Shown here: in pieces, positions 1 to 64,000 of the stretch
Position numbering within the stretch: position 1 is the first letter of the stretch
Layout: each line of letters starts with the position of its first letter
Source of the DNA: Thermococcus barophilus MP
GTDB taxonomy: Archaea; Methanobacteriota_B; Thermococci; Thermococcales; Thermococcaceae
Length of the DNA stretch: 64,000 bases
Direction of reading: 5' to 3'
NCBI RefSeq assembly: GCF_000151105.2
Contig: NC_014804.1
Coordinates: 868,001 to 932,000 of the forward strand
Translations under genes and position numbers: made by a program
Notes under the pieces: generated by a model
What the model saw: only the letters and a program-made list of their open reading frames with translations
Told to the model about the DNA's origin: nothing
Database searches by the model: none

Positions 1-1089
1 GGTCTCAACGATAGAGCCGACGGCATATGGTCTTGGATCAATGATCTCCTTAGCTCCAAACTTCTTGGCAGCAACGTAACCAGCTCCATACTTCATGCCG
101 CCGTGTGTGAGTGTTGGTCCATCCTCAACAACAAGAACCCTCTTACCTTTGATCAATTCTGGCTTATCAACGAAGATTGGAGAAGCTGCTTCAATGACGA
201 TAGCGTTTGGATTAACCTTCTCGATGTTCTCTCTAACTTTCTGCACGTTCTCCGGATATGCTGTCTCAACCTTGTTGATGATTATGACATCAGCCGAGCG
301 GAAATTCGTCTCGCCTGGGTGGTACTTGAGCTCGTGCCCAGGTCTGTGAGGATCAGCCACAACAATCCAGAGATCTGGTTCATAGAACGGGAAGTCGTTG
401 TTTCCTCCATCCCAGAGGATTATATCAGCTTCTTTCTCTGCCTCTCTGAGAATCTTCTCGTAGTCAACACCTGCATAAACCACGTGACCATAATCAATGT
501 GTGGCTCGTACTCCTCTCTCTCCTCGATTGTACATTCGTACTTGTCAAGGTCTTCATAGGTTGCAAACCTCTGGACAATCTGCTTTCTCAAGTCCCCATA
601 GGGCATTGGGTGTCTTATGACAGCAACTTTATATCCAAGATCCTTCAAAATCTTAGCAACTTTTCTTGATGTCTGGCTCTTTCCTGAGCCAGTTCTGACA
701 GCTGTAACAGCTATAACTGGTTTGCTTGACTTGAGCATTGTGCTCTTAGGTCCAAGAAGCCAGAAGTCGGCACCAGCGGCATGGGCTCTTGAGGCTAAGT
801 GCATGACGTGTTCGTGTGATACATCGGAGTAAGCAAAAACTGCAATGTCAATGTCGTGCTCTTTGATGATTTTCTCTAAGTCATCTTCGCTCCAGATTGG
901 GATACCGTTTGGATAGAGAGGACCAGCCAATTCTGGTGGGTAGATTCTACCCTCAATATCTGGGATCTGAGTGGCTGTAAATGCTACGACTTCATAATCG
1001 GGGTTGTTTCTAAAGAAGACGTTGAAGTTGTGGAAGTCTCTTCCAGCAGCTCCCAGAATAATAACTCTTTTTCTTTTCTTCTCGGCCAT
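1..1089 (-). CDS. Cyclic 2,3-diphosphoglycerate synthetase-type NTPase (partial, C-terminus beyond left edge)
   Basis: The minus-strand frame is open from an ATG at 1089 to the window edge (363 codons, no stop), so the C-terminus is missing. It starts MAEKKRKRVIILGAAGRDFHNF, a dinucleotide-fold-like beginning, and has a P-loop (TGSGKSQTS) near residue 155 and an LWDGGNNDFPF segment near residue 230. This matches the archaeal family annotated as cyclic 2,3-diphosphoglycerate synthetase; in Thermococcales the actual product has not been secured for all members, so the reaction is inferred from family. A GGTGAT Shine-Dalgarno lies 4 nt before the ATG. Divergent from alaX. Confidence 0.85.
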   Translation of the reverse strand, partial: MAEKKRKRVIILGAAGRDFHNFNVFFRNNPDYEVVAFTATQIPDIEGRIYPPELAGPLYPNGIPIWSEDDLEKIIKEHDIDIAVFAYSDVSHEHVMHLASRAHAAGADFWLLGPKSTMLKSSKPVIAVTAVRTGSGKSQTSRKVAKILKDLGYKVAVIRHPMPYGDLRKQIVQRFATYEDLDKYECTIEEREEYEPHIDYGHVVYAGVDYEKILREAEKEADIILWDGGNNDFPFYEPDLWIVVADPHRPGHELKYHPGETNFRSADVIIINKVETAYPENVQKVRENIEKVNPNAIVIEAASPIFVDKPELIKGKRVLVVEDGPTLTHGGMKYGAGYVAAKKFGAKEIIDPRPYAVGSIVET

Positions 1090-1138
1090 TTCAATCACCT
1101 CAAAAATTCCATACCAGCAAAAGGGTATCAATTTTGGC

Positions 1139-1146
1139 ATTTATAA
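1139..1146 (-). promoter_or_regulatory. TATA box of the cDPG synthetase-type gene
   Basis: TTATAAAT on the minus strand. Its centre is about 27 nt before a predicted start of transcription near 1115, leaving a leader of about 26 nt that contains the GGTGAT ribosome binding site. Typical archaeal spacing; not experimentally shown. Confidence 0.5.
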
Positions 1147-1301
1147 CCATTTTCGTTGAATAATGAAAGAGTTTGACAAAAATTCTTTGGATGTGCATTT
1201 TTAAATTGGAAGAAGCTTCGAAAATCAGGTGGCAATCTTTGATTCACAATTACCGGCAAACTTAATAATCCCCAATGCCATCTAATTTTCGGTGTCTCTA
1301 A

Positions 1302-1757
1302 ATGAACGAACTTGAAGTTAGAACCCACACTGCTCTCCATGTTGTTAAGGGTGCAGTTGTCAAAGTGCTTGGAGAAAAAGCAAAGTGGACTGCAAGCGTT
1401 TATGTCAACGGAAATCATGGAAGATTAACAGTCAAATTTGATCGAAAACCCACCCAAGAGGAAATTGCTAAAATTGAGAGGATGGCAAATGAGAAAGTTA
1501 AGGAAAATGTCCCCATTCATGTATATGAACTGCCGAGAGAAGAAGCTGAAAAGAGATTTGGTGAGGATATGTATGATCTATTTCCAATTCCCCCAGAGAT
1601 TAAGACACTAAAAGTAGTTGTTATTGAAAACTGGAATGTAAATGCATGCAACAAACAGCACACAAAAACAACACGGGAAGTTGGAAAGATAAAAATCAAG
1701 AAGGTGAGGTTCAGAAAGAGCAAAGAGTTGCTCGAAATTAGCTTTGATGTTCTATGA
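1302..1757 (+). CDS. alaX: Alanyl-tRNA editing protein AlaX-S
   Basis: Free-standing editing domain that hydrolyses Ser- or Gly-tRNA(Ala), like the second domain of alanyl-tRNA synthetase. The 151-aa size fits the short AlaX-S class. The zinc ligands are all visible: H9 and H13 in HTALH, and C116 and H120 in CNKQH. An AT-rich TATA-like stretch (1261-1270) and a short GGTG seven bases before the ATG support the start at 1302. Stands alone, divergent from the upstream gene. Which mischarged amino acid it removes cannot be told from sequence. Confidence 0.9.
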
Positions 1758-1771
1758 CTTAAGCCTGCGCC

Positions 1772-2524
1772 TCACTTCTCAGAGCTCATCATTTCATCTA
1801 CCCATCCTGGCTTTGTGAAACCCTTTTTCACTCCACTGTAAGTAATTATATACATCAGTGGTTTTTCAACATTAGGCGTCTTATAGATGAGGTAATGCCT
1901 CACTGTATGGAGTTTACCATCCCTGTAAACAACTTCAACTTTGTACTGAAAGCTTTCCAGTTTCTTCATGTCCTCTTCTGTGATCTCAGTGCCCATGATT
2001 TTTGAAAGATCTTCCTTATTTGTGACATTCATTATAGCTGTGTACTCATTATTTCCAGTTTTCTTGAATGTAAGTTTTTTGAGGATGTCGCTGTTAATTA
2101 TCCAGCCTTGGTCGTCCCTTGGAACTGTGAGTGTCACAAACGTACCAACTTTGTTCATGAACTCTTTTTCAGAAGTATATAAGGTTGCATTTCTTGGATC
2201 ATCGATTGCAAAATACCCCCTAAAGGTGCTCTCATTCTCAAAGTATATATATCCGTGAGTTTTTAGGGTGAACATTGTTACTGTAAAGTTTATCGCCTCC
2301 CTCACAATCTTACCGTTTTTAGATTCAACGCTGACCCACATGTCAACCATGTCATAAACTCCAGCACTGTTAGGATCAAACATTTTGATTGAAAAACCTG
2401 TTGTTAAGCTATCCGCAGAGTTAAGCTCCATAAGATCAGCCTTTGGATTAGGCTCACTCATACAGCCCGCAGAGAATACAGCAAGCAACATTGCTATAAC
2501 CAAAACGCTGCTGATTTTTCTCAT
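1772..2524 (-). CDS. Predicted secreted lipoprotein, unknown function
   Basis: 250-aa protein beginning MRKISSVLVIAMLLAVFSAG followed by C and a Ser/Glu/Pro stretch: a signal peptide with a lipobox-like Ala-Gly-Cys, so it should be lipid-anchored outside the membrane. The rest is mixed beta-rich sequence with many N-glycosylation-type Asn-x-Thr/Ser sites and no motif I can assign; the overall style resembles LolA/LppX-type lipid-binding lipoproteins but that is only an impression. I chose the ATG at 2524 (GGGGGTG five bases upstream) over a GTG at 2542 that abuts the thrC stop. Probably cotranscribed with thrC. Confidence 0.7.
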   Translation of the reverse strand: MRKISSVLVIAMLLAVFSAGCMSEPNPKADLMELNSADSLTTGFSIKMFDPNSAGVYDMVDMWVSVESKNGKIVREAINFTVTMFTLKTHGYIYFENESTFRGYFAIDDPRNATLYTSEKEFMNKVGTFVTLTVPRDDQGWIINSDILKKLTFKKTGNNEYTAIMNVTNKEDLSKIMGTEITEEDMKKLESFQYKVEVVYRDGKLHTVRHYLIYKTPNVEKPLMYIITYSGVKKGFTKPGWVDEMMSSEK

Positions 2525-2542
2525 AGCTACACCCCCTGACAC

Positions 2543-3700
2543 TTAGATCTGCCCTACCAAACAATCTTTCAGCCTTTTCATTTCACATTCTCTAACTTCA
2601 AATCTCCCCAACTGATGCAGTGTTTTAAGCCCAGCTCCTGTTAGTATGCTCACAACTCTTTCATCTCCCTTAATTCTGCCTTCTTCTCTGAGCTTTTTCA
2701 CAGCTGCTATACCAGTTGCAGAAGCTGGCTGGACAAATACACCCTCTTGAGCCAGCATCCTCTGAGCTTTAAGGATCTCCTCATCACTAACAGCAACACA
2801 CATGCCGTTGAGCTTTCTCAAAAGCCTCAATACAGCGTTTCCGCTCGGCGGGTATGGATTTTCAATTGCATGCGCTATCGTGTGCTGATTTTCAAATCTT
2901 TCAATTTTTTCTTTCCCTTCAATGAAAGCTTTGTAAATCGGTGAGCAACCTTCAGCTTGGACACAAACAAACATTGGCAACTTATCAATAAGCTTACTCT
3001 TTTTGAGCTCAAGGAAGCCTTTTATGATCCCTCTAATCAGACCACCAGAGCTCGTTGGAACTACAACGTAATCTGGCATGACCTCTTCAACAATCTCAAA
3101 GCTGATACCCTTATATCCCTCTATACGGAATGGATCGTCAGAATTTATGAAGTAGATGCCAAGCTTCTGTCCAAGATTAAGGCTTTCATAGTAGAGTTTT
3201 CCGTAATCACCTCTAACTTTTATAACCTCAGCTCCATAAACAGCAATCTGCTTGAGCTTTTCCTCTGCTATGTATGAAGAAACGAGAATATAAGCTTTCA
3301 GCCCTGCTCTCGATGCATAAGCTGCAACACTTGCAGCCATATTGCCAGTTGAAACAGTTCCAACTTTGTCAAAGCCAAGCTGCAAAGCCCTGTGGATTCC
3401 CAAAAATGTTCCCCTATCCTTAAAGCTCCAAGTTGGATTAACAGTTTCGTTTTTTAAATAAAGCTGAATTCCGAGCTCTTTTGAGAGCTTCCTTGCTCTT
3501 ATAAGTGGAGTATCCCCTTCCCCTAAGCTCAAATCCAAGTCAAGTTCAAAAGGAAAGAACTGAACAAAACGTTCCCAAACACTTTTTCCGATTCCAGCAA
3601 AGCCTTCAAAAAGCTTAAGCTCTAAAGGTTCTCCACACTCACACCTTTGATATGGCTTTCTCAGAGAATACTCTCTACCGCAAGCTGTACACCTAAGCAT
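2543..3700 (-). CDS. thrC: Threonine synthase
   Basis: PLP-dependent enzyme converting O-phosphohomoserine to threonine. The 385-aa protein has an N-terminal zinc-ribbon-like piece (C4, C7, C20, C22), the GDTPLI entry, the PLP lysine in SFKDRG near residue 95, and a Gly-rich phosphate-binding STGNMAASVAAYAS segment. Its start overlaps the end of the upstream protease gene by 8 nt, implying translational coupling; the lipoprotein gene follows directly after the stop. The pairing with a protease and a lipoprotein says nothing about its role. Confidence 0.93.
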   Translation of the reverse strand: MLRCTACGREYSLRKPYQRCECGEPLELKLFEGFAGIGKSVWERFVQFFPFELDLDLSLGEGDTPLIRARKLSKELGIQLYLKNETVNPTWSFKDRGTFLGIHRALQLGFDKVGTVSTGNMAASVAAYASRAGLKAYILVSSYIAEEKLKQIAVYGAEVIKVRGDYGKLYYESLNLGQKLGIYFINSDDPFRIEGYKGISFEIVEEVMPDYVVVPTSSGGLIRGIIKGFLELKKSKLIDKLPMFVCVQAEGCSPIYKAFIEGKEKIERFENQHTIAHAIENPYPPSGNAVLRLLRKLNGMCVAVSDEEILKAQRMLAQEGVFVQPASATGIAAVKKLREEGRIKGDERVVSILTGAGLKTLHQLGRFEVRECEMKRLKDCLVGQI

Positions 3701-4811
3701 TCTTCAGCCTCCTAACCGCTGTAAACATAACATATCTCCCTTCCTGCTTAATTGTAAATGATAGTCCAAATTCTGGATGTGCCTTAATGTAGTTATCTCC
3801 AATTGTTTTGAGTGCAGCGTAGAACTTCTCAGCGCTGCTCTCATCTCTCCAAGCAGTTTTCCAAGCCAAGATTAAGCTTGTAGAGTTTTGAGCCAAAATT
3901 AACTTATCCCCCCTCCACCCATCTGCAATCTCCTTTGCTTCTTTTTCCTCATAATTATTAACAAGTAAGAGCAAATAAACATAGAATTCTCCCATCGTGT
4001 CTTCATGGAGTACCCCACCATTTCTAACGCTTAAACTCACATTTTCTGGCAATGTATAGCTCAGATACATTTCTGGGTTCATTACCTGCTGAGTCGTGAC
4101 TGGCAACTTTGAGTATGCACTATTAACCAAACCCCAACCACCTTTCTCGTAGAGATACTGCACAAATTTATCGCCAAAAACGTAAGGGAAAGCGTTTAAG
4201 CTCCAAACGGGGTCTTCGAGGTATAGAGCCGTTATCTTCTCTATTGGGATGTAGTGCCTTTTGCAGTATAAATCAGCGACTAAGTCAGCATCCCCTTCAA
4301 CCAAGGCCCTTATAGCGAGGGTTGAATCTAAAGTTGGCCCAGAATAAGGAGCGTTAAAATTCTGCTTCTGCAAAACATGAGTTAGCTCATGAGCAACAAC
4401 TCTATAAGCAGTTTCCCCACTCTCCAAGAAGTTCTCTTCAATGATGTAGACCTTATTCCCTATGGTTGCAGCAATCCATGAAGCTGTTTGCTCTTTTTTC
4501 TCTTTTGTTAAATTATAGCTTGGAGGGACAAGAAAAGTCATCTTATAGATTGCCTCCCACATTCTAAGTTCATATATATTCTCCTCTGAAGGGCCCCATT
4601 TTTTTAGGGCTTCTTGTCTTGTAATCACAATTATTTTAGGCGATTCTTTGAATGAGAGATTTCTAATCTCCTGAACTTCACTCTCAATCTCCTGAACCTT
4701 TTGGAGTACTTGTTTTGCCCTCTCATCTATTGAACCAACTCTAATTTGATAAAATGATGCAATAAGAATAATGATTAATGTCAATGTTATTAACCCAGAT
4801 TTCTTTCTCAC
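3693..4811 (-). CDS. Membrane-anchored zinc metallopeptidase-like protein (HExxH)
   Basis: One N-terminal hydrophobic helix (GLITLTLIIILIASFY) followed by a short coiled region and a large extracytoplasmic domain. It carries HELTH, the HExxH zinc/catalytic motif, followed about 35 residues later by EGDAD, which could supply the third ligand: a gluzincin-like arrangement. Family not recognised beyond that. I start at GTG 4811 because GGTGG lies 5 nt upstream and the divergent CoA-transferase gene leaves no room for a promoter before the longer ATG at 4859. Overlaps thrC by 8 nt. Confidence 0.75.
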   Translation of the reverse strand: MRKKSGLITLTLIIILIASFYQIRVGSIDERAKQVLQKVQEIESEVQEIRNLSFKESPKIIVITRQEALKKWGPSEENIYELRMWEAIYKMTFLVPPSYNLTKEKKEQTASWIAATIGNKVYIIEENFLESGETAYRVVAHELTHVLQKQNFNAPYSGPTLDSTLAIRALVEGDADLVADLYCKRHYIPIEKITALYLEDPVWSLNAFPYVFGDKFVQYLYEKGGWGLVNSAYSKLPVTTQQVMNPEMYLSYTLPENVSLSVRNGGVLHEDTMGEFYVYLLLLVNNYEEKEAKEIADGWRGDKLILAQNSTSLILAWKTAWRDESSAEKFYAALKTIGDNYIKAHPEFGLSFTIKQEGRYVMFTAVRRLKNA

Positions 4812-4830
4812 ATCTTCCACCTTCGAAAGG

Positions 4831-4856
4831 TTATTTAGTGAAATACGCTTATAATA
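4831..4856. promoter_or_regulatory. Interleaved divergent promoters
   Basis: Two TATA-like boxes lie between the protease start (4811) and the CoA-transferase start (4873): TTATTTAG at 4831-4838 and CTTATAATA at 4848-4856. Spacing suggests the left box serves the rightward gene (start near 4862) and the right box the leftward gene (start near 4825), so the two promoters overlap and may exclude each other. Confidence 0.45.
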
Positions 4857-4872
4857 CATTTGGTGCCGCTAC

Positions 4873-6498
4873 ATGGGAAGGATTGTGGAGATAAACGAGG
4901 CAATTGATGAAATTCCAGACAATTCAATAATAGCTGTTTCAGGATTTAACTTACTTGTTGCCCCGGAGTATCTGCTTCTTAAACTGTTTGAGCACTACAA
5001 AGAGACAGGACACCCGAAGAATATTTTCCTGGAAGTCAATCCAATTCCAACAGCCCCAAACGGTGTTCTCGATAGTATAATGAAAGAAATTTACAATGAT
5101 CCAGATCAAGATTTCCTCTCGGGAATCCTTGTTACATATCCAGGCTGGTCTCCCTATCTGCAAAAGCTGATTCAAGAAAATAAAATTGAAGGATACACAT
5201 GGCCTATCGGAACGGCTTCGTGGTTTTTCAGAGAAATTGCGAGAGGTTTTCCAGGAGTTATAACCAAAGTTGGGATAGGGACGTTCCTTGATGGAAGGCA
5301 GGATGCAGGATATTTAAATGACCTCGCAAAAGAAAAGAAGAGATGTAAAGTTCAGCCGATCGAAATTAACGGAGATGAATATCTCCTATACACCGCTCCG
5401 AAGCCAAATGTTGCATTCATAAGGGGAACAACGAGCGATGAGATTGGGAACATAACAACAGAGAGAGAAGGAGCATTTACAGACATTTTAAATATGGCCC
5501 AGGCTGCTAAATCTCTGCCAAATTCAGGGATTGTGATTGCCCAAGTTGAAAGGATTGCAAGATTCGGCTCTCTTCACCCTCAAGATGTGAAAGTTCCGGC
5601 ACCTCTAGTGGATTATGTAGTCATTGCTCCAAAGGAATACCACAAGCAGAGTGCAAACATTCAGTATGACCCAAGAATTTCCGGTGAGATTATTCCTCCA
5701 GCTAAGCCAAGAGTCCCAGAGATTCCACTAAATATTCGAAAAGTCATTGCAAGAAGAATTCTGCTTGAGATGGTTGGGATCATCAAAAAGCTCGGCAGAC
5801 CAATCTTAGTCAACTTAGGAATCGGCGTCCCATCAGAGGTAGCGGCAATTGCAACCGAGGAAGGCATCCAAGATTACCTCTTCACCACAGTTGAATCAGG
5901 ACCCTTTGGGGGTGTCGCATTAGGCGGACCAGATTTTGGAGCCTCAATAGGACCATTTGCTATAATTTCAATGGCAGATCAGTTTGCCAATTATGAAGGT
6001 GGTGTTATTGATGCTGCGAGCTTAGGATTCATGCAGGTGGATAGGCATGGAAATGTCAATCCTTCAATCTTGCCGGGCAGATTGCCCGGGCCTGGAGGTT
6101 TTCCAGTGATATCATTTGGTTCTCCGAGAATAATCTTTGCTGGAGGATTTACTGCAGGAAAGAGGGATATCAGGGTTGAAAATGGACAATTGAAAATCAT
6201 TAAAGACGGTAGCATTATCAAATTCGTAAATCGAGTCTACAAAATAGTTTATAATGGTAAAGTTGGCTTAGAAAGAGGTCAAGAGGTCATATATGTAACG
6301 GAGAGAGCAGTATTTAAACTGACGAAAAAGGGATTAGTTCTTGAGGAAGTTGCTCCAAGTGTAGACGTAGAAAAAGACATCCTGGCAAAAATGGAATTTG
6401 AACCTAAAATAAGCCCCGTGATAAAAGAAATGGAGAAAAGATTATTCTTAGCGGGCAAAATGAGATTGGAAGAAGAAATCAAAGAAGCACTCAGATAA
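4873..6498 (+). CDS. Acyl-CoA:acetate/propionate CoA-transferase family protein (fused subunits)
   Basis: 541-aa CoA-transferase with both halves of the family in one chain. The N-terminal half carries glycine-rich and NxxG-type elements; the C-terminal half has NLGIGVPSEV and the catalytic-glutamate region VESGPFGG, then SMADQF and FMQVDRHGNVN. This layout fits propionate/acetate CoA-transferases (PCT/YdiF type), which move CoA between acyl-CoAs and free acids. Substrate unknown; in a peptide-fermenting archaeon it could act on branched or aryl acids. GGTG sits 7 nt before the ATG. Convergent with psmB, 18 nt apart. Confidence 0.85.
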   Translation: MGRIVEINEAIDEIPDNSIIAVSGFNLLVAPEYLLLKLFEHYKETGHPKNIFLEVNPIPTAPNGVLDSIMKEIYNDPDQDFLSGILVTYPGWSPYLQKLIQENKIEGYTWPIGTASWFFREIARGFPGVITKVGIGTFLDGRQDAGYLNDLAKEKKRCKVQPIEINGDEYLLYTAPKPNVAFIRGTTSDEIGNITTEREGAFTDILNMAQAAKSLPNSGIVIAQVERIARFGSLHPQDVKVPAPLVDYVVIAPKEYHKQSANIQYDPRISGEIIPPAKPRVPEIPLNIRKVIARRILLEMVGIIKKLGRPILVNLGIGVPSEVAAIATEEGIQDYLFTTVESGPFGGVALGGPDFGASIGPFAIISMADQFANYEGGVIDAASLGFMQVDRHGNVNPSILPGRLPGPGGFPVISFGSPRIIFAGGFTAGKRDIRVENGQLKIIKDGSIIKFVNRVYKIVYNGKVGLERGQEVIYVTERAVFKLTKKGLVLEEVAPSVDVEKDILAKMEFEPKISPVIKEMEKRLFLAGKMRLEEEIKEALR

Positions 6499-6516
6499 GT
6501 GCTTTTTGTTCTATCT

Positions 6517-7116
6517 TTATTCTTTGAATTCCACGAACTCCTCTTTCATCCCCTCTTTTGTAATTACAACCACTTGGATTTTTCTGTCTCCAGTGTAAAC
6601 GTCTCTTTTTCCAGCTGTTCTAACAGCTCTAATTGCCAATTCTCTTGCCTCTTCAATGCTCATATCCTTCCTATAACCTTCTTCAAGAATCGCTATTGCA
6701 AAAGGCGAACCTGAACCCGTTGCTGTGTAGTCGTCAAATATCAAGCCCCCAAGTGGATCAAGATTTGCCAAAGTTGGTTCCTCGACGTATCCGCCGATAA
6801 TTATCTGCACAAGGTAAGGGAACCATTTATTTTCATTTAAAATATTGCTCAAGAGATTTGCCATGGCTTTTGCAGTCATCGGCTTTCCCCATGTGAACTG
6901 ATAATACCGAGCTTCTGCCTCAAGCATCCTCGCAAGCATTTGGACATCTCCAACGCTTCCTGCAGTCGTTATTGCAATCCTATCTGTGATTGGGAGGATC
7001 TTTTTGATGTTGAGGGTTTCGACCATATGGTCGAGAGAAGCCTGAGTATCAGCTGCCAAAACGACACCTTCCTTAACTTTAATTCCAACAGTTGTGGTTC
7101 CAGTCTTCTTTTCCAT
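6517..7116 (-). CDS. psmB: Proteasome beta subunit
   Basis: Proteolytic subunit of the archaeal 20S proteasome. MEKKTG is a very short propeptide; cleavage before TTTVG exposes the catalytic Thr1, and mature Asp17 and Lys33 are in place. GSGSPFA follows in the second half. The 199-aa length is normal for the family. I start at ATG 7116, directly after GGAGGTGAG, not at the longer in-frame start at 7179. Thermococcales normally carry two beta genes; which paralogue this is cannot be settled here, and the alpha subunit is not in the window. Confidence 0.95.
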
Positions 7117-7240
7117 ATTCTCACCTCCTAAGGTGAAAATAATCTGGAAACTTTTTAAAGTTTGGCTTAAACACAACACTCAAAAAGAAAAGCAACAGAT
7201 CAACTAACCTTAAAGCAGTTAAAAATTAATAGTTTGAAAT

Positions 7241-7780
7241 TTATTGCTCTATGGAGTCTTTACAGCTCTCACAGACCCATTTCTCCTGTCCACCAATGTA
7301 TACCCTGTAAAGCGGCCCATACTGTCCGCAAACTTCACAGATACCGTAGACCTCAGTTTCGCTTTCCACCGATTCCACTTCCTGCTCTTCACTGTTGTAC
7401 ATTGCCAAGGCTGCAAGCAGGTCAGCTGCAGTTACAAATCCTATTGGCTTGCCCAATTTTGTAACAAGTATTCTCCTAACACCTTTGTCCATCATCAGTT
7501 CAATTGCATCTTGGATGTCATAGTCATATTCAATTCTGACCGGATTCTTAGTCATTATCTCCCTGACTTTAATATGTTTTGGATTCTTACCCTTGGCAAC
7601 AATCTTATCCAAAATATCCCTGTCCGTCACTATCCCAATGATTTCATCATTCTCAACAATCACTGCACTGCTAACCTTATTTTTGGCCAGAATCTTCGCA
7701 ACCTTATCAACGGTATCTTCCGGCTTAACTACCACTGCCTTTCTTTTAAGCACTTGCTCCACAGTTATCTTTGGCATCAT
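7241..7780 (-). CDS. CBS-domain protein with C-terminal zinc ribbon
   Basis: 179 aa. Two CBS motifs (residues about 5-60 and 65-125) form a Bateman module that usually binds adenine nucleotides. The tail has CEVCGQYGPLY and CESC, a four-cysteine zinc ribbon. No enzyme domain is attached, so it is probably a stand-alone energy or nucleotide sensor acting on a partner. AGGAGGG lies 7 nt before the first of two tandem ATGs. Own promoter likely (TTTTTAAG about 45 nt upstream on the minus strand). Confidence 0.85.
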   Translation of the reverse strand: MMPKITVEQVLKRKAVVVKPEDTVDKVAKILAKNKVSSAVIVENDEIIGIVTDRDILDKIVAKGKNPKHIKVREIMTKNPVRIEYDYDIQDAIELMMDKGVRRILVTKLGKPIGFVTAADLLAALAMYNSEEQEVESVESETEVYGICEVCGQYGPLYRVYIGGQEKWVCESCKDSIEQ

Positions 7781-7837
7781 TGCTATTCCCTCCTATTCAT
7801 GTGGAGATATGAGGGGAAACTTAAAAATGTTTTGGGA

Positions 7838-8491
7838 TTAGAGGTTTCTTCTTGCAAACCAGCGTGTGAACGCTAAGAAAAGTATTACGAACGTTATAAT
7901 TCCAATTACGTGAGGGAGATGTGCCAGCTGCGGAGTTACAGCCTTCTGGAGTGTTGACACAGTGGTCGTTGTAGTTGTTGCTTCAGGAGCTCTCTGGATC
8001 GTCATTACTTGGGTAACATTTTCCGCTACAGTTTGAGTAACGTTTTTCATTATTTCTCCCTTTATAACCTTTGGAGCTTGTTCGGCAGGAGCAAACGCAG
8101 CTTTTGAAAGAGTATAGACCCCATAAGCAATTAAACCCGCAATACTTAAGCTGATTACCTGAATTTTCTCAAAAGTTCTTAATATCCTCTCTTTCACAGA
8201 CATTTTTCTTGGAAGGAGGAGTATAGGTTTAGGGGATGCACGGTAAAGTTTGACTTCTTGTAACCTTTTTCCATACCTCTTGCCTGCAACTTCGACCAAT
8301 CCAACTTTAAGCATCTTATCAATATGATACGAAACCGTTGAAAGAGGGAGATCCAACTCTCTGGCAATCTCAGAAAGAGAAAGTGTTTTCTCCTGAAGAA
8401 GCTTCAGAATGGCCAATGATTTCTCGTTCATAAGTATTTGAGCAAGCTCTTTAGCCTTCTCATCATCAACGCTGATCGTCTCAAATTCCAC
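7838..8491 (-). CDS. Membrane-tethered winged-helix (ArsR-like) transcription regulator
   Basis: 217 aa. Residues about 15-85 are a winged helix with LSEIARELDLPLSTVSYHID, the recognition-helix pattern of ArsR-type regulators. Then come a basic linker, a transmembrane helix (VISLSIAGLIAYGVYTLS), a roughly 65-residue extracellular stretch rich in Thr/Val with N-glycosylation sites, a second transmembrane helix (VIGIITFVILFLAFTRWF) and RRNL at the end. The DNA-binding domain is thus held at the membrane, suggesting one-component sensing of something outside. Start at GTG 8491 with GGTGAG four bases upstream. No ligand or target is visible. Confidence 0.8.
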   Translation of the reverse strand: MEFETISVDDEKAKELAQILMNEKSLAILKLLQEKTLSLSEIARELDLPLSTVSYHIDKMLKVGLVEVAGKRYGKRLQEVKLYRASPKPILLLPRKMSVKERILRTFEKIQVISLSIAGLIAYGVYTLSKAAFAPAEQAPKVIKGEIMKNVTQTVAENVTQVMTIQRAPEATTTTTTVSTLQKAVTPQLAHLPHVIGIITFVILFLAFTRWFARRNL

Positions 8492-8617
8492 AAAACTCAC
8501 CAATAGAACTAAGCAGGCAATAAATATTAAGATTTTCTTTTACTTCAAATAAGTCTGGAATTAAAACTTAGAAATCTGTAAAGTGATGAAAAGGAAAGAA
8601 AAGCTAAACTATTAACT

Positions 8618-8893
8618 TCATGGCTTCTCCAAAATGATCTCAATTGTTGAGGTGTTTGCTGTCCTTCCGTCTGCAGTTGGGAGCTCCTCTGTGCCTATCT
8701 TGATCTCCTTAACCCTAACCTCTGGCAAGAACCTGTTCCTGACGATTTCTGCAACGTCAACAGCTCTGCTTATAGCTCTCCCTCTTGCTTTAATTGAGAC
8801 CTCCTTTGCACCCTCGTTGAACTGGGTTATAACGGCAAGGACGTAGTTCATAACAGGCTTCTTTCCGATGTAAACAACATGCTCTTCTGCCAT
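8618..8893 (-). CDS. albA: Chromatin protein Alba
   Basis: 91-aa dimeric DNA/RNA-binding protein that coats archaeal chromosomes. [20 protein letters not shown] carries the paired lysines of the Alba DNA-binding surface, and the [14 protein letters not shown] helix is typical. The ATG at 8893 is preceded by GGAGGTG; longer upstream starts were rejected. A strong TATA box (AGTATTTAA, 8942-8950 minus) predicts a 27-nt leader, as expected for a highly expressed gene. Divergent from purB. Confidence 0.95.
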
Positions 8894-8941
8894 CTTTGGC
8901 ACCTCCGAAAGTTTTGTCATAGCCTTTTCGTGAGTTTTACG

Positions 8942-8950
8942 TTAAATACT
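8942..8950 (-). promoter_or_regulatory. albA TATA box
   Basis: AGTATTTAA on the minus strand with its centre about 26 nt before a start of transcription near 8920. Spacing to the GGAGGTG and ATG at 8893 is standard. Confidence 0.5.
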
Positions 8951-9067
8951 TTTCGGTGGGTTGAATATTCAGCAAAAATGTACCATGGATTTCTCCATCG
9001 CTTAGACATAAAGATGTTCATGGCAAATGCTTTTAAGATAAAATTATTACATCAATTTGGTGATATC

Positions 9068-10429
9068 ATGGCTGTTCATCCAATCGATTATCGCTATGGC
9101 AGCGAAGAAATGAGAAAAATCTGGGAAGAGGAAAACAAGTTACAGAAACTCCTTGATGTTGAGGCGGCTTTAGCGAGAGCACATGCGAAAGTCGGAAATA
9201 TCCCCAAAAAAAGTGCAGAAGTAATAAGCGAAAAGGCCAATACAAAATACGTCAAGCTTGAACGAGTGAAAGAAATCGAGGCTGAAATCCACCATGATAT
9301 TATGGCTGTTGTAAAAGCTTTAAGCGAAGTTTGCGGTGAGCATGGTAAATACGTTCACCTTGGGGCTACTTCAAATGATATAATTGATACTGCAAATGCT
9401 CTTCTTATTAAAGACTCCTTGGGGATAGTTCTTAAAGATCTGAGGGAACTGAGAACAATCCTAAAAGAACTCGCAAAAAAACACAAACACACCGCTTGTA
9501 TTGGGAGAACCCACGGACAGCATGCCGTTCCCACAACATACGGGATGAAGTTTGCTATATGGCTCGATGAGATACAGAGACACATTGAAAGGATAGAGCA
9601 AGCAAAAGAAAGAATTTTAGTCGGACAGATGAGCGGTGCTGTTGGGACTATGGCATCTTTCGGAGAAAAAGGATTGCAAGTCCAACGTTTAGTTATGGAA
9701 GATTTAGGGCTAAAACCTGCAAGAATAAGCAATCAGATAATCCAAAGAGACATTTATGCTGAGCTCGTCATGATTTTAGCTTTGATCGCATCCACCCTTG
9801 ACAAAATTGCCCTTGAGGTTAGAAACCTCCAAAGAACTGAAATTCTTGAAGTTAGCGAACCTTTTGGAAAGAAGCAGGTTGGTTCATCAACAATGCCTCA
9901 CAAGAGGAATCCAATAAGGAGCGAAAAAATATGTGGACTTGCGAGGATTATATATTCTAATGTTATCCCGGCACTTCTAAACAACCCGCTATGGCACGAA
10001 AGAGACTTAACAAACTCTTCAGTGGAGAGAGTAATTCTTCCAGAAACATTCATGCTGTTGGATGAAATGCTAAAAAATATGAAAAAAGTGCTCTCTGGCT
10101 TGGAATTTTTCCCTGAAAACATAAAACGTAACCTCTACTTAACAAACAACCTTATAATGGCAGAACCATTGATGCTGAAGTTAACAGAGAAAGGAATGGG
10201 AAGACAAGAGGCTCATGAAGTTGTTAGACAAATCGCCATGAAAGCATTCTATGAAAAGAGAGACTTAATTGAGATTGCTAAGGAAAATGAAGTTGTGAGA
10301 GAATACTTAGATGATGAGGATTTTAAGGGGTTAAAGCCAGAGAACTACATTGGACTTGCTCCCCAGATAGTAGATGGTGTAATTCGGTATATAGAAGAAA
10401 TTGAACAGAAAGAAGCTCAAAGATCTTAG
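9068..10429 (+). CDS. purB: Adenylosuccinate lyase
   Basis: Fumarase-superfamily enzyme acting twice in purine synthesis: SAICAR to AICAR plus fumarate, and adenylosuccinate to AMP plus fumarate. The 453-aa protein carries TSNDIID near residue 100, GRTHGQHAVPTTYG with the catalytic-type His, and the signature SSTMPHKRNP with the flexible catalytic Ser loop. ATG 9068 follows GGTGAT; the open frame extends much further upstream but there it overlaps the alba promoter. TATA-like CTTTTAAG near 9030. Confidence 0.94.
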   Translation: MAVHPIDYRYGSEEMRKIWEEENKLQKLLDVEAALARAHAKVGNIPKKSAEVISEKANTKYVKLERVKEIEAEIHHDIMAVVKALSEVCGEHGKYVHLGATSNDIIDTANALLIKDSLGIVLKDLRELRTILKELAKKHKHTACIGRTHGQHAVPTTYGMKFAIWLDEIQRHIERIEQAKERILVGQMSGAVGTMASFGEKGLQVQRLVMEDLGLKPARISNQIIQRDIYAELVMILALIASTLDKIALEVRNLQRTEILEVSEPFGKKQVGSSTMPHKRNPIRSEKICGLARIIYSNVIPALLNNPLWHERDLTNSSVERVILPETFMLLDEMLKNMKKVLSGLEFFPENIKRNLYLTNNLIMAEPLMLKLTEKGMGRQEAHEVVRQIAMKAFYEKRDLIEIAKENEVVREYLDDEDFKGLKPENYIGLAPQIVDGVIRYIEEIEQKEAQRS

Positions 10430-10431
10430 GT

Positions 10432-10470
10432 CTTTGTTTTTTGCTATGTTTATTTTTATTAACTTTTTGT
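10432..10470 (+). terminator. T-rich terminator region after purB
   Basis: Three T-runs (10437-10442 and two more by 10470) immediately after the purB stop fit the archaeal pattern of termination at U-rich stretches without a hairpin. Confidence 0.4.
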
Positions 10471-10745
10471 TATTTTATAAATCCATTATTGAGCATCTCT
10501 CAACATTTTCAGAGAATTTCTACTTATTATAGTTGTATAGCTTGTACATTTATAAATTTTAATTCAAAACCTTTATTTAGAGTATTTATTAATCTTTATT
10601 ATTTATAAAAAATTAAACTTTGATAGATTATAATAGAATGTTAGATTTGAGATAGTAAAAAATCTAAAAAAATTACGACATAAAAGATTAAAATTAGCGA
10701 AAAGATTTAATAACATACCCCATAACCCAAAAAGGGGAGAATAGT
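10471..10745. other. AT-rich intergenic region
   Basis: The 316-nt gap between purB and the RNA methylase is exceptionally AT-rich, with several TATA-like stretches. I see no ORF, hairpin or C/D motif. GGGGAGA before the next ATG is the only clear signal. Confidence 0.4.
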
Positions 10746-12143
10746 ATGGAAGAGATTTCAAACGCCATAATACAGCTCATTGAGAGAGAAAAAGAGGGAG
10801 AAAAGAAATTATCTATCCCTCCAAAAGGAGTTAGAGCTCTAATTGAGGCAGTTAGGTTAGCGGAGATTATAAAGCCCAGCCAATATGCAAAGAGAGAAGC
10901 ATTCAAAAAACACCAAATTGATGAGTATTATTTAAACAGAATGCTCACAATGCTCTTTTATGACATTATGAAAAAACAAGGATTAATAGATAGGGTGATT
11001 AATGACATTGTTGGTGTTAATCCTCTAATTCTGGATCCCTGGTTAAGAGCAGCTCTAAGGGTTGTAGTAGATGTGTCACTCTTCCATCATTCTAAACCCG
11101 GTACGCTCAAGGCTCTAAAATGGAAAGGATCAGACTTCATATCCTCCAAGACACATCCCTACGTTGGCATGTATTACTGGGATATCTTTGATAAAGTCAT
11201 TAGATATAAACCAAGACCCAAGAGTAGAGATGAATTCCTCGAATGGAAGTATATTGCACCCATTTGGCTTATAAGAAGGATTAAGAAGTTATTGGGTGAG
11301 GAAACGGAACAGTTCTTCCAAGCTGTGAACTCAAAACACAGCTGGACAAGCATTAGGGTGAATACCCTCAAAACCACTGTAGATGAAGTAGTAGAAGCTC
11401 TAAGAAGCGAAGGAAAGGAAGTAAAAGTAAGCGAAAGGGTTCCAACCATAGTGAAAATAAAGGGACCGTACGATTTTGATAGGAGCAAACTCTTCAGAGA
11501 AGGGAAGATTTTGGTACAAGAAGAGGCAAGTGCAGTAGCTTCCCTAATTCTCGACCCCAAGCCGGGAATGACTGTTGTAGATTTAGCCGCAGCTCCGGGA
11601 GGTAAAACAAGCCACATTGCAGAACTTATGAGGAATAAAGGAAAAATTTATGCTTTCGATATTGATGAATTCAGAATAAAGCGGATGAAAGAAATTCTAA
11701 AAAGAATGGGCGTAAACATAGTCAAAATAATCAGGAAAGACGGTAGAAAAGCTCCCAAAATTCTTGGAAGGGGAATTGCGGATAGAGTTCTATTAGATGC
11801 TCCATGCACGTCATCCGGAACCATAGGCAAGAACCCCGAGTTAAGGTGGAGATTAAGGGAAAATAAGATCTTAGAAATTGCCGAGCTGCAAAAAGACCTG
11901 CTTAAAGTCGCTGCTCAGCTCTTAAAGCCAGGAGGTAGGTTACTATATGCAACATGCAGCCTTTTTCCTGAAGAGAATGAAGAGAACATAGAATGGTTTT
12001 TAGGGACGTATGATAATTTCCGATTAATACCTCTAAACGGCCCATACGATGAATCTCCTCTGCTAAAAGGTACCATGAGGGCATATCCACATAGACATGG
12101 TACTATAGGATTTTTCTACGCCCTTTTAGAGAAATCGGAATAA
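10746..12143 (+). CDS. NOL1/NOP2/Sun-family RNA m5C methyltransferase
   Basis: 465-aa SAM-dependent cytosine-C5 RNA methyltransferase. The N-terminal third (to about residue 180) resembles the NusB-like/RNA-binding part of RsmB proteins. The catalytic domain has DLAAAPGGKTSH (SAM site, near 280), the motif IV catalytic-type DAPCTSSGTIG (near 345), and the motif VI cysteine in ATCSLFPEENE. Both cysteines needed for catalysis are present. Whether it modifies tRNA or rRNA cannot be read from the sequence. ATG preceded by GGGGAGA. Confidence 0.9.
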   Translation: MEEISNAIIQLIEREKEGEKKLSIPPKGVRALIEAVRLAEIIKPSQYAKREAFKKHQIDEYYLNRMLTMLFYDIMKKQGLIDRVINDIVGVNPLILDPWLRAALRVVVDVSLFHHSKPGTLKALKWKGSDFISSKTHPYVGMYYWDIFDKVIRYKPRPKSRDEFLEWKYIAPIWLIRRIKKLLGEETEQFFQAVNSKHSWTSIRVNTLKTTVDEVVEALRSEGKEVKVSERVPTIVKIKGPYDFDRSKLFREGKILVQEEASAVASLILDPKPGMTVVDLAAAPGGKTSHIAELMRNKGKIYAFDIDEFRIKRMKEILKRMGVNIVKIIRKDGRKAPKILGRGIADRVLLDAPCTSSGTIGKNPELRWRLRENKILEIAELQKDLLKVAAQLLKPGGRLLYATCSLFPEENEENIEWFLGTYDNFRLIPLNGPYDESPLLKGTMRAYPHRHGTIGFFYALLEKSE

Positions 12144-12200
12144 CTCATATGACAAAAGTTAAAAACACACCATACCATAAAATTTAAGGTGTACCAAAAA

Positions 12201-12533
12201 ATGCTGGAGATATTGGGCTTCATATTTTATGCAGGAGCTGCTTTGGTGATTCTTTTCATTGGAGCCTTTTCCGGAGGGATATCAAGAATACTGGCGTTAC
12301 CAGCAGCAATAGGGTACATGCTACTTGCTTTTTGGTCAATAGAACAAGTGGGGTCAGATATCGTCTCAAGGGGTCGGAATAGAGATAAAAGGCTAATGCT
12401 TGCATTAAACATAATCTCTTTTACCCTCGGAGCAGTGGCATTCTATATCTATATGGAGAGCATTGCAACACCAGCTTTACTCCTCGGCCCTGCATTTGTC
12501 ATTGGGCTTTGGAAGAGCTATAAGGGTCATTGA
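12201..12533 (+). CDS. Small integral membrane protein, unknown function
   Basis: 110 aa with four predicted hydrophobic helices: FIFYAGAALVILFIGAF, LALPAAIGYMLLAFWSIE, LMLALNIISFTLGAVAFYIY and a last TPALLLGPAFVIGLW, with a basic RGRNRDKR loop between the second and third. No family recognised. ATG 12201 has AAGGTG nine bases upstream; an in-frame GTG at 12189 is part of that ribosome binding site. Confidence 0.6.
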   Translation: MLEILGFIFYAGAALVILFIGAFSGGISRILALPAAIGYMLLAFWSIEQVGSDIVSRGRNRDKRLMLALNIISFTLGAVAFYIYMESIATPALLLGPAFVIGLWKSYKGH

Positions 12534-12709
12534 TCTGTTTCTTTTCTTTCAATGCATTGTTTATTTCATATCTCTCTGTATTCATCTGTTCAAGGATTTT
12601 AGATATAAGGCATATTATATGACAATTATGTATAGTGGTAAAATTAACAAAGTTTAAAAAGATGCAAAATAATCATGGTATGGAAGGGGATGAGTACCAG
12701 GTGAATACA

Positions 12710-13075
12710 ATGACCAATACTGTAAAGTATACCTACCTAAACCCTCTTGCAATTGAGATAATCATGACAAAGCTCCAACAAGCGGTTCTCTACCGAAATA
12801 TTACCCAACCATTTTTCAGAGAAAACCAAAAAAATGGATACCTCGAACTGGTGATCCCGGTTAATTGCCTCTCCCCATTGGAAAAGTACGTTTTGAAAGA
12901 GGCTGGTTATCCCAAAAAACCTGTGCGACTTGGAGATAGCATCATAAGAGCATTTGTAATAAATGTCCACCACATAGAACAGAACAACCCAGAACTATCG
13001 AAAGAGATAATTAATATTTATAACAAACGTCTGGGAGAGAGTTGTATCGGCCCATGTTACAAATATGAAAAATAA
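12710..13075 (+). CDS. Hypothetical protein
   Basis: 121-aa soluble protein without recognised family. It has no signal or membrane segment and ends with a CIGPCYKYEK tail holding two Cys. ATG 12710 is chosen because AGGTGA lies 5 nt upstream; ATG 12680 is an alternative without such support. A TATA-like GTTTAAAAAG sits near 12650-12659. It precedes the ferredoxin-ATPase cluster by 430 nt and a link to it is not shown. Confidence 0.5.
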   Translation: MTNTVKYTYLNPLAIEIIMTKLQQAVLYRNITQPFFRENQKNGYLELVIPVNCLSPLEKYVLKEAGYPKKPVRLGDSIIRAFVINVHHIEQNNPELSKEIINIYNKRLGESCIGPCYKYEK

Positions 13076-13440
13076 CCACCATAAATCGTAACCAATTTTT
13101 GTGGTGTTAAAGCGGGGGTTAGAGAATAAAAATGCTACCCGAATAATGCAGCATGAAAGCATGCCCACTTACTGATGCTCCCATGCAGGAGACAACTGAC
13201 ATTGTCTAAAACCTCCAAAACATAAAAATATTATTATCCAAATTTGTAAAATTTCTATGGTTTCTACTATTTTAATAAATTTAATTTTGTAATTTGTTAT
13301 AATCAATCAAATGTTACATATTTAGATATTAATTTAGCAGATACTATATATTATACAAAAAATTAAGATTATTACAAATGCTAAATATTACTTCCAATTA
13401 ACGTCAAAATTCTCATAAAATTCTGAGAGATGGTTTCACA
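13076..13440. other. Intergenic region with weak secondary structure
   Basis: About 365 nt upstream of operator A with no ORF. Around 13130-13210 short hairpins can be drawn (GCATG/CATGC near 13152-13164, AGACA/TGTCT near 13193-13210). The rest is AT-rich. No clear C/D, riboswitch or tRNA pattern. Confidence 0.3.
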
Positions 13441-13460
13441 ATTTTTGCATACGCACAAAA
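13441..13460 (+). promoter_or_regulatory. Palindromic operator A (MinD-ferredoxin ATPase promoter)
   Basis: ATTTTTGCATACGCACAAAA. It differs at three positions from the perfect palindrome TTTTGTGCATATGCACAAAA found at 20413-20432. It abuts a TATA-like TTTTTAAA (13461-13468), whose spacing predicts a start near 13490 just before GGAGGTG. A bound regulator would therefore touch the TFB/BRE region. Confidence 0.6.
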
Positions 13461-13501
13461 TTTTTAAACTTTTAGGTTCCCCTAATTCAGGAGGTGTTGG
13501 G

Positions 13502-14362
13502 ATGCAGATAGCAGTTAGCGGAGGAAAAGGGGGGACTGGAAAGTCAACAATAGCAATTAACTTGGCTATTGCTCTGAGGAATTACTTTGACCTGACTTTG
13601 GCGGATTTAGATGTGGAAGCCCCTAACGACCATATACTCTTAGGGATAGAACTTCAAAATGAAGAACCTGTTGAGCTTTTTATGCCACGTTTTGACTATT
13701 CCAAATGTATTAAGTGCAGAAGATGTGCTGAGGTTTGTGAAGAACATGCAATAATCACTATGAGAGATGGAACACCCTTTTTAATGCCTACACTATGTTC
13801 CGGTTGTGGTGCCTGTCGGATAGTCTGCCCCGTTGAAGGAGCAATTTTGGAAGGTAAAAAGCTGATGGGCCACACATATCTAACCGAAACTCCATATGGG
13901 TTCCAGTTGGTTACAGGCAAACTGTTGGAGGGTGAAGAGAGAGCGATGCCTATCGTCGTTGCAGCAAAGGAAAGGGCAAAGGCACTTAATAAAGAACTTT
14001 TGATAGTTGATACTGCGGCAGGAACGAGCAACACTGTTTCTAAAGCTTTAGAGGATTCCCAGCTTATTATCGCTGTCACCGAACCTACGCCGTTAGGTCT
14101 TCATGACTTAGAGCTAATCCTCAAGCTCGCAGATATTATGGGGATTGAGGCATGGGTTGTTATCAATAGAAGCGATTTAGGAAAGAAAGAAGACGTGAAA
14201 GAACTTGCAAGAAGATATAATGCCAGAATTACTGCTGAGATTCCCTATAGTGAAAACATAATCAAGAGCTACGTTGAAGGAAGACCAATTGTTTTGAGCG
14301 ATTGTGGGGAAGCGGAAATTTTCAGAAAGCTTGCTGAAGAGGTTGTCAGCTATTTGAGGTGA
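13502..14362 (+). CDS. MinD/Mrp-superfamily ATPase with inserted two-[4Fe-4S] ferredoxin domain (first copy)
   Basis: 286 aa. Deviant Walker A GGKGGTGKST at residues 7-16, then an inserted bacterial-type ferredoxin domain (residues about 60-115) with two complete CxxCxxCxxxC/P motifs (CIKCRRCAEVCEEHA and CSGCGACRIVCP), then the rest of the MinD fold. This is the COG1149 type, related to Mrp/NBP35 scaffold ATPases. Related ATPases are encoded with NifX-like proteins in the ORP complex of Desulfovibrio. Start ATG 13502 after GGAGGTG. Followed 5 nt later by its paralogue. Confidence 0.9.
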   Translation: MQIAVSGGKGGTGKSTIAINLAIALRNYFDLTLADLDVEAPNDHILLGIELQNEEPVELFMPRFDYSKCIKCRRCAEVCEEHAIITMRDGTPFLMPTLCSGCGACRIVCPVEGAILEGKKLMGHTYLTETPYGFQLVTGKLLEGEERAMPIVVAAKERAKALNKELLIVDTAAGTSNTVSKALEDSQLIIAVTEPTPLGLHDLELILKLADIMGIEAWVVINRSDLGKKEDVKELARRYNARITAEIPYSENIIKSYVEGRPIVLSDCGEAEIFRKLAEEVVSYLR

Positions 14363-14367
14363 TTAAA

Positions 14368-15255
14368 ATGCAGATTGTCATTGCAAGCGGTAAAGGTGGA
14401 GTTGGGAAATCAACAGTTGCGGCTTCACTCATATATCTGCTCAAGGACAGGTACAAGCTTATAGCAGTTGACGCCGATGCTGATGCTCCAAACCTCCACC
14501 TGCTCTTTGGAGTCAAAAAGTGGGAAGAAGAGAAAGAGCTAACAGGAGCCAAAGTTGCAAGGATAGATCAAGATACGTGCATTAGATGTGGTATTTGCTA
14601 TGAGAGATGTCCCTATGAAAGCATAAAGCTTGTGGATGGGAAATATGTTGTGAATGAGCTCACATGTGAAGGCTGTGGAGTCTGTAAACTTGTGTGCCCA
14701 GTCAGGGGGACAATAACTCTTGAAGAAGTTCGCTCTGGAGTGATTAGAAAGACAACAACAGGGTATGGATTTCCATTGATTTCAGCTCAATTAGATGTGG
14801 GGAGACCAAACTCTGGAAAGCTCGTTACAGAGGAAAAAGAGTGGGCAAAGAAGATAATGTATGAGCAAGAACTGGATCACATGATAGTCGATTCAGCGGC
14901 AGGAATTGGATGTCAGGTTATTGCCAGCGTTGGCGGAGCAGATGTTGCCATTCTTGTTGCAGAGCCTACTCCAGCATCACTGAGTGATGTTAAAAGGGTT
15001 TACAAGGTTGTCCAGCACTTCAGGGAACCAGCTTATTTGATAATAAATAAAGCAGACATAAACCCTGGCTTTGAAGGACTTTATGAGTTTGCAGAGCAGG
15101 AGGGGATACCAATTTTGGGTGAAATACCCTACGATAGGGCAATTCCATACAGTATGACCATGCTTAAGCCATTTGTTGAAGCATTTCCGGAGTCAAAAGC
15201 CAGCAAAGCACTTAAGGAAATTGCAAAAGCTGTGGAGGATGAGATTTTGGAGTAG
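14368..15255 (+). CDS. MinD/Mrp-superfamily ATPase with inserted two-[4Fe-4S] ferredoxin domain (second copy)
   Basis: 295 aa, paralogous to the preceding gene. Walker A GKGGVGKST near residue 8, ADADAPNLHLLFG, then ferredoxin motifs CIRCGICYERCP and CEGCGVCKLVCP around residues 68-110, and DSAAGIGCQV (Walker B region) near 175. Two different ATPases side by side suggest a heterodimer, by analogy with other paired scaffold ATPases. ATG 14368 has AGGTGAT just upstream, overlapping the previous stop; cotranscription is near certain. Confidence 0.9.
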   Translation: MQIVIASGKGGVGKSTVAASLIYLLKDRYKLIAVDADADAPNLHLLFGVKKWEEEKELTGAKVARIDQDTCIRCGICYERCPYESIKLVDGKYVVNELTCEGCGVCKLVCPVRGTITLEEVRSGVIRKTTTGYGFPLISAQLDVGRPNSGKLVTEEKEWAKKIMYEQELDHMIVDSAAGIGCQVIASVGGADVAILVAEPTPASLSDVKRVYKVVQHFREPAYLIINKADINPGFEGLYEFAEQEGIPILGEIPYDRAIPYSMTMLKPFVEAFPESKASKALKEIAKAVEDEILE

Positions 15256-15339
15256 TTTTAAGTTCTATTTTTATCTTAAGTCTCAGTTGTTAAACACTAC
15301 CGATAAACCTAAAGCCAAATACCAGTTAATATTTTTGAA

Positions 15340-16437
15340 ATGGCAAAGTGCAAGTTGTGTGGTTATGAGTCCAAAGAGATAAGCAAATCAATTGGAGTAT
15401 GTGTTAACTGCCTTAGAAAAGATGATCAAGCTTTGAAAACAGCAATGGAAAGTCACTTCAAGTGGCGTGAACTTATAGGGCTTCCTCCAGAGCCACCAAA
15501 GGATGGAGAGCTCCAATGCAAAATATGTGTTAATGAATGCAATATCCCAAGAGGTGGCTCAGGTTACTGCGGAATAATATGGAACAAAGGTGGAATGTTG
15601 ACCACAATAACCGGGACATTTGACAAAGCTTACCTCCACTGGTATCTCGACCCTCATCCAACAAACTGCGTTGCTGAGCCCATCTGTCCTGAGAGAGAGC
15701 ATTACGGCTTTTACAACTTAGCTGTATTTTATGCTGGATGCAACTTGGACTGCCTCTTCTGCCAGAATGTTCAGCACAAATACATGATAAAAGAGGGTAG
15801 AATTGACCTAAGGGAAGGCATTGTGTTAAGTACAGATGAGCTTGCAAATATCGCTATGCAGAGACGGGTTACTTGTGTCTGCTACTTCGGAGGTGATCCA
15901 ACACCGCACAGCATTTATGCTCTGAAAGTCTCAAGAAAAATTCTAAAGCAGGCTGAAGAAAGTAAAGAAATGAAAAGAATCTGCTGGGAGACAAATGGCT
16001 TGGAAAATCCGAAGATTATGACGAAAATGGCAGAGCTCAGCCTTAAAAGCGGAGGGATTGTTAAGATCGACTGGAAGGCATACACATCAAGTGTTTATCA
16101 GGCTCTGACAGGGATAAATGGGGAAAAAGCCATCAAAAGGATAAAAGAGAACATCAAGCTTGTCTTAAAGATGAGTGAAGGAAGAGAGCTACCTCTTCTG
16201 GTTGTCAGCACTCTTGTGGTTCCCCACTACATTGATGAGCATGAGGTGTTTAATATTGCAAGGTATATAGCTGGAATAAATCCAGAAACCCCTTATGTGC
16301 TGTTGGCTTTTACCCCCCAACATTTAATGTATGATGTTCCAACAACAAGCAGGAGGCAAATGGAAAAGGTTTACAAAGCAGCTCAGGAGGCTGGGCTGAA
16401 AAACATTTACATCGGGAATCCATGGCTACTAAGATAA
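15340..16437 (+). CDS. Radical SAM protein, PflA/AmmeMemoRadiSam-like
   Basis: 365 aa. N-terminal zinc-ribbon-like CKLCGYES...CVNC, a second Cys cluster (CKICVNECNIPRGGSGYCG, residues about 65-83), then the radical SAM signature GCNLDCLFCQN (CxxxCxxC) near residue 134 that binds the [4Fe-4S]-SAM cluster. The domain order fits COG1180 glycyl-radical-activating or AmmeMemoRadiSam proteins. No glycyl-radical enzyme or Memo protein is present in the window, so its substrate is open. It sits 85 nt after the ATPase pair, same strand, and may belong to the same system. Confidence 0.85.
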   Translation: MAKCKLCGYESKEISKSIGVCVNCLRKDDQALKTAMESHFKWRELIGLPPEPPKDGELQCKICVNECNIPRGGSGYCGIIWNKGGMLTTITGTFDKAYLHWYLDPHPTNCVAEPICPEREHYGFYNLAVFYAGCNLDCLFCQNVQHKYMIKEGRIDLREGIVLSTDELANIAMQRRVTCVCYFGGDPTPHSIYALKVSRKILKQAEESKEMKRICWETNGLENPKIMTKMAELSLKSGGIVKIDWKAYTSSVYQALTGINGEKAIKRIKENIKLVLKMSEGRELPLLVVSTLVVPHYIDEHEVFNIARYIAGINPETPYVLLAFTPQHLMYDVPTTSRRQMEKVYKAAQEAGLKNIYIGNPWLLR

Positions 16438-16438
16438 T

Positions 16439-16792
16439 TTATTCCTCGTTATCCGAGCTTTGGGTTTTTGGCACCTCATTTCCCTGTGCCAAAATTATCA
16501 GCTCCCTTCCCTCAACGAGCATTTGTGCAACTTTCTTCCTTGCTGAGCTTAAAGCTCTCCAGACCGTTCCTCTCGAAACACCCATTCTCCTTCCTGCCTC
16601 TTCCTGGGTTAGTCCTTCATAATCCACCAATCTCAATGCCTCAAACTCCTCGTATGTCATGAAAATCGGCGGCTGAGGTGGTCCAATAGGTGGGCGCGCT
16701 GGATAGAAGTGCTTAATCTCTGGGATGAGGCCAATAAAGCGCATCTTCCTTCTTCGCCCTCTGCCTCTACCTCTTCCTGTTCCCCAAGGCAT
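16439..16792 (-). CDS. DUF134-family helix-turn-helix DNA-binding protein
   Basis: 117 aa. A basic start (WGTGRGRGRGRRRK), a Pro-rich patch PARPPIGPPQPP, MTYEEFEALRLVDYEGLTQ and then a clear sigma-region-4-like HTH (QEEAGRRMGVSRGTVWRALS). This is the DUF134 family, often neighbouring NifX-like and MinD-ferredoxin genes in anaerobes. It is the obvious candidate to bind the three palindromes in this region. Start ATG 16792 with GGTG 6 nt before it. Convergent with the radical SAM gene, leaving only one base between the stops. Confidence 0.85.
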   Translation of the reverse strand: MPWGTGRGRGRGRRRKMRFIGLIPEIKHFYPARPPIGPPQPPIFMTYEEFEALRLVDYEGLTQEEAGRRMGVSRGTVWRALSSARKKVAQMLVEGRELIILAQGNEVPKTQSSDNEE

Positions 16793-16910
16793 TTCAACAC
16801 CAAGCAAGAATTTTTCATTCAGACTTTATAGGGATTTCCCTTCAATTCAACTTGAAACTGTCAAAGGGTTTTTTAGGAAAGTTCTGCAAAACTTAATTTC
16901 AGGTGGGAAA

Positions 16911-17261
16911 ATGAAAAAGATGGTGACAATTATTGTTTTGCTTATTGTTGGTGGAGCAATAGCCACTTGGAGCCATATCAAAGAAGAGAAGAGAGTAGTG
17001 GTATTACAAGCAACGTTTAAAATGGGTGGCATAACTTATGAAGGGTATAAAATACAAGGAGATACCTTGATTTTTGAATTCAAGCGAACTGGGGATGTTT
17101 TTACTCAGGCAATAGTGAAGAAAGAGGTTAAGGTAGGAATTGAAGATTTCCCTGCCAGAGTTGTTGTGGAGGTCAACACCAACGGAAATGTTAAGAGATA
17201 TGAGGCAGAATTAATTTTTGATGGGGATGATGAGAGAGTATATAAAGCCTCAGAGCTTTGA
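16911..17261 (+). CDS. Small secreted or membrane-anchored protein, unknown function
   Basis: 116 aa. N-terminal MKKMVTIIVLLIVGGAIATW is a signal anchor with no clear cleavage site; the rest is a beta-rich extracytoplasmic domain with alternating hydrophobic/charged residues (VVLQATFKMGGITYEGYKI). No family recognised. AGGTGGG lies 4 nt before ATG 16911; the longer open frame upstream runs over the DUF134 promoter. Its 3' end overlaps the small zinc-finger gene by 35 nt. Confidence 0.6.
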   Translation: MKKMVTIIVLLIVGGAIATWSHIKEEKRVVVLQATFKMGGITYEGYKIQGDTLIFEFKRTGDVFTQAIVKKEVKVGIEDFPARVVVEVNTNGNVKRYEAELIFDGDDERVYKASEL

Positions 17262-17382
17262 GTTTGTGTGTCCGTTCTGCGGGTACAGAGCAAGGAGCCT
17301 CGAAGAGCTTAAGCAGCATATCTTTGAAAAGCATACCTTTAACAGAGAGGACATCAGAGGTTCACGGTTCATCAGGATCTAA
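17227..17382 (+). CDS. 51-aa C2H2 zinc-finger miniprotein
   Basis: Short ORF beginning MMREYIKPQSFEF, overlapping the 3' end of the previous gene in another frame. It contains one classical finger: CPFC, twelve residues, then HIFEKH (C-x2-C-x12-H-x4-H). Single-finger C2H2 proteins of about 50-60 aa are common in archaea and usually bind nucleic acid. Tandem ATGs at 17227 and 17230; the ribosome binding site is weak, so coupling to the upstream gene is likely. Ends with RFIRI. Confidence 0.75.
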   Translation: MMREYIKPQSFEFVCPFCGYRARSLEELKQHIFEKHTFNREDIRGSRFIRI

Positions 17383-17444
17383 AAAGGTGAGGTGCTTAAG
17401 AAAGGTTAATAACTTGTCATAAAGAACTTTCTGTGGTGGGTGAG

Positions 17445-17900
17445 ATGGAATTTAAAGTTGTAGAGAGAAAGATAGGATGGCACAAAGACTTTGACAGTTC
17501 GCATTTTTTGGCTCTGCCTTACGACAGCAAATGCTTGAGAATTCATGGGCATACCTACAACGTCGATGTTGAGATTTGGGGAGACTTAGATGAGAGGGGT
17601 ATGATTTTTGATTTCAATCACTTAAGCAATCTCATTAAGGAAGTCGATCACCGCATTTTAACAAGTATCGAGTGGATCAAAGAGGAGGGGGATCACATAA
17701 TCATAGTTCAGAATGACAAAGAGCTCAAACTTCCAAAAAAAGAAGTAGTTATAGTCGATGCTCCCAATGTTACTGCCGAGCTCATAGCGGAGTGGTTTGC
17801 AAAGAGGATAGCAGAAAAAGCCGGAGAAAATGTAAAGCGAATAAAAGTTAGGGTCTGGGAAGACCCGAGGAGCTATGCTGAGATAGTCTTAGAACGCTAA
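17445..17900 (+). CDS. 6-pyruvoyl-tetrahydropterin synthase/QueD family protein
   Basis: 151 aa. The zinc and catalytic signature CLRIHGHTYNVDVEIWG (C-x3-HGH) is present, with a third His in SSHFL, then FDFNHLSNLIKEVDHRIL and a C-terminal NVTAELIAEWFA helix. The family makes 6-carboxy-tetrahydropterin for archaeosine/queuosine or, in archaea, other pterins; the CxxxHGH form favours QueD-type chemistry. About 32 extra residues in the middle (SIEWIKEEGDHIIIVQNDKE) are common in archaeal members. ATG 17445 after GGTGGG; own promoter plausible. Confidence 0.85.
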   Translation: MEFKVVERKIGWHKDFDSSHFLALPYDSKCLRIHGHTYNVDVEIWGDLDERGMIFDFNHLSNLIKEVDHRILTSIEWIKEEGDHIIIVQNDKELKLPKKEVVIVDAPNVTAELIAEWFAKRIAEKAGENVKRIKVRVWEDPRSYAEIVLER

Positions 17901-17956
17901 CGTTGTTCCAAAAAGATTAAATTCTGTTCACCATATCTTTTTTGAGGTGAAGGAAG

Positions 17957-18379
17957 ATGAGATTCTCAAGAGGAAGAAACTTTATGTTTAGAATTCCAGA
18001 AGGAGAAGAGTTCCTAACATTCATCAACAAATTCGCAGAAAAAAACAACGTTCTTATTGGAACAGTGGCAGCAATTGGGACACTAAGAAACCCAAAAATC
18101 GGATATTTTGAAGAGGAAAAGGGCAAATATAAGGTAATTGAGTTAAGCGGTACTTATGAGCTCCTTTCTGCGCTGGGCAACATAAGTCTGAAAGATGGGA
18201 AGCCTTTTGCCCATATCCATGTGGCTTTAGGAGACAAAGAGGGGAGGGTATTGGGGGGTCATTTAATTGAAGGAGAGGTATTTGTCGCTGAGGTCATCAT
18301 TCACGAACTGCTTGGAGAACCCCTGGAAAGAAAGGTTCAGGAGAATGGATTAGCACTTTGGGATGCAGAAAAAATTTAA
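17957..18379 (+). CDS. PPC/DUF296-domain protein
   Basis: 140 aa covering one PPC (DUF296) domain: the IPEGEEFLTFINKFAEKNNV start, the GTVAAIGTL segment, and PFAHIHVALGDKEGRVLGGHL, whose histidines can form a metal site. In bacteria and archaea the single-domain form is a trimeric protein of unsettled role; in plants it is fused to AT-hook DNA-binding tails. GGTGAAGGA lies just before ATG 17957. It follows QueD by 56 nt on the same strand. Confidence 0.8.
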   Translation: MRFSRGRNFMFRIPEGEEFLTFINKFAEKNNVLIGTVAAIGTLRNPKIGYFEEEKGKYKVIELSGTYELLSALGNISLKDGKPFAHIHVALGDKEGRVLGGHLIEGEVFVAEVIIHELLGEPLERKVQENGLALWDAEKI

Positions 18380-18394
18380 AGAGAGTGGAAAATC

Positions 18395-18973
18395 TCATAT
18401 TTCCTTCTCTTTCCTTAAGATTTTTGCAAGTACCATGTAATGCCATGCAATTATTCCAAAGATGCCTATGAATTCTGAAACTGCCACTCCTCTAAAGACC
18501 TTCATTGCCCAAAGCCCAAGAATCCAGCTAAGAACGAATATTATGGCAGTTATAATCCCAAGTTGTTTCTCTCTTCCAAGATATAACCCAATTCCAGCCA
18601 CCAGCATCCCAAAACTTGCCGTGATGAAGAAACCCCAGCTGACATAATAATGAGGGGAGGTTCCTTCAGGGAAAATCCCAATTCCCGCCAGAAACATCAA
18701 GCCAAGGATAAAAATCCAGATTCCAAGCTTCATTGTAGGGTGTTTTGCCTCCTTGAAAAGCCCCAAGGCATAATAGATACCCAAAATCGCCGCAACTACA
18801 AGTGAAACGTTCATCACCCAGTTATAGGGCAGGTTTACTTTTCCGAGGTCGCTTATAGCATTGTCTGTGAGGCTCCACCAAGAGCGATGTATGAATACTG
18901 CCATGAATATTCCACCTAACCCTATCAACGGTGCACAGAAACCAGCCACTTGTTGACTTCTTTTCATTGGCAT
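18395..18973 (-). CDS. DUF998-family integral membrane protein
   Basis: 192 aa with six hydrophobic helices, starting with QQVAGFCAPLIGLGGIFMAV and the family-typical SWWSLTDNAISDLG loop (the conserved Ser-x-LG of DUF998), then ISH-like GIFPEGTSPHYYVSWGFF. Function unknown. A TATA-like TTTATAGG near 19000 places the transcript start only a few bases before ATG 18973, so it is probably leaderless. Convergent with the PPC gene. Confidence 0.75.
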   Translation of the reverse strand: MPMKRSQQVAGFCAPLIGLGGIFMAVFIHRSWWSLTDNAISDLGKVNLPYNWVMNVSLVVAAILGIYYALGLFKEAKHPTMKLGIWIFILGLMFLAGIGIFPEGTSPHYYVSWGFFITASFGMLVAGIGLYLGREKQLGIITAIIFVLSWILGLWAMKVFRGVAVSEFIGIFGIIAWHYMVLAKILRKEKEI

Positions 18974-19083
18974 CACTGGTTTAATACTCTCCTTCTACCT
19001 ATAAACCCTAACGCCTATTAGAACTCCCGACAAAGGTTTATAAATCCATCATACCGAATGCCAAAGAAAGAGAAAAGCTTGTT

Positions 19084-19518
19084 TCACCAGTCGTCCACAC
19101 CACGTCCCATCCCTTTTCCTCGACCTCTCCCCATGCCTCTTCTTGGACCAATTCCACTGCCTTCAGCTCCAAGAATTGGCTGTGTCAATTCTCCTCTGAG
19201 ATAAGCCTGAACAGCTTGTTCGACTGTCATAGTTGGTGGTGCTGAGACAAACTTTATGCCCGCAGCTTGAAGAACTTGTGAGGAATTTGGACCAAACTGC
19301 CCAGCTATAACAACATCTGCACCTTCATTTATACAAAACTGGGCTGCCTGAATACCAGCAGCTCTTGGAGCACTGTAAGCGGGATTTTGAACCGCCTGAA
19401 CGTTTATTATGTTCCCTTCCTCGTTAACATCAACAATCGTGAATGTTGGAGCTCTCCCAAAGGCTTGGCTTACAAAGTCATTCAGTCCGCCTTTTATGGT
19501 TGCTACAACAATTCTCAT
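19084..19518 (-). CDS. NifX/NifB-type (dinitrogenase FeMo-cofactor-like) protein with Gly/Arg-rich tail
   Basis: 144 aa. Residues 1-110 are the COG1433 fold (MRIVVATIKGGLNDFVSQAFGRAPTF shortened here by family), with AGQFGPNSSQVLQAAGIK near 80. Family members bind Mo/Fe or Mo/Cu clusters in the NifX/ORP group. The tail from about 120 is low-complexity RRGMGRGRGKGMGRG. GGAGGTGAG precedes ATG 19518; operator B lies about 45-60 nt upstream. Third and last gene of a minus-strand cluster with the 72-aa membrane protein and the second NifX-like protein. Confidence 0.85.
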   Translation of the reverse strand: MRIVVATIKGGLNDFVSQAFGRAPTFTIVDVNEEGNIINVQAVQNPAYSAPRAAGIQAAQFCINEGADVVIAGQFGPNSSQVLQAAGIKFVSAPPTMTVEQAVQAYLRGELTQPILGAEGSGIGPRRGMGRGRGKGMGRGVDDW

Positions 19519-19559
19519 ATTCTCACCTCCGCTCCAAATTAGGACAGCCTAACTTAAAA

Positions 19560-19579
19560 AGTTTTGCATATGCAAAAAC
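19560..19579 (-). promoter_or_regulatory. Palindromic operator B (NifX-like gene promoter)
   Basis: The core TTTTGCATATGCAAAA (19562-19577) is a perfect palindrome. On the minus strand it is followed at once by CTTTTTAAG, a TATA-like box in the same position as at operator A, predicting a start near 19530 just before GGAGGTGAG. Confidence 0.6.
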
Positions 19580-19582
19580 AGA

Positions 19583-19801
19583 TCAAAACCACATTCTCGG
19601 TCTTAAAAGATCCCTCAGCAGAAGCAGAACTACCAGGGCTATCACATACGGCGCTGCAACAAGGAACAGCTTAATTAAGACGTACAGTATTGCAACTATG
19701 AACAAAAGGTCTACGATTCCAAAGAATCCGCTAAATCTTCTAAAGCCCCAGAAGCTTCTTCTACGTCCCCTCTCATAGCCTCCGCTTATCCATCTCGGCA
19801 T
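19583..19801 (-). CDS. Small membrane protein of the NifX cluster
   Basis: 72 aa. A basic, aromatic start (PRWISGGYERGRRRSFWGFR) leads into two hydrophobic helices, FFGIVDLLFIVAILYVLI and VAAPYVIALVVLLLLRD, ending RPRMWF. No family recognised. TGAGGTGATAAA precedes the ATG. Being lodged between two NifX-like genes on the same strand suggests that it tethers or scaffolds that complex at the membrane; this is inference. Confidence 0.65.
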   Translation of the reverse strand: MPRWISGGYERGRRRSFWGFRRFSGFFGIVDLLFIVAILYVLIKLFLVAAPYVIALVVLLLLRDLLRPRMWF

Positions 19802-19831
19802 TTTATCACCTCAAAATGGAAAAATAGGAAA

Positions 19832-20389
19832 TCACCACCAGCCATAAAGCCACCTAAGTGCTCTCCTGCTGGGCATTCCTGTCCACGGGCAGTATCCTAA
19901 GCGAGCACCCCAGCCTCTTCCTCTCCACCCTCCTCTGCTCCAACCTCTTCCTCTACCCCAACCGTAGCCAAAGCCATAAGCTGGAATTGGGTAAGCTGGT
20001 CCGTAGGTTAGTGCTGAGGGAACGGGGTATGGAGGCTGAACCGTCTGAAGAGCGCCCTTAATCACGCTCTCAACGGCTTCTCTAATTGGTATTCCTGGTG
20101 GGAACGTGTAAACCTTGATTCCCGCTGCTTGGATTGCCCCTAAAGCGTTTGGACCAAGCTGGGGAACAATAACTGCATCAACTCCCTCATTTATGAGCAT
20201 TTGCACAGCCATTGGACCTGCTCCACTGGGAGCACTAACTGCTGGATTCTGAATCGTTTTTACGTTCTTGATTTCGTCATTTTCAACCTCAATTATGGTG
20301 AAAACTGGAGCTCTTGCAAAAACTGGTGCAATTGTGTCCTCTAATCCCCCATTAGCTGAGCTTGGAACTGCAATTTTCATACTCACCAT
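19832..20389 (-). CDS. NifX/NifB-type protein with long Gly/Tyr/Arg-rich tail
   Basis: 185 aa. N-terminal COG1433 domain (residues 1-115, MKIAVPSSANGGLEDTIAPV, PQLGPNALGAIQAAGIKVY), paralogous to the 19084 protein. The C-terminal 65 residues are low complexity: PYPVPSALTYGPAYP, then GYGWGRGRGWSRGGWRGRGWG and a YCPWTGMPSRRALRWLYGWW end. Two start codons fit (ATG 20389 and 20380) behind GGAGGTGGTGAG. Operator C lies between its TATA-like box and the ribosome binding site. Such a tail may bind RNA, DNA or membranes; not tested. Confidence 0.85.
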   Translation of the reverse strand: MVSMKIAVPSSANGGLEDTIAPVFARAPVFTIIEVENDEIKNVKTIQNPAVSAPSGAGPMAVQMLINEGVDAVIVPQLGPNALGAIQAAGIKVYTFPPGIPIREAVESVIKGALQTVQPPYPVPSALTYGPAYPIPAYGFGYGWGRGRGWSRGGWRGRGWGARLGYCPWTGMPSRRALRWLYGWW

Positions 20390-20412
20390 GCTCACCACCT
20401 CCCAATTTTCTA

Positions 20413-20432
20413 TTTTGTGCATATGCACAAAA
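20413..20432. promoter_or_regulatory. Perfect 20-bp palindromic operator C
   Basis: TTTTGTGCATATGCACAAAA, a perfect 10+10 palindrome. On the minus strand it lies directly downstream of TTTTAAG (20434-20440), between the TATA box and the expected start of transcription near 20410, a position that favours repression. The hef promoter on the plus strand (GTTTATAAAC, around 20465) is about 35 bp away. Confidence 0.65.
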
Positions 20433-20503
20433 TCTTAAAAGCTTTTCGGTTGACCTAACATACTGGTTTATAAACACAGGAAGAGAAGATAATTGAGATA
20501 GCC

Positions 20504-22816
20504 ATGTATTTACGGAGAGATTTAATCCAACCTCGTGTCTATCAGGAAGTCATCTATGCCAAGTGTAAGGATAAGAATAGCTTAATTGTTCTTCCAACTG
20601 GTTTAGGAAAAACACTCATTGCAATGATGATTGCTGATTATAGACTGTCAAAATACGGTGGAAAGGTTTTAATGCTCGCCCCTACAAAGCCTCTTGCTCT
20701 TCAGCACAGAGAAAGCTTCGTTAGGCTTTTTAACCTGCCACCCGAAAAAATCAACGTTTTAACTGGTGAGCTTCCACCGGAGCAACGAGCCAAAATCTGG
20801 GAGAGGAGCATAATAATCACGGCAACTCCCCAGACGACTGAAAATGATCTCCTTGTTGGGAGAATAAGCTTAGAAGATGTCGTTCTGCTTGTATTTGATG
20901 AAGCCCATAGGGCTGTTGGAAACTATGCATATGTTTACATTGCCAAAGAATACATGCAGCAGGCAAAGCATCCCCTCATTTTGGGTCTAACCGCCTCACC
21001 AGGTAATGATGAGGAAAAAATAAGACAAGTTCTAAAAAATTTGTACATTGAGCATGTCGAAGTGAGAACTGAAAGCTCTCCAGATGTTAGACCTTATGTC
21101 CAAGGTATCAGATTTGAGTGGATTAAAGTTGAACTGCCCGGGATTTACAAGGAAGTTCGAAAGCTCCTGAGGGAAATGCTTAAAGATACCCTAAAACCTT
21201 TGGCTGAAGCTGGCTTGGTTGATTCCTACTCTCCAGACATACCAAAGAAGGACGTCCTCAAAGCGGGGCAAATAATCAATGCTGAAGTTGCAAAAGGTAA
21301 TTATGAAATTGGAAAGCTCATGCTACATCAAGCTAAAGCTATGAAACTCCACCATGCCATTGAGCTTTTGGAGACACAGGGATTAACAGCACTAAGGGCA
21401 TATCTAAAAAGGCTTTACGAAGAGAGGCAGACAAAATCAAACAAAGAGCTCATGAGTGATCCGAGAATGAAGAAGGCAGTATCGCTTCTAATTCAAGCCA
21501 GAGATTTGGGGTTGGATCATCCAAAAATGGACAAGCTAAAAGAACTCATCAAAGAGCAGCTTGAGAAAAAACCAAACTCAAAAATAATCGTTTTCACGAA
21601 CTATAGAGACACTGCAAAGAAAATAGTTAAAGAGTTAGTTGATATGGGGATTAAAGTTTCACGCTTCGTTGGACAAGCAAGCAGAGAGAATGACAGGGGA
21701 ATGAGCCAGAAGAAACAGAAAGAAATTCTTGACCTCTTCTCTCAAGGGATATTCAACGTTCTGGTGGCCACAAGTGTTGGTGAAGAGGGTTTGGATGTTC
21801 CAGAAGTGGATTTGGTTGTGTTCTACGAACCAGTACCCTCAGCAATCAGGAGCATACAAAGAAGAGGAAGAACCGGAAGGCACAAGCCTGGCAGAGTTGT
21901 GATTTTAATGGCAAAAGGGACGAGGGACGAAGCATACTACTGGAGTTCAAGACACAAAGAAAAGCAAATGATTGCCGTCCTTAAGAAGGTGAGTGAGATG
22001 ATTAAAAAAGAAAAACAAGCCTCCCTTTTGGGATTTGTCAAGCCTAAAAAGGAGGAAGAAAAAGAGGAGATTACTGCTGAAGAAGAGAAAGAACAGCGGA
22101 AAGCCGAAGTTTCAAAGGAGGAGGTTTATGGGAAACTTCCAGTTAGGCCAATTTTTGTGAAAAAGCCTAAAGGAATTGTTATCTATGTTGATTCCCGCGA
22201 GCTGAAGAGTCAAGTGCCTAAGTATCTTAAGGAACTTGGAGCTCACATTGAAGTCAAAACTCTGGATGTCGGTGATTACATAGTTAGTGAGGATGTAGCT
22301 GTTGAGAGAAAGTCAGCGAATGATTTCATTCAATCTATAATTGACGGTCGTCTCTTTGACCAAGTGAAAAGGTTAACAGAGGCATATGCGAGGCCTGTGA
22401 TAATCATTGAGGGGCAGCTTTATGGGATTAGGAATGTTCATCCCAATGCAATTAGAGGGGCTTTAGCTGCCGTAACCATTGATTGGGGCGTGCCAATCCT
22501 ATTTTCTACTGATGCTAAGGAGACAGCACAGTTCATCTACTTAATCGCAAAGAGAGAGCAAGAGGAGAGGAAAAAGGAAGTTGCTGTAAGGAGCGAGAAG
22601 AAGGCGTTGACTTTGGCAGATAGGCAGAGGCTAATAGTTGAAGGCTTGCCCTATGTCTCAGCAACTTTAGCAAAGCGTTTGCTTAGGCATTTTGGAAGCG
22701 TTGAAAGGGTTTTCACAGCAAAAGAAAACGAGCTCATGGAAGTCGAAGGCATTGGAGAGAAAATAGCAAGGGAGATTAGAAGAGTAATAACAGCCCCGTA
22801 CTTGGAGGAGGAGTAG
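20504..22816 (+). CDS. hef: Hef: fork-structure helicase/XPF-family nuclease
   Basis: 770 aa, the usual size for the archaeal Hef protein. N-terminal SF2 helicase: LPTGLGKTLIA (Walker A, near 33), FDEAHRA (DEAH, near 133), TASPG, and QRRGRTGR (motif VI, near 460). A charged linker rich in Glu/Lys (about 505-545) leads to the XPF nuclease domain with the catalytic ERKSANDF motif near 600 and a C-terminal pair of helix-hairpin-helix motifs ending near 765. It unwinds and cuts stalled replication forks. Own TATA box near 20465. All key motifs are intact. Confidence 0.96.
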   Translation: MYLRRDLIQPRVYQEVIYAKCKDKNSLIVLPTGLGKTLIAMMIADYRLSKYGGKVLMLAPTKPLALQHRESFVRLFNLPPEKINVLTGELPPEQRAKIWERSIIITATPQTTENDLLVGRISLEDVVLLVFDEAHRAVGNYAYVYIAKEYMQQAKHPLILGLTASPGNDEEKIRQVLKNLYIEHVEVRTESSPDVRPYVQGIRFEWIKVELPGIYKEVRKLLREMLKDTLKPLAEAGLVDSYSPDIPKKDVLKAGQIINAEVAKGNYEIGKLMLHQAKAMKLHHAIELLETQGLTALRAYLKRLYEERQTKSNKELMSDPRMKKAVSLLIQARDLGLDHPKMDKLKELIKEQLEKKPNSKIIVFTNYRDTAKKIVKELVDMGIKVSRFVGQASRENDRGMSQKKQKEILDLFSQGIFNVLVATSVGEEGLDVPEVDLVVFYEPVPSAIRSIQRRGRTGRHKPGRVVILMAKGTRDEAYYWSSRHKEKQMIAVLKKVSEMIKKEKQASLLGFVKPKKEEEKEEITAEEEKEQRKAEVSKEEVYGKLPVRPIFVKKPKGIVIYVDSRELKSQVPKYLKELGAHIEVKTLDVGDYIVSEDVAVERKSANDFIQSIIDGRLFDQVKRLTEAYARPVIIIEGQLYGIRNVHPNAIRGALAAVTIDWGVPILFSTDAKETAQFIYLIAKREQEERKKEVAVRSEKKALTLADRQRLIVEGLPYVSATLAKRLLRHFGSVERVFTAKENELMEVEGIGEKIAREIRRVITAPYLEEE

Positions 22817-23030
22817 CGTTTGATCAAAATGTCTAAGTAGCTCCAAAAGAGATAGAACTTCAGTGCATTTCTCTTAGTGTAGCGGGCTTACGATGAATTT
22901 CACCCCAATTAGAAGTCCTTAATTGAGTCCACATTTTTAGATGCACAAAGGGCATCAGCTTTCAGAAACTCTACCTAAAAATGGTGCCAATAAGTAACTT
23001 CAAACAAAATAAATCCTACTGAAACTCGAA
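22817..23030. other. Intergenic region after hef
   Basis: About 215 nt without ORF before the ncRNA promoter. It contains GTTTGATCAAA at 22819-22829, a motif that recurs at 46066-46076, and otherwise nothing I can name. Confidence 0.3.
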
Positions 23031-23036
23031 TGCAAT

Positions 23037-23044
23037 CTTAAAAT
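23037..23044 (+). promoter_or_regulatory. TATA box of structured ncRNA
   Basis: CTTAAAAT, about 26 nt before the predicted 5' end (near 23067) of the GC-rich RNA. Confidence 0.45.
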
Positions 23045-23066
23045 ATGTCACTTAGGCAGTTTGAAT

Positions 23067-23250
23067 ATTTCCGCCAGCGCTTCGTGGGAAGCGAAGCTTC
23101 CCGACGTGTTGGGACAAAGTCCCAACATGCGAAGCAAAGGGCTGAAAATGTGCCCCGGGGGAGCGGAGGGAACTCACAGCTCGCCTCCGTGCTCATTCCC
23201 CACGGTTGCCCGGGGCATTATAAGTTCCTCACATTCAAACTTAAGCTTTT
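23067..23250 (+). ncRNA. Candidate GC-rich structured non-coding RNA
   Basis: A sharply GC-rich island in an AT-rich genome with strong nested stems. Domain 1: outer stem GCTTCG/CGAAGC (23079-23084 with 23130-23135) enclosing two hairpins, GGGAAGC-GAA-GCTTCCC (23086-23102) and a 9-bp stem with AAA loop (23107-23127). Domain 2: outer 9-bp stem TGCCCCGGG/CCCGGGGCA (23151-23159 with 23209-23217) enclosing CGGAGG/CCTCCG. TATA box upstream and a T6 run at 23247-23252 downstream. Not RNase P, SRP or tRNA by inspection. It could be one of the Hgc/SscA families described in Pyrococcus; I cannot assign it. Confidence 0.7.
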
Positions 23251-23252
23251 TT
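23247..23252 (+). terminator. T6 terminator of structured ncRNA
   Basis: Run of six T about 30 nt after the last stem of the RNA, typical of archaeal U-tract termination. Confidence 0.4.
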
Positions 23253-23348
23253 CATAACCACTGGGAATATTCATAAGGGAGGGTAATAATCATGGCTTAT
23301 GAAAAAGGTTATATATGGCTTTTTTCTTAAAATAAAGTGGTGATATGC

Positions 23349-23588
23349 ATGAAAATCGTTGAATTAGACATCAGGTTACCATATGACAAAAGAGGGAAAG
23401 TTCTAAGCAGATTATGTGATCGGGTTAGGGGTAAGATTAAGGATATACATTTCTTCCCGCCCACGGCCTCTGGAATAAGTGAAATAAGGATGGAAGTTGA
23501 GACTGAAAACGTTCAAAAACTTCTTCAAGACTTAAAGAGGATCATAAAAGAAGGAAAAATAAGCTTCAAAGTCTTGGCTGAGGCTTAA
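23349..23588 (+). CDS. Small hypothetical protein
   Basis: 79 aa, MKIVELDIRLPYDKRGKVLS at the start. The predicted alternation of strands and helices (beta-alpha-beta-beta-alpha-beta) suggests a ferredoxin-like or ACT-like fold, but I recognise no family. GGTGAT precedes ATG 23349, and a TATA-like TTATATAT lies near 23310. Convergent with the aminopeptidase gene, overlapping by 4 nt at the stops. Confidence 0.55.
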   Translation: MKIVELDIRLPYDKRGKVLSRLCDRVRGKIKDIHFFPPTASGISEIRMEVETENVQKLLQDLKRIIKEGKISFKVLAEA

Positions 23589-24427
23589 CGCTGAACTATT
23601 GCTCTAACCCCCGCCGCTGCAAACACTAAAAGCTCAAAGAGCTTGTATGTCTCTTCTACATTCTTTGCTTCAAACTCCACAGTTTTTCCATCAAGTCTCT
23701 TCACAGTGGGCAAAAGCTCAGCTGCATCTGCCATCTCACTTCCCAAGAAGCGAAGCTTAGCTTTCACTGGTTTTTCTGTTTTTAGCGGTTTAGCTTCTCC
23801 ACGCTTAAACTTTTCAACAGCTCTATCAACTGCTTCCCTTATCTCCTTTTCAAGCCTCGCTAAGCTTGGGCTTTTGGCTGCGTATCTTGATAAAGCATTT
23901 TTAAACACAACGCCCTCAGCCCAGGGGGTAAATTCCTTAACGTCGCCCTCAATCAGCTTTGCATCTCCACCAACAAGAACAACTGGAATGTCCCATTCGC
24001 CCAAGAGGTAGCTGTTGAGCAAAAACTCACTCACTTTAACTCCGTTTATCTCGAAATAATCAACTGCCGCACCGCTGTAAGTGTGATCAAAGGTTGCATA
24101 AGGAGTTCCAGCTTTTGCATGATAACCTAAAAACATTGCAATGTCGCTTTCTTTAGCAAAAGCCACCATACTTAAGGGCCTTGGAAATCCTCTCACAAGT
24201 TCAACATATTCCGGCAGTTCTTCAACTAAGAGGTTGACCATAGGGCCGTGACTGTCCGCTATGATAATCTCATCAAAACCTTTTTCATGAAGTGCTTCTG
24301 CGGCAATCAACGTTGTTTTGGTTGCTATCTTTCTTGCTTCATTATATAATGCCCCTTTAACAAAGAGATGCTCTCTGCTGACGACAAAGGGCATACCCTC
24401 TAAATCTATGGAGATAAAGGCTTTCAT
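23585..24427 (-). CDS. M55-family D-aminopeptidase (DppA-like)
   Basis: 280 aa. The family hallmark SxDxEG is here as SIDLEGMPFVV at residues 5-15, with further zinc-ligand candidates in ADSHGPM (near 60), GYHAKAG (near 105) and FDHTYSG (near 118). DppA of Bacillus is a zinc-dependent, ring-shaped decameric D-aminopeptidase; archaeal members probably hydrolyse small peptides. ATG 24427 follows GGTGAT. Likely first gene of a minus-strand unit on its own. Confidence 0.88.
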   Translation of the reverse strand: MKAFISIDLEGMPFVVSREHLFVKGALYNEARKIATKTTLIAAEALHEKGFDEIIIADSHGPMVNLLVEELPEYVELVRGFPRPLSMVAFAKESDIAMFLGYHAKAGTPYATFDHTYSGAAVDYFEINGVKVSEFLLNSYLLGEWDIPVVLVGGDAKLIEGDVKEFTPWAEGVVFKNALSRYAAKSPSLARLEKEIREAVDRAVEKFKRGEAKPLKTEKPVKAKLRFLGSEMADAAELLPTVKRLDGKTVEFEAKNVEETYKLFELLVFAAAGVRAIVQR

Positions 24428-24484
24428 TTTCATCACCAAGATAAATATCGAAACGGTAAAAGAAAAGTTTTGTGGTAAATAGAC

Positions 24485-25246
24485 TCAGCCCTTAATCCCC
24501 TTGATTAAACTTTCAAGCCTCTTTCTTGCTTCTTCCAAAGAACCAGCCTTTTCAATAGCTGTCCCAGTAACAATAATATCCGCCCCGCTCTGAGCAACCT
24601 CTCTGGCGTCTTCATAAGTCCTTATCCCACCCCCAACGATGAGTGGAACATCAATAACGCTCTTGACAGCTCTGATCATGTCATTTGGAACATGCTCTGG
24701 TGCACCGCTCCCAGCCTCAAGATATACCAATCTCATCCCCAAATATTGACCAGCTAAAGCATAGGCTGCTGCTATCTTTGGCTTGTGTCTGGGAATTGGT
24801 TTTGCATCCCCAACCCAGCCAACAGTTTCACCAGGCTCTATGATGAGATATGCCATGGGAATCGGCTCAATTCTATATCTTTTTACGGTAAAGGCACCTA
24901 AAGCCTGAGCACCCGTAATAAAAAAGGGATTTCTTGAATTGAGAAGGCTCATAAAGAAAATTGCATCAGCATACTTTGTAATCCCACCATGTGAGCCAGG
25001 AAAGAGTATTACGGGCAGAGAAGAGCTTTCTTTTATTGCTTTGACCACTTCATCAAGAACCTCACCTTCAGCGCCAGTCGAGCCCCCTACCATCACTGCA
25101 TCTACTCCAACTTCTTCACACATCTGAGCTATTTTTGAAGCTTCTTCTGGTGAGACATCATCCGGATCAAGCAAAACAAAATGCAGCTTTTCTTTTTCAA
25201 GCTTTTCGTGAATGTATGATTCAACCCTTCCAAACCTGAGCTTCAT
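24485..25246 (-). CDS. Geranylgeranylglyceryl phosphate synthase
   Basis: First committed ether-lipid step: joins sn-glycerol-1-phosphate to geranylgeranyl diphosphate. 253-aa TIM barrel with FVLLDPDDVSPEEA (Mg site), VGGSTGAEG, ILFPGSHGGI, YLEAGSGAPEHV and the phosphate-binding VGGGIRTYEDA and GTAIEKAG loops. It works with G1P dehydrogenase encoded at 43134-44174. Its start overlaps the upstream DUF123 gene by 4 nt, so they are cotranscribed. Confidence 0.95.
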   Translation of the reverse strand: MKLRFGRVESYIHEKLEKEKLHFVLLDPDDVSPEEASKIAQMCEEVGVDAVMVGGSTGAEGEVLDEVVKAIKESSSLPVILFPGSHGGITKYADAIFFMSLLNSRNPFFITGAQALGAFTVKRYRIEPIPMAYLIIEPGETVGWVGDAKPIPRHKPKIAAAYALAGQYLGMRLVYLEAGSGAPEHVPNDMIRAVKSVIDVPLIVGGGIRTYEDAREVAQSGADIIVTGTAIEKAGSLEEARKRLESLIKGIKG

Positions 25247-25686
25247 TTTTCTCCCTCCAATTCTCTAACTTCATTGGGGCTTTTAACACTTTTCCACTTC
25301 AGCCCCAATCTTTGGAGAATACTGGTTAAGATTTTATCCGGTTCATCTTTGAAATAATGGAGATTTGAATCTATTCTTAAATCACTTGCTCCAAATCCTT
25401 CAATGGGCTTTCCAAATTTAGAGACCTCCATTGAGAGTTCCTCTTCGATCTTTGCATCACTTGGAATTAAGTAAGCTCTCAGAAGCTTGGCTTCTTTAAG
25501 AAGAAAATCAACATGCCAGTGAAGCTTTTTATCTTTTCTAAAGTGTCGCTCAACTCTTTTCTCAAGGGAATTCATTGCAGAGCCTACATAAACATAATAC
25601 CCTGCTTTAAGGGGGAACTCTTTTCTTTTGGTTCGTACAATCATGTCTCTTTCGACTTTAATGACTAAGAAATATGAACCTCTCAT
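25243..25686 (-). CDS. DUF123 (GIY-YIG-like) family protein
   Basis: 147 aa. GYYVYVGSAMNSLEKRVERHFR is the GIY-YIG-like core in DUF123, followed by LHWHVDFLL and a short C-terminal GFGASDLRIDSNLHYF element. The family is predicted to be nuclease-related; in some archaea it is fused to endonuclease III. ATG 25686 lies behind AAGGTGG. Overlaps the GGGP synthase start. Divergent from the DUF2095-type gene. Confidence 0.8.
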   Translation of the reverse strand: MRGSYFLVIKVERDMIVRTKRKEFPLKAGYYVYVGSAMNSLEKRVERHFRKDKKLHWHVDFLLKEAKLLRAYLIPSDAKIEEELSMEVSKFGKPIEGFGASDLRIDSNLHYFKDEPDKILTSILQRLGLKWKSVKSPNEVRELEGEK

Positions 25687-25747
25687 AATACCACCTTGCA
25701 AAGAAGGTTTTATAAACCAACCTCCAACCCATTATTAGGTGGAATTA

Positions 25748-26146
25748 ATGGATAAGAAAAAGAAGAAACCTGTGGATGAATTTGCTTGGCAAGAATATGA
25801 TAAGGAGGAGTTTAGAGAAAAATTCCCCGCCTTAGCTGAAGAGCTTGAAGAAAGGGAAGGTATTGTTATCGAAGGTTACCGCGTAGATGAATTTCAAGTT
25901 CTCGAAGAGGAGGAGCTTGAAGAGGAGAAGATAGACTTTTCAGGATATAATCCTACAGTAATTGATTTCTTAAGAAGGTGTGAAACCGATGAAGAAGCTT
26001 TAGAGATTATTAACTGGCTTGAGGAAAGAGGTGAGATAACTCATGAGATGGCCAAGGACTTGAGGATTACCCTTGTCAAGAAAGGTGTCAGAGCTTTCGG
26101 GCCAAAAAAAGAGTGGGGCTGGTACGAAAGACATGGGAAGCATTAA
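25748..26146 (+). CDS. Conserved archaeal hypothetical protein (DUF2095-like)
   Basis: 132 aa, highly acidic in the middle (EEEELEEEKIDFSGYNP) with a Lys-rich start MDKKKKKPVDEFAW. C-terminal half is helical (TDEEALEIINWLEERGEIT). Resembles the DUF2095 family of Thermococcales; function unknown. AGGTGG precedes ATG 25748. Convergent with AMP phosphorylase. Confidence 0.65.
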   Translation: MDKKKKKPVDEFAWQEYDKEEFREKFPALAEELEEREGIVIEGYRVDEFQVLEEEELEEEKIDFSGYNPTVIDFLRRCETDEEALEIINWLEERGEITHEMAKDLRITLVKKGVRAFGPKKEWGWYERHGKH

Positions 26147-26159
26147 AAGAAAAGGAAAG

Positions 26160-27671
26160 TTAGATATTCCCTATTCGCTGTAGAACCATGCCTTCAATTC
26201 TTATTGGCTCTGTTCTTCTTGCATAGACAATTGCCTGCTCAAGTCTTGCTTCACTTTCTGCGTAAATCTTGAACAATGGATCACCTTCCCTTACTTTCTC
26301 TCCGACTTTAACATAAAGTTCAAGTCCAGCTCCCTTGTCCTCCGGTGCTCCAGCTGCCCTTGCAATTCCTGTTATAGCTTTGTTGTCGATAAATGTTATA
26401 TATCCGCTTGTTGGTGCTGTGAATGTGTACGTTTTGTCCCCAATTGGGATTTCCTCTGGTTTAATATCTGGATTTCCTCCCTGTTCTTCAATGATTTCTC
26501 TCATCTTCTGATACGCTTTTCCACTCTCCAGAATCTCTCTTGCCATTTTCTTACCCATTCCAGCTGGTGCAACACCACCCATTTCTAAGAGAATTCCAGC
26601 CAGACCCGTTGCCTTCTCAACGAGGCTTCCAGGACCTTTTCCGGTCATAAGTGTCTGCAGTGCTTCCTTGGCTTCAAGGGCTGGGCCAACTGTGTGTCCA
26701 ACTGGCTGTCCACCATAGGTTATTGCAACCTCAACATACTGTCCCAATCTCTTTCCAAGCTCAATGAAGTCTCTTGCTAATGACCTTGCTTCTTCCATTG
26801 TCTCAACTTTGACTCCCTTACCGGTTGGAATGTCAATTAAAATGTACTGAGAACCCATTGCATACTTCTTTGACATAATACTTGCAAGCATTAATCCTCT
26901 TGGATCAATGCTTAGGGCTCTCTCTGCTTTAATTGTTATGTCATCAGCTGGGGCTAAGTTCAATGCTCCTCCCCACACAAGGCAAGCTCCAATCTTTTCA
27001 ACGATTCTCTTAATCTCATCCAAGCTGAGTGAGACGTTTGTAAGCACTTCAACAACATCAGCTGTTCCTGCCGCACTTGTGATAGCCCTTGATGATGTCT
27101 TTGGAATTGTTAATCCAGCGGCGGCAACAATTGGAACAACAAGAATGTTTGTCTTGTTTCCTGGGACTCCACCAATGCTGTGGACGTCCATAATCGGCTT
27201 TCTGTCTATGTCCAGCATATCACCTGTCTCCGCCATTGCAACGGTGAGCCATGCTATTTCATCCATATCAAGACCATTGACCTCAAGGGCAGTGACAAAT
27301 GCGCTGATTTCAATTTCTCTGAGCTTTCTGTCAACAATATCTTTAATTATGCTCTCAATCTCAACTTTTCTCAGCTTTGCTCCATGCATCTTCTTCTTTA
27401 TGTAGCGTATGCTTTCTGGAGTTCCCGCTGGGGCTATGTTGACAATTTCACCCTGAGAAAAGCTGTGCACTTGAAGAACATCCTTGCTCAGTCCAATTTC
27501 TCCTTCTTCAACCATGTTACTTATCACAACGTCTCCATACACTGTTTTCTTGCCGGTTTCTATTTTAACCAAATCTTCTGGATGCAATTTGACTCTCTTA
27601 GCGTCCTTCTCGTTGATAACAACCACAAACCTCCCAGTATACACATCGAGAATTTTTATCTTGGCTTTCAT
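26160..27671 (-). CDS. deoA: AMP phosphorylase
   Basis: 503 aa, the size of the T. kodakarensis enzyme. Phosphorolysis of AMP (and CMP/UMP) to ribose-1,5-bisphosphate plus base, the first step of the archaeal nucleotide-salvage pathway that continues through R15P isomerase and type III RubisCO. Visible: the N-terminal double-psi-barrel extension (residues 1-85) that separates these from bacterial thymidine phosphorylases, [28 protein letters not shown], and [21 protein letters not shown] precedes ATG 27671. RubisCO is not in the window. Confidence 0.93.
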
Positions 27672-27807
27672 ACTCCTCCCTCCAAAAGGCTGGCAATACT
27701 CCATATTGAAAAAAACACTACTTAAAGATTTTTAACTAACTTATGAAAAACTTTGAAGCTATTGAAAAGAATAGACACAAAAATCTGTAAAGGAACAAAG
27801 ACATGCT

Positions 27808-28059
27808 CTAAGCAGTAATGCTCTTTGAAAAGTTTGGCAATGCAAATTTTGAGAGGTTTGATTCTGCTGAGAAGAGGGTAAATGCCCTTAGCACGTCATG
27901 TGCTACTTTTTTTAACTCTTCTGGAAGAACGGCATCCTTTCCATATGCATAATATATCACCTCATCGAGGGGGGCGCTTATAAGCCTGCCATTGAATAGA
28001 TACACCTCTTTTTCTGTTATCTCTATCTGATATTCAGGATACACCAGTTTTACTTTCAT
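27808..28059 (-). CDS. Small hypothetical protein
   Basis: 83 aa, beta-rich at first (MKVKLVYPEYQIEITEKEVY) and helical at the end (PEELKKVAHDVLRAFTLFSAE). Family unknown. Excellent ribosome binding site GGAGGTG 6 nt before the ATG, and a TATA-like ATTTTTAAAA about 30 nt further up, so translation is likely. Confidence 0.6.
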   Translation of the reverse strand: MKVKLVYPEYQIEITEKEVYLFNGRLISAPLDEVIYYAYGKDAVLPEELKKVAHDVLRAFTLFSAESNLSKFALPNFSKSITA

Positions 28060-28182
28060 AGCGCCCCACCTCCAATATGTAATAATATCAAAAGCATATT
28101 TTTAAAACTAACGCCGTAAAATTTTTAGTTACATAATTATAAAAATTTTAAAGGAAAAATAGAACTAAAATAGAAACATGGA

Positions 28183-28428
28183 CTACAGATTTTTAATTTC
28201 CTCTTCAATTGACTCTTCGAGAGTCTTTTCCCATTCGGCAATATCAAAGTCCACAAGTTCGGATTCTAAGTCCTCTTTGAGATGGAGAACCCTTCTTTTC
28301 AGTGCATTCTTTGTTTCTTCATCATAAACCACATAGTAGGGGCTCCTTCTAACTGAGAGATAAAGAAGTGCCAGTACAATATTGAGCATCAAGAGAATAA
28401 CAATGATCCCGTAAATTATTACGTTCAT
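28183..28428 (-). CDS. Small single-span membrane protein coupled to minD
   Basis: 81 aa: one N-terminal helix ([22 protein letters not shown]) and a cytoplasmic charged helical tail ([20 protein letters not shown] and a Glu-rich end). Its ATG overlaps the stop of the upstream MinD gene by 4 nt, so the two are made together. A membrane partner of MinD is a natural guess; not shown. Confidence 0.65.
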
Positions 28429-29207
28429 CTTCTCTTCCCCCCAAAGAGTGCTCTAAACACTCTCTTAATGGGGCTTTCGGGTTCAGGTGGCTGCCATCTG
28501 ATTCCAGCGAGTTTTGCTGCCAACTGTTTAATGGCTATAGCTGCTGGTGAGGTGGGATTTTTAACAACTAATGGAACTCCATACGCCGATGCCCTCTTAA
28601 CTTCTGGATCTTCCGGTATTATCGCCAGGACAGGTACTTCAAGAATTGCTTCTATTTCTTCCTTCGTGAGCTCAGTTTTTTCGTTGGTAACTCTATTGAG
28701 AACAGCTCCGAGTGGAAGTGTTCCAAGCTTCTCCGCAACAAGTTTTGTTTTGAGTGAATCGGTAATAGCAGAGATTTCCGGATTTGTAACGACTATCAAT
28801 TCCTTACCAATAAGCAAAGCTGTAACTGACGTAATCTCCAATCCGGCTGGTGCATCAATGAGAATAAAATCTCCCATTTGAGATATCTCTCTAATTAATT
28901 CCCTCAGCCTTTCGGGCTTTGCTTTTTTAATTTTTTCCAGACTTAATCCTCCTGGGATGACCTTAACTCCTGCAGGTCCTTCATATATTGCATCTCTAAG
29001 ATCGGCTTCTCTTGCCAGAACATCATGCAACGTTACTGGAATGTCTTCCATTCCAAGAATAAGACTCAGATTTGCCATTGTAATATCTGCATCTATCACT
29101 ATAACCTCCTTTCCAAATTGTGCCAAAGCAACACCCAAGTTCGCAACCACTGTTGTTTTACCAGTTCCTCCTTTACCAGAAGCAAATACAATTGATCTTC
29201 CTTCCAC
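28425..29207 (-). CDS. minD: MinD-type P-loop ATPase with C-terminal amphipathic tail
   Basis: 260 aa from GTG 29207 (GGGGGTG five bases upstream); an ATG at 29264 would add 19 residues. Deviant Walker [11 protein letters not shown] near 10, [27 protein letters not shown]. The C-terminus [17 protein letters not shown] looks like the amphipathic membrane-targeting sequence of bacterial MinD, which the other MinD in this window (59574) lacks. Coupled to a one-helix membrane protein downstream. The role in archaea is not division-site selection in any proven way; possibly positioning of motility or chemosensory structures. Confidence 0.88.
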
Positions 29208-29264
29208 GGTTACACCCCCAATCTTTGCCGTTGATACTAAATCCTTCCTACTTATATGTGCCAT

Positions 29265-29503
29265 GTAATTAAATAGCTTTCCCTTTATTGTGGATGTTAC
29301 AATGGAAACCCCTGGACTTCTTCTCAGAGAAATATGATTAGGTAGTGCACTGAAATCATTTATGCTGCTTCTAAGCTACATTATCCTTTCGCACCCCCCA
29401 TATATTAAGATAACGGTTGAAAAACCTAATCCCAGAAAAGAGTTGTGAATTAATACAAAAAAATATCAAAAGAGAGACAAGAGAAAGACATTACATGATA
29501 CAG
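29265..29503. other. Intergenic region upstream of minD
   Basis: 239 nt holding the probable minD TATA box (CTATTTAATT near 29266-29276, minus strand) and no clear gene. A faint C/D-like pattern here was not convincing. Confidence 0.3.
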
Positions 29504-30328
29504 TCATGCTTTTTCTTGCTCTTCAGCTTCTTTCTCAAGCTTCTTTCTGACAACTTCTGATGTATCGGCCAAACTCCTGAAGAGTTTGAGCATTTCCATA
29601 GGAAGTGTTAGAACTATGACATTGCTTTTATCGCTTGCGACATCGCTGATTGTCTGCAGTGTTCTCAATTGCAGTGCCATTGGATGTTCTGAAATTATCT
29701 CAGCGGCTTCTCTGAGCTTCTCTGCTGCCTGCCTCTCAGCTTCGGCAAGTGTTATCCTTGCTCTCCTTTCTCTCTCTGCTTCAGCCTGTCTTGCCATTGC
29801 CCTCTGCATTCCAGTCGGCAACTCAACATCTTTTATCTCAACTGTTGTCACTTTGATTCCCCACGGATCAGTTGCTTCGTCTATAATTCTCTGCAATTCT
29901 CTGTTCAGTTTTTCCCTCTCACTCAAAAGCTCGTCCAGATGTGCCTGACCGATTACACTCCTCAAGGTTGTCTGGGCAATTTGGGAGGTTGCCATGATGA
30001 AGTTCTTAACCTGTGTGACGGCTTTAATTGGATCAACTACCCTAAAGTAAACGACTGCATTAACCCTAACTGGAACGTTATCCTTAGTTATTGTCTCCTG
30101 CACTGGAACGTCTAAAACTTGAGTTCTTAAGTCCACTATGACTGCCTTTTCAAATATTGGGATTATGAAGAATAGACCAGGACCTCTTGCTCCAACGACC
30201 CGTCCCAAACGGAATATCACTGCTCTTTCGTATTCCTTGACTATCTTCAGTGCTGATCCCAAAAATACCAAAACAAACAACAAAACAATTGCTGTTACGA
30301 TAAAGTTTCCACCAATAAAGCTTACCAT
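29504..30328 (-). CDS. Stomatin (SPFH) family protein, PH1511-type
   Basis: 274 aa. N-terminal membrane helix ([20 protein letters not shown]), SPFH domain ([19 protein letters not shown] ... [13 protein letters not shown]), then a long coiled coil of Ala/Glu/Arg ([17 protein letters not shown]) and an acidic tail. Pyrococcus PH1511 is cut by the protease PH1510, encoded upstream in the same operon here. The two ORFs are 3 nt apart. Acts in membrane microdomains. Confidence 0.92.
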
Positions 30329-30331
30329 TTT

Positions 30332-31681
30332 TCATTCACCACCTTTACTTTCTTCTTCAACATTTTTCTCTTTTTCTCTAACAACAATAAGCTTAAGCCC
30401 TTCCATTCCTACAACCCTGACTTTCTTGCCAATGTTTATTTCTTCCCCAGTTTTGCTGACCGCTTTCCAGAGTTCGCCCCTAATCTTTATCATTCCTTCA
30501 GGAACCAAGGGCTCAATGACCTCTCCCTCAAGGCCTATCATCTCCTCTTTTCCTGTCTGTGCTTTTCTTCTGTGTGCCCTTATCACTGCAGCCATTCCAA
30601 ACGCGAAGAAGACTGCCAGCAGGATACCTATCGTTATTATCACCAGCCTGAGCTGACTGTAGACTTCTCTGCTTACTAAATAATCCACGCCACCACCTCC
30701 ACTGAATAGGAATATGCTTCCGATAACAAACGATATAAAACCAGCAACCGTAAAGAGACCGAAGGTCGGAGTTAACGCCTCAGCTATGAAAAAGATGATT
30801 GCGAGGAATATTAGCAAAAGACCGGCGCTTCTATATCCAAAATATCCCAACCCGATTATGGCAAGAGCGATCATTATTGCCCCAGCAGTTTCTGGAACAT
30901 GCCATCCTGGGCTTAAGAATCCCAGAATCAATGCCCATATCCCCAGGGTCAAGAGCACATATGCCACCACCGGATCAGTTATGTATGTAATTAGCTGATC
31001 CTTGAATGTTGGCCTTAGGTAAACTACCTGAGCATCTTTTAGACTAAGTGTCACGTATTTGCCGTTAACAGGTAGTTTGGTTTTCATCCCATCAGCTTTG
31101 TTAAGGAGGTCATTTAAGTCATATGCTATAACTTCAATCACATGATATTTCAGCGCTTCCTCAGGGGTCAGGCTTAAATCCTCAGTTATGAATTTTTCAG
31201 CGATTGTTGCATTTCTTCCGCTTGCCTCAGCGAGACTTTTAATGTACGCAACATAAAAGTTTGTTATCTTAGCTGGTGCCTCAATTATGCTCCCATTTTG
31301 AGAATAACCGAGAATTGGTCTGCATGCTCCGATACCTGTCCCCGGTGCCATTGCTATTAAATGGGATCCCAATGCTATGTAGGTTCCAGCAGAAGCAGCC
31401 ATGGCTCCAGAGGGATAAACATATATTATTACCGGGACTTTTGCGGTTTGGATCCTCTGTATTATGTTCTGCATAGCATCTCCTCTGCCTCCGGGGGTAT
31501 CAAGCTCGATGATTATGGCATTTGCATTAGCTCTTTCTGCCTCACTTATGTATCTATCAAATTGATCATACGTGTAAGAGGTTATTTGACCCTTAATTTG
31601 AGCCACATAAACAGTCTTAGCCTGGGCAAGTGCAGGTGTTAGGAGGATGAATAATGCCACGATCAGCAAGACTTTTCGCAT
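30332..31681 (-). CDS. Membrane serine protease of the NfeD/ClpP class (PH1510-type)
   Basis: 449 aa. Signal sequence (1-21), ClpP-like domain with catalytic Ser97 (in AMAASAG) and Lys138 (in APAKIT), the same dyad and numbering as Pyrococcus PH1510, then four to five transmembrane helices (about 235-365) and a C-terminal OB-fold NfeD domain (LEGEVIEPLVPEGMIKIRGE). It cleaves the C-terminal hydrophobic region of the partner stomatin, encoded immediately downstream. ATG 31681; the frame is intact. Confidence 0.93.
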   Translation of the reverse strand: MRKVLLIVALFILLTPALAQAKTVYVAQIKGQITSYTYDQFDRYISEAERANANAIIIELDTPGGRGDAMQNIIQRIQTAKVPVIIYVYPSGAMAASAGTYIALGSHLIAMAPGTGIGACRPILGYSQNGSIIEAPAKITNFYVAYIKSLAEASGRNATIAEKFITEDLSLTPEEALKYHVIEVIAYDLNDLLNKADGMKTKLPVNGKYVTLSLKDAQVVYLRPTFKDQLITYITDPVVAYVLLTLGIWALILGFLSPGWHVPETAGAIMIALAIIGLGYFGYRSAGLLLIFLAIIFFIAEALTPTFGLFTVAGFISFVIGSIFLFSGGGGVDYLVSREVYSQLRLVIITIGILLAVFFAFGMAAVIRAHRRKAQTGKEEMIGLEGEVIEPLVPEGMIKIRGELWKAVSKTGEEINIGKKVRVVGMEGLKLIVVREKEKNVEEESKGGE

Positions 31682-31825
31682 TTATCACCACCTTGTATAA
31701 AATTTGTTTCTTCAACCTAATTAAAGTTTTCTCTCAGATTTTCGCACTAACGTTTAAATCTATATTGAAGACGATGGATCTCAAAAAACTAATAAGGAAG
31801 GAGCGAGATTTTTTACTGATGGATT

Positions 31826-32113
31826 ATGAGAGAGGAAATCAAGAAGTTTAGGGTTGTTAGGGGGTATGAGAAGATTAAAATCGCATGGAAGGTTATACGA
31901 GGCACGGCAAAGTACTCGAATAAAGAACCATTTTGGGAATTCCTAAGGAAAGAGTTTGGAATAAAGGACAGAGAAATTAAAGAGATTATGCTGTTCTTGG
32001 AGGAAGTGGGTGAGTTAGAGATCAAACGTTCTCAAGATGGAAAACGCCTTTATGTATCTACCCTAAAGGATATAAAGGAAAATCCCGTCAAACTTGATCA
32101 ATGGTTGAAATGA
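31826..32113 (+). CDS. Hypothetical protein, possibly frameshifted at its start
   Basis: 95 aa, highly charged (MREEIKKFRVVRGYEKIKIA). No family recognised. It lacks a convincing ribosome binding site. A second in-frame-looking start, ATG 31774 (25 codons, MDLKKLIRKERDFLLMDYE...), lies in a neighbouring frame, overlapping it at 31826-31851 and placed about 20 nt after a TATA-like GTTTAAAT. Deleting one G near 31835 would join them into 112 aa. Overlaps the glycosylase start as ATGA. Confidence 0.5.
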   Translation: MREEIKKFRVVRGYEKIKIAWKVIRGTAKYSNKEPFWEFLRKEFGIKDREIKEIMLFLEEVGELEIKRSQDGKRLYVSTLKDIKENPVKLDQWLK

Positions 32114-32931
32114 TAGACCTCAAAAAAGTAACTCATGAGATGATAAAGAACAAAACTTGGAAATATGAGAGAGGAATATTCTGGCAGGCTTTAGATTATG
32201 GCATAGTTGGTTTTGATGGGGAAAACTTTTACCTGCCATATTATCTTTCATCCAAAGAAAAGAAGGACGCAAAAGAGAAAATTAAATTCATTCTTGGACT
32301 TAATACTGATTTAGAGAGATTTTATGGCGAGATTCAAGATTCAAAGTTTGCATTCCTTATTGAGGAATTTTACGGGTTAACAGTTCCAGCAGCTCCTTAT
32401 AAGTATCAAGCTCTGGTCGAGACAATAGCCCAACAGCAAGTCAGCTTTGAATTTGCCATGAGAACTATTAGGAATTTAGTCGAGCTAGCTGGCAGGAAAA
32501 TTGGAAGCTTGTATGTTTTTCCAAAGCCAGAAAATATAGCAAAGCTGAGTGTTGAAGAGATAAAGAAAGCGAAACTTGGATATAGAGCAGGGTACATTAA
32601 GGAACTTACTGAACTCCATTTAAAAGGAAAGCTTGATTTAAGCCTCGAACAGTTTACAGAACAAGAAGCAATAAAATATCTTACAAAATTCCGAGGGATT
32701 GGAAAGTGGAGCGCTGAGCTTTTTCTCCTATATGGGCTCAGAAAGAATGTTTATCCAGCTGGAGATTTGGGACTGAGGAGGGGCATTGCCAAAATCTTTG
32801 GGAAGAGGACTAAGGAAGTAAAAGAAAAAGACGTGAGAGAAATTATAGAGCCCTATGGAAAGTGGAAGAGCTTATTAGCATTCTACATCTTATGTTATGA
32901 CAGGAAAACTGAAATGGAACGAAAAAGGTGA
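32110..32931 (+). CDS. DNA-3-methyladenine glycosylase, AlkA/HhH-GPD family
   Basis: 273 aa. Removes alkylated or damaged bases. The helix-hairpin-helix is KFRGIGKWSAELFLLYGL near 210-227 followed by the catalytic-type Asp in YPAGDLGLRRG, and QALVETIAQQQVS marks the start of the GPD core. No iron-sulfur cysteines at the end, so AlkA-like rather than endonuclease III-like. Start ATG 32110 overlaps the previous stop (ATGA); ATG 32101 is the alternative. Confidence 0.85.
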   Translation: MIDLKKVTHEMIKNKTWKYERGIFWQALDYGIVGFDGENFYLPYYLSSKEKKDAKEKIKFILGLNTDLERFYGEIQDSKFAFLIEEFYGLTVPAAPYKYQALVETIAQQQVSFEFAMRTIRNLVELAGRKIGSLYVFPKPENIAKLSVEEIKKAKLGYRAGYIKELTELHLKGKLDLSLEQFTEQEAIKYLTKFRGIGKWSAELFLLYGLRKNVYPAGDLGLRRGIAKIFGKRTKEVKEKDVREIIEPYGKWKSLLAFYILCYDRKTEMERKR

Positions 32932-32936
32932 ACTCA

Positions 32937-33263
32937 ATGGAAATAATCCTTCCAAAAGAGAAGTTCAAAGAGCTTAAAAAGCTCGACGAGACGGGAATCA
33001 TAAAATTAATCGAGGAAAATCTCGAAAAAGCTGAGGAAACCCTAAAAGCTGAACGAGAATCCTTCCTTAATGAAAAGAAAGCCAAGCTTGAGGAAAAGCT
33101 AAAAGAAATCGAAGAGCAACTTGAGGCTTTAGAGATGTTTTATGAAAAAGCTCTGAAAGATAAAGAGTTCATGCGTGAGATGAGTGAAAAATTAAGAAAA
33201 GAAAATGCAGCTTTGAGAAAAGAACTGGAGGAGAAAAAGCGTGCGCTTGAAAATAAAACCTGA
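32937..33263 (+). CDS. Coiled-coil protein, unknown function
   Basis: 108 aa, almost all one long charged helix of Lys/Glu heptads (KEKFKELKKLDETGIIKLIE onward). Function unknown. AAGGTGAA precedes ATG 32937. Overlaps the next ORF by 23 nt and follows the glycosylase without a gap, so an operon of at least three genes. Confidence 0.6.
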   Translation: MEIILPKEKFKELKKLDETGIIKLIEENLEKAEETLKAERESFLNEKKAKLEEKLKEIEEQLEALEMFYEKALKDKEFMREMSEKLRKENAALRKELEEKKRALENKT

Positions 33264-33636
33264 AAGGGGATTTGGAAAAATTGAGGTTGAGATTAATGAA
33301 GACCTCTGGAAGAAAATAGAAGATCTCAGCGAAAGATACAAGGTTGGTGAGGATTACATCCTAAGGATAATCCTTACTGGGGAATTTAAAACCCCAAATG
33401 AAGACGTGCAGAACCTTGAGAAAAAAGTGCAAGAGCTTGAAAAAAAGGTATATGAACTTGAAAAGAAGTGGGCACCTCTCAGATATAAAGCCTATGGAGT
33501 TAGTGAAGACAACAAAATTTTGGCTATAGAGCTGAGCGGGCTTTTGGCTGAAAACACGCAACTTAAAAGGTTTTTAAGGAAAAAGGTTGAGCCAAATTTT
33601 GAGCTTAGAAAACTTATTGAATACTACATCCGATAA
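33241..33636 (+). CDS. Hypothetical protein with ribbon-helix-helix-like N-terminus and coiled coil
   Basis: 131 aa from a GTG start. The first 55 residues (IEVEINEDLWKKIEDLSERY ... EDYILRIIL) could be a ribbon-helix-helix or short helical fold; residues 57-80 are a heptad Leu/Lys coil (LEKKVQELEKKVYELEKKW). GGAGGAG lies 9-11 nt upstream inside the previous gene. Overlap with the coiled-coil gene suggests that they pair. Function not known. Confidence 0.55.
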   Translation: MRLKIKPERGFGKIEVEINEDLWKKIEDLSERYKVGEDYILRIILTGEFKTPNEDVQNLEKKVQELEKKVYELEKKWAPLRYKAYGVSEDNKILAIELSGLLAENTQLKRFLRKKVEPNFELRKLIEYYIR

Positions 33637-33642
33637 GATTAT

Positions 33643-33700
33643 AGCGGATGATGAGTAAATTTAAGCGGAGCGATGAAGAACCCTATGAGCGCTGACGCTC
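33643..33700 (+). ncRNA. C/D box sRNA predicted to guide 2'-O-methylation of tRNA-Met C34
   Basis: Box C ATGATGA at 33648-33654, D' CGGA (33666-33669), C' GCGATGA (33670-33676), box D CTGA at 33692-33695, with a short AGCG/CGCT terminal stem. The D guide CCCTATGAGC (33681-33690) pairs perfectly over 10 bp with GCTCATAGGG of the tRNA-Met gene at 45916-45925. The nucleotide five upstream of box D (33687) pairs with 45919, the C34 of the CAT anticodon. Cm34 of elongator tRNA-Met is a known archaeal C/D target. Confidence 0.85.
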
Positions 33701-33730
33701 TATTTTCTTCTATCGGGGAGTGTGATAGCT

Positions 33731-36700
33731 ATGATGGGGTTAGCCGAGATTGAGAGAAAGGCATTTGATTTGATGGCTACTTCTATCCGGAAATACGAAT
33801 TTATAGAGAGATGGAAATTTGAAGGAAAAACCATAAAGCTACCATTCCAGAGAGAAGCTGAGCCAAATACACTGGTGGTCTTTTCAAGAGAGATTGAAGT
33901 TCCCAACGATGGCCTTAAATGGTTCCTAAAAGTTTCTATGGAAGGAAATGCTTTAGTAAAACTTGACGGAACAGCATATGGAACAATAGATGATGTTCAC
34001 ACCTACATACCGATTCGTCCTGGAAAGCATAAGCTTGAGCTCATAGTTTCTCCACTGAGCATGTTTGGATACCACAAATGGCGTATTAAAATTGATTATG
34101 CAATGCTCGTTGGGATTATGTGGGAACCTTATGTCTTAGCTCAAAGACTTCTTGATTTAGTGAGCTTCATTGAAGTAATACAGGAAGAAGATTTGAAAGA
34201 AGCTTTAATGAAGGAACTCTCAGATATCCTTATTCGGGTTAAGAGCGTTCCAAATATTAAGCAGATAACCCTCCTAAGGATGCTCCTTCATGATGGAGGT
34301 TTAGGAATTAAAGAGCTCAAAATTGGGCGCTTTGATGTAAGGGATGTCAGACCTGATTACATGTTTCTCTCCGCGGTGTATGGAATTGGTGCTATGAAAG
34401 GAAAAATTGAAGATATTCCCAAGCCGAGAAGAGAACACTATCTAAAGGAAATTGATAGAATACTCGAAGAGCTTGAAGATGCACTTACCAGACTGAGAAG
34501 GATATTCCCAAAAATCGGCAAAGCTTATGCTTTCGCACATTCTCACATAGATGCTGCTTGGCTGTGGCCATATTCAGAGACAAAGCAGAAGATTCTGAGG
34601 ACTTTTTCGACAATTGAGAGGCTCATGAGGAGATATGGAATAACATACATCCAAAGCTCAGCCCAGTACTATGAATGGCTTGAGGAACTTGACAAAGAAC
34701 TCTTTGAGAAAGTTAAAAAGTATGTCAGAGAAGGAAAATGGATATTGGCTGGAGGAATGTGGGTTGAAAGTGATGTTCAGCTTATAGACGGTGAATCTCT
34801 CGTGAGGCAGTTCTTGTACGGCCAAAGATACTTTCTTGAAAAATTCGGGAGAATAGCAAAGATAGGGTGGCTTCCTGATACCTTCGGCTTCTCTGCTTCC
34901 CTGCCCCAAATAATGAAGAAGAGCGGGATTGAAGTTTTTGCTACGTATAAGCTCCTGTGGAATGAAAGGAATGAGTTTCCATATCATGCCTTCATATGGA
35001 AGGGAATTGATGGGACAGAAATCCCTGTTCACATTATGATGAGCTACAAGTCTTCAATGACTGCTAAAAGCCTCTACAAGCAGTGGAAGCGCTATAAAAA
35101 CAAATATGAAGTTCCCTTCCTGCTTTATGCTTACGGATATGGTGACGGTGGTGGAGGAATTACTTGGGAAATGGTTGAGATGATGAAGCACATGAACAAA
35201 GTGCCCCACATCCCAAGGATAGTCAAAGGATATGAGGATGAATATGTAGCAGAGCTCAAATCATGCATTGATAATATGCCTACATGGGAAGGCGAACTTT
35301 ACGTTGAGGTACACAGAGGGACATACACCACAAACCTTAAGATGAAGAAGTACATGGCTGATGCTGAATCAGTTTTGAGAAGTGCTGAAATCTGGAGCTC
35401 AATAGCTGAAATTCTTGGACTTGTTGAATACCCAAAAGAAGAGCTTGAAAAACTCTGGAAGAGGGTTCTGTTGCATCAGTTCCATGATGTTCTTCCTGGT
35501 TCCTCAATAAGGGAAGTTTATGATGAGGCTATTGCGGACTTAAAGAAGGTAATCAGGGAAGCAGAGGAAATAATTCACAGTGTATTGGAGAGAATTGCTG
35601 AGAGGGAAGGCAATGATTTAGTCTTTAATGACCTGCCTTGGGAGAGGAGAGAGGTAGTTGAGGTTAATGGAGAATACTACCTCCTTGAGGCTCCACCTCT
35701 GGGCTGGAAAGCCTTTGAGCCTATTGAAGCTAAGGAGGGGGTTAAGGTTAGAGAGGAAAGGGATAAAATAATACTCGAAAACGAGTGTCTAAGAGCGGTT
35801 ATAAACAAGGATGGAGAGTTGATTTCTCTCTATGACAAAGAGAATAAGAGGGAGGCATTAAGAAGCACCAGCAACGTCTTGATGGCCCATATAGATACGC
35901 CAGGTATGTGGGATGCCTGGGATATAAATGAGGACTTCCTGATTCAGGGTGAGAAACTCAAAACACTCGAAAAAGCTAAGGTGGTTTACCAGAGTCCATT
36001 AATTGCGGTCATCAAAGTGGTCAAAGGCTATGGCAACTCAAGAGTAACTCAGTTCATAAAGCTCCGCAAGGAATCAAAATTATTGGAGTTTGAGACTAAA
36101 GTCGACTGGAGGGACAAGGAAATTCTGCTCAAGGCATGGTTCAACTTCAACACACACAACTGGAGCTCATTCTATGATATTCCCTATGGTGTAATAGAAA
36201 GACCAGCGGTAAGAAACACTCCTTGGGAGCAGGCCAAATTTGAGGTTCCAGCTTTGAGGTGGGCAGATGTCTGCGATGGTGATTATGGAGTCGCTATAAT
36301 CTGCACGTCAAGGCATGGCTATACAAACTGGGACTCAAAGATTGGGCTCAGCCTGCTCAAGTCGCCAATTTACCCAAATCCATGGAGCGACTTAGGAGAG
36401 GGTGAATTTACATATTACATCTATCCTCACAAGGGAGATTGGTTTGAGGGGGAGGTCTACAAGAGGGCACTGGAAGTTTGGTCAAAGCTCAGGGTTGTCA
36501 AGGCAGAGAGAGTTAAAAGAAAAGCTAAGGAGTTCAGTTTTATGAGGACGGACGCAGTAGTTGGAGCGTTGAAGAAAGCAGAAGATGGAAATGGATACAT
36601 CTTAAGGCTGTATAATCCATCAAAAGAAGAGTTCGAGGTTGAACTGCCAAGGGAAGGTATCGAAATGGACATGATTGAGCTCAAGGAACTTGGAAATGTT

Positions 36701-36754
36701 GGTAGAAAAGTTAAGCTGGAGCCCTTTGAGATCAAGACGATTAAGATTTCTTAG
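33731..36754 (+). CDS. Alpha-mannosidase, GH38
   Basis: 1007 aa, cytosolic, similar in size to Pyrococcus alpha-mannosidase. Zinc (or cobalt) site in [11 protein letters not shown] near 270 with the HxD pair, the nucleophile Asp in [12 protein letters not shown] near 382, and [12 protein letters not shown] with His near 575. The C-terminal half is the GH38 beta domain. It has no signal peptide, so it probably degrades alpha-mannosides imported or recycled in the cell. I start at ATG 33731. Its 3' end overlaps nob1 by 14 nt. Preceded at once by the C/D sRNA. Confidence 0.92.
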
Positions 36755-37229
36755 TCTTTTTTCTGCTCTTCCTTCTTGGGAGCAATCTAACAGGACTCCC
36801 GCAGTCAGGGCAGATGCCCCCTGGCGGCTCGCGTTTAAATTTCTTGTTGCATCCAATGCATACATATCCCCAGCGAATTACCTTCCTTATGCCTCTCTTG
36901 AGCGTTTTAAATCTTATTCCAAGAGTTTTAGCAATATTCTGGAGGTTATAGTCATCAGTAAAAAGGACAGCTTTTAGCTCATAAGCGAGGGCAAGAACTT
37001 CAATATCTGCTTCACTCAGCTCATCCAATTCTCCTGTCTCGAGGGCTTTCGTCTTAATAACCTCAATGCTCTCCTTTGAAGGCACCAAAACTTTTACCTT
37101 GCCAGCGCTGATCAAACTCTCCAAAAAAAGCTTTGACTCCGGGTCTTTAACTTCTTCAATCACCTTAGGGGTTGTGTATCCTTCGACATCGATTCCTTGG
37201 ATGAATATTGCAGCATCAATGATGAGCAT
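36741..37229 (-). CDS. nob1: Nob1: PIN-domain rRNA endonuclease with zinc ribbon
   Basis: 162 aa. PIN domain with [27 protein letters not shown] and [11 protein letters not shown] (acidic metal site), then a C-terminal zinc ribbon CIGCNKKF...CPDCGSP. In archaea and eukaryotes Nob1 cleaves the 3' end of 16S/18S rRNA precursor. ATG at 37229 with no ribosome binding site, so probably leaderless. Basic Lys/Arg tail. Convergent with the mannosidase. Confidence 0.93.
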
Positions 37230-37293
37230 GATAAAAGTTCAACGTTAGGGTTAAAGCTTTATCTATCATAGGCTTTTAATGGGGTGCAGGTTT

Positions 37294-37758
37294 ATGAAAA
37301 TTACAAGAATAAAACCCCTCTACATTCCTGAGAATCAAGAAAAAGTAAAGGAAGTGTACTATCCCGTCTGGATATACGTTTTTTCTTATGTTGTAAAAAG
37401 ACGGATATTTGGCGATATAAAGGGAAACATTATCGTTTTAGTGGATGGAATAAACCAGAAAGGTTATCTCGCAGATATATTTCCTGAAATTGAAGAAATC
37501 CATGTCATCGATAATAAAGCTAAAATTCTTGAGCCTCAAATAAGCGATGAAAAAAGTGAAGAAATTGCAAAGGACCGAGCTGAGGCACTCTTGTTCAGAA
37601 AATATGCATACTTAAAATTCACCTATCAGTTAACTCAGAAAGCCTTTACATATAAGCTGTTCTGGGCAAGAAAAGAGGAAAACAAATACTTTTTAATGGA
37701 CAGTATAACTGGAGAGGAAATAGAAGTTCTGCCATATGAAGGACATGAAAGAAAATAA
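37294..37758 (+). CDS. Hypothetical protein
   Basis: 154-aa soluble-looking protein starting MKITRIKPLYIPENQEKVKE. The middle looks alternating beta (GNIIVLVDGINQKGYLADIF), and the end is helical then beta. I recognise no family. ATG 37294 sits behind GGGGTGCAGG. Convergent with the symporter gene. Function unknown. Confidence 0.55.
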   Translation: MKITRIKPLYIPENQEKVKEVYYPVWIYVFSYVVKRRIFGDIKGNIIVLVDGINQKGYLADIFPEIEEIHVIDNKAKILEPQISDEKSEEIAKDRAEALLFRKYAYLKFTYQLTQKAFTYKLFWARKEENKYFLMDSITGEEIEVLPYEGHERK

Positions 37759-37771
37759 AGGAAAAAGAAAA

Positions 37772-39283
37772 TCAGAAGAGCTCGTCAACGATTCCTGCCA
37801 AGGTCTTAAGCTCTGGAGTAGCTGCTCCTCCTTTTATTACAACTTTCTTGCCCGCTGCATACTCTACAATTTCTTGTATTTCCTTTGGTGGCTCTTTAGT
37901 AAGCAGGCTGACTACTATTATTGCAATCATTGAGAACACGAAACCTGGTATCATCTCGTACCATGGATGCCAGCTCAGGCCTGCCTGCTTCCATGCGATA
38001 ACTGTAAGTGCACCAACAATCATACCAGCAATTGCTCCCTCCTTTGTGGCTCTCTTCCAATAAAGTCCTAAGATAACAACAGGGCCAAATGAACATGCTA
38101 AACCAGCCCATGCATAGAGAACAAGCTTGAATACTGTTTCTGTTGCCCCAAGTGCCAAATAGATTGACAGCAAGCTTACTACAAGGACAGATATTCTGCT
38201 TATCCAGACGAGCTTTTCTTGGTCAGCCTCTGGATTTATCATCTTGTTATAGATATCTCTCGCCAGTGCAGATGCTACAACTAATAGGTAGGAGTTCGCA
38301 CTTGACATTATTGCCGCAGCCATTGCTGCTATGAGAATTCCTGCAAAGACTGGAGGCAACATTTCCTTTGTTAGTGCCATTAATGAAAGTTCGGGCTTTA
38401 TATTTGGTATTAAGACTCTTGCAGCGACACCACCAAGAGTTACGCCATAGAGGGCTATTACTGCCCAAACAACTGCTGCAAGAAGAGAATATTTTAACAT
38501 TTTTGAATCCTTAATTGCCATAAATCTCACATGAAGTTGAGGCTGCCCAAGATAACCAAGATAACCTATTGCAAGGAATCCAAGCAAAGTGACTGGAGCT
38601 ACCCAGACGTTGGTGAGCTTGGGATCAATTGCATTCAGTTTGTTGTACATAATTGTAAATCCTCCAATTTTCGCTATTGCAAGTCCTGGAACAACAACAG
38701 CACCAATGAACATTAAAACTGCTTGGACAACATCGGTATATACTGCCGCTGCAAATCCACCAAGGAGAACATATATCAAAACTGTAAGTGCACCAATTAT
38801 TGCTCCCCATTTGTATGGAATACCTGTTAAAAATTCGAGCGTCCTTCCCATGGCAACGGTTTGAGCTGCAGTGTAAGCCGTGAGGAATATGAAAATTATC
38901 GCCACTGATATGATTCTAACCGAATGGCTTCTGTCATAGTATCTTGCTTCAAGAAAATCTGGTATTGTTATAGCTCCAACTTTCTCAGTAAAGCGTCTAA
39001 GTCTTTTGCCCAGTATTGTGAAGTTAACTAATGGGCCACCTGCACTTGCCATTGGCACCCACACGCTACCGAAACCCAGAGAATATCCTTTCCCTGGCAT
39101 TCCCTGGAACATGTATCCGCTCATTGCCGTTGCTTGATGTGTTAATGCGATTGTGAATGGTCCAAAGCGTCTTTTCCCAAGAAAATACCCTTCTATTGAT
39201 TCACTTCCTATCCTGTATGTAAGGATTCCTATTGCAATCATTGCCACGAGATAAATCACAAAGGAGACTACCACAATGTCCAT
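37772..39283 (-). CDS. Sodium:solute symporter family protein (PutP-like)
   Basis: 503 aa with about 12-13 transmembrane helices of the SSS family. Family positions visible: LTHQATAMSGYMFQGMPG near 50-68, LEARYYDRS, LLGGFAAAVYTDVVQAVLMF and AAIMSSANSYLLVVASALARDI near 325, the Ser-rich sodium/substrate segment. The substrate may be proline or another solute; not settled. AGGAGGG precedes the ATG. Its start overlaps the stop of the 33-aa membrane protein by one base (TAATG). Confidence 0.88.
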   Translation of the reverse strand: MDIVVVSFVIYLVAMIAIGILTYRIGSESIEGYFLGKRRFGPFTIALTHQATAMSGYMFQGMPGKGYSLGFGSVWVPMASAGGPLVNFTILGKRLRRFTEKVGAITIPDFLEARYYDRSHSVRIISVAIIFIFLTAYTAAQTVAMGRTLEFLTGIPYKWGAIIGALTVLIYVLLGGFAAAVYTDVVQAVLMFIGAVVVPGLAIAKIGGFTIMYNKLNAIDPKLTNVWVAPVTLLGFLAIGYLGYLGQPQLHVRFMAIKDSKMLKYSLLAAVVWAVIALYGVTLGGVAARVLIPNIKPELSLMALTKEMLPPVFAGILIAAMAAAIMSSANSYLLVVASALARDIYNKMINPEADQEKLVWISRISVLVVSLLSIYLALGATETVFKLVLYAWAGLACSFGPVVILGLYWKRATKEGAIAGMIVGALTVIAWKQAGLSWHPWYEMIPGFVFSMIAIIVVSLLTKEPPKEIQEIVEYAAGKKVVIKGGAATPELKTLAGIVDELF

Positions 39284-39384
39284 TATGATCCCTCCTCGTC
39301 TTTGCTAAAGAGGAAATATACTAAAGCCAAAGCCACGTACACTGCTGGAATTCCGAACCAGAGAAAAACAATTGATGCGGGCAT
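39283..39384 (-). CDS. 33-aa symporter small accessory protein
   Basis: A tiny ORF of 33 residues: MPASIVFLWFGIPAVYVALA, continuing as one helix, ending in a charged FSKDEEGS tail. GGAGGTG lies just before its ATG and its stop shares a base with the symporter start (TAATG). Single-helix accessory partners next to SSS symporters are a known class. Too short for default ORF calls. Confidence 0.75.
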   Translation of the reverse strand: MPASIVFLWFGIPAVYVALALVYFLFSKDEEGS

Positions 39385-39598
39385 GAAGGCACCTCCGTAC
39401 CTTTTCATTTGTAAATGTATATACTTGGCAAATATATAGTTTTCGTCAAATTATTTTTAAAGGCGATTAGCTTAATTTCAGCTATTGTGATAAATGTTTT
39501 CATAATTTGGTAGTAAGCGTGAATGTTTTTTATCTGTATATTTAGAAACGTAAAACATGATGTGACGATAAAGCTGAAGTACATCACCTCGAAAAAAG

Positions 39599-39606
39599 CT
39601 TTTAAG
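39599..39606 (+). promoter_or_regulatory. pxpA TATA box
   Basis: CTTTTAAG, centred about 27 nt before a start near 39630, just in front of the GGTGAT ribosome binding site for the ATG at 39639. Confidence 0.45.
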
Positions 39607-39638
39607 TTTGTAAAGGTTAGAGTACTATGGTGATGCTT

Positions 39639-40403
39639 ATGAAAGTTGACCTCAATTCTGACCTCGGCGAAAGCTTCGGGAGGTACAAACTCGGCATGGA
39701 CGAGGAAGTTATGAAATACGTCACATCAGCCAACGTTGCATGCGGCTGGCACGCTGGAGATCCATTGGTAATGAGAAAAACCGTAAAGCTTGCAAAAGAA
39801 AACAATGTTGAGGTGGGTGCTCACCCGGGCTATCCAGACCTTATAGGCTTTGGTAGGAGATACATGAAGATAACAAGAGAGGAAGCGAGGAACTATATTC
39901 TCTACCAAATTGGAGCTTTGTATGCGTTTGTTAAAGCAGAAGGCTTAACTCTACAGCATGTTAAACCCCATGGAGCTCTTTATAATGCTCTGGTCAAAGA
40001 TGAAGAGCTTGCAAGGGGAGTTCTTGAGGGAATAGCAGATTTTGACAAAAAGCTGATTTTTGTAGGATTATCACTCTCAAAACCCTTAGAGATTGCCGAG
40101 GAGATGGGGCTTAGAGTTGCTCACGAGGTCTTTGCTGACAGGGCATACAACCCTGATGGAACCTTGGTTCCAAGGAGCAGGGAAGGTGCGGTAATTCACG
40201 ACAAGGAGCTTATAGCAGAGAGGGTAATTTCAATGGTCAAGGATGGGGGCGTTAAAGCAATCAACGGTGAGTGGGTTGAGCTTAAAGCCGATACAATTTG
40301 CGTCCATGGTGACAATCCAAAAGCCCTCGAGATTACAGCATACATCAGAAAGCGCTTAGAGGAAGAGGGAGTCAAGATTGTGCCGATGAGAAAGGTTATT
40401 TAA
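39639..40403 (+). CDS. pxpA: 5-oxoprolinase subunit A (LamB/YcsF)
   Basis: 254 aa. [19 protein letters not shown] and [17 protein letters not shown] are the family signatures, with VKPHGALYN and a late [18 protein letters not shown]. PxpA, B and C together hydrolyse 5-oxoproline to glutamate with ATP. Here B and C follow at 40997 and 41671, with a toxin-antitoxin pair between. GGTGAT precedes ATG 39639. Confidence 0.93.
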
Positions 40404-40436
40404 GCATCAACAATAATAGGAAATGGAGGGAAGAAG

Positions 40437-40628
40437 ATGGGGATAATAGAGGCAGTTTATGAAAATGGAGTGTTTAGACCTCTAAAGAAAGTCAAAGCTC
40501 CAAAGAAGGTTAAACTGATGATAATCAAGGATTTTGAAAGGGATTTGGAGGAAGTATTTGGAATACTCAGCGAGGGTATTGATGTCAGAGAACTGAGAAA
40601 AGAGTGGGATAGAAATGCATCTTGTTGA
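40437..40628 (+). CDS. DUF104 (AF2212-like) antitoxin
   Basis: 63 aa. MGIIEAVYENGVFRPLKKVK is the typical short beta DNA-binding start of DUF104 antitoxins, followed by a helical tail (LEEVFGILSEGIDVRELRKE). GGAGGG lies a few bases before the ATG. Its 3' end overlaps the PIN toxin ORF by 14 nt. Likely antitoxin of the VapC next door, binding its own promoter. Confidence 0.85.
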   Translation: MGIIEAVYENGVFRPLKKVKAPKKVKLMIIKDFERDLEEVFGILSEGIDVRELRKEWDRNASC

Positions 40629-40992
40629 CACCGATATAATAATTGACATCCTTAGAGGCGTTAAGGGATCAAAGGAATTCCTATTGGACTTATCAAAAGA
40701 AGGGCTCTTTCTCTCAGTTATCAGTATGGCAGAAATATTCTCAGGGAAGGAGACAAGAGATCCAGTAAAACATGAAAAAATTCTCCGATTTTTGTCACAT
40801 TTTGAAGTAGTGCCCCTAACCCAAGAAATTGCCATTCTGGGAGGAGCAATAAGAAGGGATTATCAAATTGGCCTGGCTGATGCGTTGATCGCTGCAACTG
40901 CAATTCACAATGGATTAACAATAGTAACTTACAATACAAAACATTTTGAAAAAGTTGAGGGTTTAAAAATTCTAAAACCAGACTACAGGTGA
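40615..40992 (+). CDS. vapC: VapC-family PIN-domain toxin
   Basis: 125-aa PIN RNase. The acidic metal site is intact: D5 and D7 in VDTDIIID, E in ISMAEIFSG near 42, then DALIAATAI near 92 and a late Asn/Thr in VTYNTKHF. VapC toxins cut tRNA or rRNA. Translationally coupled to the antitoxin. Sits inside the pxp operon (between pxpA and pxpB), with pxpB starting 4 nt after its stop. Confidence 0.9.
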   Translation: MHLVDTDIIIDILRGVKGSKEFLLDLSKEGLFLSVISMAEIFSGKETRDPVKHEKILRFLSHFEVVPLTQEIAILGGAIRRDYQIGLADALIAATAIHNGLTIVTYNTKHFEKVEGLKILKPDYR

Positions 40993-40996
40993 TTCT

Positions 40997-41674
40997 ATGC
41001 AGTTCAAACCAGCCGGAGATTCTGCTTTAGTTATTATTTTCGGGGATAGAATAGACGAGGGGATTAACAAAAAAGTCCATGCAGTTGCCAGTGCCATAGA
41101 AAAATCCTCTCCAGATTGGCTTATTGAAGTTGTTCCCACCTATACAAGCATCTATGTGTATTATGACCCGCTCAAGCTCAGCTATCAAGAAGCCCTCGAT
41201 GCCATTAAGCCATTCCTCTCAGTGGAACCAAAAGAGGAAAAGCCAAGGATTGTAGAAATTCCTACAGCTTATGGTGGAGAGTTTGGGCCAGATATTGAGT
41301 TTGTGGCTCAATATAATGGCTTAACTATTGATGACGTCATCGAAATTCACTCAAAACCGCTCTACAGAGTTTATATGCTCGGATTTACGCCGGGATTTGC
41401 TTATCTTGGAGGAATGGACGAGAGAATTGCAACTCCTCGCCTAAAAAAGCCACGCTTGAAAGTGCCGGCAGGGAGCGTCGGCATAGCTGGAAAGCAGACG
41501 GGCATTTATCCCATAGAAAGCCCCGGCGGATGGCGTTTAATTGGAAGAACACCTCTGAGACTTTTCACTCCAGAGAAAGATCCACCAACTCTGTTACAGC
41601 CGGGTGATTACGTCAAGTTCGTACCGATAAGTGAGGAAGAGTTTTGGGAACTCCATGGGGGCGAGCAGAAATGA
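40997..41674 (+). CDS. pxpB: 5-oxoprolinase subunit B (KipI family)
   Basis: 225 aa. YRVYMLGFTPGFAYLGGMDERIATPRL (split here for length) marks the KipI/PxpB family, with VPAGSVGIAGKQTGIYPIESPGGW. Subunit B of the ATP-dependent 5-oxoprolinase, pairing with PxpC. AGGTGA lies six bases before the ATG. Overlaps pxpC by ATGA. Confidence 0.92.
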   Translation: MQFKPAGDSALVIIFGDRIDEGINKKVHAVASAIEKSSPDWLIEVVPTYTSIYVYYDPLKLSYQEALDAIKPFLSVEPKEEKPRIVEIPTAYGGEFGPDIEFVAQYNGLTIDDVIEIHSKPLYRVYMLGFTPGFAYLGGMDERIATPRLKKPRLKVPAGSVGIAGKQTGIYPIESPGGWRLIGRTPLRLFTPEKDPPTLLQPGDYVKFVPISEEEFWELHGGEQK

Positions 41675-42666
41675 TTGAGCTCGTTAATGTCCCCTCCCTC
41701 ACTACAATACAAGACCTTGGAAGATACGGCTACCAGAAGTTTGGAATCCCCGTTAGCGGAGTCATGGACGAAGTGAGTGCGCGCTTGGCTAACTACCTCG
41801 TTGGGAATCATGACAACGCCTCTTTAATCGAATTTGTCTTAAAAGGTCCCACTATAAGATTCCACTCCTCAGCAGTTTTTGCAGTTGCTGGAGATGTTGA
41901 TGTAAGGTTAAATGGAATTCCAATTGAACCTTGGCAGAGCCACTGGGCCAAGCGGGGAGACGTTCTTGAGATAGGACTCCTAAAGAGCGGTGTTTATGGA
42001 TATATAGCATTCGCTGGTGGAATTTTATGTGATAAAATCCTTGGAAGCTGCTCAACTTATTTGAGGGCAAAGCTTGGAAAACCGCTCAAACAGGGAGATA
42101 AGCTCAAGCTTGGATATGCAATTCTGGCAGGGAAGGAAGGGAGAGTTCTGCCAGAACCATTAATCCCGCGCTACTCAAACGAAAGTGAAATTAGAGTGAT
42201 TCTAGGCCCTCAGCTCGAGCATTTCACAGAAAAAGGCATTGAAACTTTTCTAAGCTCAACTTATGAAGTCACGCCAAATTCAGATAGAATGGGTTACCGC
42301 TTAGAAGGTCCAGAGATAGAACACTCCGAAAAAGGGGCAGACATAATCACCGATGCAATCCCCTTGGGAGCTATTCAGGTTCCAGCCAACGGAAAGCCAA
42401 TAATCATGCTCGCCGACAGACAGACAACGGGAGGCTACGCAAAAATTGGGGTAGTTGCAAGAGTTGATGTGCCAAAAGTTGCCCAAACAAGAGCGGGAGG
42501 AAAGTTAAGATTCAAAGCAATAAATGTGGAAGAAGCCCAAGAGCTGTTTAGAAAGAGGGAATTTTTATTCAGAAGCATCAAACGCCTTCTTGATGGAGAA
42601 GTAAGGGGTTACAAGATAAAAGCGCTTGGAAAAGAGTTCATGGTTTTTGTGGAAAAAGAAAAATAG
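41671..42666 (+). CDS. pxpC: 5-oxoprolinase subunit C (KipA/biotin-dependent carboxylase-like)
   Basis: 331 aa. MIELVNVPSLTTIQDLGRYG is the family start, with GIPVSGVMDE, PNSDRMGYRLEGP and AIPLGAIQVPANGKPIIML further on. Forms the catalytic part of 5-oxoprolinase with PxpB. ATG 41671 overlaps the pxpB stop (ATGA); a longer frame beginning at 41644 was rejected for that reason. Confidence 0.92.
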   Translation: MIELVNVPSLTTIQDLGRYGYQKFGIPVSGVMDEVSARLANYLVGNHDNASLIEFVLKGPTIRFHSSAVFAVAGDVDVRLNGIPIEPWQSHWAKRGDVLEIGLLKSGVYGYIAFAGGILCDKILGSCSTYLRAKLGKPLKQGDKLKLGYAILAGKEGRVLPEPLIPRYSNESEIRVILGPQLEHFTEKGIETFLSSTYEVTPNSDRMGYRLEGPEIEHSEKGADIITDAIPLGAIQVPANGKPIIMLADRQTTGGYAKIGVVARVDVPKVAQTRAGGKLRFKAINVEEAQELFRKREFLFRSIKRLLDGEVRGYKIKALGKEFMVFVEKEK

Positions 42667-42675
42667 AAAAGGGAA

Positions 42676-43104
42676 CTACTCTTTTTCCCTCATAACTTTG
42701 ACCACTTTGTATTTTTTACCGTTGCACTCGATTTCACCAACAATTTCAAGGATTTTAACAGCATCACCCTCAAAAAGTCCTTCTGGTCTGATTACATCCT
42801 TCTTTTCTGGGTCATCGCATTCAACGAAGTTAATTCTAATCTTTGAACCAACTATTGCAAGCCTTGGCTCTATTGCCACCTCTATGGAAGGCTCAACGAC
42901 CTCAACAACTCTGACTTTTCCTTCATGAAGGGGGCAGGAGTGCTCTATGTTCCTTACTCGCACCACTTTGTATCTCCTTCCCGGCTCCAAGTTCCCAACG
43001 CAGACCCTTGCGAGCCTACAGGTTTTGCATGGGTCAGCTGGGCCGTAATAAATGAATTCAACACCAGGTTTAGCCAACTTTTCACCAACTAACGTGATTA
43101 CCAT
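42676..43104 (-). CDS. UPF0179 family protein
   Basis: 142 aa. Cysteine pairs [15 protein letters not shown] near residue 28 and HSCPLHEG near 57 suggest a metal or cluster site. Mostly beta. Archaeal UPF0179 proteins have no established role. GGAGGTG precedes ATG 43104. Downstream of the G1P dehydrogenase gene (30 nt), same strand, possibly one transcript. Confidence 0.85.
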
Positions 43105-43133
43105 TCTGACACCTCCCATGTGAATGATGATAG

Positions 43134-44174
43134 TCAGATAACTCCAGTGATTTTAGCAGCTTTTTCAGCTGCTTCTCGCGTTAAACCATCCTTTCCCAAG
43201 ATAGTGTATCTCTCAGGTCTGATTGTATGTGCAATGGTTAGAGCTTCAATAATATACTCCGGGTCAATTCCCAATTCATATGCATTTGTTGGAGCGTTGA
43301 CCTTCTTTAAGGTTTCTCTAATTTTCTGCCACTTCAGTCCGTGGAGGTAAGCCATAATTATCGTTCCAACACCACACTGCTCGCCGTGCAGAGCCGGCTT
43401 AGGGGCAATTAAATCCAAGGCATGGCTGAAAAGATGCTCGGCTCCGCTTGCCGGTCTTGAAGAGCCGGCTATGCTCATAGCAACGCCACTTGAAATTAAC
43501 CCTTTTATTACTTTCCTAACGCTTTCCTCATTACCAAGTCTTATGATGTCAGCGTTCTTTATCACCATTTTGGCACTCATTAAAGAAAGAGAAGCTGCAT
43601 ACTCGCTGTAATATTCTCCTTTGAGTTTATGTGCTAACTGCCAGTCTTTTACTGCCGTTAGGTTGGAGATCATGTCCCCAACCCCCGCCGCAAGATACCG
43701 GTACGGAGCGGTTTTGATGACTTTTACATCGGCAATAACAGCTATCGGCGGCTTTGCCTTTATCGAAGTCTTGGCATTGAGATCTTTAATTGAGGCATTT
43801 GCGCTTGCTATGCCGTCGTGAGAAGCAGTTGTGGGGAAGCTGATGAAAGAAATATCACTTTTGAATGAGGCAAGTTTGGCAACATCAATTATGCTCCCAC
43901 CGCCGACAGCAACAATCCATTGAACATTCTCATTTTTTATCTTTTCAACTGTTTTCCCAACTTCTTTCATTGAAGCTTTTTTAATTGTTAAACTGTGAAC
44001 ATCAAAGCTCTCTTTTAAGTGATGCCTAACCTCCCTTCCAGCAATCTCTTTAGTTTTAGGCCCGTAAAGAATCAGCACTCTTTCACCTAATTTTAGCCTT
44101 TTAGCAACTTCCCCGACCTTATCTTTCAAATTTTCTCCAAGAAGAACCTCGCGAGGTAATTCCATTAAGTGCAT
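43134..44174 (-). CDS. egsA: sn-Glycerol-1-phosphate dehydrogenase
   Basis: 346 aa. NAD(P)H-dependent reduction of dihydroxyacetone phosphate to sn-glycerol-1-phosphate, the source of archaeal lipid stereochemistry. Seen: [14 protein letters not shown] near 98, [17 protein letters not shown], the zinc-binding Asp/His pattern in [19 protein letters not shown] and [16 protein letters not shown] before ATG 44174. Works with GGGP synthase encoded 19 kb away. Also called araM-type. Confidence 0.95.
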
Positions 44175-44270
44175 GACTATCACCTTTGCTTATATTTCTC
44201 TCTCGAAGCTTAAAAATTAATTGGAAAGAAAAGCTTTAATTGGAAAGGGCAAATTCTTAGTGGTGATTAA

Positions 44271-45077
44271 ATGGGAGTGAGTGAGATATTCCAAAAGTAC
44301 TTTGTGAATCCGATAAAATACAACACTGGCTATAACGTCGTTAACACACTAACCTACGCGATCATTTTGGGAATAGCAGCCTTAGGAGTTTATAAAATCC
44401 TGAAACGGTTGGGGATAAAATACGACAATGCGTTTTTTAGAGCGTTAATCCCCTACATGATATTTGGAGCATTTACAAGGGCATTAACTGATGCTACCAT
44501 ATACCCGAGAACATATTTAACAGTGACCCCCGGAATATATGTGGTTACTTTTGCAATAACCTTCACCGCACTGCTTATTACACATAAGCTCTTTGAAGAC
44601 TGGAGGAGGGTATTTCTCTACTTCGGCTGGGCACTGGTAGGCTTTGATTTTGTCATGTTGCTGACGCATTTAGATAAAGTCCACTTCACCTGGATTGTGC
44701 TGAAGTACTTCATTCCAGCCCTGATAATAGCAGAGAGCGTTATCTATCTAATGACCAAGAAAATTGAGCTCGTCAGAGAAAACAGCTATCTCTTCTATGC
44801 CCACTTTTATGATGCAACTACTACTTTTGTTGGAATCCAGTTTATGGGCTATTGGGAGCAACACGTCCTCCCAAGATTTCTGATGAATCTAACTGGAACA
44901 GCAGCAGTTATGTATCTCCTAAAGTTTGTAACCCTGATGGTAGCATTATATCTCATGAAAGAACTGCAAGAGACCGAAAGTGACAAAGAGCTTATGGATT
45001 TCATCAAAACGGTGATTTTTATTCTTGGATTTGCCCCGGGAACGAGAAATCTACTAAGAATGCTCATGGGGGTTTGA
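44271..45077 (+). CDS. DUF63-family integral membrane protein
   Basis: 268 aa with 7 or so membrane helices. YFVNPIKYNTGYNVVNTLTYAII is near the start (trimmed), and FFRALIPYMIFGAFTRALTDA is the DUF63 hallmark; later ENSYLFYAHFYDATTTFVGI. Function unknown; conserved only in archaea. GGTGATTAA precedes the ATG. The inositol phosphatase gene starts 2 nt after its stop. Confidence 0.85.
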   Translation: MGVSEIFQKYFVNPIKYNTGYNVVNTLTYAIILGIAALGVYKILKRLGIKYDNAFFRALIPYMIFGAFTRALTDATIYPRTYLTVTPGIYVVTFAITFTALLITHKLFEDWRRVFLYFGWALVGFDFVMLLTHLDKVHFTWIVLKYFIPALIIAESVIYLMTKKIELVRENSYLFYAHFYDATTTFVGIQFMGYWEQHVLPRFLMNLTGTAAVMYLLKFVTLMVALYLMKELQETESDKELMDFIKTVIFILGFAPGTRNLLRMLMGV

Positions 45078-45079
45078 AA

Positions 45080-45835
45080 ATGTATGAATGGAACGAGATA
45101 GCCTTGAATATTGCAAAAGAAGTTGAGAAGGAAATACTCCCCTTTTTTGGTAAGCCAGAAGGCGGAAAAGTTATTGGAGTTAGCCCCAGCGGAGATAAGA
45201 CCAAGCTCATTGATAAGATTGCCGAGGATGTTGTTCTTAATGCCCTAAAACCCCTTGGTGTGAATATTGTTAGTGAAGAAGTAGGGAGTATTGACGTTGG
45301 AAGTGATTATACGGTTGTGGTTGATCCAGTTGATGGTTCGTTCAACTTCATCCACGGCATTCCAGTTTTCGGCTTCAGTTTTGCTGTGTTTAAAGGAAAC
45401 AAACCAGAGTATGCAATGCTCTACGAATTCATTACAAAGAGCGTTTATGAGGGAATTTCTGGAGAGGGGGCTTATCTCAATGGCAGACCCATCCATGTCA
45501 GAGAACTCAACGAGAAATCAATAGCGATAAGCTTTTACACGAGAGGTAGAGGAGTAGAGCTGATAAACAAAGTTAAGCGCATTAGGGTGCTTGGGGCTAT
45601 TGCAATAGAGCTTGCCTACTTGGCAAAAGGCTCTCTCGATGGGGTTTTAGACATTAGGGATTATGTAAGACCAACCGACATAGCAGCGAGTGCTTTGATA
45701 GCTAAAGAAGCTGGAGCAATAATAACTGATGACACCGGAAAAGAGCTGAAATTTGAATTAAGCGCCTCTGAGAAGCTGAACATCATAGCAGTTAACGATG
45801 AAAAGCTGCTCAAGCTGATACTGGAGAGTATTTAG
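45080..45835 (+). CDS. Inositol monophosphatase/fructose-1,6-bisphosphatase family
   Basis: 251 aa. VDPVDGSFNF near 83 is the metal-binding DPxDGSxN motif, with SEEVGSIDVG before it and DIRDYVRPTDIAASALIAKE for the last metal Asp. Archaeal members hydrolyse both inositol-1-phosphate and fructose-1,6-bisphosphate. Starts at ATG 45080 just after the DUF63 stop; GGGGG lies upstream. Last gene before tRNA-Met. Confidence 0.9.
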   Translation: MYEWNEIALNIAKEVEKEILPFFGKPEGGKVIGVSPSGDKTKLIDKIAEDVVLNALKPLGVNIVSEEVGSIDVGSDYTVVVDPVDGSFNFIHGIPVFGFSFAVFKGNKPEYAMLYEFITKSVYEGISGEGAYLNGRPIHVRELNEKSIAISFYTRGRGVELINKVKRIRVLGAIAIELAYLAKGSLDGVLDIRDYVRPTDIAASALIAKEAGAIITDDTGKELKFELSASEKLNIIAVNDEKLLKLILESI

Positions 45836-45847
45836 CACAACGAAAGA

Positions 45848-45855
45848 TTTAAAAA
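45848..45855 (+). promoter_or_regulatory. tRNA-Met TATA box
   Basis: TTTAAAAA, centred about 27 nt before a start of transcription near 45879, five bases before the tRNA 5' end. Confidence 0.55.
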
Positions 45856-45883
45856 TGCATCACAAGGAGGTATATGCGGGCGT

Positions 45884-45991
45884 GCCGGGGTAGCTTAGCC
45901 TGGTCAAAGCGCCCGGCTCATAGGGCGACTCCCCTTCGGGGGAGCCTGAGAAACCGGGAGATCCGGGGTTCGAAGCCCCGCCCCGGCACCA
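45884..45991 (+). tRNA. Elongator tRNA-Met(CAT) with a 30-nt intron, CCA encoded
   Basis: All arms fold: acceptor GCCGGGG/CCCCGGC (45884-45890 with 45981-45987), D stem GCTT/AAGC, anticodon stem CCCGG/CCGGG (45912-45916 with 45954-45958), T stem CGGGG/CCCCG. Anticodon CAT is at 45919-45921. About 30 extra bases (45923-45952) follow A37; they contain CTCCCC-TTCG-GGGGAG, a strong hairpin with a UUCG loop. The exact splice bases have a one-nt ambiguity because of flanking A's. An intron at 37/38 in tRNA-Met is known in Thermococcales. A88-CCA is encoded. Confidence 0.93.
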
Positions 45992-46310
45992 TAACAAACT
46001 TTTGCCAAGCAATGTTGAGCAAAGCTCCAACACACTGGGAACTTTGTTCTCCGCTGAAGTTTGATCAAAGTTTACTGTCCTCTTCTAAGATGCTTCCCTT
46101 CAAGTGAATTCCGCTTTATTGTGGGCTTTTCAGTGTTTCACTAAAAAGCGTCCTACGAACGCGAGAAGGAGAGAAACCTACTTGAAAGCCTTGATTTTTG
46201 AAGAATCCAACTCTTTCAAACTATCCGTTCCTTGACTAATACACTTGTCACCCCCTAATATTTCCTACTCCATACACAAACGATAAATAAGGTAATGAGA
46301 AATTTTAACT
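45992..46310. other. Intergenic region between tRNA-Met and the MNT/HEPN pair
   Basis: 319 nt without an ORF that I trust. It has a T4 run right after the tRNA (46000-46003) and the motif GTTTGATCAAA at 46066-46076, shared with the gap after hef. A TATA-like GATAAATA near 46282 puts a start near 46311, so the next gene is probably leaderless. Confidence 0.3.
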
Positions 46311-46616
46311 ATGCTTGAGGAAGTCAAACGAATAATTCTTGAAGAGAGCTCAAAACTTGGTATCACAGTTGAGAATGTTATATTATTTGGCTCAAGGGCG
46401 AGAGGGAATTATCGCAAAGATAGCGATTGGGACATTCTGATAATTGTTAAGGAGCCGCTTAGTAGGACAGAATATAGGGAGTTATGGAGAAGAATTTATG
46501 AAAAAGTTGAACTTCCAGCTGATATTCTCATTGTATCCAAAAAAGATTTTGAAAAGCTTAAAGGGTTAAAGGGATATGTGTATTATTACGCCTCTAAAGA
46601 GGGGGTAAAAATATGA
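46311..46616 (+). CDS. MNT-domain minimal nucleotidyltransferase (antitoxin-type)
   Basis: 101 aa. GSRARGNYRKDSDWDILII is the GSx10DxD active site, with a later PADILIV third acidic position. In HEPN/MNT pairs the MNT protein acts as antitoxin, in some cases by AMPylating the toxin. Overlaps the HEPN gene by 4 nt. Leaderless by promoter spacing. Confidence 0.88.
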   Translation: MLEEVKRIILEESSKLGITVENVILFGSRARGNYRKDSDWDILIIVKEPLSRTEYRELWRRIYEKVELPADILIVSKKDFEKLKGLKGYVYYYASKEGVKI

Positions 46617-46993
46617 AAACTGATGTAAAAGATTGGATCAGAAAAGCAGATGAAGATTTAAAGGCCTCTGAAATTTTACTTGAGCAGAATTTATATGCTC
46701 TCTCCTGCTTTCATGCTCAGCAGGCAGTTGAGAAGTATCTCAAAGCTTTTCTGCTTGAACATGATAGGGAAATCTCCAAGACTCATAACATAAAATTTCT
46801 GCTTAATCAGTGTTGTGAAATAGATAAGTCTTTCAGAGAGCTGTTCAAGTCTGGAGTTCACTATCTGACAGAATACGCCGTTGAGGTGAGATATCCTGGG
46901 ATATATGAACCAGACAGAGAGGAAGCAAAAGATGCACTGAGACTTGCAAAAGTTGTCAAAGAGTTTGTTCTAAGGAAGCTGATGGAGGAGTGA
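46613..46993 (+). CDS. HEPN-domain protein (toxin-type partner of MNT)
   Basis: 126 aa, all helical. IRKADEDLKASEILLEQNLYA and FHAQQAVEKYLKAFLL are typical of the HEPN family linked to MNT nucleotidyltransferases. The Rx4-6H RNase motif is not obvious here (RYPGIYEP near the end), so it may be an inactive or differently acting HEPN. Start ATG overlaps the MNT stop. Confidence 0.85.
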   Translation: MKTDVKDWIRKADEDLKASEILLEQNLYALSCFHAQQAVEKYLKAFLLEHDREISKTHNIKFLLNQCCEIDKSFRELFKSGVHYLTEYAVEVRYPGIYEPDREEAKDALRLAKVVKEFVLRKLMEE

Positions 46994-46996
46994 GTT

Positions 46997-47926
46997 ATGA
47001 AGTTCATATTCGGGGGGAAGAAGAAAGAGGAGAAAAAGAGTAGCATAGACCCAGAACTCAGAAGAATTGTCGGGCGTATCATGTCGTCACACGGAGAAGG
47101 CCTCTACCAGCTTCTGGTGAGGGCATCACCGGACGGGGACGTGGAAAAGATAAAGAAAATGCTCGCGCATAACGAGGCATACAACGCACCCGAAGTTACA
47201 ACAAAATCCAAGTACAGGAAAATGTATGTAGAAACGAAGGACCTTCAGCACAAAATCGCCGCCGCACATTACCCGATACTCCACACATTCCTGGCGCTGG
47301 CGTATCATACCGGAAGCCACAGCCCACTGACAGCGAGCGTTGTAGGAGATATCTTAACTGCCGCCTATCAAACAAAGGCGGATTATTCTGAACTGAAGAA
47401 AAGAAAAGAAACACTCGCAAGAGCTATAGCAAAGAGGGCGAAGGAACGTGGCATAACAACAGATGAGGATAAGACGGCAAAGGTGGTGGAGACTGCGTTA
47501 GATAAAGCATTCAAGATTATAGACAAAATTGCCCCCGATCATAAAAAGGAGAACCTTGCGATCCTCACAAGGGCAATAAGTGCCAGTACCGACGACCCAT
47601 TCGTTGTTCTCCGAAACGCAGGCATCGACATCGAACCGGAGCTCGAGGAGTTTAGACAGTTCCTGGCGGAGATCAGCGGGAAGAAGATAGAAGAGAAGCC
47701 GAAACTTCAAATCATCCCTCCGGAAGTTCTTGCAATAGTCAAAGGGCTTAAGTTTGCGGACTATTCTGACAGCGCCTTAAAGAGAGCTGAAGAAGAACTT
47801 CTGAGCAAAATTGACAGCCTTCTTGACAGCTATCCGAAAACCGCCCGACTCATAGGACACTACGCCGCACTCCTGAGGTTAATCCAGCGAAAAGATTTCG
47901 AAAAGCTTGAGGAACTTTTTGAGTAA
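46997..47926 (+). CDS. Orphan protein of unusual composition
   Basis: 309 aa, cytosolic, helical, with a Lys-rich beginning (MKFIFGGKKKEEKKSS) and no family that I recognise. Its codons are visibly richer in G and C (many GCG, CCG, ATC, CTC) than those of the flanking genes, pointing to a different origin. GGAGGAGTGAG just before the ATG overlaps the HEPN stop region (3-nt gap), so it may be read with the MNT/HEPN pair. Function unknown. Confidence 0.6.
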   Translation: MKFIFGGKKKEEKKSSIDPELRRIVGRIMSSHGEGLYQLLVRASPDGDVEKIKKMLAHNEAYNAPEVTTKSKYRKMYVETKDLQHKIAAAHYPILHTFLALAYHTGSHSPLTASVVGDILTAAYQTKADYSELKKRKETLARAIAKRAKERGITTDEDKTAKVVETALDKAFKIIDKIAPDHKKENLAILTRAISASTDDPFVVLRNAGIDIEPELEEFRQFLAEISGKKIEEKPKLQIIPPEVLAIVKGLKFADYSDSALKRAEEELLSKIDSLLDSYPKTARLIGHYAALLRLIQRKDFEKLEELFE

Positions 47927-47957
47927 CACTTTTTAACTCTTTCTTTAATCTTAACCC

Positions 47958-48449
47958 ATGCTTCTAACGAACCATGCAAAGCAGCGAATTATCAAAAGGC
48001 TGTCGAAGAGGAGGAAGCTTGAGAGGGTTTATTCTGCACTTTTGGATTTCCTCAAAAATGCAGAAAGGATTGAGGTTAATGAAAAAATCATCATCTTCAC
48101 CGATAAAAGGAAATCCCTTGTATGTACAAAGCTTGATGCCGAGTTCTTGGGTTTTAATGAAATTATGAAGAAAGTTGGGGACATCAACGAGACCTATGAG
48201 TGCGTTTTCTGGGGAGAAGAGAAGTTTGCAAAAGTCACAATTCCTAAGAAGTTCTTGGAGCACATTCCCGAGGGCAAATACTACTTCTACATCAACAAGG
48301 AAAAGAAAGCCCTCTACATTGGAGATGAGCCTCCGCTGTTGGCAATAACTCTCAGACCAGCAAAAAGAAAGGAGAGAATTCCGGAAAGCGAAACCAATCA
48401 TCAAGCTTCCACTGGAACAACATATATGTCTCCAAACGGCTCCTCCTGA
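47958..48449 (+). CDS. Hypothetical protein (possible RelE/DUF4258-like fold)
   Basis: 163 aa starting MLLTNHAKQRIIKRLSKRRK. The N-terminal HAxxRIxxR pattern is seen in DUF4258/RelE-like small proteins, but the rest (YECVFWGEEKFAKVTIPKKF) is not something I can place. Its 3' end overlaps the 3' end of scpA by 49 nt on the opposite strand, unusually long for this window. Confidence 0.5.
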   Translation: MLLTNHAKQRIIKRLSKRRKLERVYSALLDFLKNAERIEVNEKIIIFTDKRKSLVCTKLDAEFLGFNEIMKKVGDINETYECVFWGEEKFAKVTIPKKFLEHIPEGKYYFYINKEKKALYIGDEPPLLAITLRPAKRKERIPESETNHQASTGTTYMSPNGSS

Positions 48450-49057
48450 ATAAGCTCAACCTTCCCCATGTTTGCTAAAAACAGCAGATAGAGGAAAGTC
48501 CTTGCAACTATCTTTGGACTTGGATCAAACACAAGCTCCCAGAAGCTTATCTTCTCCTTCGTTTCCTCATAGAGCCTCTTAACAATCGCGTACAGTCTAT
48601 TCACGTGCTTTTCGATGTCAACTCTGAAGTCATCAACAACAAAGATTTCCTCTTCAATCTCTACCTTCTTCTTTACCTTCGGCTTCCTCTTCTCTACATC
48701 TTCGAGAGCGTCCATGAGAGCCTCTATGAGATCATCTAAGGTATAGTAGCGCTCGACTCTTCTAAGGGGCGGCACATAAGGCTCAACATCAACCCTTATG
48801 CGCTCCTCCTTCTTCTCTTCCTCCTTCTCCTCATCCGCATAAAGTAAAGCCTCTGTCTTCATTCTCAAAAGGATTGACGCTGCAAGGATAGCTCTCGCTG
48901 AAAGCCTCAGGTCGAGTTCTTTCATCTCCCTTAAGCGCTCAATGTATTTTTCTGTCAGATCAACTATGTCAATATTCCAAGGATCCACTTTGCCCATTGT
49001 GACAAGCTGTAAAAGAATATCAACGGGAGTTATCTCCTCTTCATATCTGCGCTCCAT
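48401..49057 (-). CDS. scpA: Segregation and condensation protein A
   Basis: 218 aa kleisin that bridges the SMC heads. ITPVDILLQLVTMGKVDPWNIDI near the start is the ScpA signature (trimmed), with LRLSARAILAASILLRMK following, an acidic middle, and a C-terminal winged helix (FDPSPKIVARTFLYLLFLAN). ATG 49057 follows GGGTGACC and overlaps the hepT end by 17 nt. In related genomes it normally stands directly after smc; here a toxin-antitoxin pair lies between. Confidence 0.92.
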   Translation of the reverse strand: MERRYEEEITPVDILLQLVTMGKVDPWNIDIVDLTEKYIERLREMKELDLRLSARAILAASILLRMKTEALLYADEEKEEEKKEERIRVDVEPYVPPLRRVERYYTLDDLIEALMDALEDVEKRKPKVKKKVEIEEEIFVVDDFRVDIEKHVNRLYAIVKRLYEETKEKISFWELVFDPSPKIVARTFLYLLFLANMGKVELIQEEPFGDIYVVPVEA

Positions 49058-49406
49058 TTTGGTCACCCTTGAGTTCGGATAATATTTCAATTAGCCTCTT
49101 TTTAATCTCTGGAATCCTTACGGTAACAGTTCTCCAGACAAGTTCATAATCAACACCAAAGTAGAAGTGAATCAATTTGTCTCTCATACCAGCCATCTGC
49201 TTCCATGGAACATCATCATATCTTTCCCTGATATGTGGTGAAATGTGTTTGGCAGCCTCTCCAATTATTTCAAGCTTCCTTAAAACTGCGCTCACAGTTT
49301 TATCATCTGCTACAAAGTCCTCAAAACTCATACCCTCAATGAACCGTTCAATGCTTTCCATTGCTTCAATTATATCCCTGAGGTATAGAGTGTAATCCCT
49401 CTTCAT
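49041..49406 (-). CDS. hepT: HepT-like HEPN toxin (DUF86)
   Basis: 121 aa. YLRDIIEAMESIERFIEGMS and the RNase motif RDKLIHFYFGV (Rx4HxY-like) are present, as in DUF86/HepT. Paired with the MntA-type antitoxin (49403). ATG overlaps the antitoxin stop by 4 nt and its own 3' end overlaps scpA by 17 nt. HepT toxins cut mRNA or tRNA and are silenced by MntA through AMPylation in the studied cases. Confidence 0.88.
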   Translation of the reverse strand: MKRDYTLYLRDIIEAMESIERFIEGMSFEDFVADDKTVSAVLRKLEIIGEAAKHISPHIRERYDDVPWKQMAGMRDKLIHFYFGVDYELVWRTVTVRIPEIKKRLIEILSELKGDQNGAQI

Positions 49407-49693
49407 ACCTCAATAGCCTCCCTAAATACGGATTGTCTCAGCTCTTTTCTAAGAGCATTTTTTGGCACAACATCAACTTTTATTCCCAATTTCTCCGTCA
49501 GAAATTCCTCCAGAGCTATGAGGTCAAATAGATCAGCATCTTCTGAGAATTCAACGAGAACATCCACATCGCTGGTCTCCCTTTGTTCTCCCCTAACATA
49601 GGAGCCAAAGACTGCTAAACTCTTGACCTTGTATTTACTTTTCAGTTCGGGTTTGAGCTCTTCAAGAACTTTTAATATACCTTCAAGCTTCAT
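49403..49693 (-). CDS. mntA: MntA-type nucleotidyltransferase antitoxin
   Basis: 96 aa. FGSYVRGEQRETSDVDVLVEF is the GSx10DxD site (quoted without its last residues in family terms), with a third Asp in KVDVVPKN. Partner of hepT. ATG 49693 follows AGGTGACC, 12 nt after the smc stop: the pair is translated from the smc transcript unless it has an internal promoter. Confidence 0.9.
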   Translation of the reverse strand: MKLEGILKVLEELKPELKSKYKVKSLAVFGSYVRGEQRETSDVDVLVEFSEDADLFDLIALEEFLTEKLGIKVDVVPKNALRKELRQSVFREAIEV

Positions 49694-49705
49694 TTTGGTC
49701 ACCTA

Positions 49706-52700
49706 TTAAAGCCCTAAAGCATTTCTCTGCCTTGCCTTCTCAAGATACTCCATTGCCTTCTCCAAGCTCAAGCTGACGACCCTTGAAATTCCATCTCTCA
49801 TCGAAACACCGATTATCTTTTCAGCATTTGCCATCATAACATCTCTGAGAGTTATAACTATAAACTGGCTGTGCTGGGATGCCTCTTTTATCAGATCGGC
49901 AACTCTCTTGACATTTGCGTCATCAAGGTGTGCATCAATCTCGTCGAAGAGGTAGAACGGAGCTGGCTTATATCTCTGGATTGCAAAGACGAATGCCAAA
50001 GCCGTCAAAGCTTTCTCTCCACCGCTCATTGCTTCGATTCTCTTTACCTCCTTTCCAGCAGCTTTGCTTCAATTTCAGACCTCCACTGAATGGATCATCT
50101 GGATTTTCAAGGATTAATCTTGCAGAACCTCCTGGAGAAAGCTTGGCAAACAGCTCCGAGAAGTTCCTGGCTATTGCATTAAGCGTCGTCATGAAGACAT
50201 TCTTCTTCTGGGCTTCAATCTCATCTATGAACTCTAATATGCTCTCCTTCTCTGCCTCAAGTCTTTCTCTCTTTGACTTAAGCTCCATGTATCTTCTTTC
50301 GACAATCTCAAAGTCTTCGATGGCTTTCATGTTAACTGGCTCAAGCTCCTTGATTTCCTCTTCCATCTGTTCGATCTCTTCCCTCAGCTTTTCAAGGTCA
50401 AGCGGGATTTCCTTTACGAGCTTTGTATCATGGTGCTTAAGCTCTCTATTCTTCTCTTGGAGCTGGGTATTGTATTGGGCAATCTTAATCTTAAGCGTAT
50501 TTGCCTCAATCCTAAGCTCCTGCAGTCTGTTATTGAGCTTGTCTTTCTCTTCTCTGAGCTGGATTATCTCCTTTTTCAACTCCTCTCTCTTATCCCTCAA
50601 TGCTTTAAGTTCCTCTCTGACTGCACTCTCTTGCTCTTCTAACTTCTTCAGCTCTTCTTGAAGCTTTGCTATATCCTCTTCGTTCTTCGCTATGCTCTGC
50701 TTGAATGCATTAATCCTGTTCACAAGCCCTTCAATTTCTTCCTCAAGATCCGCCTTTCTTGGAAGTAATTCTTCGTTAATTCTCACATCAAGGCTTTCGA
50801 GCTTTGATTCAACTTTGCTCAACTCTTCTCTGAGCTTGCTTATTTCATGTTCAACTTCCCTAATCTTTTGGTTAAGCTCTCTCGCCTCTGGATTATCTAA
50901 AGCTTTCTTTAACTTGTCTTTTTTCTTCTCCAAGCGCTCAATTTTTCCTTTGAGCTTTGCGAGCTCGCCTTTTGTATCATAGATTTTCTTTTCAAGAGCT
51001 TTAATCAGCTCTTCGCTCTCTTTAATCTCTTCACTTAGAAGTTTGTCTTCTTTCAGTAATCTGTCCATTTCCGTTTGGAGAACATCTAAATCCTTGCTGA
51101 CGTTGCTCTTTTTCATCCTGAGCTCAAACAGCTCTCTTTCAAGCCCTCTGTACTCAACCTTTAGTGCATTAATTTCAGACTCAAGTTTCTCTTTTTCCCT
51201 TTCAAGAGCTTCTACCTTCTTTTTTAACTCTTCAGTGTTTACAGCCAACCTTGCCCTGGGCTTGTAGTAACCGCCAACTATGGCACCGCTCCTCTCAAGG
51301 AGCTCTCCACCAAGTGTCACCATCCTAACTTTTCCTATTCCCACACCCCTTGCTTCGTCCATATCATTGACTATCAGAGTATCACCAAGGGCAAAAGCAA
51401 CTGCATTACGGAACTTGGGATCGTACTCCACAACATCCATCGCTGGAATTCCAAGAGGAGCTTCCTTAAGGGAACGGGGCTTTATCTTGTTTAAAGGCAA
51501 GAAGGTCAATCTTCCAAGTCTATTCTCTTTTAGGAACTTGATTGCTTTCTCAGCTACCCTATCATCTTCAACAATGACATTGTCTGCATGAGAACCAAGG
51601 GCGACATCAATGGCAACAAAATAATTATCATCTTTGATCCTGATTAATTCAGCCAAAGATCCGTAAACTCCTGGGATATTTGCTTTCTTCAGTGCTTCAA
51701 GTGCTCTATTTTTGCTGACTTCCTTTTGAGCCTCCGCTCTAATTAACTCTTGCTTAACTTTCTCCAGCTCTGGAATGGATTTTTGGAGTTTCTGCTGTTT
51801 TTCTTCAAGTTCCTTTTCGACTTTTCTGAGTTGTGATTCTCTCTTTTGCATCTTGCCTTCTATTTCACCAAGCTCAGCTTTTTTCTCATCAATCCTTGTC
51901 TTAAGATCTGCTATTTTGTTTTTCAGGGTCAATCTCTTTGCATTATTTTGAACAATTTTGCTTTTCAGCCTCTCTATTTCCTCCTCAAACTTCTTTATGT
52001 CACTTTCCTTCATGTAAAAGTCGCGCTTTGCATTTTCAAGCTCTTCTGTAACCTTATCAAACTCCTGCTTTGCTATAGTGAAGTTCTTGTCGATTTCTCC
52101 GAGTTTTACAATTAATTCATTTCTTTCTTTCTCTTTCTCTTCTATCTCCTTAAGCAACTTTTCCTTTCTCTTGCTCCATCTCTGTATTGCAGACTTGCTC
52201 TTTTCGATTTCTTCTGAAATCTTCTTGAGTTCCTCTTTACTTTTAATGAGTCTTCTCTGGCTTTCTTCAATTTCCTTCTTGGCAAGCTCAATATTTTTCT
52301 TAGCCATTTCTATCTTTGATTTTACATCACTTATTTTTCTTGTAAGCTCTAAGATGCCGTCTTCACTCTTCTCCTCCAGCTCTCTTTCTATTTTAGCCAG
52401 CAGGTTCTCTTTTTCAAGTATCCCCTTTACAATTTCCTTTAATTTATCCTCAACCTCTTTAGCTTCCTTCTCTATCTGTTTGTCTCTTTCTTCACTTTCC
52501 TTAATGAGCTTTTCAAGCCTTTTGATTTCCCCTACAAGGAGGGTAACTTTGGCCTTTTCTAACTTCTCTTTCAAGTCCAAGTACCGTAGTGCATCGTTTC
52601 TTTCTTTCTCCAGCTTGTCCAATTGCTTTTTCACTTCGTGTATAAGCAAATCTACCCTTGCAAGATTTTCTTCAGCCTGTTTAAGTTCTTCCATGGCTTT

Positions 52701-53231
52701 CTTTTTCTTTGCGTCATATTCTGCAATTCCAGAAATCTCGTCAATTATCATTCTCCTCTCTACAGGACTCATCTTGATGAACTTTGTGATGTCACCCTGA
52801 AGAACTAAGTTATAGCCTTCTGGAGAGATCATTGCGGCACTCAGAATGTCAAGAATGTCGCTTCTGCTTGTCCTTTTGCCGTTAAGCCAGTATGTGCTCC
52901 TCCCATCAGGGTACACTCTCCTCTTTATAACAACTTCATCCTCATCCACTGGGAAACCCCTGTCTTCATTGTTAAAGTAAATCGTCACTTCAGCATATTT
53001 GGCAGGAGGCTCCTTTTTTGTTCCTGCAAAGATCAGGTCGCTTATTCTTGTAGCACGCATCGCTTTAGCGGAAAGTCCTCCAAGAACAAAGAGAATAGCA
53101 TCACCGATATTGCTTTTACCACTGCCATTGGCACCCACGATTGCTGTAAATCCTTTAGAAAAGGGCACAACAACTTTCCTGCTGCCATATGATTTGAATC
53201 CTTTCATCTCGAGTTTCTCAATATATGGCAT
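49706..53231 (-). CDS. smc: Chromosome segregation ATPase SMC (frameshifted near the 3' end)
   Basis: N-terminal head with GANGSGKSNIGDAI (Walker A near residue 30), long coiled coils, hinge around residues 510-630 (YGSLAELIRI, ERSGAIVGGYYKPRARLAV), and a C-terminal head that carries MSGGEKALTALAF and LFDEIDAHLDD. The frame that starts at 53231 runs into a stop at 49968, while the head continues in another frame to 49706. The break lies at about 50055-50080, where LEIEAKPAGK-like sequence is expected. Either one base too many or two missing bases explain it. Essential gene, so a sequencing error is likely. Confidence 0.9.
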
Positions 53232-53306
53232 CTTATACACCTAAGGGGAAAGATTGGATATGAGGTTATATATAAGTTACTGAGATGCAAGAAAAATCAA
53301 AAAGCA

Positions 53307-53762
53307 CTATCCTTCCACGATGCGTTTAAGAAGAGCAACGGTTTTATCATCAAGCCCCTCACTAATACTAACAATAAATCCTGAGTTATTCAAAAGTGCT
53401 ATGTCTCTAAGCTTCCCTGTAAATCTTAACGTTGCTTCAAGACCTTGCTCCATCATCAGATATTCAAACGCGTCCAAGACTATTATTGGTGATTCTTTCT
53501 TTATTATTTCCCAAACTTTTTGTTCAATAACATATAGATCTGTGGGAGAAACAGCGTTGGGATGGTCTATCTTGCTTATCCAGATATAAAAAGTTGCATT
53601 GTCATTTACAGTTGGAGGTGTCCTGGTAATCAAAATCTTCTTTTTATGAGAAAATTTCTTTAAGAGATTCCGCATTTTGGAATAGTGAACAACTTGGAAA
53701 GGAAGCTCTTCCCCCTCAAACTTTACGTTAGCAGACATCATATCTTTAAGCATTTTAAACAT
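53307..53762 (-). CDS. DUF835-family protein
   Basis: 151 aa. Pattern of DUF835: ILITRTPP, FYIWISKID, a central IIVLDAFEYLMMEQGLEATL and LRDIALLNNSGFIVSIS. The domain is archaeal, often fused to membrane or PAS modules, and looks like a signalling ATPase relative without a P-loop. ATG 53762 follows GGATGAG. 76 nt upstream of smc on the same strand. Confidence 0.8.
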   Translation of the reverse strand: MFKMLKDMMSANVKFEGEELPFQVVHYSKMRNLLKKFSHKKKILITRTPPTVNDNATFYIWISKIDHPNAVSPTDLYVIEQKVWEIIKKESPIIVLDAFEYLMMEQGLEATLRFTGKLRDIALLNNSGFIVSISEGLDDKTVALLKRIVEG

Positions 53763-53974
53763 CACTCATCCCCCAAGATGTGGGTCCCAGGATATTCACT
53801 GATTTTAGTCTTAGGAATCCCATACTTATTAGAACAGTGTATACCGAAAATGTAAACACTTTACTGATATCTGATTTTGACTTTAAATTTATAAAGTTTT
53901 GCCTTATTTTTTATGTGAAAATATGACCAAAAATATAGGAAGAGGTACAGAAATCGGTTATAACCCGTTGTTAA

Positions 53975-54376
53975 TTATTCCGTTCTTTCACATAATTCCA
54001 ACAAAACCCCATTGACACTTTTTGGATGGACAAACGCTATTTTTGCACCACCAGCACCAATTCTTGGCTTCTCGTCAATCAGCCTAAATCCCTGCTCTTT
54101 AAGCTTCTCCAAGTGTTCTTCAATGTTTTCAACGCCAAGAGCAATGTGATGGATTCCCTCTCCCCTCTTAGCAATGAACTTCGATATTGGTGAATCTTCG
54201 CTTGTCCCTTCTAAGAGTTCAATTCTGCTTTCGCCGACTTTAAACACAGCAACTCTGACTTTCTGCTCCGGCACCTCTTCAATCTCAGCAACCTTTAATC
54301 CAAGACTTTCCCAGAGCTTAATTGCTTCGTCTAAATTTTTAACGGCAATTCCTACATGATCAATTTTCTTTATCAT
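53975..54376 (-). CDS. mce: Methylmalonyl-CoA epimerase
   Basis: 133-aa VOC/glyoxalase-fold enzyme interconverting (R)- and (S)-methylmalonyl-CoA. [16 protein letters not shown] has the first metal His, [13 protein letters not shown] the second, and [10 protein letters not shown] the Glu ligand. Overlaps meaB by 4 nt; third gene of a minus-strand module with meaB and the B12-binding subunit. Confidence 0.93.
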
Positions 54377-55338
54377 ATCTTCACCCCCAGAGTTTCTTCC
54401 AAAACAACTTCGGCAGCAGAGTAAGGATCAATTTCCCTTTTCACGATTTTATCAATAAGTTTTGAAAGTTCTTTATCCTTCAGCTTTTCACTAATTTTCC
54501 TCGCAACAGAATCAGAAACAATTGTTTTTACTTCCTCTTCTGCCCTAAACTTCTTTTTCTTCTTAATTTCTCCGCTTTCTTCAAGAAACTTCCTGTGTCG
54601 TTTTATTGCTTCCCATAGGTCTTTTATGCCCTTCATGGTGACAGCCACAGTCTCAACAATCGGCGGCCTCCAACCCCTCCTTTCCCACTTCTCCTTTTCA
54701 AGGTCAAGCAGTAGGTTGAGCTCAAAGAAAGTTGCATCTGCACCTTCTTTATCAGCTTTGTTTATGACGAATATATCTGCAATCTCCATTAAACCCGCTT
54801 TGATTGCCTGGATATCATCTCCCAATCCAGGAACTGTGACGAGGACTACAGTGTCGGCTGTTTTGACGATATCAACTTCAATCTGTCCAACACCAACAGT
54901 CTCAACAAAAATAACGTCGCATCCATAGGCGTCAAGTACTTTAATGGCATCATTCGTTGCCTTAGCCAAACCTCCGAGTGATCCACGAGTAGCCATACTC
55001 CTTATGAAAACTCCTGGGTCAGTGGAATGCCTCTGCATTCTAATCCTATCACCAAGCAATGCTCCACCAGTAAATGGTGAGGTTGGATCAATGGCTATGA
55101 CTCCAACTATTAAGCCCTCATTACGAGCCTGTTTTATAAGTTTGTCAAGAAGGGTTGACTTTCCAGAGCCTGGTGGACCTGTAATTCCAATAATGTAAGC
55201 TTTTCCAGTATACTTGTAAATTTTTTTGACAATTTCTCTGGCTTTCTCTTCATCATTTTCAACCAAAGTAATTAACCTTGCAGTTGCCTTCTTATCCCCC
55301 TTGAGCATTCTCTCAATTAGGTTGTCAATCATTGGCAT
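54373..55338 (-). CDS. meaB: MeaB/ArgK-family GTPase, methylmalonyl-CoA mutase chaperone
   Basis: 321 aa. [15 protein letters not shown] (P-loop near 48), [27 protein letters not shown] (switch-like) and [12 protein letters not shown] mark the MeaB family of G proteins that load and protect the B12 cofactor of mutases. A TATA-like TTTATATTT near 55363 suggests its own start, with ATG 55338 probably leaderless. Overlaps mce (ATGA). Confidence 0.92.
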
Positions 55339-55377
55339 CACTTGGTTTAATTATCCAGCCTTGAAATATAAAGTTTA

Positions 55378-55809
55378 TTAACTCCCTCTGAACTTCTTAA
55401 GTTTTGGAACGTTCTCATCAATAAAATTGACTATCTCATTAATTGGACTTCCCGGGCCAAAAACTTTTGCAACCCCCATTTTTTCAAGTTCTTGGGCATC
55501 ATCTGGAGGAATAATGCCCCCAGCAATCACAAGAATGTCTTCATTTGGCTTAAGCCCCTTCTCTTCAAGTAGCCTGAGTATCTTCGGAATTAGAACCATG
55601 TGAGCTCCAGAAAGGATGCTGATTCCAAGAACATCAACGTCTTCTTGGATAACACTCTCAACAATCTGTTCAGGCGTTTGCCTAATCCCGGTATAAATGA
55701 CCTCAAAACCCGCATCTCTCAAAGCTCTTGCAATAACTTTAGCACCTCTATCATGACCATCCAAACCGGGTTTAGCTATGAGAACCCTAACTTTCGAGCG
55801 CTCAACCAT
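55378..55809 (-). CDS. B12-binding small subunit of methylmalonyl-CoA mutase
   Basis: 143 aa. The cobalamin motif DxHxxG is here as [16 protein letters not shown], followed by [13 protein letters not shown] and [11 protein letters not shown]. This is the split small subunit of archaeal mutases. The large catalytic subunit is not in the window and must be elsewhere. Stop is 39 nt before the meaB start. Confidence 0.92.
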
Positions 55810-56059
55810 TCTCCACCACCAAGTTTCCTAAAGCACAGATAGTATTTAAATATTGTCAAAACTAAAGGTTTAACTTTACATTGGATATTTTATCCAGAAC
55901 TTTGAAAAGTTTAAGGTTTACAAAACTTAAATTATTTATGCCCAAAACAGAGCAATAAACAAAATACACGAATTTCATTTCTAACGTAAAGCTCTACAAA
56001 TATTCACCAAATTCTGACTCCTAAACCAAAAAACATTTAATTGAGCAGAGTGCTAAAGT

Positions 56060-56725
56060 ATGAAGGTTTTTAGGATGATAGATATCCATACACACACCCA
56101 ATATTCTGATGGCATTGGTATGATTGGAGATAATGTTGCTGAGGCAGAGAAAAAGGGACTTAAGTTAGTCGGCATAAGTGATCATGTCCACTATTTTACT
56201 CCCAAAAGACTCAATACATACATCTCGGAAATTCGACAGATAAAGAAAGATAGTGAAATTACTGTTCTGGCTGGAATTGAGGCTAACATTCTCGCAACAG
56301 GCGTTGATATAACCACAGAAATGGCAAAAAAACTTGATTATGTTATTGCTTCTGCTCATGTATGGCTTGATCCTGGCGGGATCGATGCGTATCTTGATTT
56401 AATTAAAATAGCAATTCAAGACGAGAATGTGGACATAATTGGACATTTTGGTAATGTTTTTCCCTACATCGGATACCCAAGCTATGAGGAGTACTTAGAA
56501 ATTGTTGAGCTTGCTGAAGAGTACGGCAAAGCCTTCGAAATCAGCTCCCGCTATAGAGTTCCAGAGCTGGATTTCATTAAGCTGTGCATCAGAAGGGGAA
56601 TTAAGCTGACATTTGCAAGTGATGCCCATATTCCCAGTGATGTTGGGGCTATTAGGTGGAGCGAAAAGGTCTTCAAAAAAGCTGGTGGAACAAGGGAAGA
56701 TTTACTCTTCTCAGAATTGCTTTAA
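56060..56725 (+). CDS. PHP-family metal-dependent hydrolase
   Basis: 221 aa. IDIHTHTQYSDG and ISDHVHYF near 40 are the first metal sites; ASAHVWLD and FASDAHIPSDVG near 200 complete the PHP trinuclear site. Could be a phosphoesterase such as a histidinol phosphatase-like or a nuclease-type PHP; histidine genes are not nearby. Leaderless start at 56060 fits the TATA-like ATTTAATTG near 56033. Overlaps maf by 15 nt. Confidence 0.85.
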   Translation: MKVFRMIDIHTHTQYSDGIGMIGDNVAEAEKKGLKLVGISDHVHYFTPKRLNTYISEIRQIKKDSEITVLAGIEANILATGVDITTEMAKKLDYVIASAHVWLDPGGIDAYLDLIKIAIQDENVDIIGHFGNVFPYIGYPSYEEYLEIVELAEEYGKAFEISSRYRVPELDFIKLCIRRGIKLTFASDAHIPSDVGAIRWSEKVFKKAGGTREDLLFSELL

Positions 56726-57271
56726 GGGGAACCCTAACTTTTTAAGCTCGAGCACAACCTTAATTGGCAAGCCGACAACGTTGTAAAAGTCCCCATAAAT
56801 CCACTCTATAAAAATGGCGGCTTTTCCTTGAATAGCATAGGCTCCAGCTTTGTCTAAAGGCTCTCCTGTGCTTACATACCACTCAATTTCTTCCTCACTG
56901 AGATCCCTAAACTTAACTTTTGTAACTTCAAAGCCTGTAATCTCTTTTCCTTCGTGAATTATGCAGTAACCAGTGATAACTTCATGAGTCTTCCCACTTA
57001 ATAGCTTGAGCATTTTCTCCGCTTCTTTTTCATTTTTGGGCTTTCCAAGGACTTTGTTTTCAAGGACAACTATTGTATCAGCTCCAACAACAGTACCTCC
57101 CACTCTGTTGTACACTTCCCATGCTTTCTTTCTTGCAACTTCAATTGCCTTCTCTCGTGGGTTTTCCTCAATAACGTTTTCATCAGCGTTGCTCGGCACT
57201 ACCTTAAAGTTCTCAAAGAATCTCTCCAAAATTTCCCTTCGTCTTGGGCTTTGAGATGCTAATATGAACAT
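56711..57271 (-). CDS. Maf-like nucleoside triphosphate pyrophosphatase
   Basis: 186 aa. SQSPRRREIL near the start, VGADTIVVLENKVLGKPK with the Asp in GADT, STGEPLDKAGAYAIQG near 130: the Maf family (YhdE-like dTTP/UTP pyrophosphatase) that clears non-canonical or excess nucleotides. Leaderless-looking start at 57271. Convergent with the PHP gene. Confidence 0.9.
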   Translation of the reverse strand: MFILASQSPRRREILERFFENFKVVPSNADENVIEENPREKAIEVARKKAWEVYNRVGGTVVGADTIVVLENKVLGKPKNEKEAEKMLKLLSGKTHEVITGYCIIHEGKEITGFEVTKVKFRDLSEEEIEWYVSTGEPLDKAGAYAIQGKAAIFIEWIYGDFYNVVGLPIKVVLELKKLGFPLKQF

Positions 57272-57307
57272 CGAAAGGGACTTAAGAACTTAGGATAAAA
57301 ACCTTTC

Positions 57308-57364
57308 GGGCGATGATGACAATTTCGCTAGCTGAAGGTGATGACTACCCTCGCAACTGAGCTT
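57308..57364 (+). ncRNA. C/D box sRNA with D' guide matching 23S rRNA
   Basis: Textbook double guide: box C ATGATGA (57313-57319), D' CTGA (57332-57335), C' GTGATGA (57338-57344), box D CTGA (57357-57360), guides of 12 nt each and a short GGGC/GCTT terminal stem. The D' guide CAATTTCGCTAG would pair over 10 bp with UAGCGAAAUU, a universally conserved 23S rRNA segment near E. coli 1931-1940, selecting the nucleotide equal to C1934. The D guide CTACCCTCGCAA has no target that I recognise. Confidence 0.88.
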
Positions 57365-57366
57365 TT

Positions 57367-57593
57367 TCAGCTTCTCTTAATTTCTTTCAATCCCTTCTTT
57401 ATCTCCTCAAAATCTCTTTCAATCTTGGAAACTCGACCAAAGAATTTCTCAATCGTCTTGAGAACTAAATATATCAACGCCAACCAAAATGTTATATTTC
57501 CGATAAAGAAGAGATCGCCCCTATTATCAAGCCAACAGCCATTAAGATTAGAGAACTGATAGCCAAAGACCAGAAAATTTTATCCTTCCACAT
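57367..57593 (-). pseudogene. Small two-helix membrane protein with a frameshift
   Basis: ATG 57593 with GGTGG just upstream opens MWKDKIFWSLAISSLILMAV, a membrane helix, but the frame stops after 33 codons. A second frame continues with RGDLFFIGNITFWLALIYLV, another helix, and a charged coiled tail IERDFEEIKKGLKEIKRS, to a stop at 57367. One missing base near 57520 would restore a 75-aa protein. Family unknown. Either a real broken gene or an error in the sequence. Stop lies 3 nt from the C/D sRNA on the other strand. Confidence 0.6.
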
Positions 57594-57659
57594 ATTACCA
57601 CCAGAAATAAAAACAAGAGAAATTTTAAAAAGTTTTCCAAATGTTAAAAAGATTAAAAT

Positions 57660-59468
57660 TCAAAGGGAAGCCCAGATTTCAATTCCTGCTTCCAGCAGAC
57701 GTTTAAGCTCTCTTCCAATTGGTGTATTTTTGCTCACCTTAACTATGCCCTTCTTTGATGGCGTTGCTGTGAACACATACTGCTCCCCACCGAAGAACTT
57801 CAAAGGCCTCTTTGCGTAATCTGGTGAAACTCTCAGGACAATTTGCTTCTTCTTTTCTTCTACCTCAACCGGTATCCTCTCTTTTGGCATCTCCTTCATC
57901 TTCTCGTCAAAGCTCCTCACATCAATGCTTATACCCAGCCTCTTCTCAATTTCTGTAATCCTCTTGCCCTTCTTTCCAATTATTGCAGGAATATCGAACT
58001 CATCTGCATAGATCACAGCTTTGTGCGGGCTCACAAGCTCAACCTCAGTATAAACATCGGGCAAGAATTTCTTTATTTCCTGCTTTAACCTCTTCTCAGC
58101 CAGCTTCATTGCAGGTGGCTTTTCCTTCTTTTTCACTGGAACAACACTTATCTCCTCGCCGTATGTGTAGATCTCATATTCAAGTTCTCCTGTATCAAAG
58201 TCTCTAACTTCAATTACCGGTCTCGCCAGGTCCTCTTCGGTCATCCCAGTTGGCACCTTAACCTTATACTCAAGGGTAAGAACCTTATCAACCCTTCCCG
58301 CTTTAATGAAGATCACCGTGTCCACTATCTGGGGAATCATGCCCAATTCAACCCTTCCAATGAAACGCTGGATTGCATCTATGGGCTTAGTTGCGTGAAC
58401 TACACCGATCATGCCAACACCGGCTAATCTTAAATCCGCGTAAATTTTGAAGTCACTTGTCTTTCTCATTTCGTCGAATATCGTGTAATCAGGTCTAACT
58501 AAAAGCAGAACATCGCCAGTTTTCTCCATCCTGCCACCAAGCGCTGTGTATTGGGTAATCTCCTCGCTTACTTGCAAGTCTCTCGGCTTTTCCATCGTCT
58601 TCACTATCTTGCCCATTGAAGCATAGTACTCAGCCAATGCCTGAGCAAATGTTGTTTTTCCCTCTCCAGGAGCTCCTGCAATCAAAATTCCCTCCGCCTT
58701 ATCAGTTAGCCTCTCCAAGAGCTTTTCGCTCAGCTCATAATCCTCAATGCTGAGCTTAGTGATTGGCCTCACAGCTGTAATTTCAATTCTGTCGGCAAAT
58801 GGGGGCTTCGCTATTACAATACGATAGTTTCTGAGCTGAACAACTGTCGCTCCTGGTTCATCAAGTTCAATAAAAGACTCTGGATCCCTTTTTGCCCTCT
58901 CAACTATATCATCAGCTATTTCCTCAAGCTCCTCGTCCGTTAAGGGTTCATCCCTAATTGGAACTAAGTGCCATTCCCCGGGCTTTCCCTTCTTGGCTAA
59001 TGGCTTCACCCCAGCCTTAAGGTGAACGCTCATGGTGTGTTCATCAAAGAAGTCTTCCAAACGGTGTTTTACCTCCTTTCTTCCTGTGAGATACACAACT
59101 TCAATTCCCTTGGCTATTGCTATATCCCTTTGAACCTGATCGCCGGTAATGAGAACTGCATTGAGCTCTCTCGCAACTTCCCTCACCATATGGTCTATTT
59201 CTCCGGCTTTTGCCCTTCTGATTTGCCAAAGCTCTGGTCTCTCACCATAGAATTCAAGCAAAATTTTATCTCCATCTGCCATTTTTCTTAACTTTTTAAG
59301 CTCTTCTAATCCCACATGTCCTATTGCTTTGCCCTCATTAGCTTGATGCTCAATCTCAGCTACAACTGCCTCTGGAATAACCACCTTAACCTTCTCACCC
59401 AGAGTCTCTAAGTATTGAGTCAGTCTCCCATCAACAATCACACTTGTGTCTGCTACAAACACTTTCAT
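57660..59468 (-). CDS. PIN-PilT ATPase-KH multidomain protein
   Basis: 602 aa with three parts in order: a PIN nuclease domain (MKVFVADTSVIVDGR to about 140, acids in AGEIDHMV and ITGDQVQRD), a PilT/VirB11-like ATPase (AGAPGEGKTTFAQAL near 270, FDEMRKTSDF), and a C-terminal KH domain (FDIPAIIGKKGKRITEIEKR near 515). This is the archaeal PINA type, a ring ATPase linked to RNA metabolism or Holliday-junction work in Sulfolobus. ATG 59468 follows GGGGTGAG. Divergent from minD. Confidence 0.93.
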   Translation of the reverse strand: MKVFVADTSVIVDGRLTQYLETLGEKVKVVIPEAVVAEIEHQANEGKAIGHVGLEELKKLRKMADGDKILLEFYGERPELWQIRRAKAGEIDHMVREVARELNAVLITGDQVQRDIAIAKGIEVVYLTGRKEVKHRLEDFFDEHTMSVHLKAGVKPLAKKGKPGEWHLVPIRDEPLTDEELEEIADDIVERAKRDPESFIELDEPGATVVQLRNYRIVIAKPPFADRIEITAVRPITKLSIEDYELSEKLLERLTDKAEGILIAGAPGEGKTTFAQALAEYYASMGKIVKTMEKPRDLQVSEEITQYTALGGRMEKTGDVLLLVRPDYTIFDEMRKTSDFKIYADLRLAGVGMIGVVHATKPIDAIQRFIGRVELGMIPQIVDTVIFIKAGRVDKVLTLEYKVKVPTGMTEEDLARPVIEVRDFDTGELEYEIYTYGEEISVVPVKKKEKPPAMKLAEKRLKQEIKKFLPDVYTEVELVSPHKAVIYADEFDIPAIIGKKGKRITEIEKRLGISIDVRSFDEKMKEMPKERIPVEVEEKKKQIVLRVSPDYAKRPLKFFGGEQYVFTATPSKKGIVKVSKNTPIGRELKRLLEAGIEIWASL

Positions 59469-59573
59469 AATCTCACCCCACAGCCCGTAATTAAATTGAT
59501 TTATAATCTTTGTCATTCTCTACGGCTAAAACTTCATAAAGGTTTAGGAACACAAGAAATTAAGGTGGGAAAA

Positions 59574-60311
59574 TTGGGAAGGTTGATCTCAATAACCTCC
59601 GGTAAAGGAGGAACAGGAAAAACTACCACAACTGCTAACCTCGCAATTGCCCTTGGGAAGCATGGTTATAAAGTGTGTGCGATCGATGCAGATTTAACGA
59701 TGGCAAATTTGAGTTTAATTATGGGTTTGGACAACGTTAACATCACAATCCATGATGTACTCGCTGGAGAGGCAAAAATAGATGACGCAATATATACTAC
59801 CGAGTATGAGAATGTCCATGTTATACCTGCGGCAGTTGACTGGGAGCACGTAATAAAGGCAGACCCAAGAAACCTTCCAAGCATTATTAAACCTCTGAAA
59901 AGCAGGTTTGACTTTATTCTAATCGACTGCCCAGCAGGTCTCCAAATGGATGCCATGAGTGCAATGCTCAGTGGGGAAGAAGCTGTAATTGTAACAAATC
60001 CAGAGATCTCATGTATAACTGATTCAATGAAAGTTGGTATTGTTCTTAAAAAGGCGGGGCTTGCCATTTTGGGATTCGTGCTAAACAGATATGGGAGAAG
60101 TGAAAATGATATACCTCCAGAAGCAGCTGAGGAAGTTATGGAAATTCCGCTCTTAGCAGTAATTCCAGAGGATCCGGCAATTAGGGAAGCCACACTGGAA
60201 GGAGTCCCAGTTGTGGCATATAAACCTAAATCAGAAGGGGCAAAAGCATTTATGGAGCTTGCAGAGAAGATTACGCGTATAGCAGGCTACAAAGCAAGGG
60301 TGATGTATTAA
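59574..60311 (+). CDS. minD: MinD-family ATPase (P. furiosus MinD-like)
   Basis: 245 aa from a TTG start at 59574, five bases after [27 protein letters not shown] is almost the P. furiosus MinD start, with [26 protein letters not shown] and LIDCPAGLQMDAMSAM. The longer upstream frame (ATG 59415) overlaps the PINA start and has no ribosome binding site. No obvious C-terminal amphipathic helix, unlike the minD at 28425. Its stop shares a base with the GPN GTPase start (TAATG). Confidence 0.9.
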   Translation: MGRLISITSGKGGTGKTTTTANLAIALGKHGYKVCAIDADLTMANLSLIMGLDNVNITIHDVLAGEAKIDDAIYTTEYENVHVIPAAVDWEHVIKADPRNLPSIIKPLKSRFDFILIDCPAGLQMDAMSAMLSGEEAVIVTNPEISCITDSMKVGIVLKKAGLAILGFVLNRYGRSENDIPPEAAEEVMEIPLLAVIPEDPAIREATLEGVPVVAYKPKSEGAKAFMELAEKITRIAGYKARVMY

Positions 60312-61054
60312 TGATTTTAACCTTTGTAGGAACTGCAGGAAGTGGCAAGACGACAATAACACACACATTTGGAAAATACTTAGAAAAAGAAGGATACACA
60401 GTTGGTTATGTAAATTTGGACACAGGAGTTAAAAAACTGCCTTACAAACCAAACATAGATGTCAGGGAAACCGTAACTGTCGAGGAGATAATGAAAGAAG
60501 GTTATGGGCCCAACGGAGCTATTGTGGAAAGCTATGATAGATTAATGCCACATATTGAAAGATACATCACTAAAATTCTGGAGCTTGAGCGGGGAAAAGA
60601 TTACGTTCTCATTGATACCCCTGGCCAAATTGAAACATTCCTTTTCCATGAATTTGGGGTTAGACTTATGGAAAATCTTCCAGCTCCCCTTGTTGTATAC
60701 CTATTTAGCCCCGAAGTTCTAAGAAAGCCCCACGATTATTGTTTTGTCCGTTTTTTTGCCCTTATGATTGATTTAAGGCTTGGCTCAACTACAGTTCCAG
60801 CTTTGAATAAAGTGGATTTGGTTGATAATTTGGAGAGGCATAAGCAATATCTTGAGGACATGGAGTACCTAACATCCCGTCTAAAGCTTGATTCCTCAAC
60901 ACAGGGGCTGTTGGCATACAAACTATGCACATTTTTGCCGGAAGTATCTCCACCTGTTCGAATCCTTTATCTGTCGGCAAAAACAGGAGAAGGATTTGAT
61001 GATCTGGAGACCATTGCATATGAACACTACTGCACCTGTGGGGATTTGACTTAG
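60311..61054 (+). CDS. GPN-loop GTPase
   Basis: 247 aa. FVGTAGSGKTTITHTF (P-loop), GYGPNGAIVES with the GPN insertion near residue 60, DTPGQIETFLFH (switch II) and LNKVDLVD (guanine specificity). Homologue of Pyrococcus PAB0955; the eukaryotic relatives help assemble RNA polymerase. Cotranscribed with minD. Confidence 0.92.
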   Translation: MILTFVGTAGSGKTTITHTFGKYLEKEGYTVGYVNLDTGVKKLPYKPNIDVRETVTVEEIMKEGYGPNGAIVESYDRLMPHIERYITKILELERGKDYVLIDTPGQIETFLFHEFGVRLMENLPAPLVVYLFSPEVLRKPHDYCFVRFFALMIDLRLGSTTVPALNKVDLVDNLERHKQYLEDMEYLTSRLKLDSSTQGLLAYKLCTFLPEVSPPVRILYLSAKTGEGFDDLETIAYEHYCTCGDLT

Positions 61055-61183
61055 TTCAATCTTGCTCCAGAGTTCCACACGCTTTTTCAGAGCATGCCTT
61101 GATTTACTGAAAACGTTTGCAAATAGAAAGGAAAAAGTCTTTTCTATTTTTGGCTATATCTTACCATTCCAGAGGTGAAGAAA

Positions 61184-62626
61184 ATGTGCCTAATAGCAGG
61201 AGGTGTGGGAAAGAGTCTTAAAGAACGGATTGTCAAGATGATCTTTGCTGGCAAGCACAGGGGAGAAGACTCTTTTGGTGTGTGGACTGATGAAGGAGTT
61301 TTAAAAAGTCGGAATTTCTCCAAAGTTTATGAAATCCCGAACGGTAATATAGCACTTCTCCAGTGCAGATTAGCAATGACCGGCTCAAAAGAATTCACTC
61401 AACCGTTTTACAACGAGTTTGTTCTCGTCCACAATGGAGAGATTTACAATCATACTCAAATCAGGGAATATCTGGAAAATAAAGGGATCTCATTTGAAAG
61501 CAACGTTGACAGTGAGGTCATTTTGAGACTTTTAGAATTTTTAATTCATGAAAAGGACATGTCCTATGTGACTGCGGTTAAAAAAAGTATGAAAATACTA
61601 AACGGTGATTACGCAGTTGCTTTTTCTGATGGAAGAGAAATTTATCTTTTCAGAGACCCTATTGGAATCAGACCCTTATATTATTCACCAAACGGCTTCT
61701 TTGCCTCTGAGAAGAAGGTCTTATGGAGTATTGATGAAAACGCTATTCCAGTAAATCCAGGTGAAGTTGTTAAGATTTCAAAAGGGAAGGTTGAGAGATT
61801 TAAGGTCTTTAATATCCTTGAGCTGAGAGATAGTTTCTTTCCCTACGAGAGAGCAAAGAAATCACTAATTAAAAGTCTGGAATACTCTGTAAAAATAAGG
61901 GTAGGAAAAAAGACTGGCGTGTTGTTTTCTGGGGGGTTGGACAGCTCGCTCTTAGCTTTGCTTTCATCAAAGTATTCCAACGTTACCCTTTACGCTGCGG
62001 GAGCAGAAGGGAGTCAAGATTTAGAGTGGGCACGAAAAGTGGGTGATATGCTGGGATTGAAGCTGAAGGAATATGTTTTTGACATTAGTGACGTTGAAGA
62101 AGTTATTCCAAAGGTGGTCTTTGCTATTGAAGAACCTAACCCCATGAATTTAGCAATAGGAATTCCTCTCTATTTTGCAACAAAACTGGCAAAAGAGGAC
62201 AACCGCAAACTCCTGCTTAGTGGGCAGGGGGCTGATGAGCTCTTTGGAGGATACTTTAAGTATCTGGAAAATCCAGGACTCATGGAAAAGGATCTGATTG
62301 AACTTGGAGAAAAAAACCTGGCAAGGGATGACAAAATAGCAATGCTTAATAGCGTAGAAGGAAGGTTTCCATTTCTGGATCTAAATGTTGTCAGAACAGC
62401 GTTGAGAACCCCCATTGGATTCAAAATAAAGAACGGGATCAGAAAAGCAATTTTAAGAGAAGTGGCATTTGAATTAGGATTGCCAAAAGAAGTTGCATAC
62501 AGAGAAAAGAAAGCCTGCCAATATGGAACAAATTCGCAGAAAATACTACAGAAAATTGCAAAAAATAAGGGGATGAAGACCAAAGAATTCGTACACAGAG
62601 TATTCAATGAAGTATTTAAACACTGA
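61184..62626 (+). CDS. asnB: Asparagine synthase (glutamine-hydrolysing)
   Basis: 480 aa. ATG 61184 (AGGTGAAG just upstream) makes Cys2 the residue after Met, as the N-terminal nucleophile of a class II glutaminase requires; the longer GTG start is wrong for that reason. Glutaminase domain to about 190 (HRGEDSFGVW, VLVHNGEIYNH), synthetase domain with the PP-loop FSGGLDSSLLAL near 248 and LSGQGADELFGGYFK near 350. Shorter than the bacterial enzyme (about 500-630). Own TATA near 61152. Confidence 0.9.
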   Translation: MCLIAGGVGKSLKERIVKMIFAGKHRGEDSFGVWTDEGVLKSRNFSKVYEIPNGNIALLQCRLAMTGSKEFTQPFYNEFVLVHNGEIYNHTQIREYLENKGISFESNVDSEVILRLLEFLIHEKDMSYVTAVKKSMKILNGDYAVAFSDGREIYLFRDPIGIRPLYYSPNGFFASEKKVLWSIDENAIPVNPGEVVKISKGKVERFKVFNILELRDSFFPYERAKKSLIKSLEYSVKIRVGKKTGVLFSGGLDSSLLALLSSKYSNVTLYAAGAEGSQDLEWARKVGDMLGLKLKEYVFDISDVEEVIPKVVFAIEEPNPMNLAIGIPLYFATKLAKEDNRKLLLSGQGADELFGGYFKYLENPGLMEKDLIELGEKNLARDDKIAMLNSVEGRFPFLDLNVVRTALRTPIGFKIKNGIRKAILREVAFELGLPKEVAYREKKACQYGTNSQKILQKIAKNKGMKTKEFVHRVFNEVFKH

Positions 62627-62729
62627 TAAACGATCCTAAACTCTCTTTAACATCTACAGATATACGGAGCCACCAGCTAACACTTTGGTAAACAATTTCA
62701 GAGTTAAAGCTACGATTTCATGAAAAAAG

Positions 62730-62737
62730 CTTAAATA
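62730..62737 (+). promoter_or_regulatory. TATA box of the terminal secreted-protein gene
   Basis: CTTAAATA, centred about 27 nt before a start near 62761, immediately before the AAGGTG ribosome binding site. Confidence 0.45.
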
Positions 62738-62773
62738 TTAGACCTCCGTACAAATTAACGAAGGTGTAAAGTG

Positions 62774-64000
62774 ATGATGAGAAAAAAAGTCTTAACAACA
62801 TCCTTAGTCATGATCTTCATGCTTTCACTAATCCCAATATCACACGCTGCGGATGTTAACATAGTGATACTTGTGAGTGATAATGAGGCAGATTCAACTT
62901 TAGCCGATAGTGTCGCAAACATTATTAATGCTTACGCAGTTATTAAAGTCCCTTGGGGAATCTACAACCCAAACTATTCTGCTGAAGTATTAAAATATGC
63001 CCCCGATAAGGTTATAATAATTGGAGGACCCACAGCAGTTCCAATTGATTATGAAAAAGATCTTGAAGAGATGGACATCCCCTTCGAGAGATGGTACGGA
63101 AAGAACAGATATGAAACCAATCTGGTGGTGGTTCAAAAGCTTAAGGAGGAATTCCCCGAAGAATTTTCCCAAATAGAGACAGTCTACATTGTACATGGTA
63201 GGGACGTCCTTAGCATGCTTATGCAGAGGTGGCTTGATGCATTACCCAATGTGGCTAAGTACAAGTCAATTTGGGTATTTACAGGAGATGGGTACGAGAA
63301 TTTAAGCCTTCAAGTTCTTGATGATATACTCGAAGCATCGCAGGGACGCCCATGGGTTGAGGTGATAGTAACTTCAAGATGGATTCAGCTGGAGCATAAA
63401 AAAGTTCCAAAACCTCTATTCAATATTAACACAGATGAAATTGCCAATTTTCTAAGGAAGAAAGGATATGAAGTAACTGTTGGTAATTACACGCGCGGAA
63501 CGTATTTTACTATCAAGTATGCAGGCACAATAGGTCAGGTTGTCTTAGAAACTCTGAAACTTGTGGACAACAAAACGCAAGTAGCAGAAAACTTCCTTGA
63601 TGGTCTCGATATACCTGAAGCGAAGAAGAGACTCAACATGGCAAAAGAACAGATCACAAAAGCCTGGAAGCTTTACAGTCTGGGCAACTATCAGGAGGCT
63701 TATCTTCTTGCAGTTGCAGCAAACAGAAATGCTGACTTCGTAATAAGTATGTCCGCTAAAGAGTGGAACAAAATTGCCCAGATGTCTCTGAACTATGCAC
63801 TTAATAGGGAGGTTTTAAGGCTCGAGGCGAGAATCAACGCATTAAAAGTCCTCGGCATTAATACCGAGAGCGTGGAGGAAGTTTTAGCAGAGATAAAATT
63901 AGCGATAAAATCCAAAAACTACTCAAAAGCCCTCAAACTTATCAAAGAAGCAAAGGAAGAGCTTAGAGAAATGTTTATCAATGAAAAGAGACACCCTCTC
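62774..64000 (+). CDS. Secreted protein with cell-wall-binding repeat 2-like segment (partial, C-terminus beyond right edge)
   Basis: Open from ATG 62774 to the window edge (409 codons, no stop). Signal peptide MMRKKVLTTSLVMIFMLSLI then PISHA and cleavage. Residues about 65-115 contain VIIIGGPTAVPIDYEKDL and FERWYGKNRYETNLVVVQKL, the pattern of bacterial CWB2 repeats (IGGxxAV...RxxGxxRYETN). The second half is helical with heptad-like repeats (LNMAKEQITKAWKLYSLGNY). AAGGTG lies seven bases upstream. Likely S-layer or cell-surface associated; the rest is missing. Confidence 0.75.
   Translation, partial: MMRKKVLTTSLVMIFMLSLIPISHAADVNIVILVSDNEADSTLADSVANIINAYAVIKVPWGIYNPNYSAEVLKYAPDKVIIIGGPTAVPIDYEKDLEEMDIPFERWYGKNRYETNLVVVQKLKEEFPEEFSQIETVYIVHGRDVLSMLMQRWLDALPNVAKYKSIWVFTGDGYENLSLQVLDDILEASQGRPWVEVIVTSRWIQLEHKKVPKPLFNINTDEIANFLRKKGYEVTVGNYTRGTYFTIKYAGTIGQVVLETLKLVDNKTQVAENFLDGLDIPEAKKRLNMAKEQITKAWKLYSLGNYQEAYLLAVAANRNADFVISMSAKEWNKIAQMSLNYALNREVLRLEARINALKVLGINTESVEEVLAEIKLAIKSKNYSKALKLIKEAKEELREMFINEKRHPL

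Follow-up and report, generated by a model that had tools for sequence, protein, structure and literature searches.

A probable Thermococcales regulon for iron-sulfide storage and handling, with candidate DUF134 and DtxR-type control

Gene content of the Thermococcus barophilus locus

We analysed a 64,000 nt stretch of Thermococcus barophilus MP (NC_014804.1, positions 868,001 to 932,000 of the forward strand), here called the window, and all positions follow its numbering. A sequence-only reading had named two MinD-ferredoxin ATPases, a radical SAM protein, a DUF134 protein, two NifX-like proteins and small open reading frames (ORFs), and each of these families was found where it had been placed (Table 1). 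Three genes that it had omitted, encoding PTPS/QueD-like, DUF296/PCC and DUF998 proteins, lie between them.

Table 1. Genes and promoter elements of the locus, in window numbering
Feature	Position	Strand	Remarks
DUF134-type operator TTTGCATACGCACA	13444..13457	.	Upstream of MinDFd_A, immediately 5' of TATA-like TTTTTAAA
Second palindrome TTAGGTTCCCCTAA, candidate DtxR-type iron box	13472..13485	.	3' of TATA-like element, MinDFd_A promoter
MinD-ferredoxin ATPase A (MinDFd_A)	13502..14362	+	MinD/ParA P-loop fold, 2x[4Fe-4S] insert
MinD-ferredoxin ATPase B	14368..15255	+	Paralogue of A; MinD/ParA fold, 2x[4Fe-4S] ferredoxin insert
Radical SAM protein, AmmeMemoRadiSam-like	15340..16437	+	Below TIGR04337 cut-off; neighbour, outside core
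DUF134 protein, proposed regulator	16439..16807	-	PF02001; likely start Met 16792
Small ORF (small E)	16917-17261	+	
C2H2-like small ORF	17218-17382	+	Weak match, under Pfam thresholds
PTPS/QueD-like gene	17433-17900		
DUF296/PCC gene	17957-18379		
DUF998 gene	18395-18976		
NifX_J, second NifX-fold protein	19084..19518	-	PF02579; Gly/Arg-rich C-terminus
Second palindrome, candidate iron box, TTAGGCTGTCCTAA on coding strand	19539..19552	.	NifX_J leader
DUF134-type operator variant TTTGCATATGCAAA	19563..19576	.	Upstream of NifX_J
smK, small membrane protein	19583..19801	-	Arg-rich N-terminus; between issA and nifX_J; often issA-linked
IssA/SipA-type protein, larger NifX-like	19832..20389	-	NifX domain + 69-residue tail
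DUF134-type operator, perfect TGTGCATATGCACA	20416..20429	.	Between issA TATA-like element and start codon
Second palindrome variant, TTAGGTCAACCGAA on issA strand	20445..20458	.	Overlaps BRE-like CCGAAAA 5' of TATA-like element

The two ATPases resemble an ORP-type pair, being MinD ATPase paralogues that each contain two [4Fe-4S] motifs. We set the start of ATPase B 3' of the RBS GAGGTGA; its ORF opens with a GTG at 14359. Judged from their sequences, the pairing of A and B is ancient: the paralogues split at 100/99 support in a tree of archaeal and Peptoclostridium proteins. MinDFd_A is a single-copy gene in 72 of the 74 good Thermococcales genomes.

The larger NifX-like product matches IssA/SipA by its domain and tail features. 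It carries a NifX domain of the IPR003731 type (PF02579, 78 bits against a cut-off of 26.3), followed by a tail of pI 10.9 that contains 9 Pro, 15 Gly and 8 Trp residues as well as the only Cys of the protein. The tail of Pyrococcus furiosus IssA (PF2025), a thioferrate storage protein, has 70 residues, one Cys and a pI of 10.7 (PMC5524996), and in both proteins a NifX-fold domain precedes a long cationic Gly/Trp/Arg tail. The P. furiosus description mentions no operon, operator, DUF134 or MinD-ferredoxin pair, nor PF2026 or SipB (PMC5524996), whereas here shared operators tie the ATPase pair, and DUF134 as the proposed regulator, to issA. A Pfam search with smK gave no match; smK and NifX_J are both SipB candidates at this locus.

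Shared operators, sulfur induction and DUF134

The palindrome TGTGCATATGCACA, exact or as a variant, precedes the MinD-ferredoxin A/B genes, the NifX_J gene and issA, upholding the earlier claim of shared operators. The T. barophilus genome holds 8 matches with at most one mismatch, above the 1 match of a reversed control. The 14-base version occurred in 82/94 Thermococcales genomes, and the control had 0 matches in any genome. Among 73 operator sites in the 60 regions examined, 67 lie 5' of issA, nifX-like, MinD pair or cation-efflux (CDF) genes (issA 22, nifX_3 15, CDF 12, MinDFd_A 10, nifX_4 4 and nifX_J 4), and in Thermococcales the core genes share operators even when they are scattered on the chromosome. 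Some DUF134-bearing genomes lack the exact 14-base site. A literature search for the operator strings as a published motif returned nothing on topic, judged by titles, and inspection by eye did not reveal the SurR motif GTT-N3-AAC at issA.

In published RNA-seq data from Palaeococcus pacificus, PAP_06520, 06515, 06425 and 06430 were induced by sulfur 75-, 20-, 13- and 11-fold, and the counterparts of MinDFd A/B, NifX_J and IssA, which we assigned to PAP tags by gene order and gene count rather than by accession, together occupy ranks 1, 2, 3 and 5 among the sulfur-induced genes. The issA orthologue is the top gene (75-fold), and sulfur induction of issA has been published for P. furiosus too. 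The co-occurrence and co-expression that a functional set should display were thus borne out for the core, by shared operators and by co-induction in P. pacificus, and we are highly confident that the core genes form one sulfur-responsive regulon.

The DUF134 protein scored well above its family cut-offs (PF02001, 87.2 bits against 27; NF003257, 200.5 against 115), and PF02001 was present in 72/74 good Thermococcales genomes. It has a Gly/Arg-rich cationic N-terminus and no cysteine. Its structural model contains a helix-turn-helix (HTH), with sigma region 4 and the DeoR DNA-binding domain as top-ranked neighbours. The fold search returned no match at E <= 0.001; the HTH assignment, likely of the sigma-region-4/DeoR-like type, therefore draws jointly on the Pfam/NCBIfam HTH/sigma-region-4 matches, the model and these neighbours. 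Searches for DUF134 relatives among viral contigs found none, and a literature search on DUF134 in archaea gave nothing relevant, judged by titles.

Genome context links DUF134 to the same families elsewhere. It is the first gene of DUF134-NifX-MinDFd operons in sister archaeal lineages, and in other phyla many DUF134 genes have similar palindromes 5' of them. TGAATATATATTCA occurred six times across 10 sister genomes, at four DUF134 promoters and two Mrp Fe-S carrier genes. Upstream of 21 bacterial DUF134 genes, GCATATGC was the commonest exact palindromic 8-mer, with 4 exact sites, which are not independent because all lie on related gammaproteobacterial plasmids, and 9 sites within one mismatch; the random means were 0.1 and 1.0, and of 2000 random trials none attained the first observed count and one attained the second. 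Twelve of these 21 genes have no site within one mismatch of GCATATGC, and in the same test TGTTAACA gave 11 one-mismatch matches compared with 9 for GCATATGC.

These comparisons argue that DUF134 is, with good probability, the regulator of the operator-bearing genes. The regulon could instead be real but its palindrome bound by another transcription factor, with DUF134 doing something else; the Thermococcales DUF134 gene does lack an operator of its own, and further HTH proteins exist. We regard this as unlikely, given that sister archaea carry palindromes of the 14-bp architecture at the promoter of DUF134 itself, that GCATATGC-like sites precede several bacterial DUF134 genes, and that the operator type tracks the recognition-helix type of DUF134, in a small, phylogenetically structured set with sites partly chosen by eye. 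An HTH gene beside nifX_3 was labelled in just one other region examined.

A second palindrome and a candidate iron input

Exact TTAGG-N4-CCTAA occurs just twice in the window, once as the TTAGGTTCCCCTAA site of the MinDFd_A promoter. Across the examined regions, TTAGG-N4-CC(T/G)AA accompanied the operator at 18/22 issA, 9/10 MinDFd_A, 4/4 nifX_4 and 2/4 nifX_J sites, and at 0/15 nifX_3 and 0/12 CDF sites. The second half of the issA variant, CCGAA, is also BRE-like in appearance. TTAGG-N4-CCTAA agrees with the IdeR consensus over the first half of the latter. As with DtxR/IdeR iron boxes, the palindrome is found at an iron gene, TTAGGTTACCCTAA adjoining feoA of the P. pacificus feoAB genes; we did not find a DtxR gene in the T. 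barophilus genome. We consider it reasonably likely that the second palindrome is an iron box of a DtxR-type regulator.

Iron-sulfide storage compared with the orange protein complex

The sequence-only reading had proposed a candidate ORP-like system, pointing to the Mo-Cu cluster of the Desulfovibrio complex, with a cofactor role independent of nitrogenase. The last point was right, and the co-regulated MinD-ferredoxin pair and NifX-fold proteins agree with the first. The Desulfovibrio vulgaris ORP system (Orp3, Orp4, Orp5, Orp8 and MrpORP; PMC6345978) likewise has two paralogous ferredoxin-type MinD ATPases, a NifX-fold partner and common control. However, MrpORP, Orp5 and sigma-54 control were not seen in the window, where a palindrome at archaeal promoters takes the place of sigma-54. 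Against the MrpORP model NF041136, NifX_J and IssA scored 46 and 33 bits (cut-off 450), with matches confined to its NifX part, and neither is a two-domain MrpORP.

An archaeal ORP complex, with NifX-like proteins carrying a Mo-Cu or similar heterometal cluster that the MinD-ferredoxin pair matures or positions, would account for the shared families and the ancient A/B pair. An Orp8-like NifX fold was indeed found (PF02579), matching D. gigas ORP (2wfb) at E 4.8e-10; nevertheless, the closest PDB match was MTH1175 (E 5.1e-17), which is not an ORP. The Clostridium relative Peptoclostridium acidaminophilum has the same families in one run, DUF134-NifX-ATPase-ATPase-MrpORP, with ATPases in the A and B clades; this cluster is bacterial, contains MrpORP and is known from annotation alone. 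Since the larger NifX-like protein matches IssA/SipA, iron sulfide is a better guess for the cargo than Mo-Cu, and the IssA-type tail, the published thioferrate chemistry (PMC5524996) and the candidate iron box all point towards iron and sulfide. The Mo-Cu role is thus not implied, and having been weakened as the main reading by the IssA signature, the ORP complex is kept as a rather improbable rival.

Several other genes look like passengers. The radical SAM protein, which the earlier reading had counted as a member and which we rejected as core, has no operator of its own and scored 72 bits against the AmmeMemoRadiSam cut-off of 220 (TIGR04337); its closest homologues outside Thermococcales have no MinD, NifX or DUF134 gene nearby, and DUF134 was missing from 3/3 tested non-Thermococcales genomes with close radical SAM homologues. 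Small E and the C2H2 ORF, also claimed as members, have no operator and are neighbours only in some close relatives. A profile search placed the PTPS-like product in the PTPS family, below the QueD model TIGR03367 (69.6 bits against 89.25). Like the radical SAM gene and the small ORFs, the PTPS, DUF296 and DUF998 genes count as neighbours outside the core: none has an operator, and sister-lineage core clusters lack them all. A chance neighbourhood of unrelated genes therefore stands for these passengers, but for the core it is disfavoured, and as an overall account very improbable, in view of the operators common to dispersed core genes and the published co-induction in P. pacificus.

Overall, our comparisons of sequence suggest that the core is probably a Thermococcales regulon for storing and handling iron sulfide, under DUF134 and DtxR-type control. 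IssA would store iron and sulfide as thioferrate, as demonstrated for the P. furiosus protein, and NifX_J, with NifX_3 elsewhere in the genome, is a sister NifX-fold protein; both may serve as scaffolds or carriers for related iron-sulfur species. Drawing on ATP and on electrons from ferredoxin, MinD-ferredoxin A and B could load or reduce Fe-S units or shuttle them from storage to targets and back; that these ATPases act on IssA-bound iron sulfide is a tentative proposal. The CDF transporter would belong to the same regulon; it reads HxxxD/HxxxD, a pattern presumably associated with zinc rather than iron.

A DUF134 dimer would bind the 14-bp palindrome with its core GCATATGC, and promoter geometry and published sulfur induction suggest that it most likely represses, with release on rising sulfide or iron-sulfide. 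At issA and the MinD pair, and often at nifX_J, TTAGG-N4-CC(T/G)AA may recruit an iron regulator of the DtxR type. Two such inputs would fit the sulfide response of sipA, reported only under sufficient iron as cited in passages of PMC5524996 and PMC6981617. Because the Gly/Arg-rich N-terminus of Thermococcales DUF134 resembles the cationic IssA tail, DUF134 may bind the anionic thioferrate that IssA stores. Direct sensing, in which thioferrate bound through this N-terminus pulls DUF134 off its operators and the iron box serves as a second, DtxR-type input, seems doubtful, and tail-based sensing is speculation. Arg-rich N-termini also occur in sister lineages, in some DUF134 proteins encoded away from NifX clusters.

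The earlier view that the joint function is undescribed in Thermococcales holds only in part, since IssA has been characterised and sulfur induction of the genes published. The parts were already known; the regulator assignment, the operator and the dual control appear new. Few known Thermococcales genes are induced by sulfur as strongly as issA (sipA), and the papers that we searched describe no regulator for it. The function of the DUF134 family, which spans archaea and bacteria, is recorded as unknown; if our reading is correct, the family would acquire a role together with an operator and a set of target genes, the MinD-ferredoxin ATPases would be linked to IssA, and the iron-dependent sulfide induction would be simply explained. 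The regulon proposed here could explain how sulfur-reducing microbes switch on iron-sulfide storage.

Gene content and the IssA-type protein

All families named in the sequence-only reading were located at 13.4-20.4 kb, together with PTPS/QueD-like, DUF296 and DUF998 genes missing from its list. One NifX-like product has a PF02579 domain followed by a 69-residue tail (one Cys, nine Pro, fifteen Gly, pI 10.9). P. furiosus IssA, which stores thioferrate, carries a tail near-equal in length (70 residues), Cys count (one) and pI (10.7) (PMC5524996), and because these features agree we read the protein as IssA, with thioferrate binding as its probable property. Its sister, NifX_J, has a shorter Gly/Arg-rich end; Arg- or Gly/Arg-rich ends are common to DUF134, NifX_J, the small membrane protein smK and IssA. 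Two further PF02579 genes lie outside the locus in the same genome (two contigs, 2,064,237 bases, searched). One of them, nifX_3, is divergent from a CooC-like ATPase gene, with a HypE-like gene adjoining.

Coordinates of features (L-numbers, fetched gene regions; G000, the window organism's genome)
Feature	Location	Strand	Remark
MinDFd A	13502-14362	+	MinD-ferredoxin ATPase
MinDFd B	14368-15255	+	MinD-ferredoxin ATPase
DUF134	16439-16807	-	
NifX_J	19084-19518	-	
NifX_J and smK	19084-19801		
IssA	19832-20389	-	
Pab160	23149-23216		small RNA match (Rfam)
sR41	33644-33697		small RNA match (Rfam)
sR39	57309-57362		small RNA match (Rfam)
Operator, nifX_3	L002, G000:C1:1176920-1180189		between CooC-like ATPase gene and nifX_3
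Operator, CDF	L010, G000:C1:1730668-1730685		perfect, precedes cation-efflux gene
Operator, SBF-family transporter	L152:2490		one Thermococcus; transporter possibly ACR3-like
Operator, Mrp-like Fe-S carrier	L159:2499		another Thermococcus; beside gene
Candidate iron box, GTP cyclohydrolase	L249:10448		P. pacificus; enzyme is GCHY-1
TTAGG-N4-CCTAA near DUF134	L116:10356, L117:9142, L119:9477, L120:8954		several Thermococcus; no clear gene start downstream

A shared operator and DUF134

The earlier proposal joined a radical SAM enzyme and shared operators to the set. The operators held up: TTTTGTGCATATGCACAAAA-like palindromes stand 5' of MinD-ferredoxin A, NifX_J and issA, and also of NifX_3 and a cation-efflux (CDF) gene elsewhere in the genome. 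The radical SAM enzyme did not: core genes were absent around its homologues in Thermotogota, Ignisphaera and Geothermarchaeota, and DUF134 was not found in these three genomes. The radical SAM neighbour scored 72 bits against the AmmeMemoRadiSam model (cut-off 220). No operator was present at the PTPS, DUF296, DUF998 and small ORF genes of the locus.

The 14-base operator version was found in 82 of 94 Thermococcales genomes, and its reversed control matched in none of the 94. Among 60 sampled regions (20 around DUF134 genes, 40 picked for holding a site), we counted 73 sites at ≤2 mismatches from the core. Labelled targets, with labels taken from the window genome's own genes, so that a target type without a label there would count as none, followed 67 of the 73: issA (22), nifX_3 (15), CDF (12), MinDFd_A (10), nifX_4 (4) and nifX_J (4). 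Three of the remaining six we read as issA or NifX genes truncated at a contig or region end; the last three belong to an SBF-family transporter, an Mrp-like gene and a small smK-like ORF (L134). The CDF protein has HxxxD/HxxxD motifs in TM2 and TM5, which we take to be associated with zinc. The operator at the CooC-like/nifX_3/HypE-like site may point to a connection with hydrogenase maturation.

The issA palindrome falls in the stretch separating a TATA-like element from the start codon; in the promoters of the MinD pair and NifX_3 the palindrome is found immediately 5' of the TATA-like element. Placement on either side of TATA would fit a repressor that hinders access of a factor or of the polymerase, and we infer that the operator-bound protein is probably a repressor.

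Of 74 good Thermococcales genomes, 72 carry DUF134, and the count for MinDFd A is likewise 72. In several sister lineages within the class, DUF134 lies ahead of NifX and MinDFd genes, and several of these have a 14-bp palindrome at or near the DUF134 start (TGAATATATATTCA in four, a TGCAT...ATGCA type in others). TGAATATATATTCA occurs six times in ten sister genomes, at four DUF134 promoters and two Mrp Fe-S carrier genes (L245, L246), both adjoining DtxR-family genes by sequence (Pfam-confirmed in one). DUF134 also precedes NifX on bacterial plasmids, and Peptoclostridium has the run DUF134-NifX-ATPase-ATPase-MrpORP. On gammaproteobacterial plasmids (L224, L239-L242), DUF134-NifX pairs lie beside TauE/SafE, SLAC1, PaaI, Dps or ArsR genes, neighbours that look like sulfide and iron handling. 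In the 120 bases preceding each of 21 bacterial DUF134 genes, GCATATGC, a core chosen after the sequences had been inspected, was the commonest exact palindromic 8-mer, with 4 exact cases (related plasmids) and 9 when up to one mismatch was allowed. Random draws averaged 0.1 and 1.0; of 2000, none equalled the exact count and one the one-mismatch count. TGTTAACA has more one-mismatch matches. In this small, related set, the recognition helix SR-x-T pairs with GCATATGC-like sites and SQPT/HQST with other palindromes. The DUF134 structure model has a high-confidence HTH core; its fold neighbours were the DNA-binding domain of DeoR and sigma region 4, with no match reaching E <= 0.001.

A candidate iron box beside the operator

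A second palindrome, TTAGG-N4-CC(T/G)AA, spotted by eye in a promoter listing and then counted, adjoins the operator at issA (18/22), MinDFd_A (9/10), nifX_4 (4/4) and nifX_J (2/4), and was absent beside it at nifX_3 (0/15) and CDF (0/12). The window holds two exact copies and one variant, all at operator-bearing promoters. A count over 377 kb of sequence from related loci gave 25 exact copies, versus 0-1 for five rearranged palindromes. In P. pacificus, it also lies 5' of feoAB, a GTP cyclohydrolase gene and a radical SAM gene, the last likewise preceded by it in other genomes. The motif resembles what we take to be the IdeR consensus, and we read it as a candidate DtxR-type iron box; the half-motif CCGAA at issA also resembles BRE. 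Two inputs, iron and a sulfide-linked signal, would agree with a report (cited in PMC5524996) of a sipA response to sulfide that requires sufficient iron.

Paired ATPases and sulfur induction

MinDFd A and B formed separate clades (support 100/99 each). Each holds one Peptoclostridium ATPase; some branches are long. The pair thus predates the split of these lineages. Because the iron of thioferrate is in the ferric state and ferredoxin domains are part of the ATPases, we infer that the pair may reduce or move IssA-bound iron sulfide. In P. pacificus, PAP_06520, PAP_06515, PAP_06425 and PAP_06430 rank 1, 2, 3 and 5 in induction by sulfur (75-, 20-, 13- and 11-fold) (PMC6981617); a gene-order count, at five per locus tag, places MinDFd A, MinDFd B, NifX_J and IssA at these four tags, so that they are probably the same genes, with the issA orthologue as the most strongly induced. 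T. onnurineus SipA and SipB were detected only in cells grown on sulfur (PMC4463584).

Overall, we read the locus as an iron-sulfide regulon of the IssA type that includes ORP-like ATPases; its most likely controllers are DUF134 and an iron regulator. The parts are already known; the regulator, the operator and dual control are predictions, in which DUF134 would control the regulon's promoters through the operator palindrome and an iron regulator would provide a second input through the candidate iron box.

Follow-up and report, generated by a model that had tools for sequence, protein, structure and literature searches.

In a 64,000-nucleotide stretch of the Thermococcus barophilus MP genome, referred to as the window in the following, we find a box C/D sRNA whose guide pairs exactly with the exon-intron junction of the elongator tRNA-Met(CAU) gene encoded in the same stretch. 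We put a probability of roughly 0.87 on the reading that this sRNA guides ribose methylation of C34 (Cm34) on the intron-bearing pre-tRNA-Met before splicing, with the intron bases conferring specificity. For the window itself, the finding is correct and already known, as the precursor principle was published earlier: the Pyrococcus sRNA sR49 guides Cm34 of tRNA-Met and also pairs with part of the intron, so that methylation must precede splicing (Grosjean 2008, PMC2584109), and an intron-containing precursor was shown to be the substrate in Haloferax (Joardar 2011, as cited in PMC5372725 and PMC4033218). The initial annotation had presented the intron dependence as a reading from this sequence, and in this respect it was anticipated by the work of 2008 and 2011. 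The comparative evidence and the introns of Hadarchaeota described below are additions to this published knowledge.

The sRNA and its target in the window

The elements of guide and target, read from the sequence unless another source is given, are as follows.

33644–33697, + strand: box C/D sRNA (Rfam sR41, RF01126; cmscan)
33648–33654, + strand: C box, ATGATGA
33666–33669, + strand: D' box, CGGA, degenerate
33673–33679, + strand: C' box, ATGAAGA
33680–33691, + strand: 12-nt spacer between C' box and D box, ACCCTATGAGCG
33681–33690, + strand: D guide, CCCTATGAGC, with G33687 as the D+5 base
33692–33695, + strand: D box, CTGA
45884–45991, + strand: intron-containing gene for elongator tRNA-Met(CAU), with the CCA end encoded (sequence and RF00005 match at 45884–45988)
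45916–45925, + strand: guide target, GCTCATA followed by GGG (exon bases 31–37 and intron bases 1–3; C34 is 45919)
45923–45952, + strand: 30-nt intron after position 37, with a canonical bulge-helix-bulge (sequence and predicted fold)

With a score of 57.6 bits against a gathering cut-off of 54 (E 1.6e-10), the sRNA belongs to the Rfam family sR41. Its C, C' and D boxes and the 12-nt spacer ahead of box D are those of an archaeal box C/D sRNA, whereas the D' box deviates from the canonical CUGA. Internal D' boxes are frequently degenerate, and this deviation is therefore not decisive; the D' guide upstream of it differs between species. The sRNA begins 7 bases past the stop codon of a gene for a small coiled-coil-like protein (33241–33636) and ends ahead of a large gene that starts at 33722. 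Elsewhere in the window, Rfam models recognize the box C/D RNA sR39 (+ strand, 57309–57362) and the box H/ACA RNA Pab160 (- strand, 23149–23216).

In Pyrococcus and its relatives, the members of sR41 have the same boxes and the same guide, CCCUAUGAGC, and the sRNA of the window does not differ from them in substance; the tRNA-Met guide of Pyrococcus goes by the name sR49 in the literature. The haloarchaeal sR-tMet (RF02163; Joardar 2011) likewise carries the guide CCCUAUGAG and targets C34 on an intron-containing precursor, but it has a longer D'-C' region, the C box UGACGA and the D box CCGA, and at 29.2 bits against a cut-off of 50 the window sRNA falls outside that family.

The tRNA-Met gene scores 54.6 bits against RF00005. 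ARAGORN lists no tRNA within the window, probably because of the intron. In the splicing motif, C32–A35 are paired with UGAG between the bulges UA/G and AA/A, an arrangement that is recovered in the predicted fold at both 70 and 85 °C.

The guide and GCTCATAGGG are exact reverse complements of each other, with no mismatch across seven exon and three intron positions. Counting upstream from box D, the fifth base is G33687; it stands opposite C45919, which is C34 of the anticodon. The initial annotation had claimed exactly this pairing, with C34 of the CAT anticodon as the target by the D+5 rule, and both claims hold over all ten bases. In the window, the 10-mer occurs twice, namely in guide and target, against 0.07 expected copies, and none of 100 shuffled sequences reached two. 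Genome-wide, six sites on both strands compare with about four expected arithmetically for a random 10-mer, so that a bare match of this length is not rare. It is rather the D+5 register, which falls on the wobble base of the anticodon, together with the conservation of the pairing that makes the match convincing.

Conservation and compensatory change of free-standing guides

In most Thermococcaceae genomes, both partners are retained. The tRNA-Met guide CCCTATGAG precedes a C/D-type D box in 89 of 94 genomes, and the five genomes that gave no guide match in the pattern search are all drafts. Likewise, CTCATAGGG followed by an intron is found in nearly all of the 94 genomes, the exceptions yielding either no match or unrelated matches only. 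Among the intron-bearing tRNA-Met genes found in the family, the initial GGG of the intron is invariant. We do not take this invariance as proof of guide-intron pairing, since intron bases 2 and 3 are also paired in the splicing motif.

One genus of the family (g4; L063–L081) at first seemed to be devoid of the guide, which proved to be an artefact of our first search pattern (TGATGA...TATGAGNNCTGA). Downstream of the same protein gene, these genomes encode two tandem sRNAs, of which the first is sR41-like with a different D guide and the second, with the C box TGACGA and the D box CCGA, carries the tRNA-Met guide. Judging from these arrangements, neighbouring sRNAs seem to have exchanged the tRNA-Met guide function. 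In T. kodakarensis, sR41 and sR42 are adjacent and were both sequenced (PMC9014305); they may represent a tandem pair of this type. The combination of C box UGACGA and D box CCGA recurs in several tRNA-Met guides (L063–L081, L237 and L240), where C.C replaces the usual U.U of the kink-turn; G.C, A.C, C.U and U.C combinations are also seen.

Outside the Thermococcaceae, separate guides with the sequence CCCTATGAG are encoded in haloarchaea, Methanosarcina, Methanothrix, Methanoperedens and two Thermoplasmatota-type genomes. Informative with regard to the intron is Methanocaldococcus, whose guide, CCGUAUGAGC, falls into the Rfam family sR3 (RF01133) and is aligned with the tRNA-Met junction in the register of the window guide. 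It differs from the latter in the base facing intron base 1, which is altered along with the intron: in Methanocaldococcus sp. SG1, an intron starting with CGG (L232) is matched by CCG in the guide (L231), a compensatory pair. The change affects the unpaired bulge base of the splicing motif. For free-standing guides, the covariation with the intron comes from one lineage. The comparison covered the lineages in which our tRNA pattern succeeded; it failed in haloarchaea and Methanosarcina, and the tRNA-Met intron of H. volcanii, at 75 nt (PMC7714728), exceeds its range.

Probable guide sequences within tRNA-Met introns of Hadarchaeota

A more extensive set of compensatory changes comes from the Hadarchaeota. 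A search pattern built on the tRNA only recovered a Hadesarchaea tRNA-Met gene with GGCTATGAGTG-CTGA in its intron, a guide that matches the gene's own junction, and a second tRNA-only search in the same order yielded two further such introns, bringing the total to three. With a more specific pattern, which left intron bases 1–3 unspecified, we detected putative intron-borne guides in no fewer than 19 of the 28 genomes of the phylum (L249–L267; for example at positions 1468–1586 of L250); the reversed control of this pattern gave no match. All eight tRNAs that we tested were confirmed as such by Rfam.

At all 19 loci, three of which are those found by the tRNA-only pattern, guide and box D lie inside the intron and the D+5 position falls on base 34. 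Pairing begins at base 31 in every case and extends through intron base 3 in 17, if wobbles are allowed, the exceptions being a mismatch at base 37 in L251 and one at intron base 3 in L267. On either side of this stretch, pairing is mostly absent at intron base 4 and, with a single wobble excepted, wholly absent at base 30. Within these limits, intron bases 1–3 vary together with the guide: compensated variants comprise GC, AU and CG at base 1, CG and UA at base 2, and CG, GC and UA at base 3, and 98.2% of the cells are paired. Double-sided changes occur in 10 cells against 2.4 in shuffles, none of 500 shuffles being as high. Guide-intron mismatches in relatives had been named beforehand as an observation that would speak against the claim; what the comparison brought to light instead were compensatory changes in its favour. 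They also support selection on the three intron pairs, which the initial annotation had correctly pointed out.

Each of these introns contains one CTGA and one ATGATG rather than a complete set of C, D', C' and D boxes. The GATGA required by the pattern is followed by TG in 19 of 19 introns, completing ATGATG, although the constancy of both boxes is biased by what the pattern demanded, save in the three genomes found with the tRNA pattern. The nearest known counterpart is the C/D guide encoded in the intron of archaeal pre-tRNA-Trp, which similarly directs Cm34 of the intron-bearing tRNA. It has a full C, D', C', D set, whereas the Hadarchaeota introns have a single D/C pair, and it resides in the intron, whereas the guide of the window is a separate gene.

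We consider it quite probable that the elongator tRNA-Met intron of Hadarchaeota encodes half a box C/D guide (guide, CTGA, a loop of 7–9 nt and ATGATG) for its own Cm34, in the same 10-bp register of seven exon and three intron bases as the Thermococcales sRNA, and that this guide has co-evolved with intron bases 1–3. Equal covariation would be expected if the intron formed an intramolecular hairpin, and such a hairpin is the predicted minimum-energy fold for three of the four introns that we folded (at 37 and 70 °C); action in cis and in trans are therefore both possible. A guide is nevertheless favoured by the precise D+5 spacing and by the presence of a C box. Another Hadarchaeota genome (G130) combines a short intron starting with GGG with a separate CCC guide (L233 and L234), which, together with the intron-borne guides, would imply that the guide has changed its location between intron and separate gene. 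Literature searches among papers outside subscription found no report of a tRNA-Met guide in Hadarchaeota or of one encoded in an intron, and these introns likely constitute a new variant.

Mechanism, specificity and alternative explanations

By analogy with the established assembly of this RNA class, the sRNA would join L7Ae, Nop5 and fibrillarin. Its D guide would then pair with the pre-tRNA-Met junction over bases 31–37 and intron bases 1–3, for which the bulge-helix-bulge would have to open, C34 and the adjacent bases being held there in pairs with the intron. Fibrillarin would methylate the ribose of C34 ahead of intron removal, and the intron bases would give the guide specificity for the elongator over the initiator and Ile2(CAU) tRNAs. 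After splicing, bases 31–40 of the elongator, the initiator (L105) and the Ile2(CAU) tRNA (L098) are identical (GCUCAUAACC), so that for a guide of such length only the intron separates them. Ile2 must receive agmatidine, not Cm, at base 34. A possible reason for the link to the intron may hence be that nothing else within the guide's reach distinguishes the three CAU tRNAs, Ile2 included; a limited literature search found no paper stating this idea, and we regard the intron-based role in specificity as inferred. Predicted energies point in the same direction. At 37 °C, the guide duplex amounts to -17.0 kcal/mol with the precursor against -8.8 kcal/mol with all three spliced forms, and net of the opening of the site, to -7.1 kcal/mol with the precursor against -2.7 kcal/mol with the spliced elongator. 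At 85 °C and without protein, the net values are about -0.5 and +0.1 kcal/mol, and the precursor is favoured by no more than some 0.6 kcal/mol.

The seven exon pairs might also suffice by themselves, in which case all three CAU tRNAs would be methylated, spliced or not, and the match to the intron would be incidental. We consider this unlikely, even though the spliced elongator tRNA retains these seven contiguous pairs, as do the initiator and Ile2 tRNAs, and PMC7668247 reports Cm34, detected by mass spectrometry, on the intron-less initiator tRNA-Met of P. furiosus. An incidental match is hard to reconcile with compensatory changes at intron bases 1–3 in both Methanocaldococcus and Hadarchaeota, the net predicted binding to spliced tRNA is weak, and in H. 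volcanii the table of Cm34 sites names elongator tRNA-Met and tRNA-Trp without the initiator. The initial annotation is supported in part: the comparison speaks for selection on the intron pairs, whereas strict intron dependence of Cm34 is unproven, given the persistence of the seven exon pairs and the report on the P. furiosus initiator.

The sRNA could instead act chiefly on the bulge-helix-bulge, opening or blocking it and thereby timing splicing, with methylation as a secondary effect. Guide binding must indeed displace the central 4-bp helix of this motif, but a splicing blocker has no need of a particular register, whereas in all lineages examined the target base coincides precisely with position D+5; we regard this explanation as very improbable. 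Least credible of all is that the tRNA-Met match arose by chance and that the real target lies elsewhere, for instance in rRNA through either guide. The roughly chance-level number of 10-mer sites in the genome would allow for it, whereas the four sites other than guide and target match no Rfam family, the D' guide is not conserved, and the D guide has kept its sequence and register across Thermococcaceae, haloarchaea, methanogens and Thermoplasmatota-type genomes.

The comparison provides sequence-only evidence for a tie between this modification of the wobble base and the intron. In the Hadarchaeota, if our reading is true, the published claim that the tRNA-Met guide always lies outside the intron ('always exonic'; PMC2584109) would fail, and tRNA-Met would have the second tRNA intron, after that of tRNA-Trp, to encode its own methylation guide. 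These introns would offer a route to studying the movement of guide RNAs into and out of introns.
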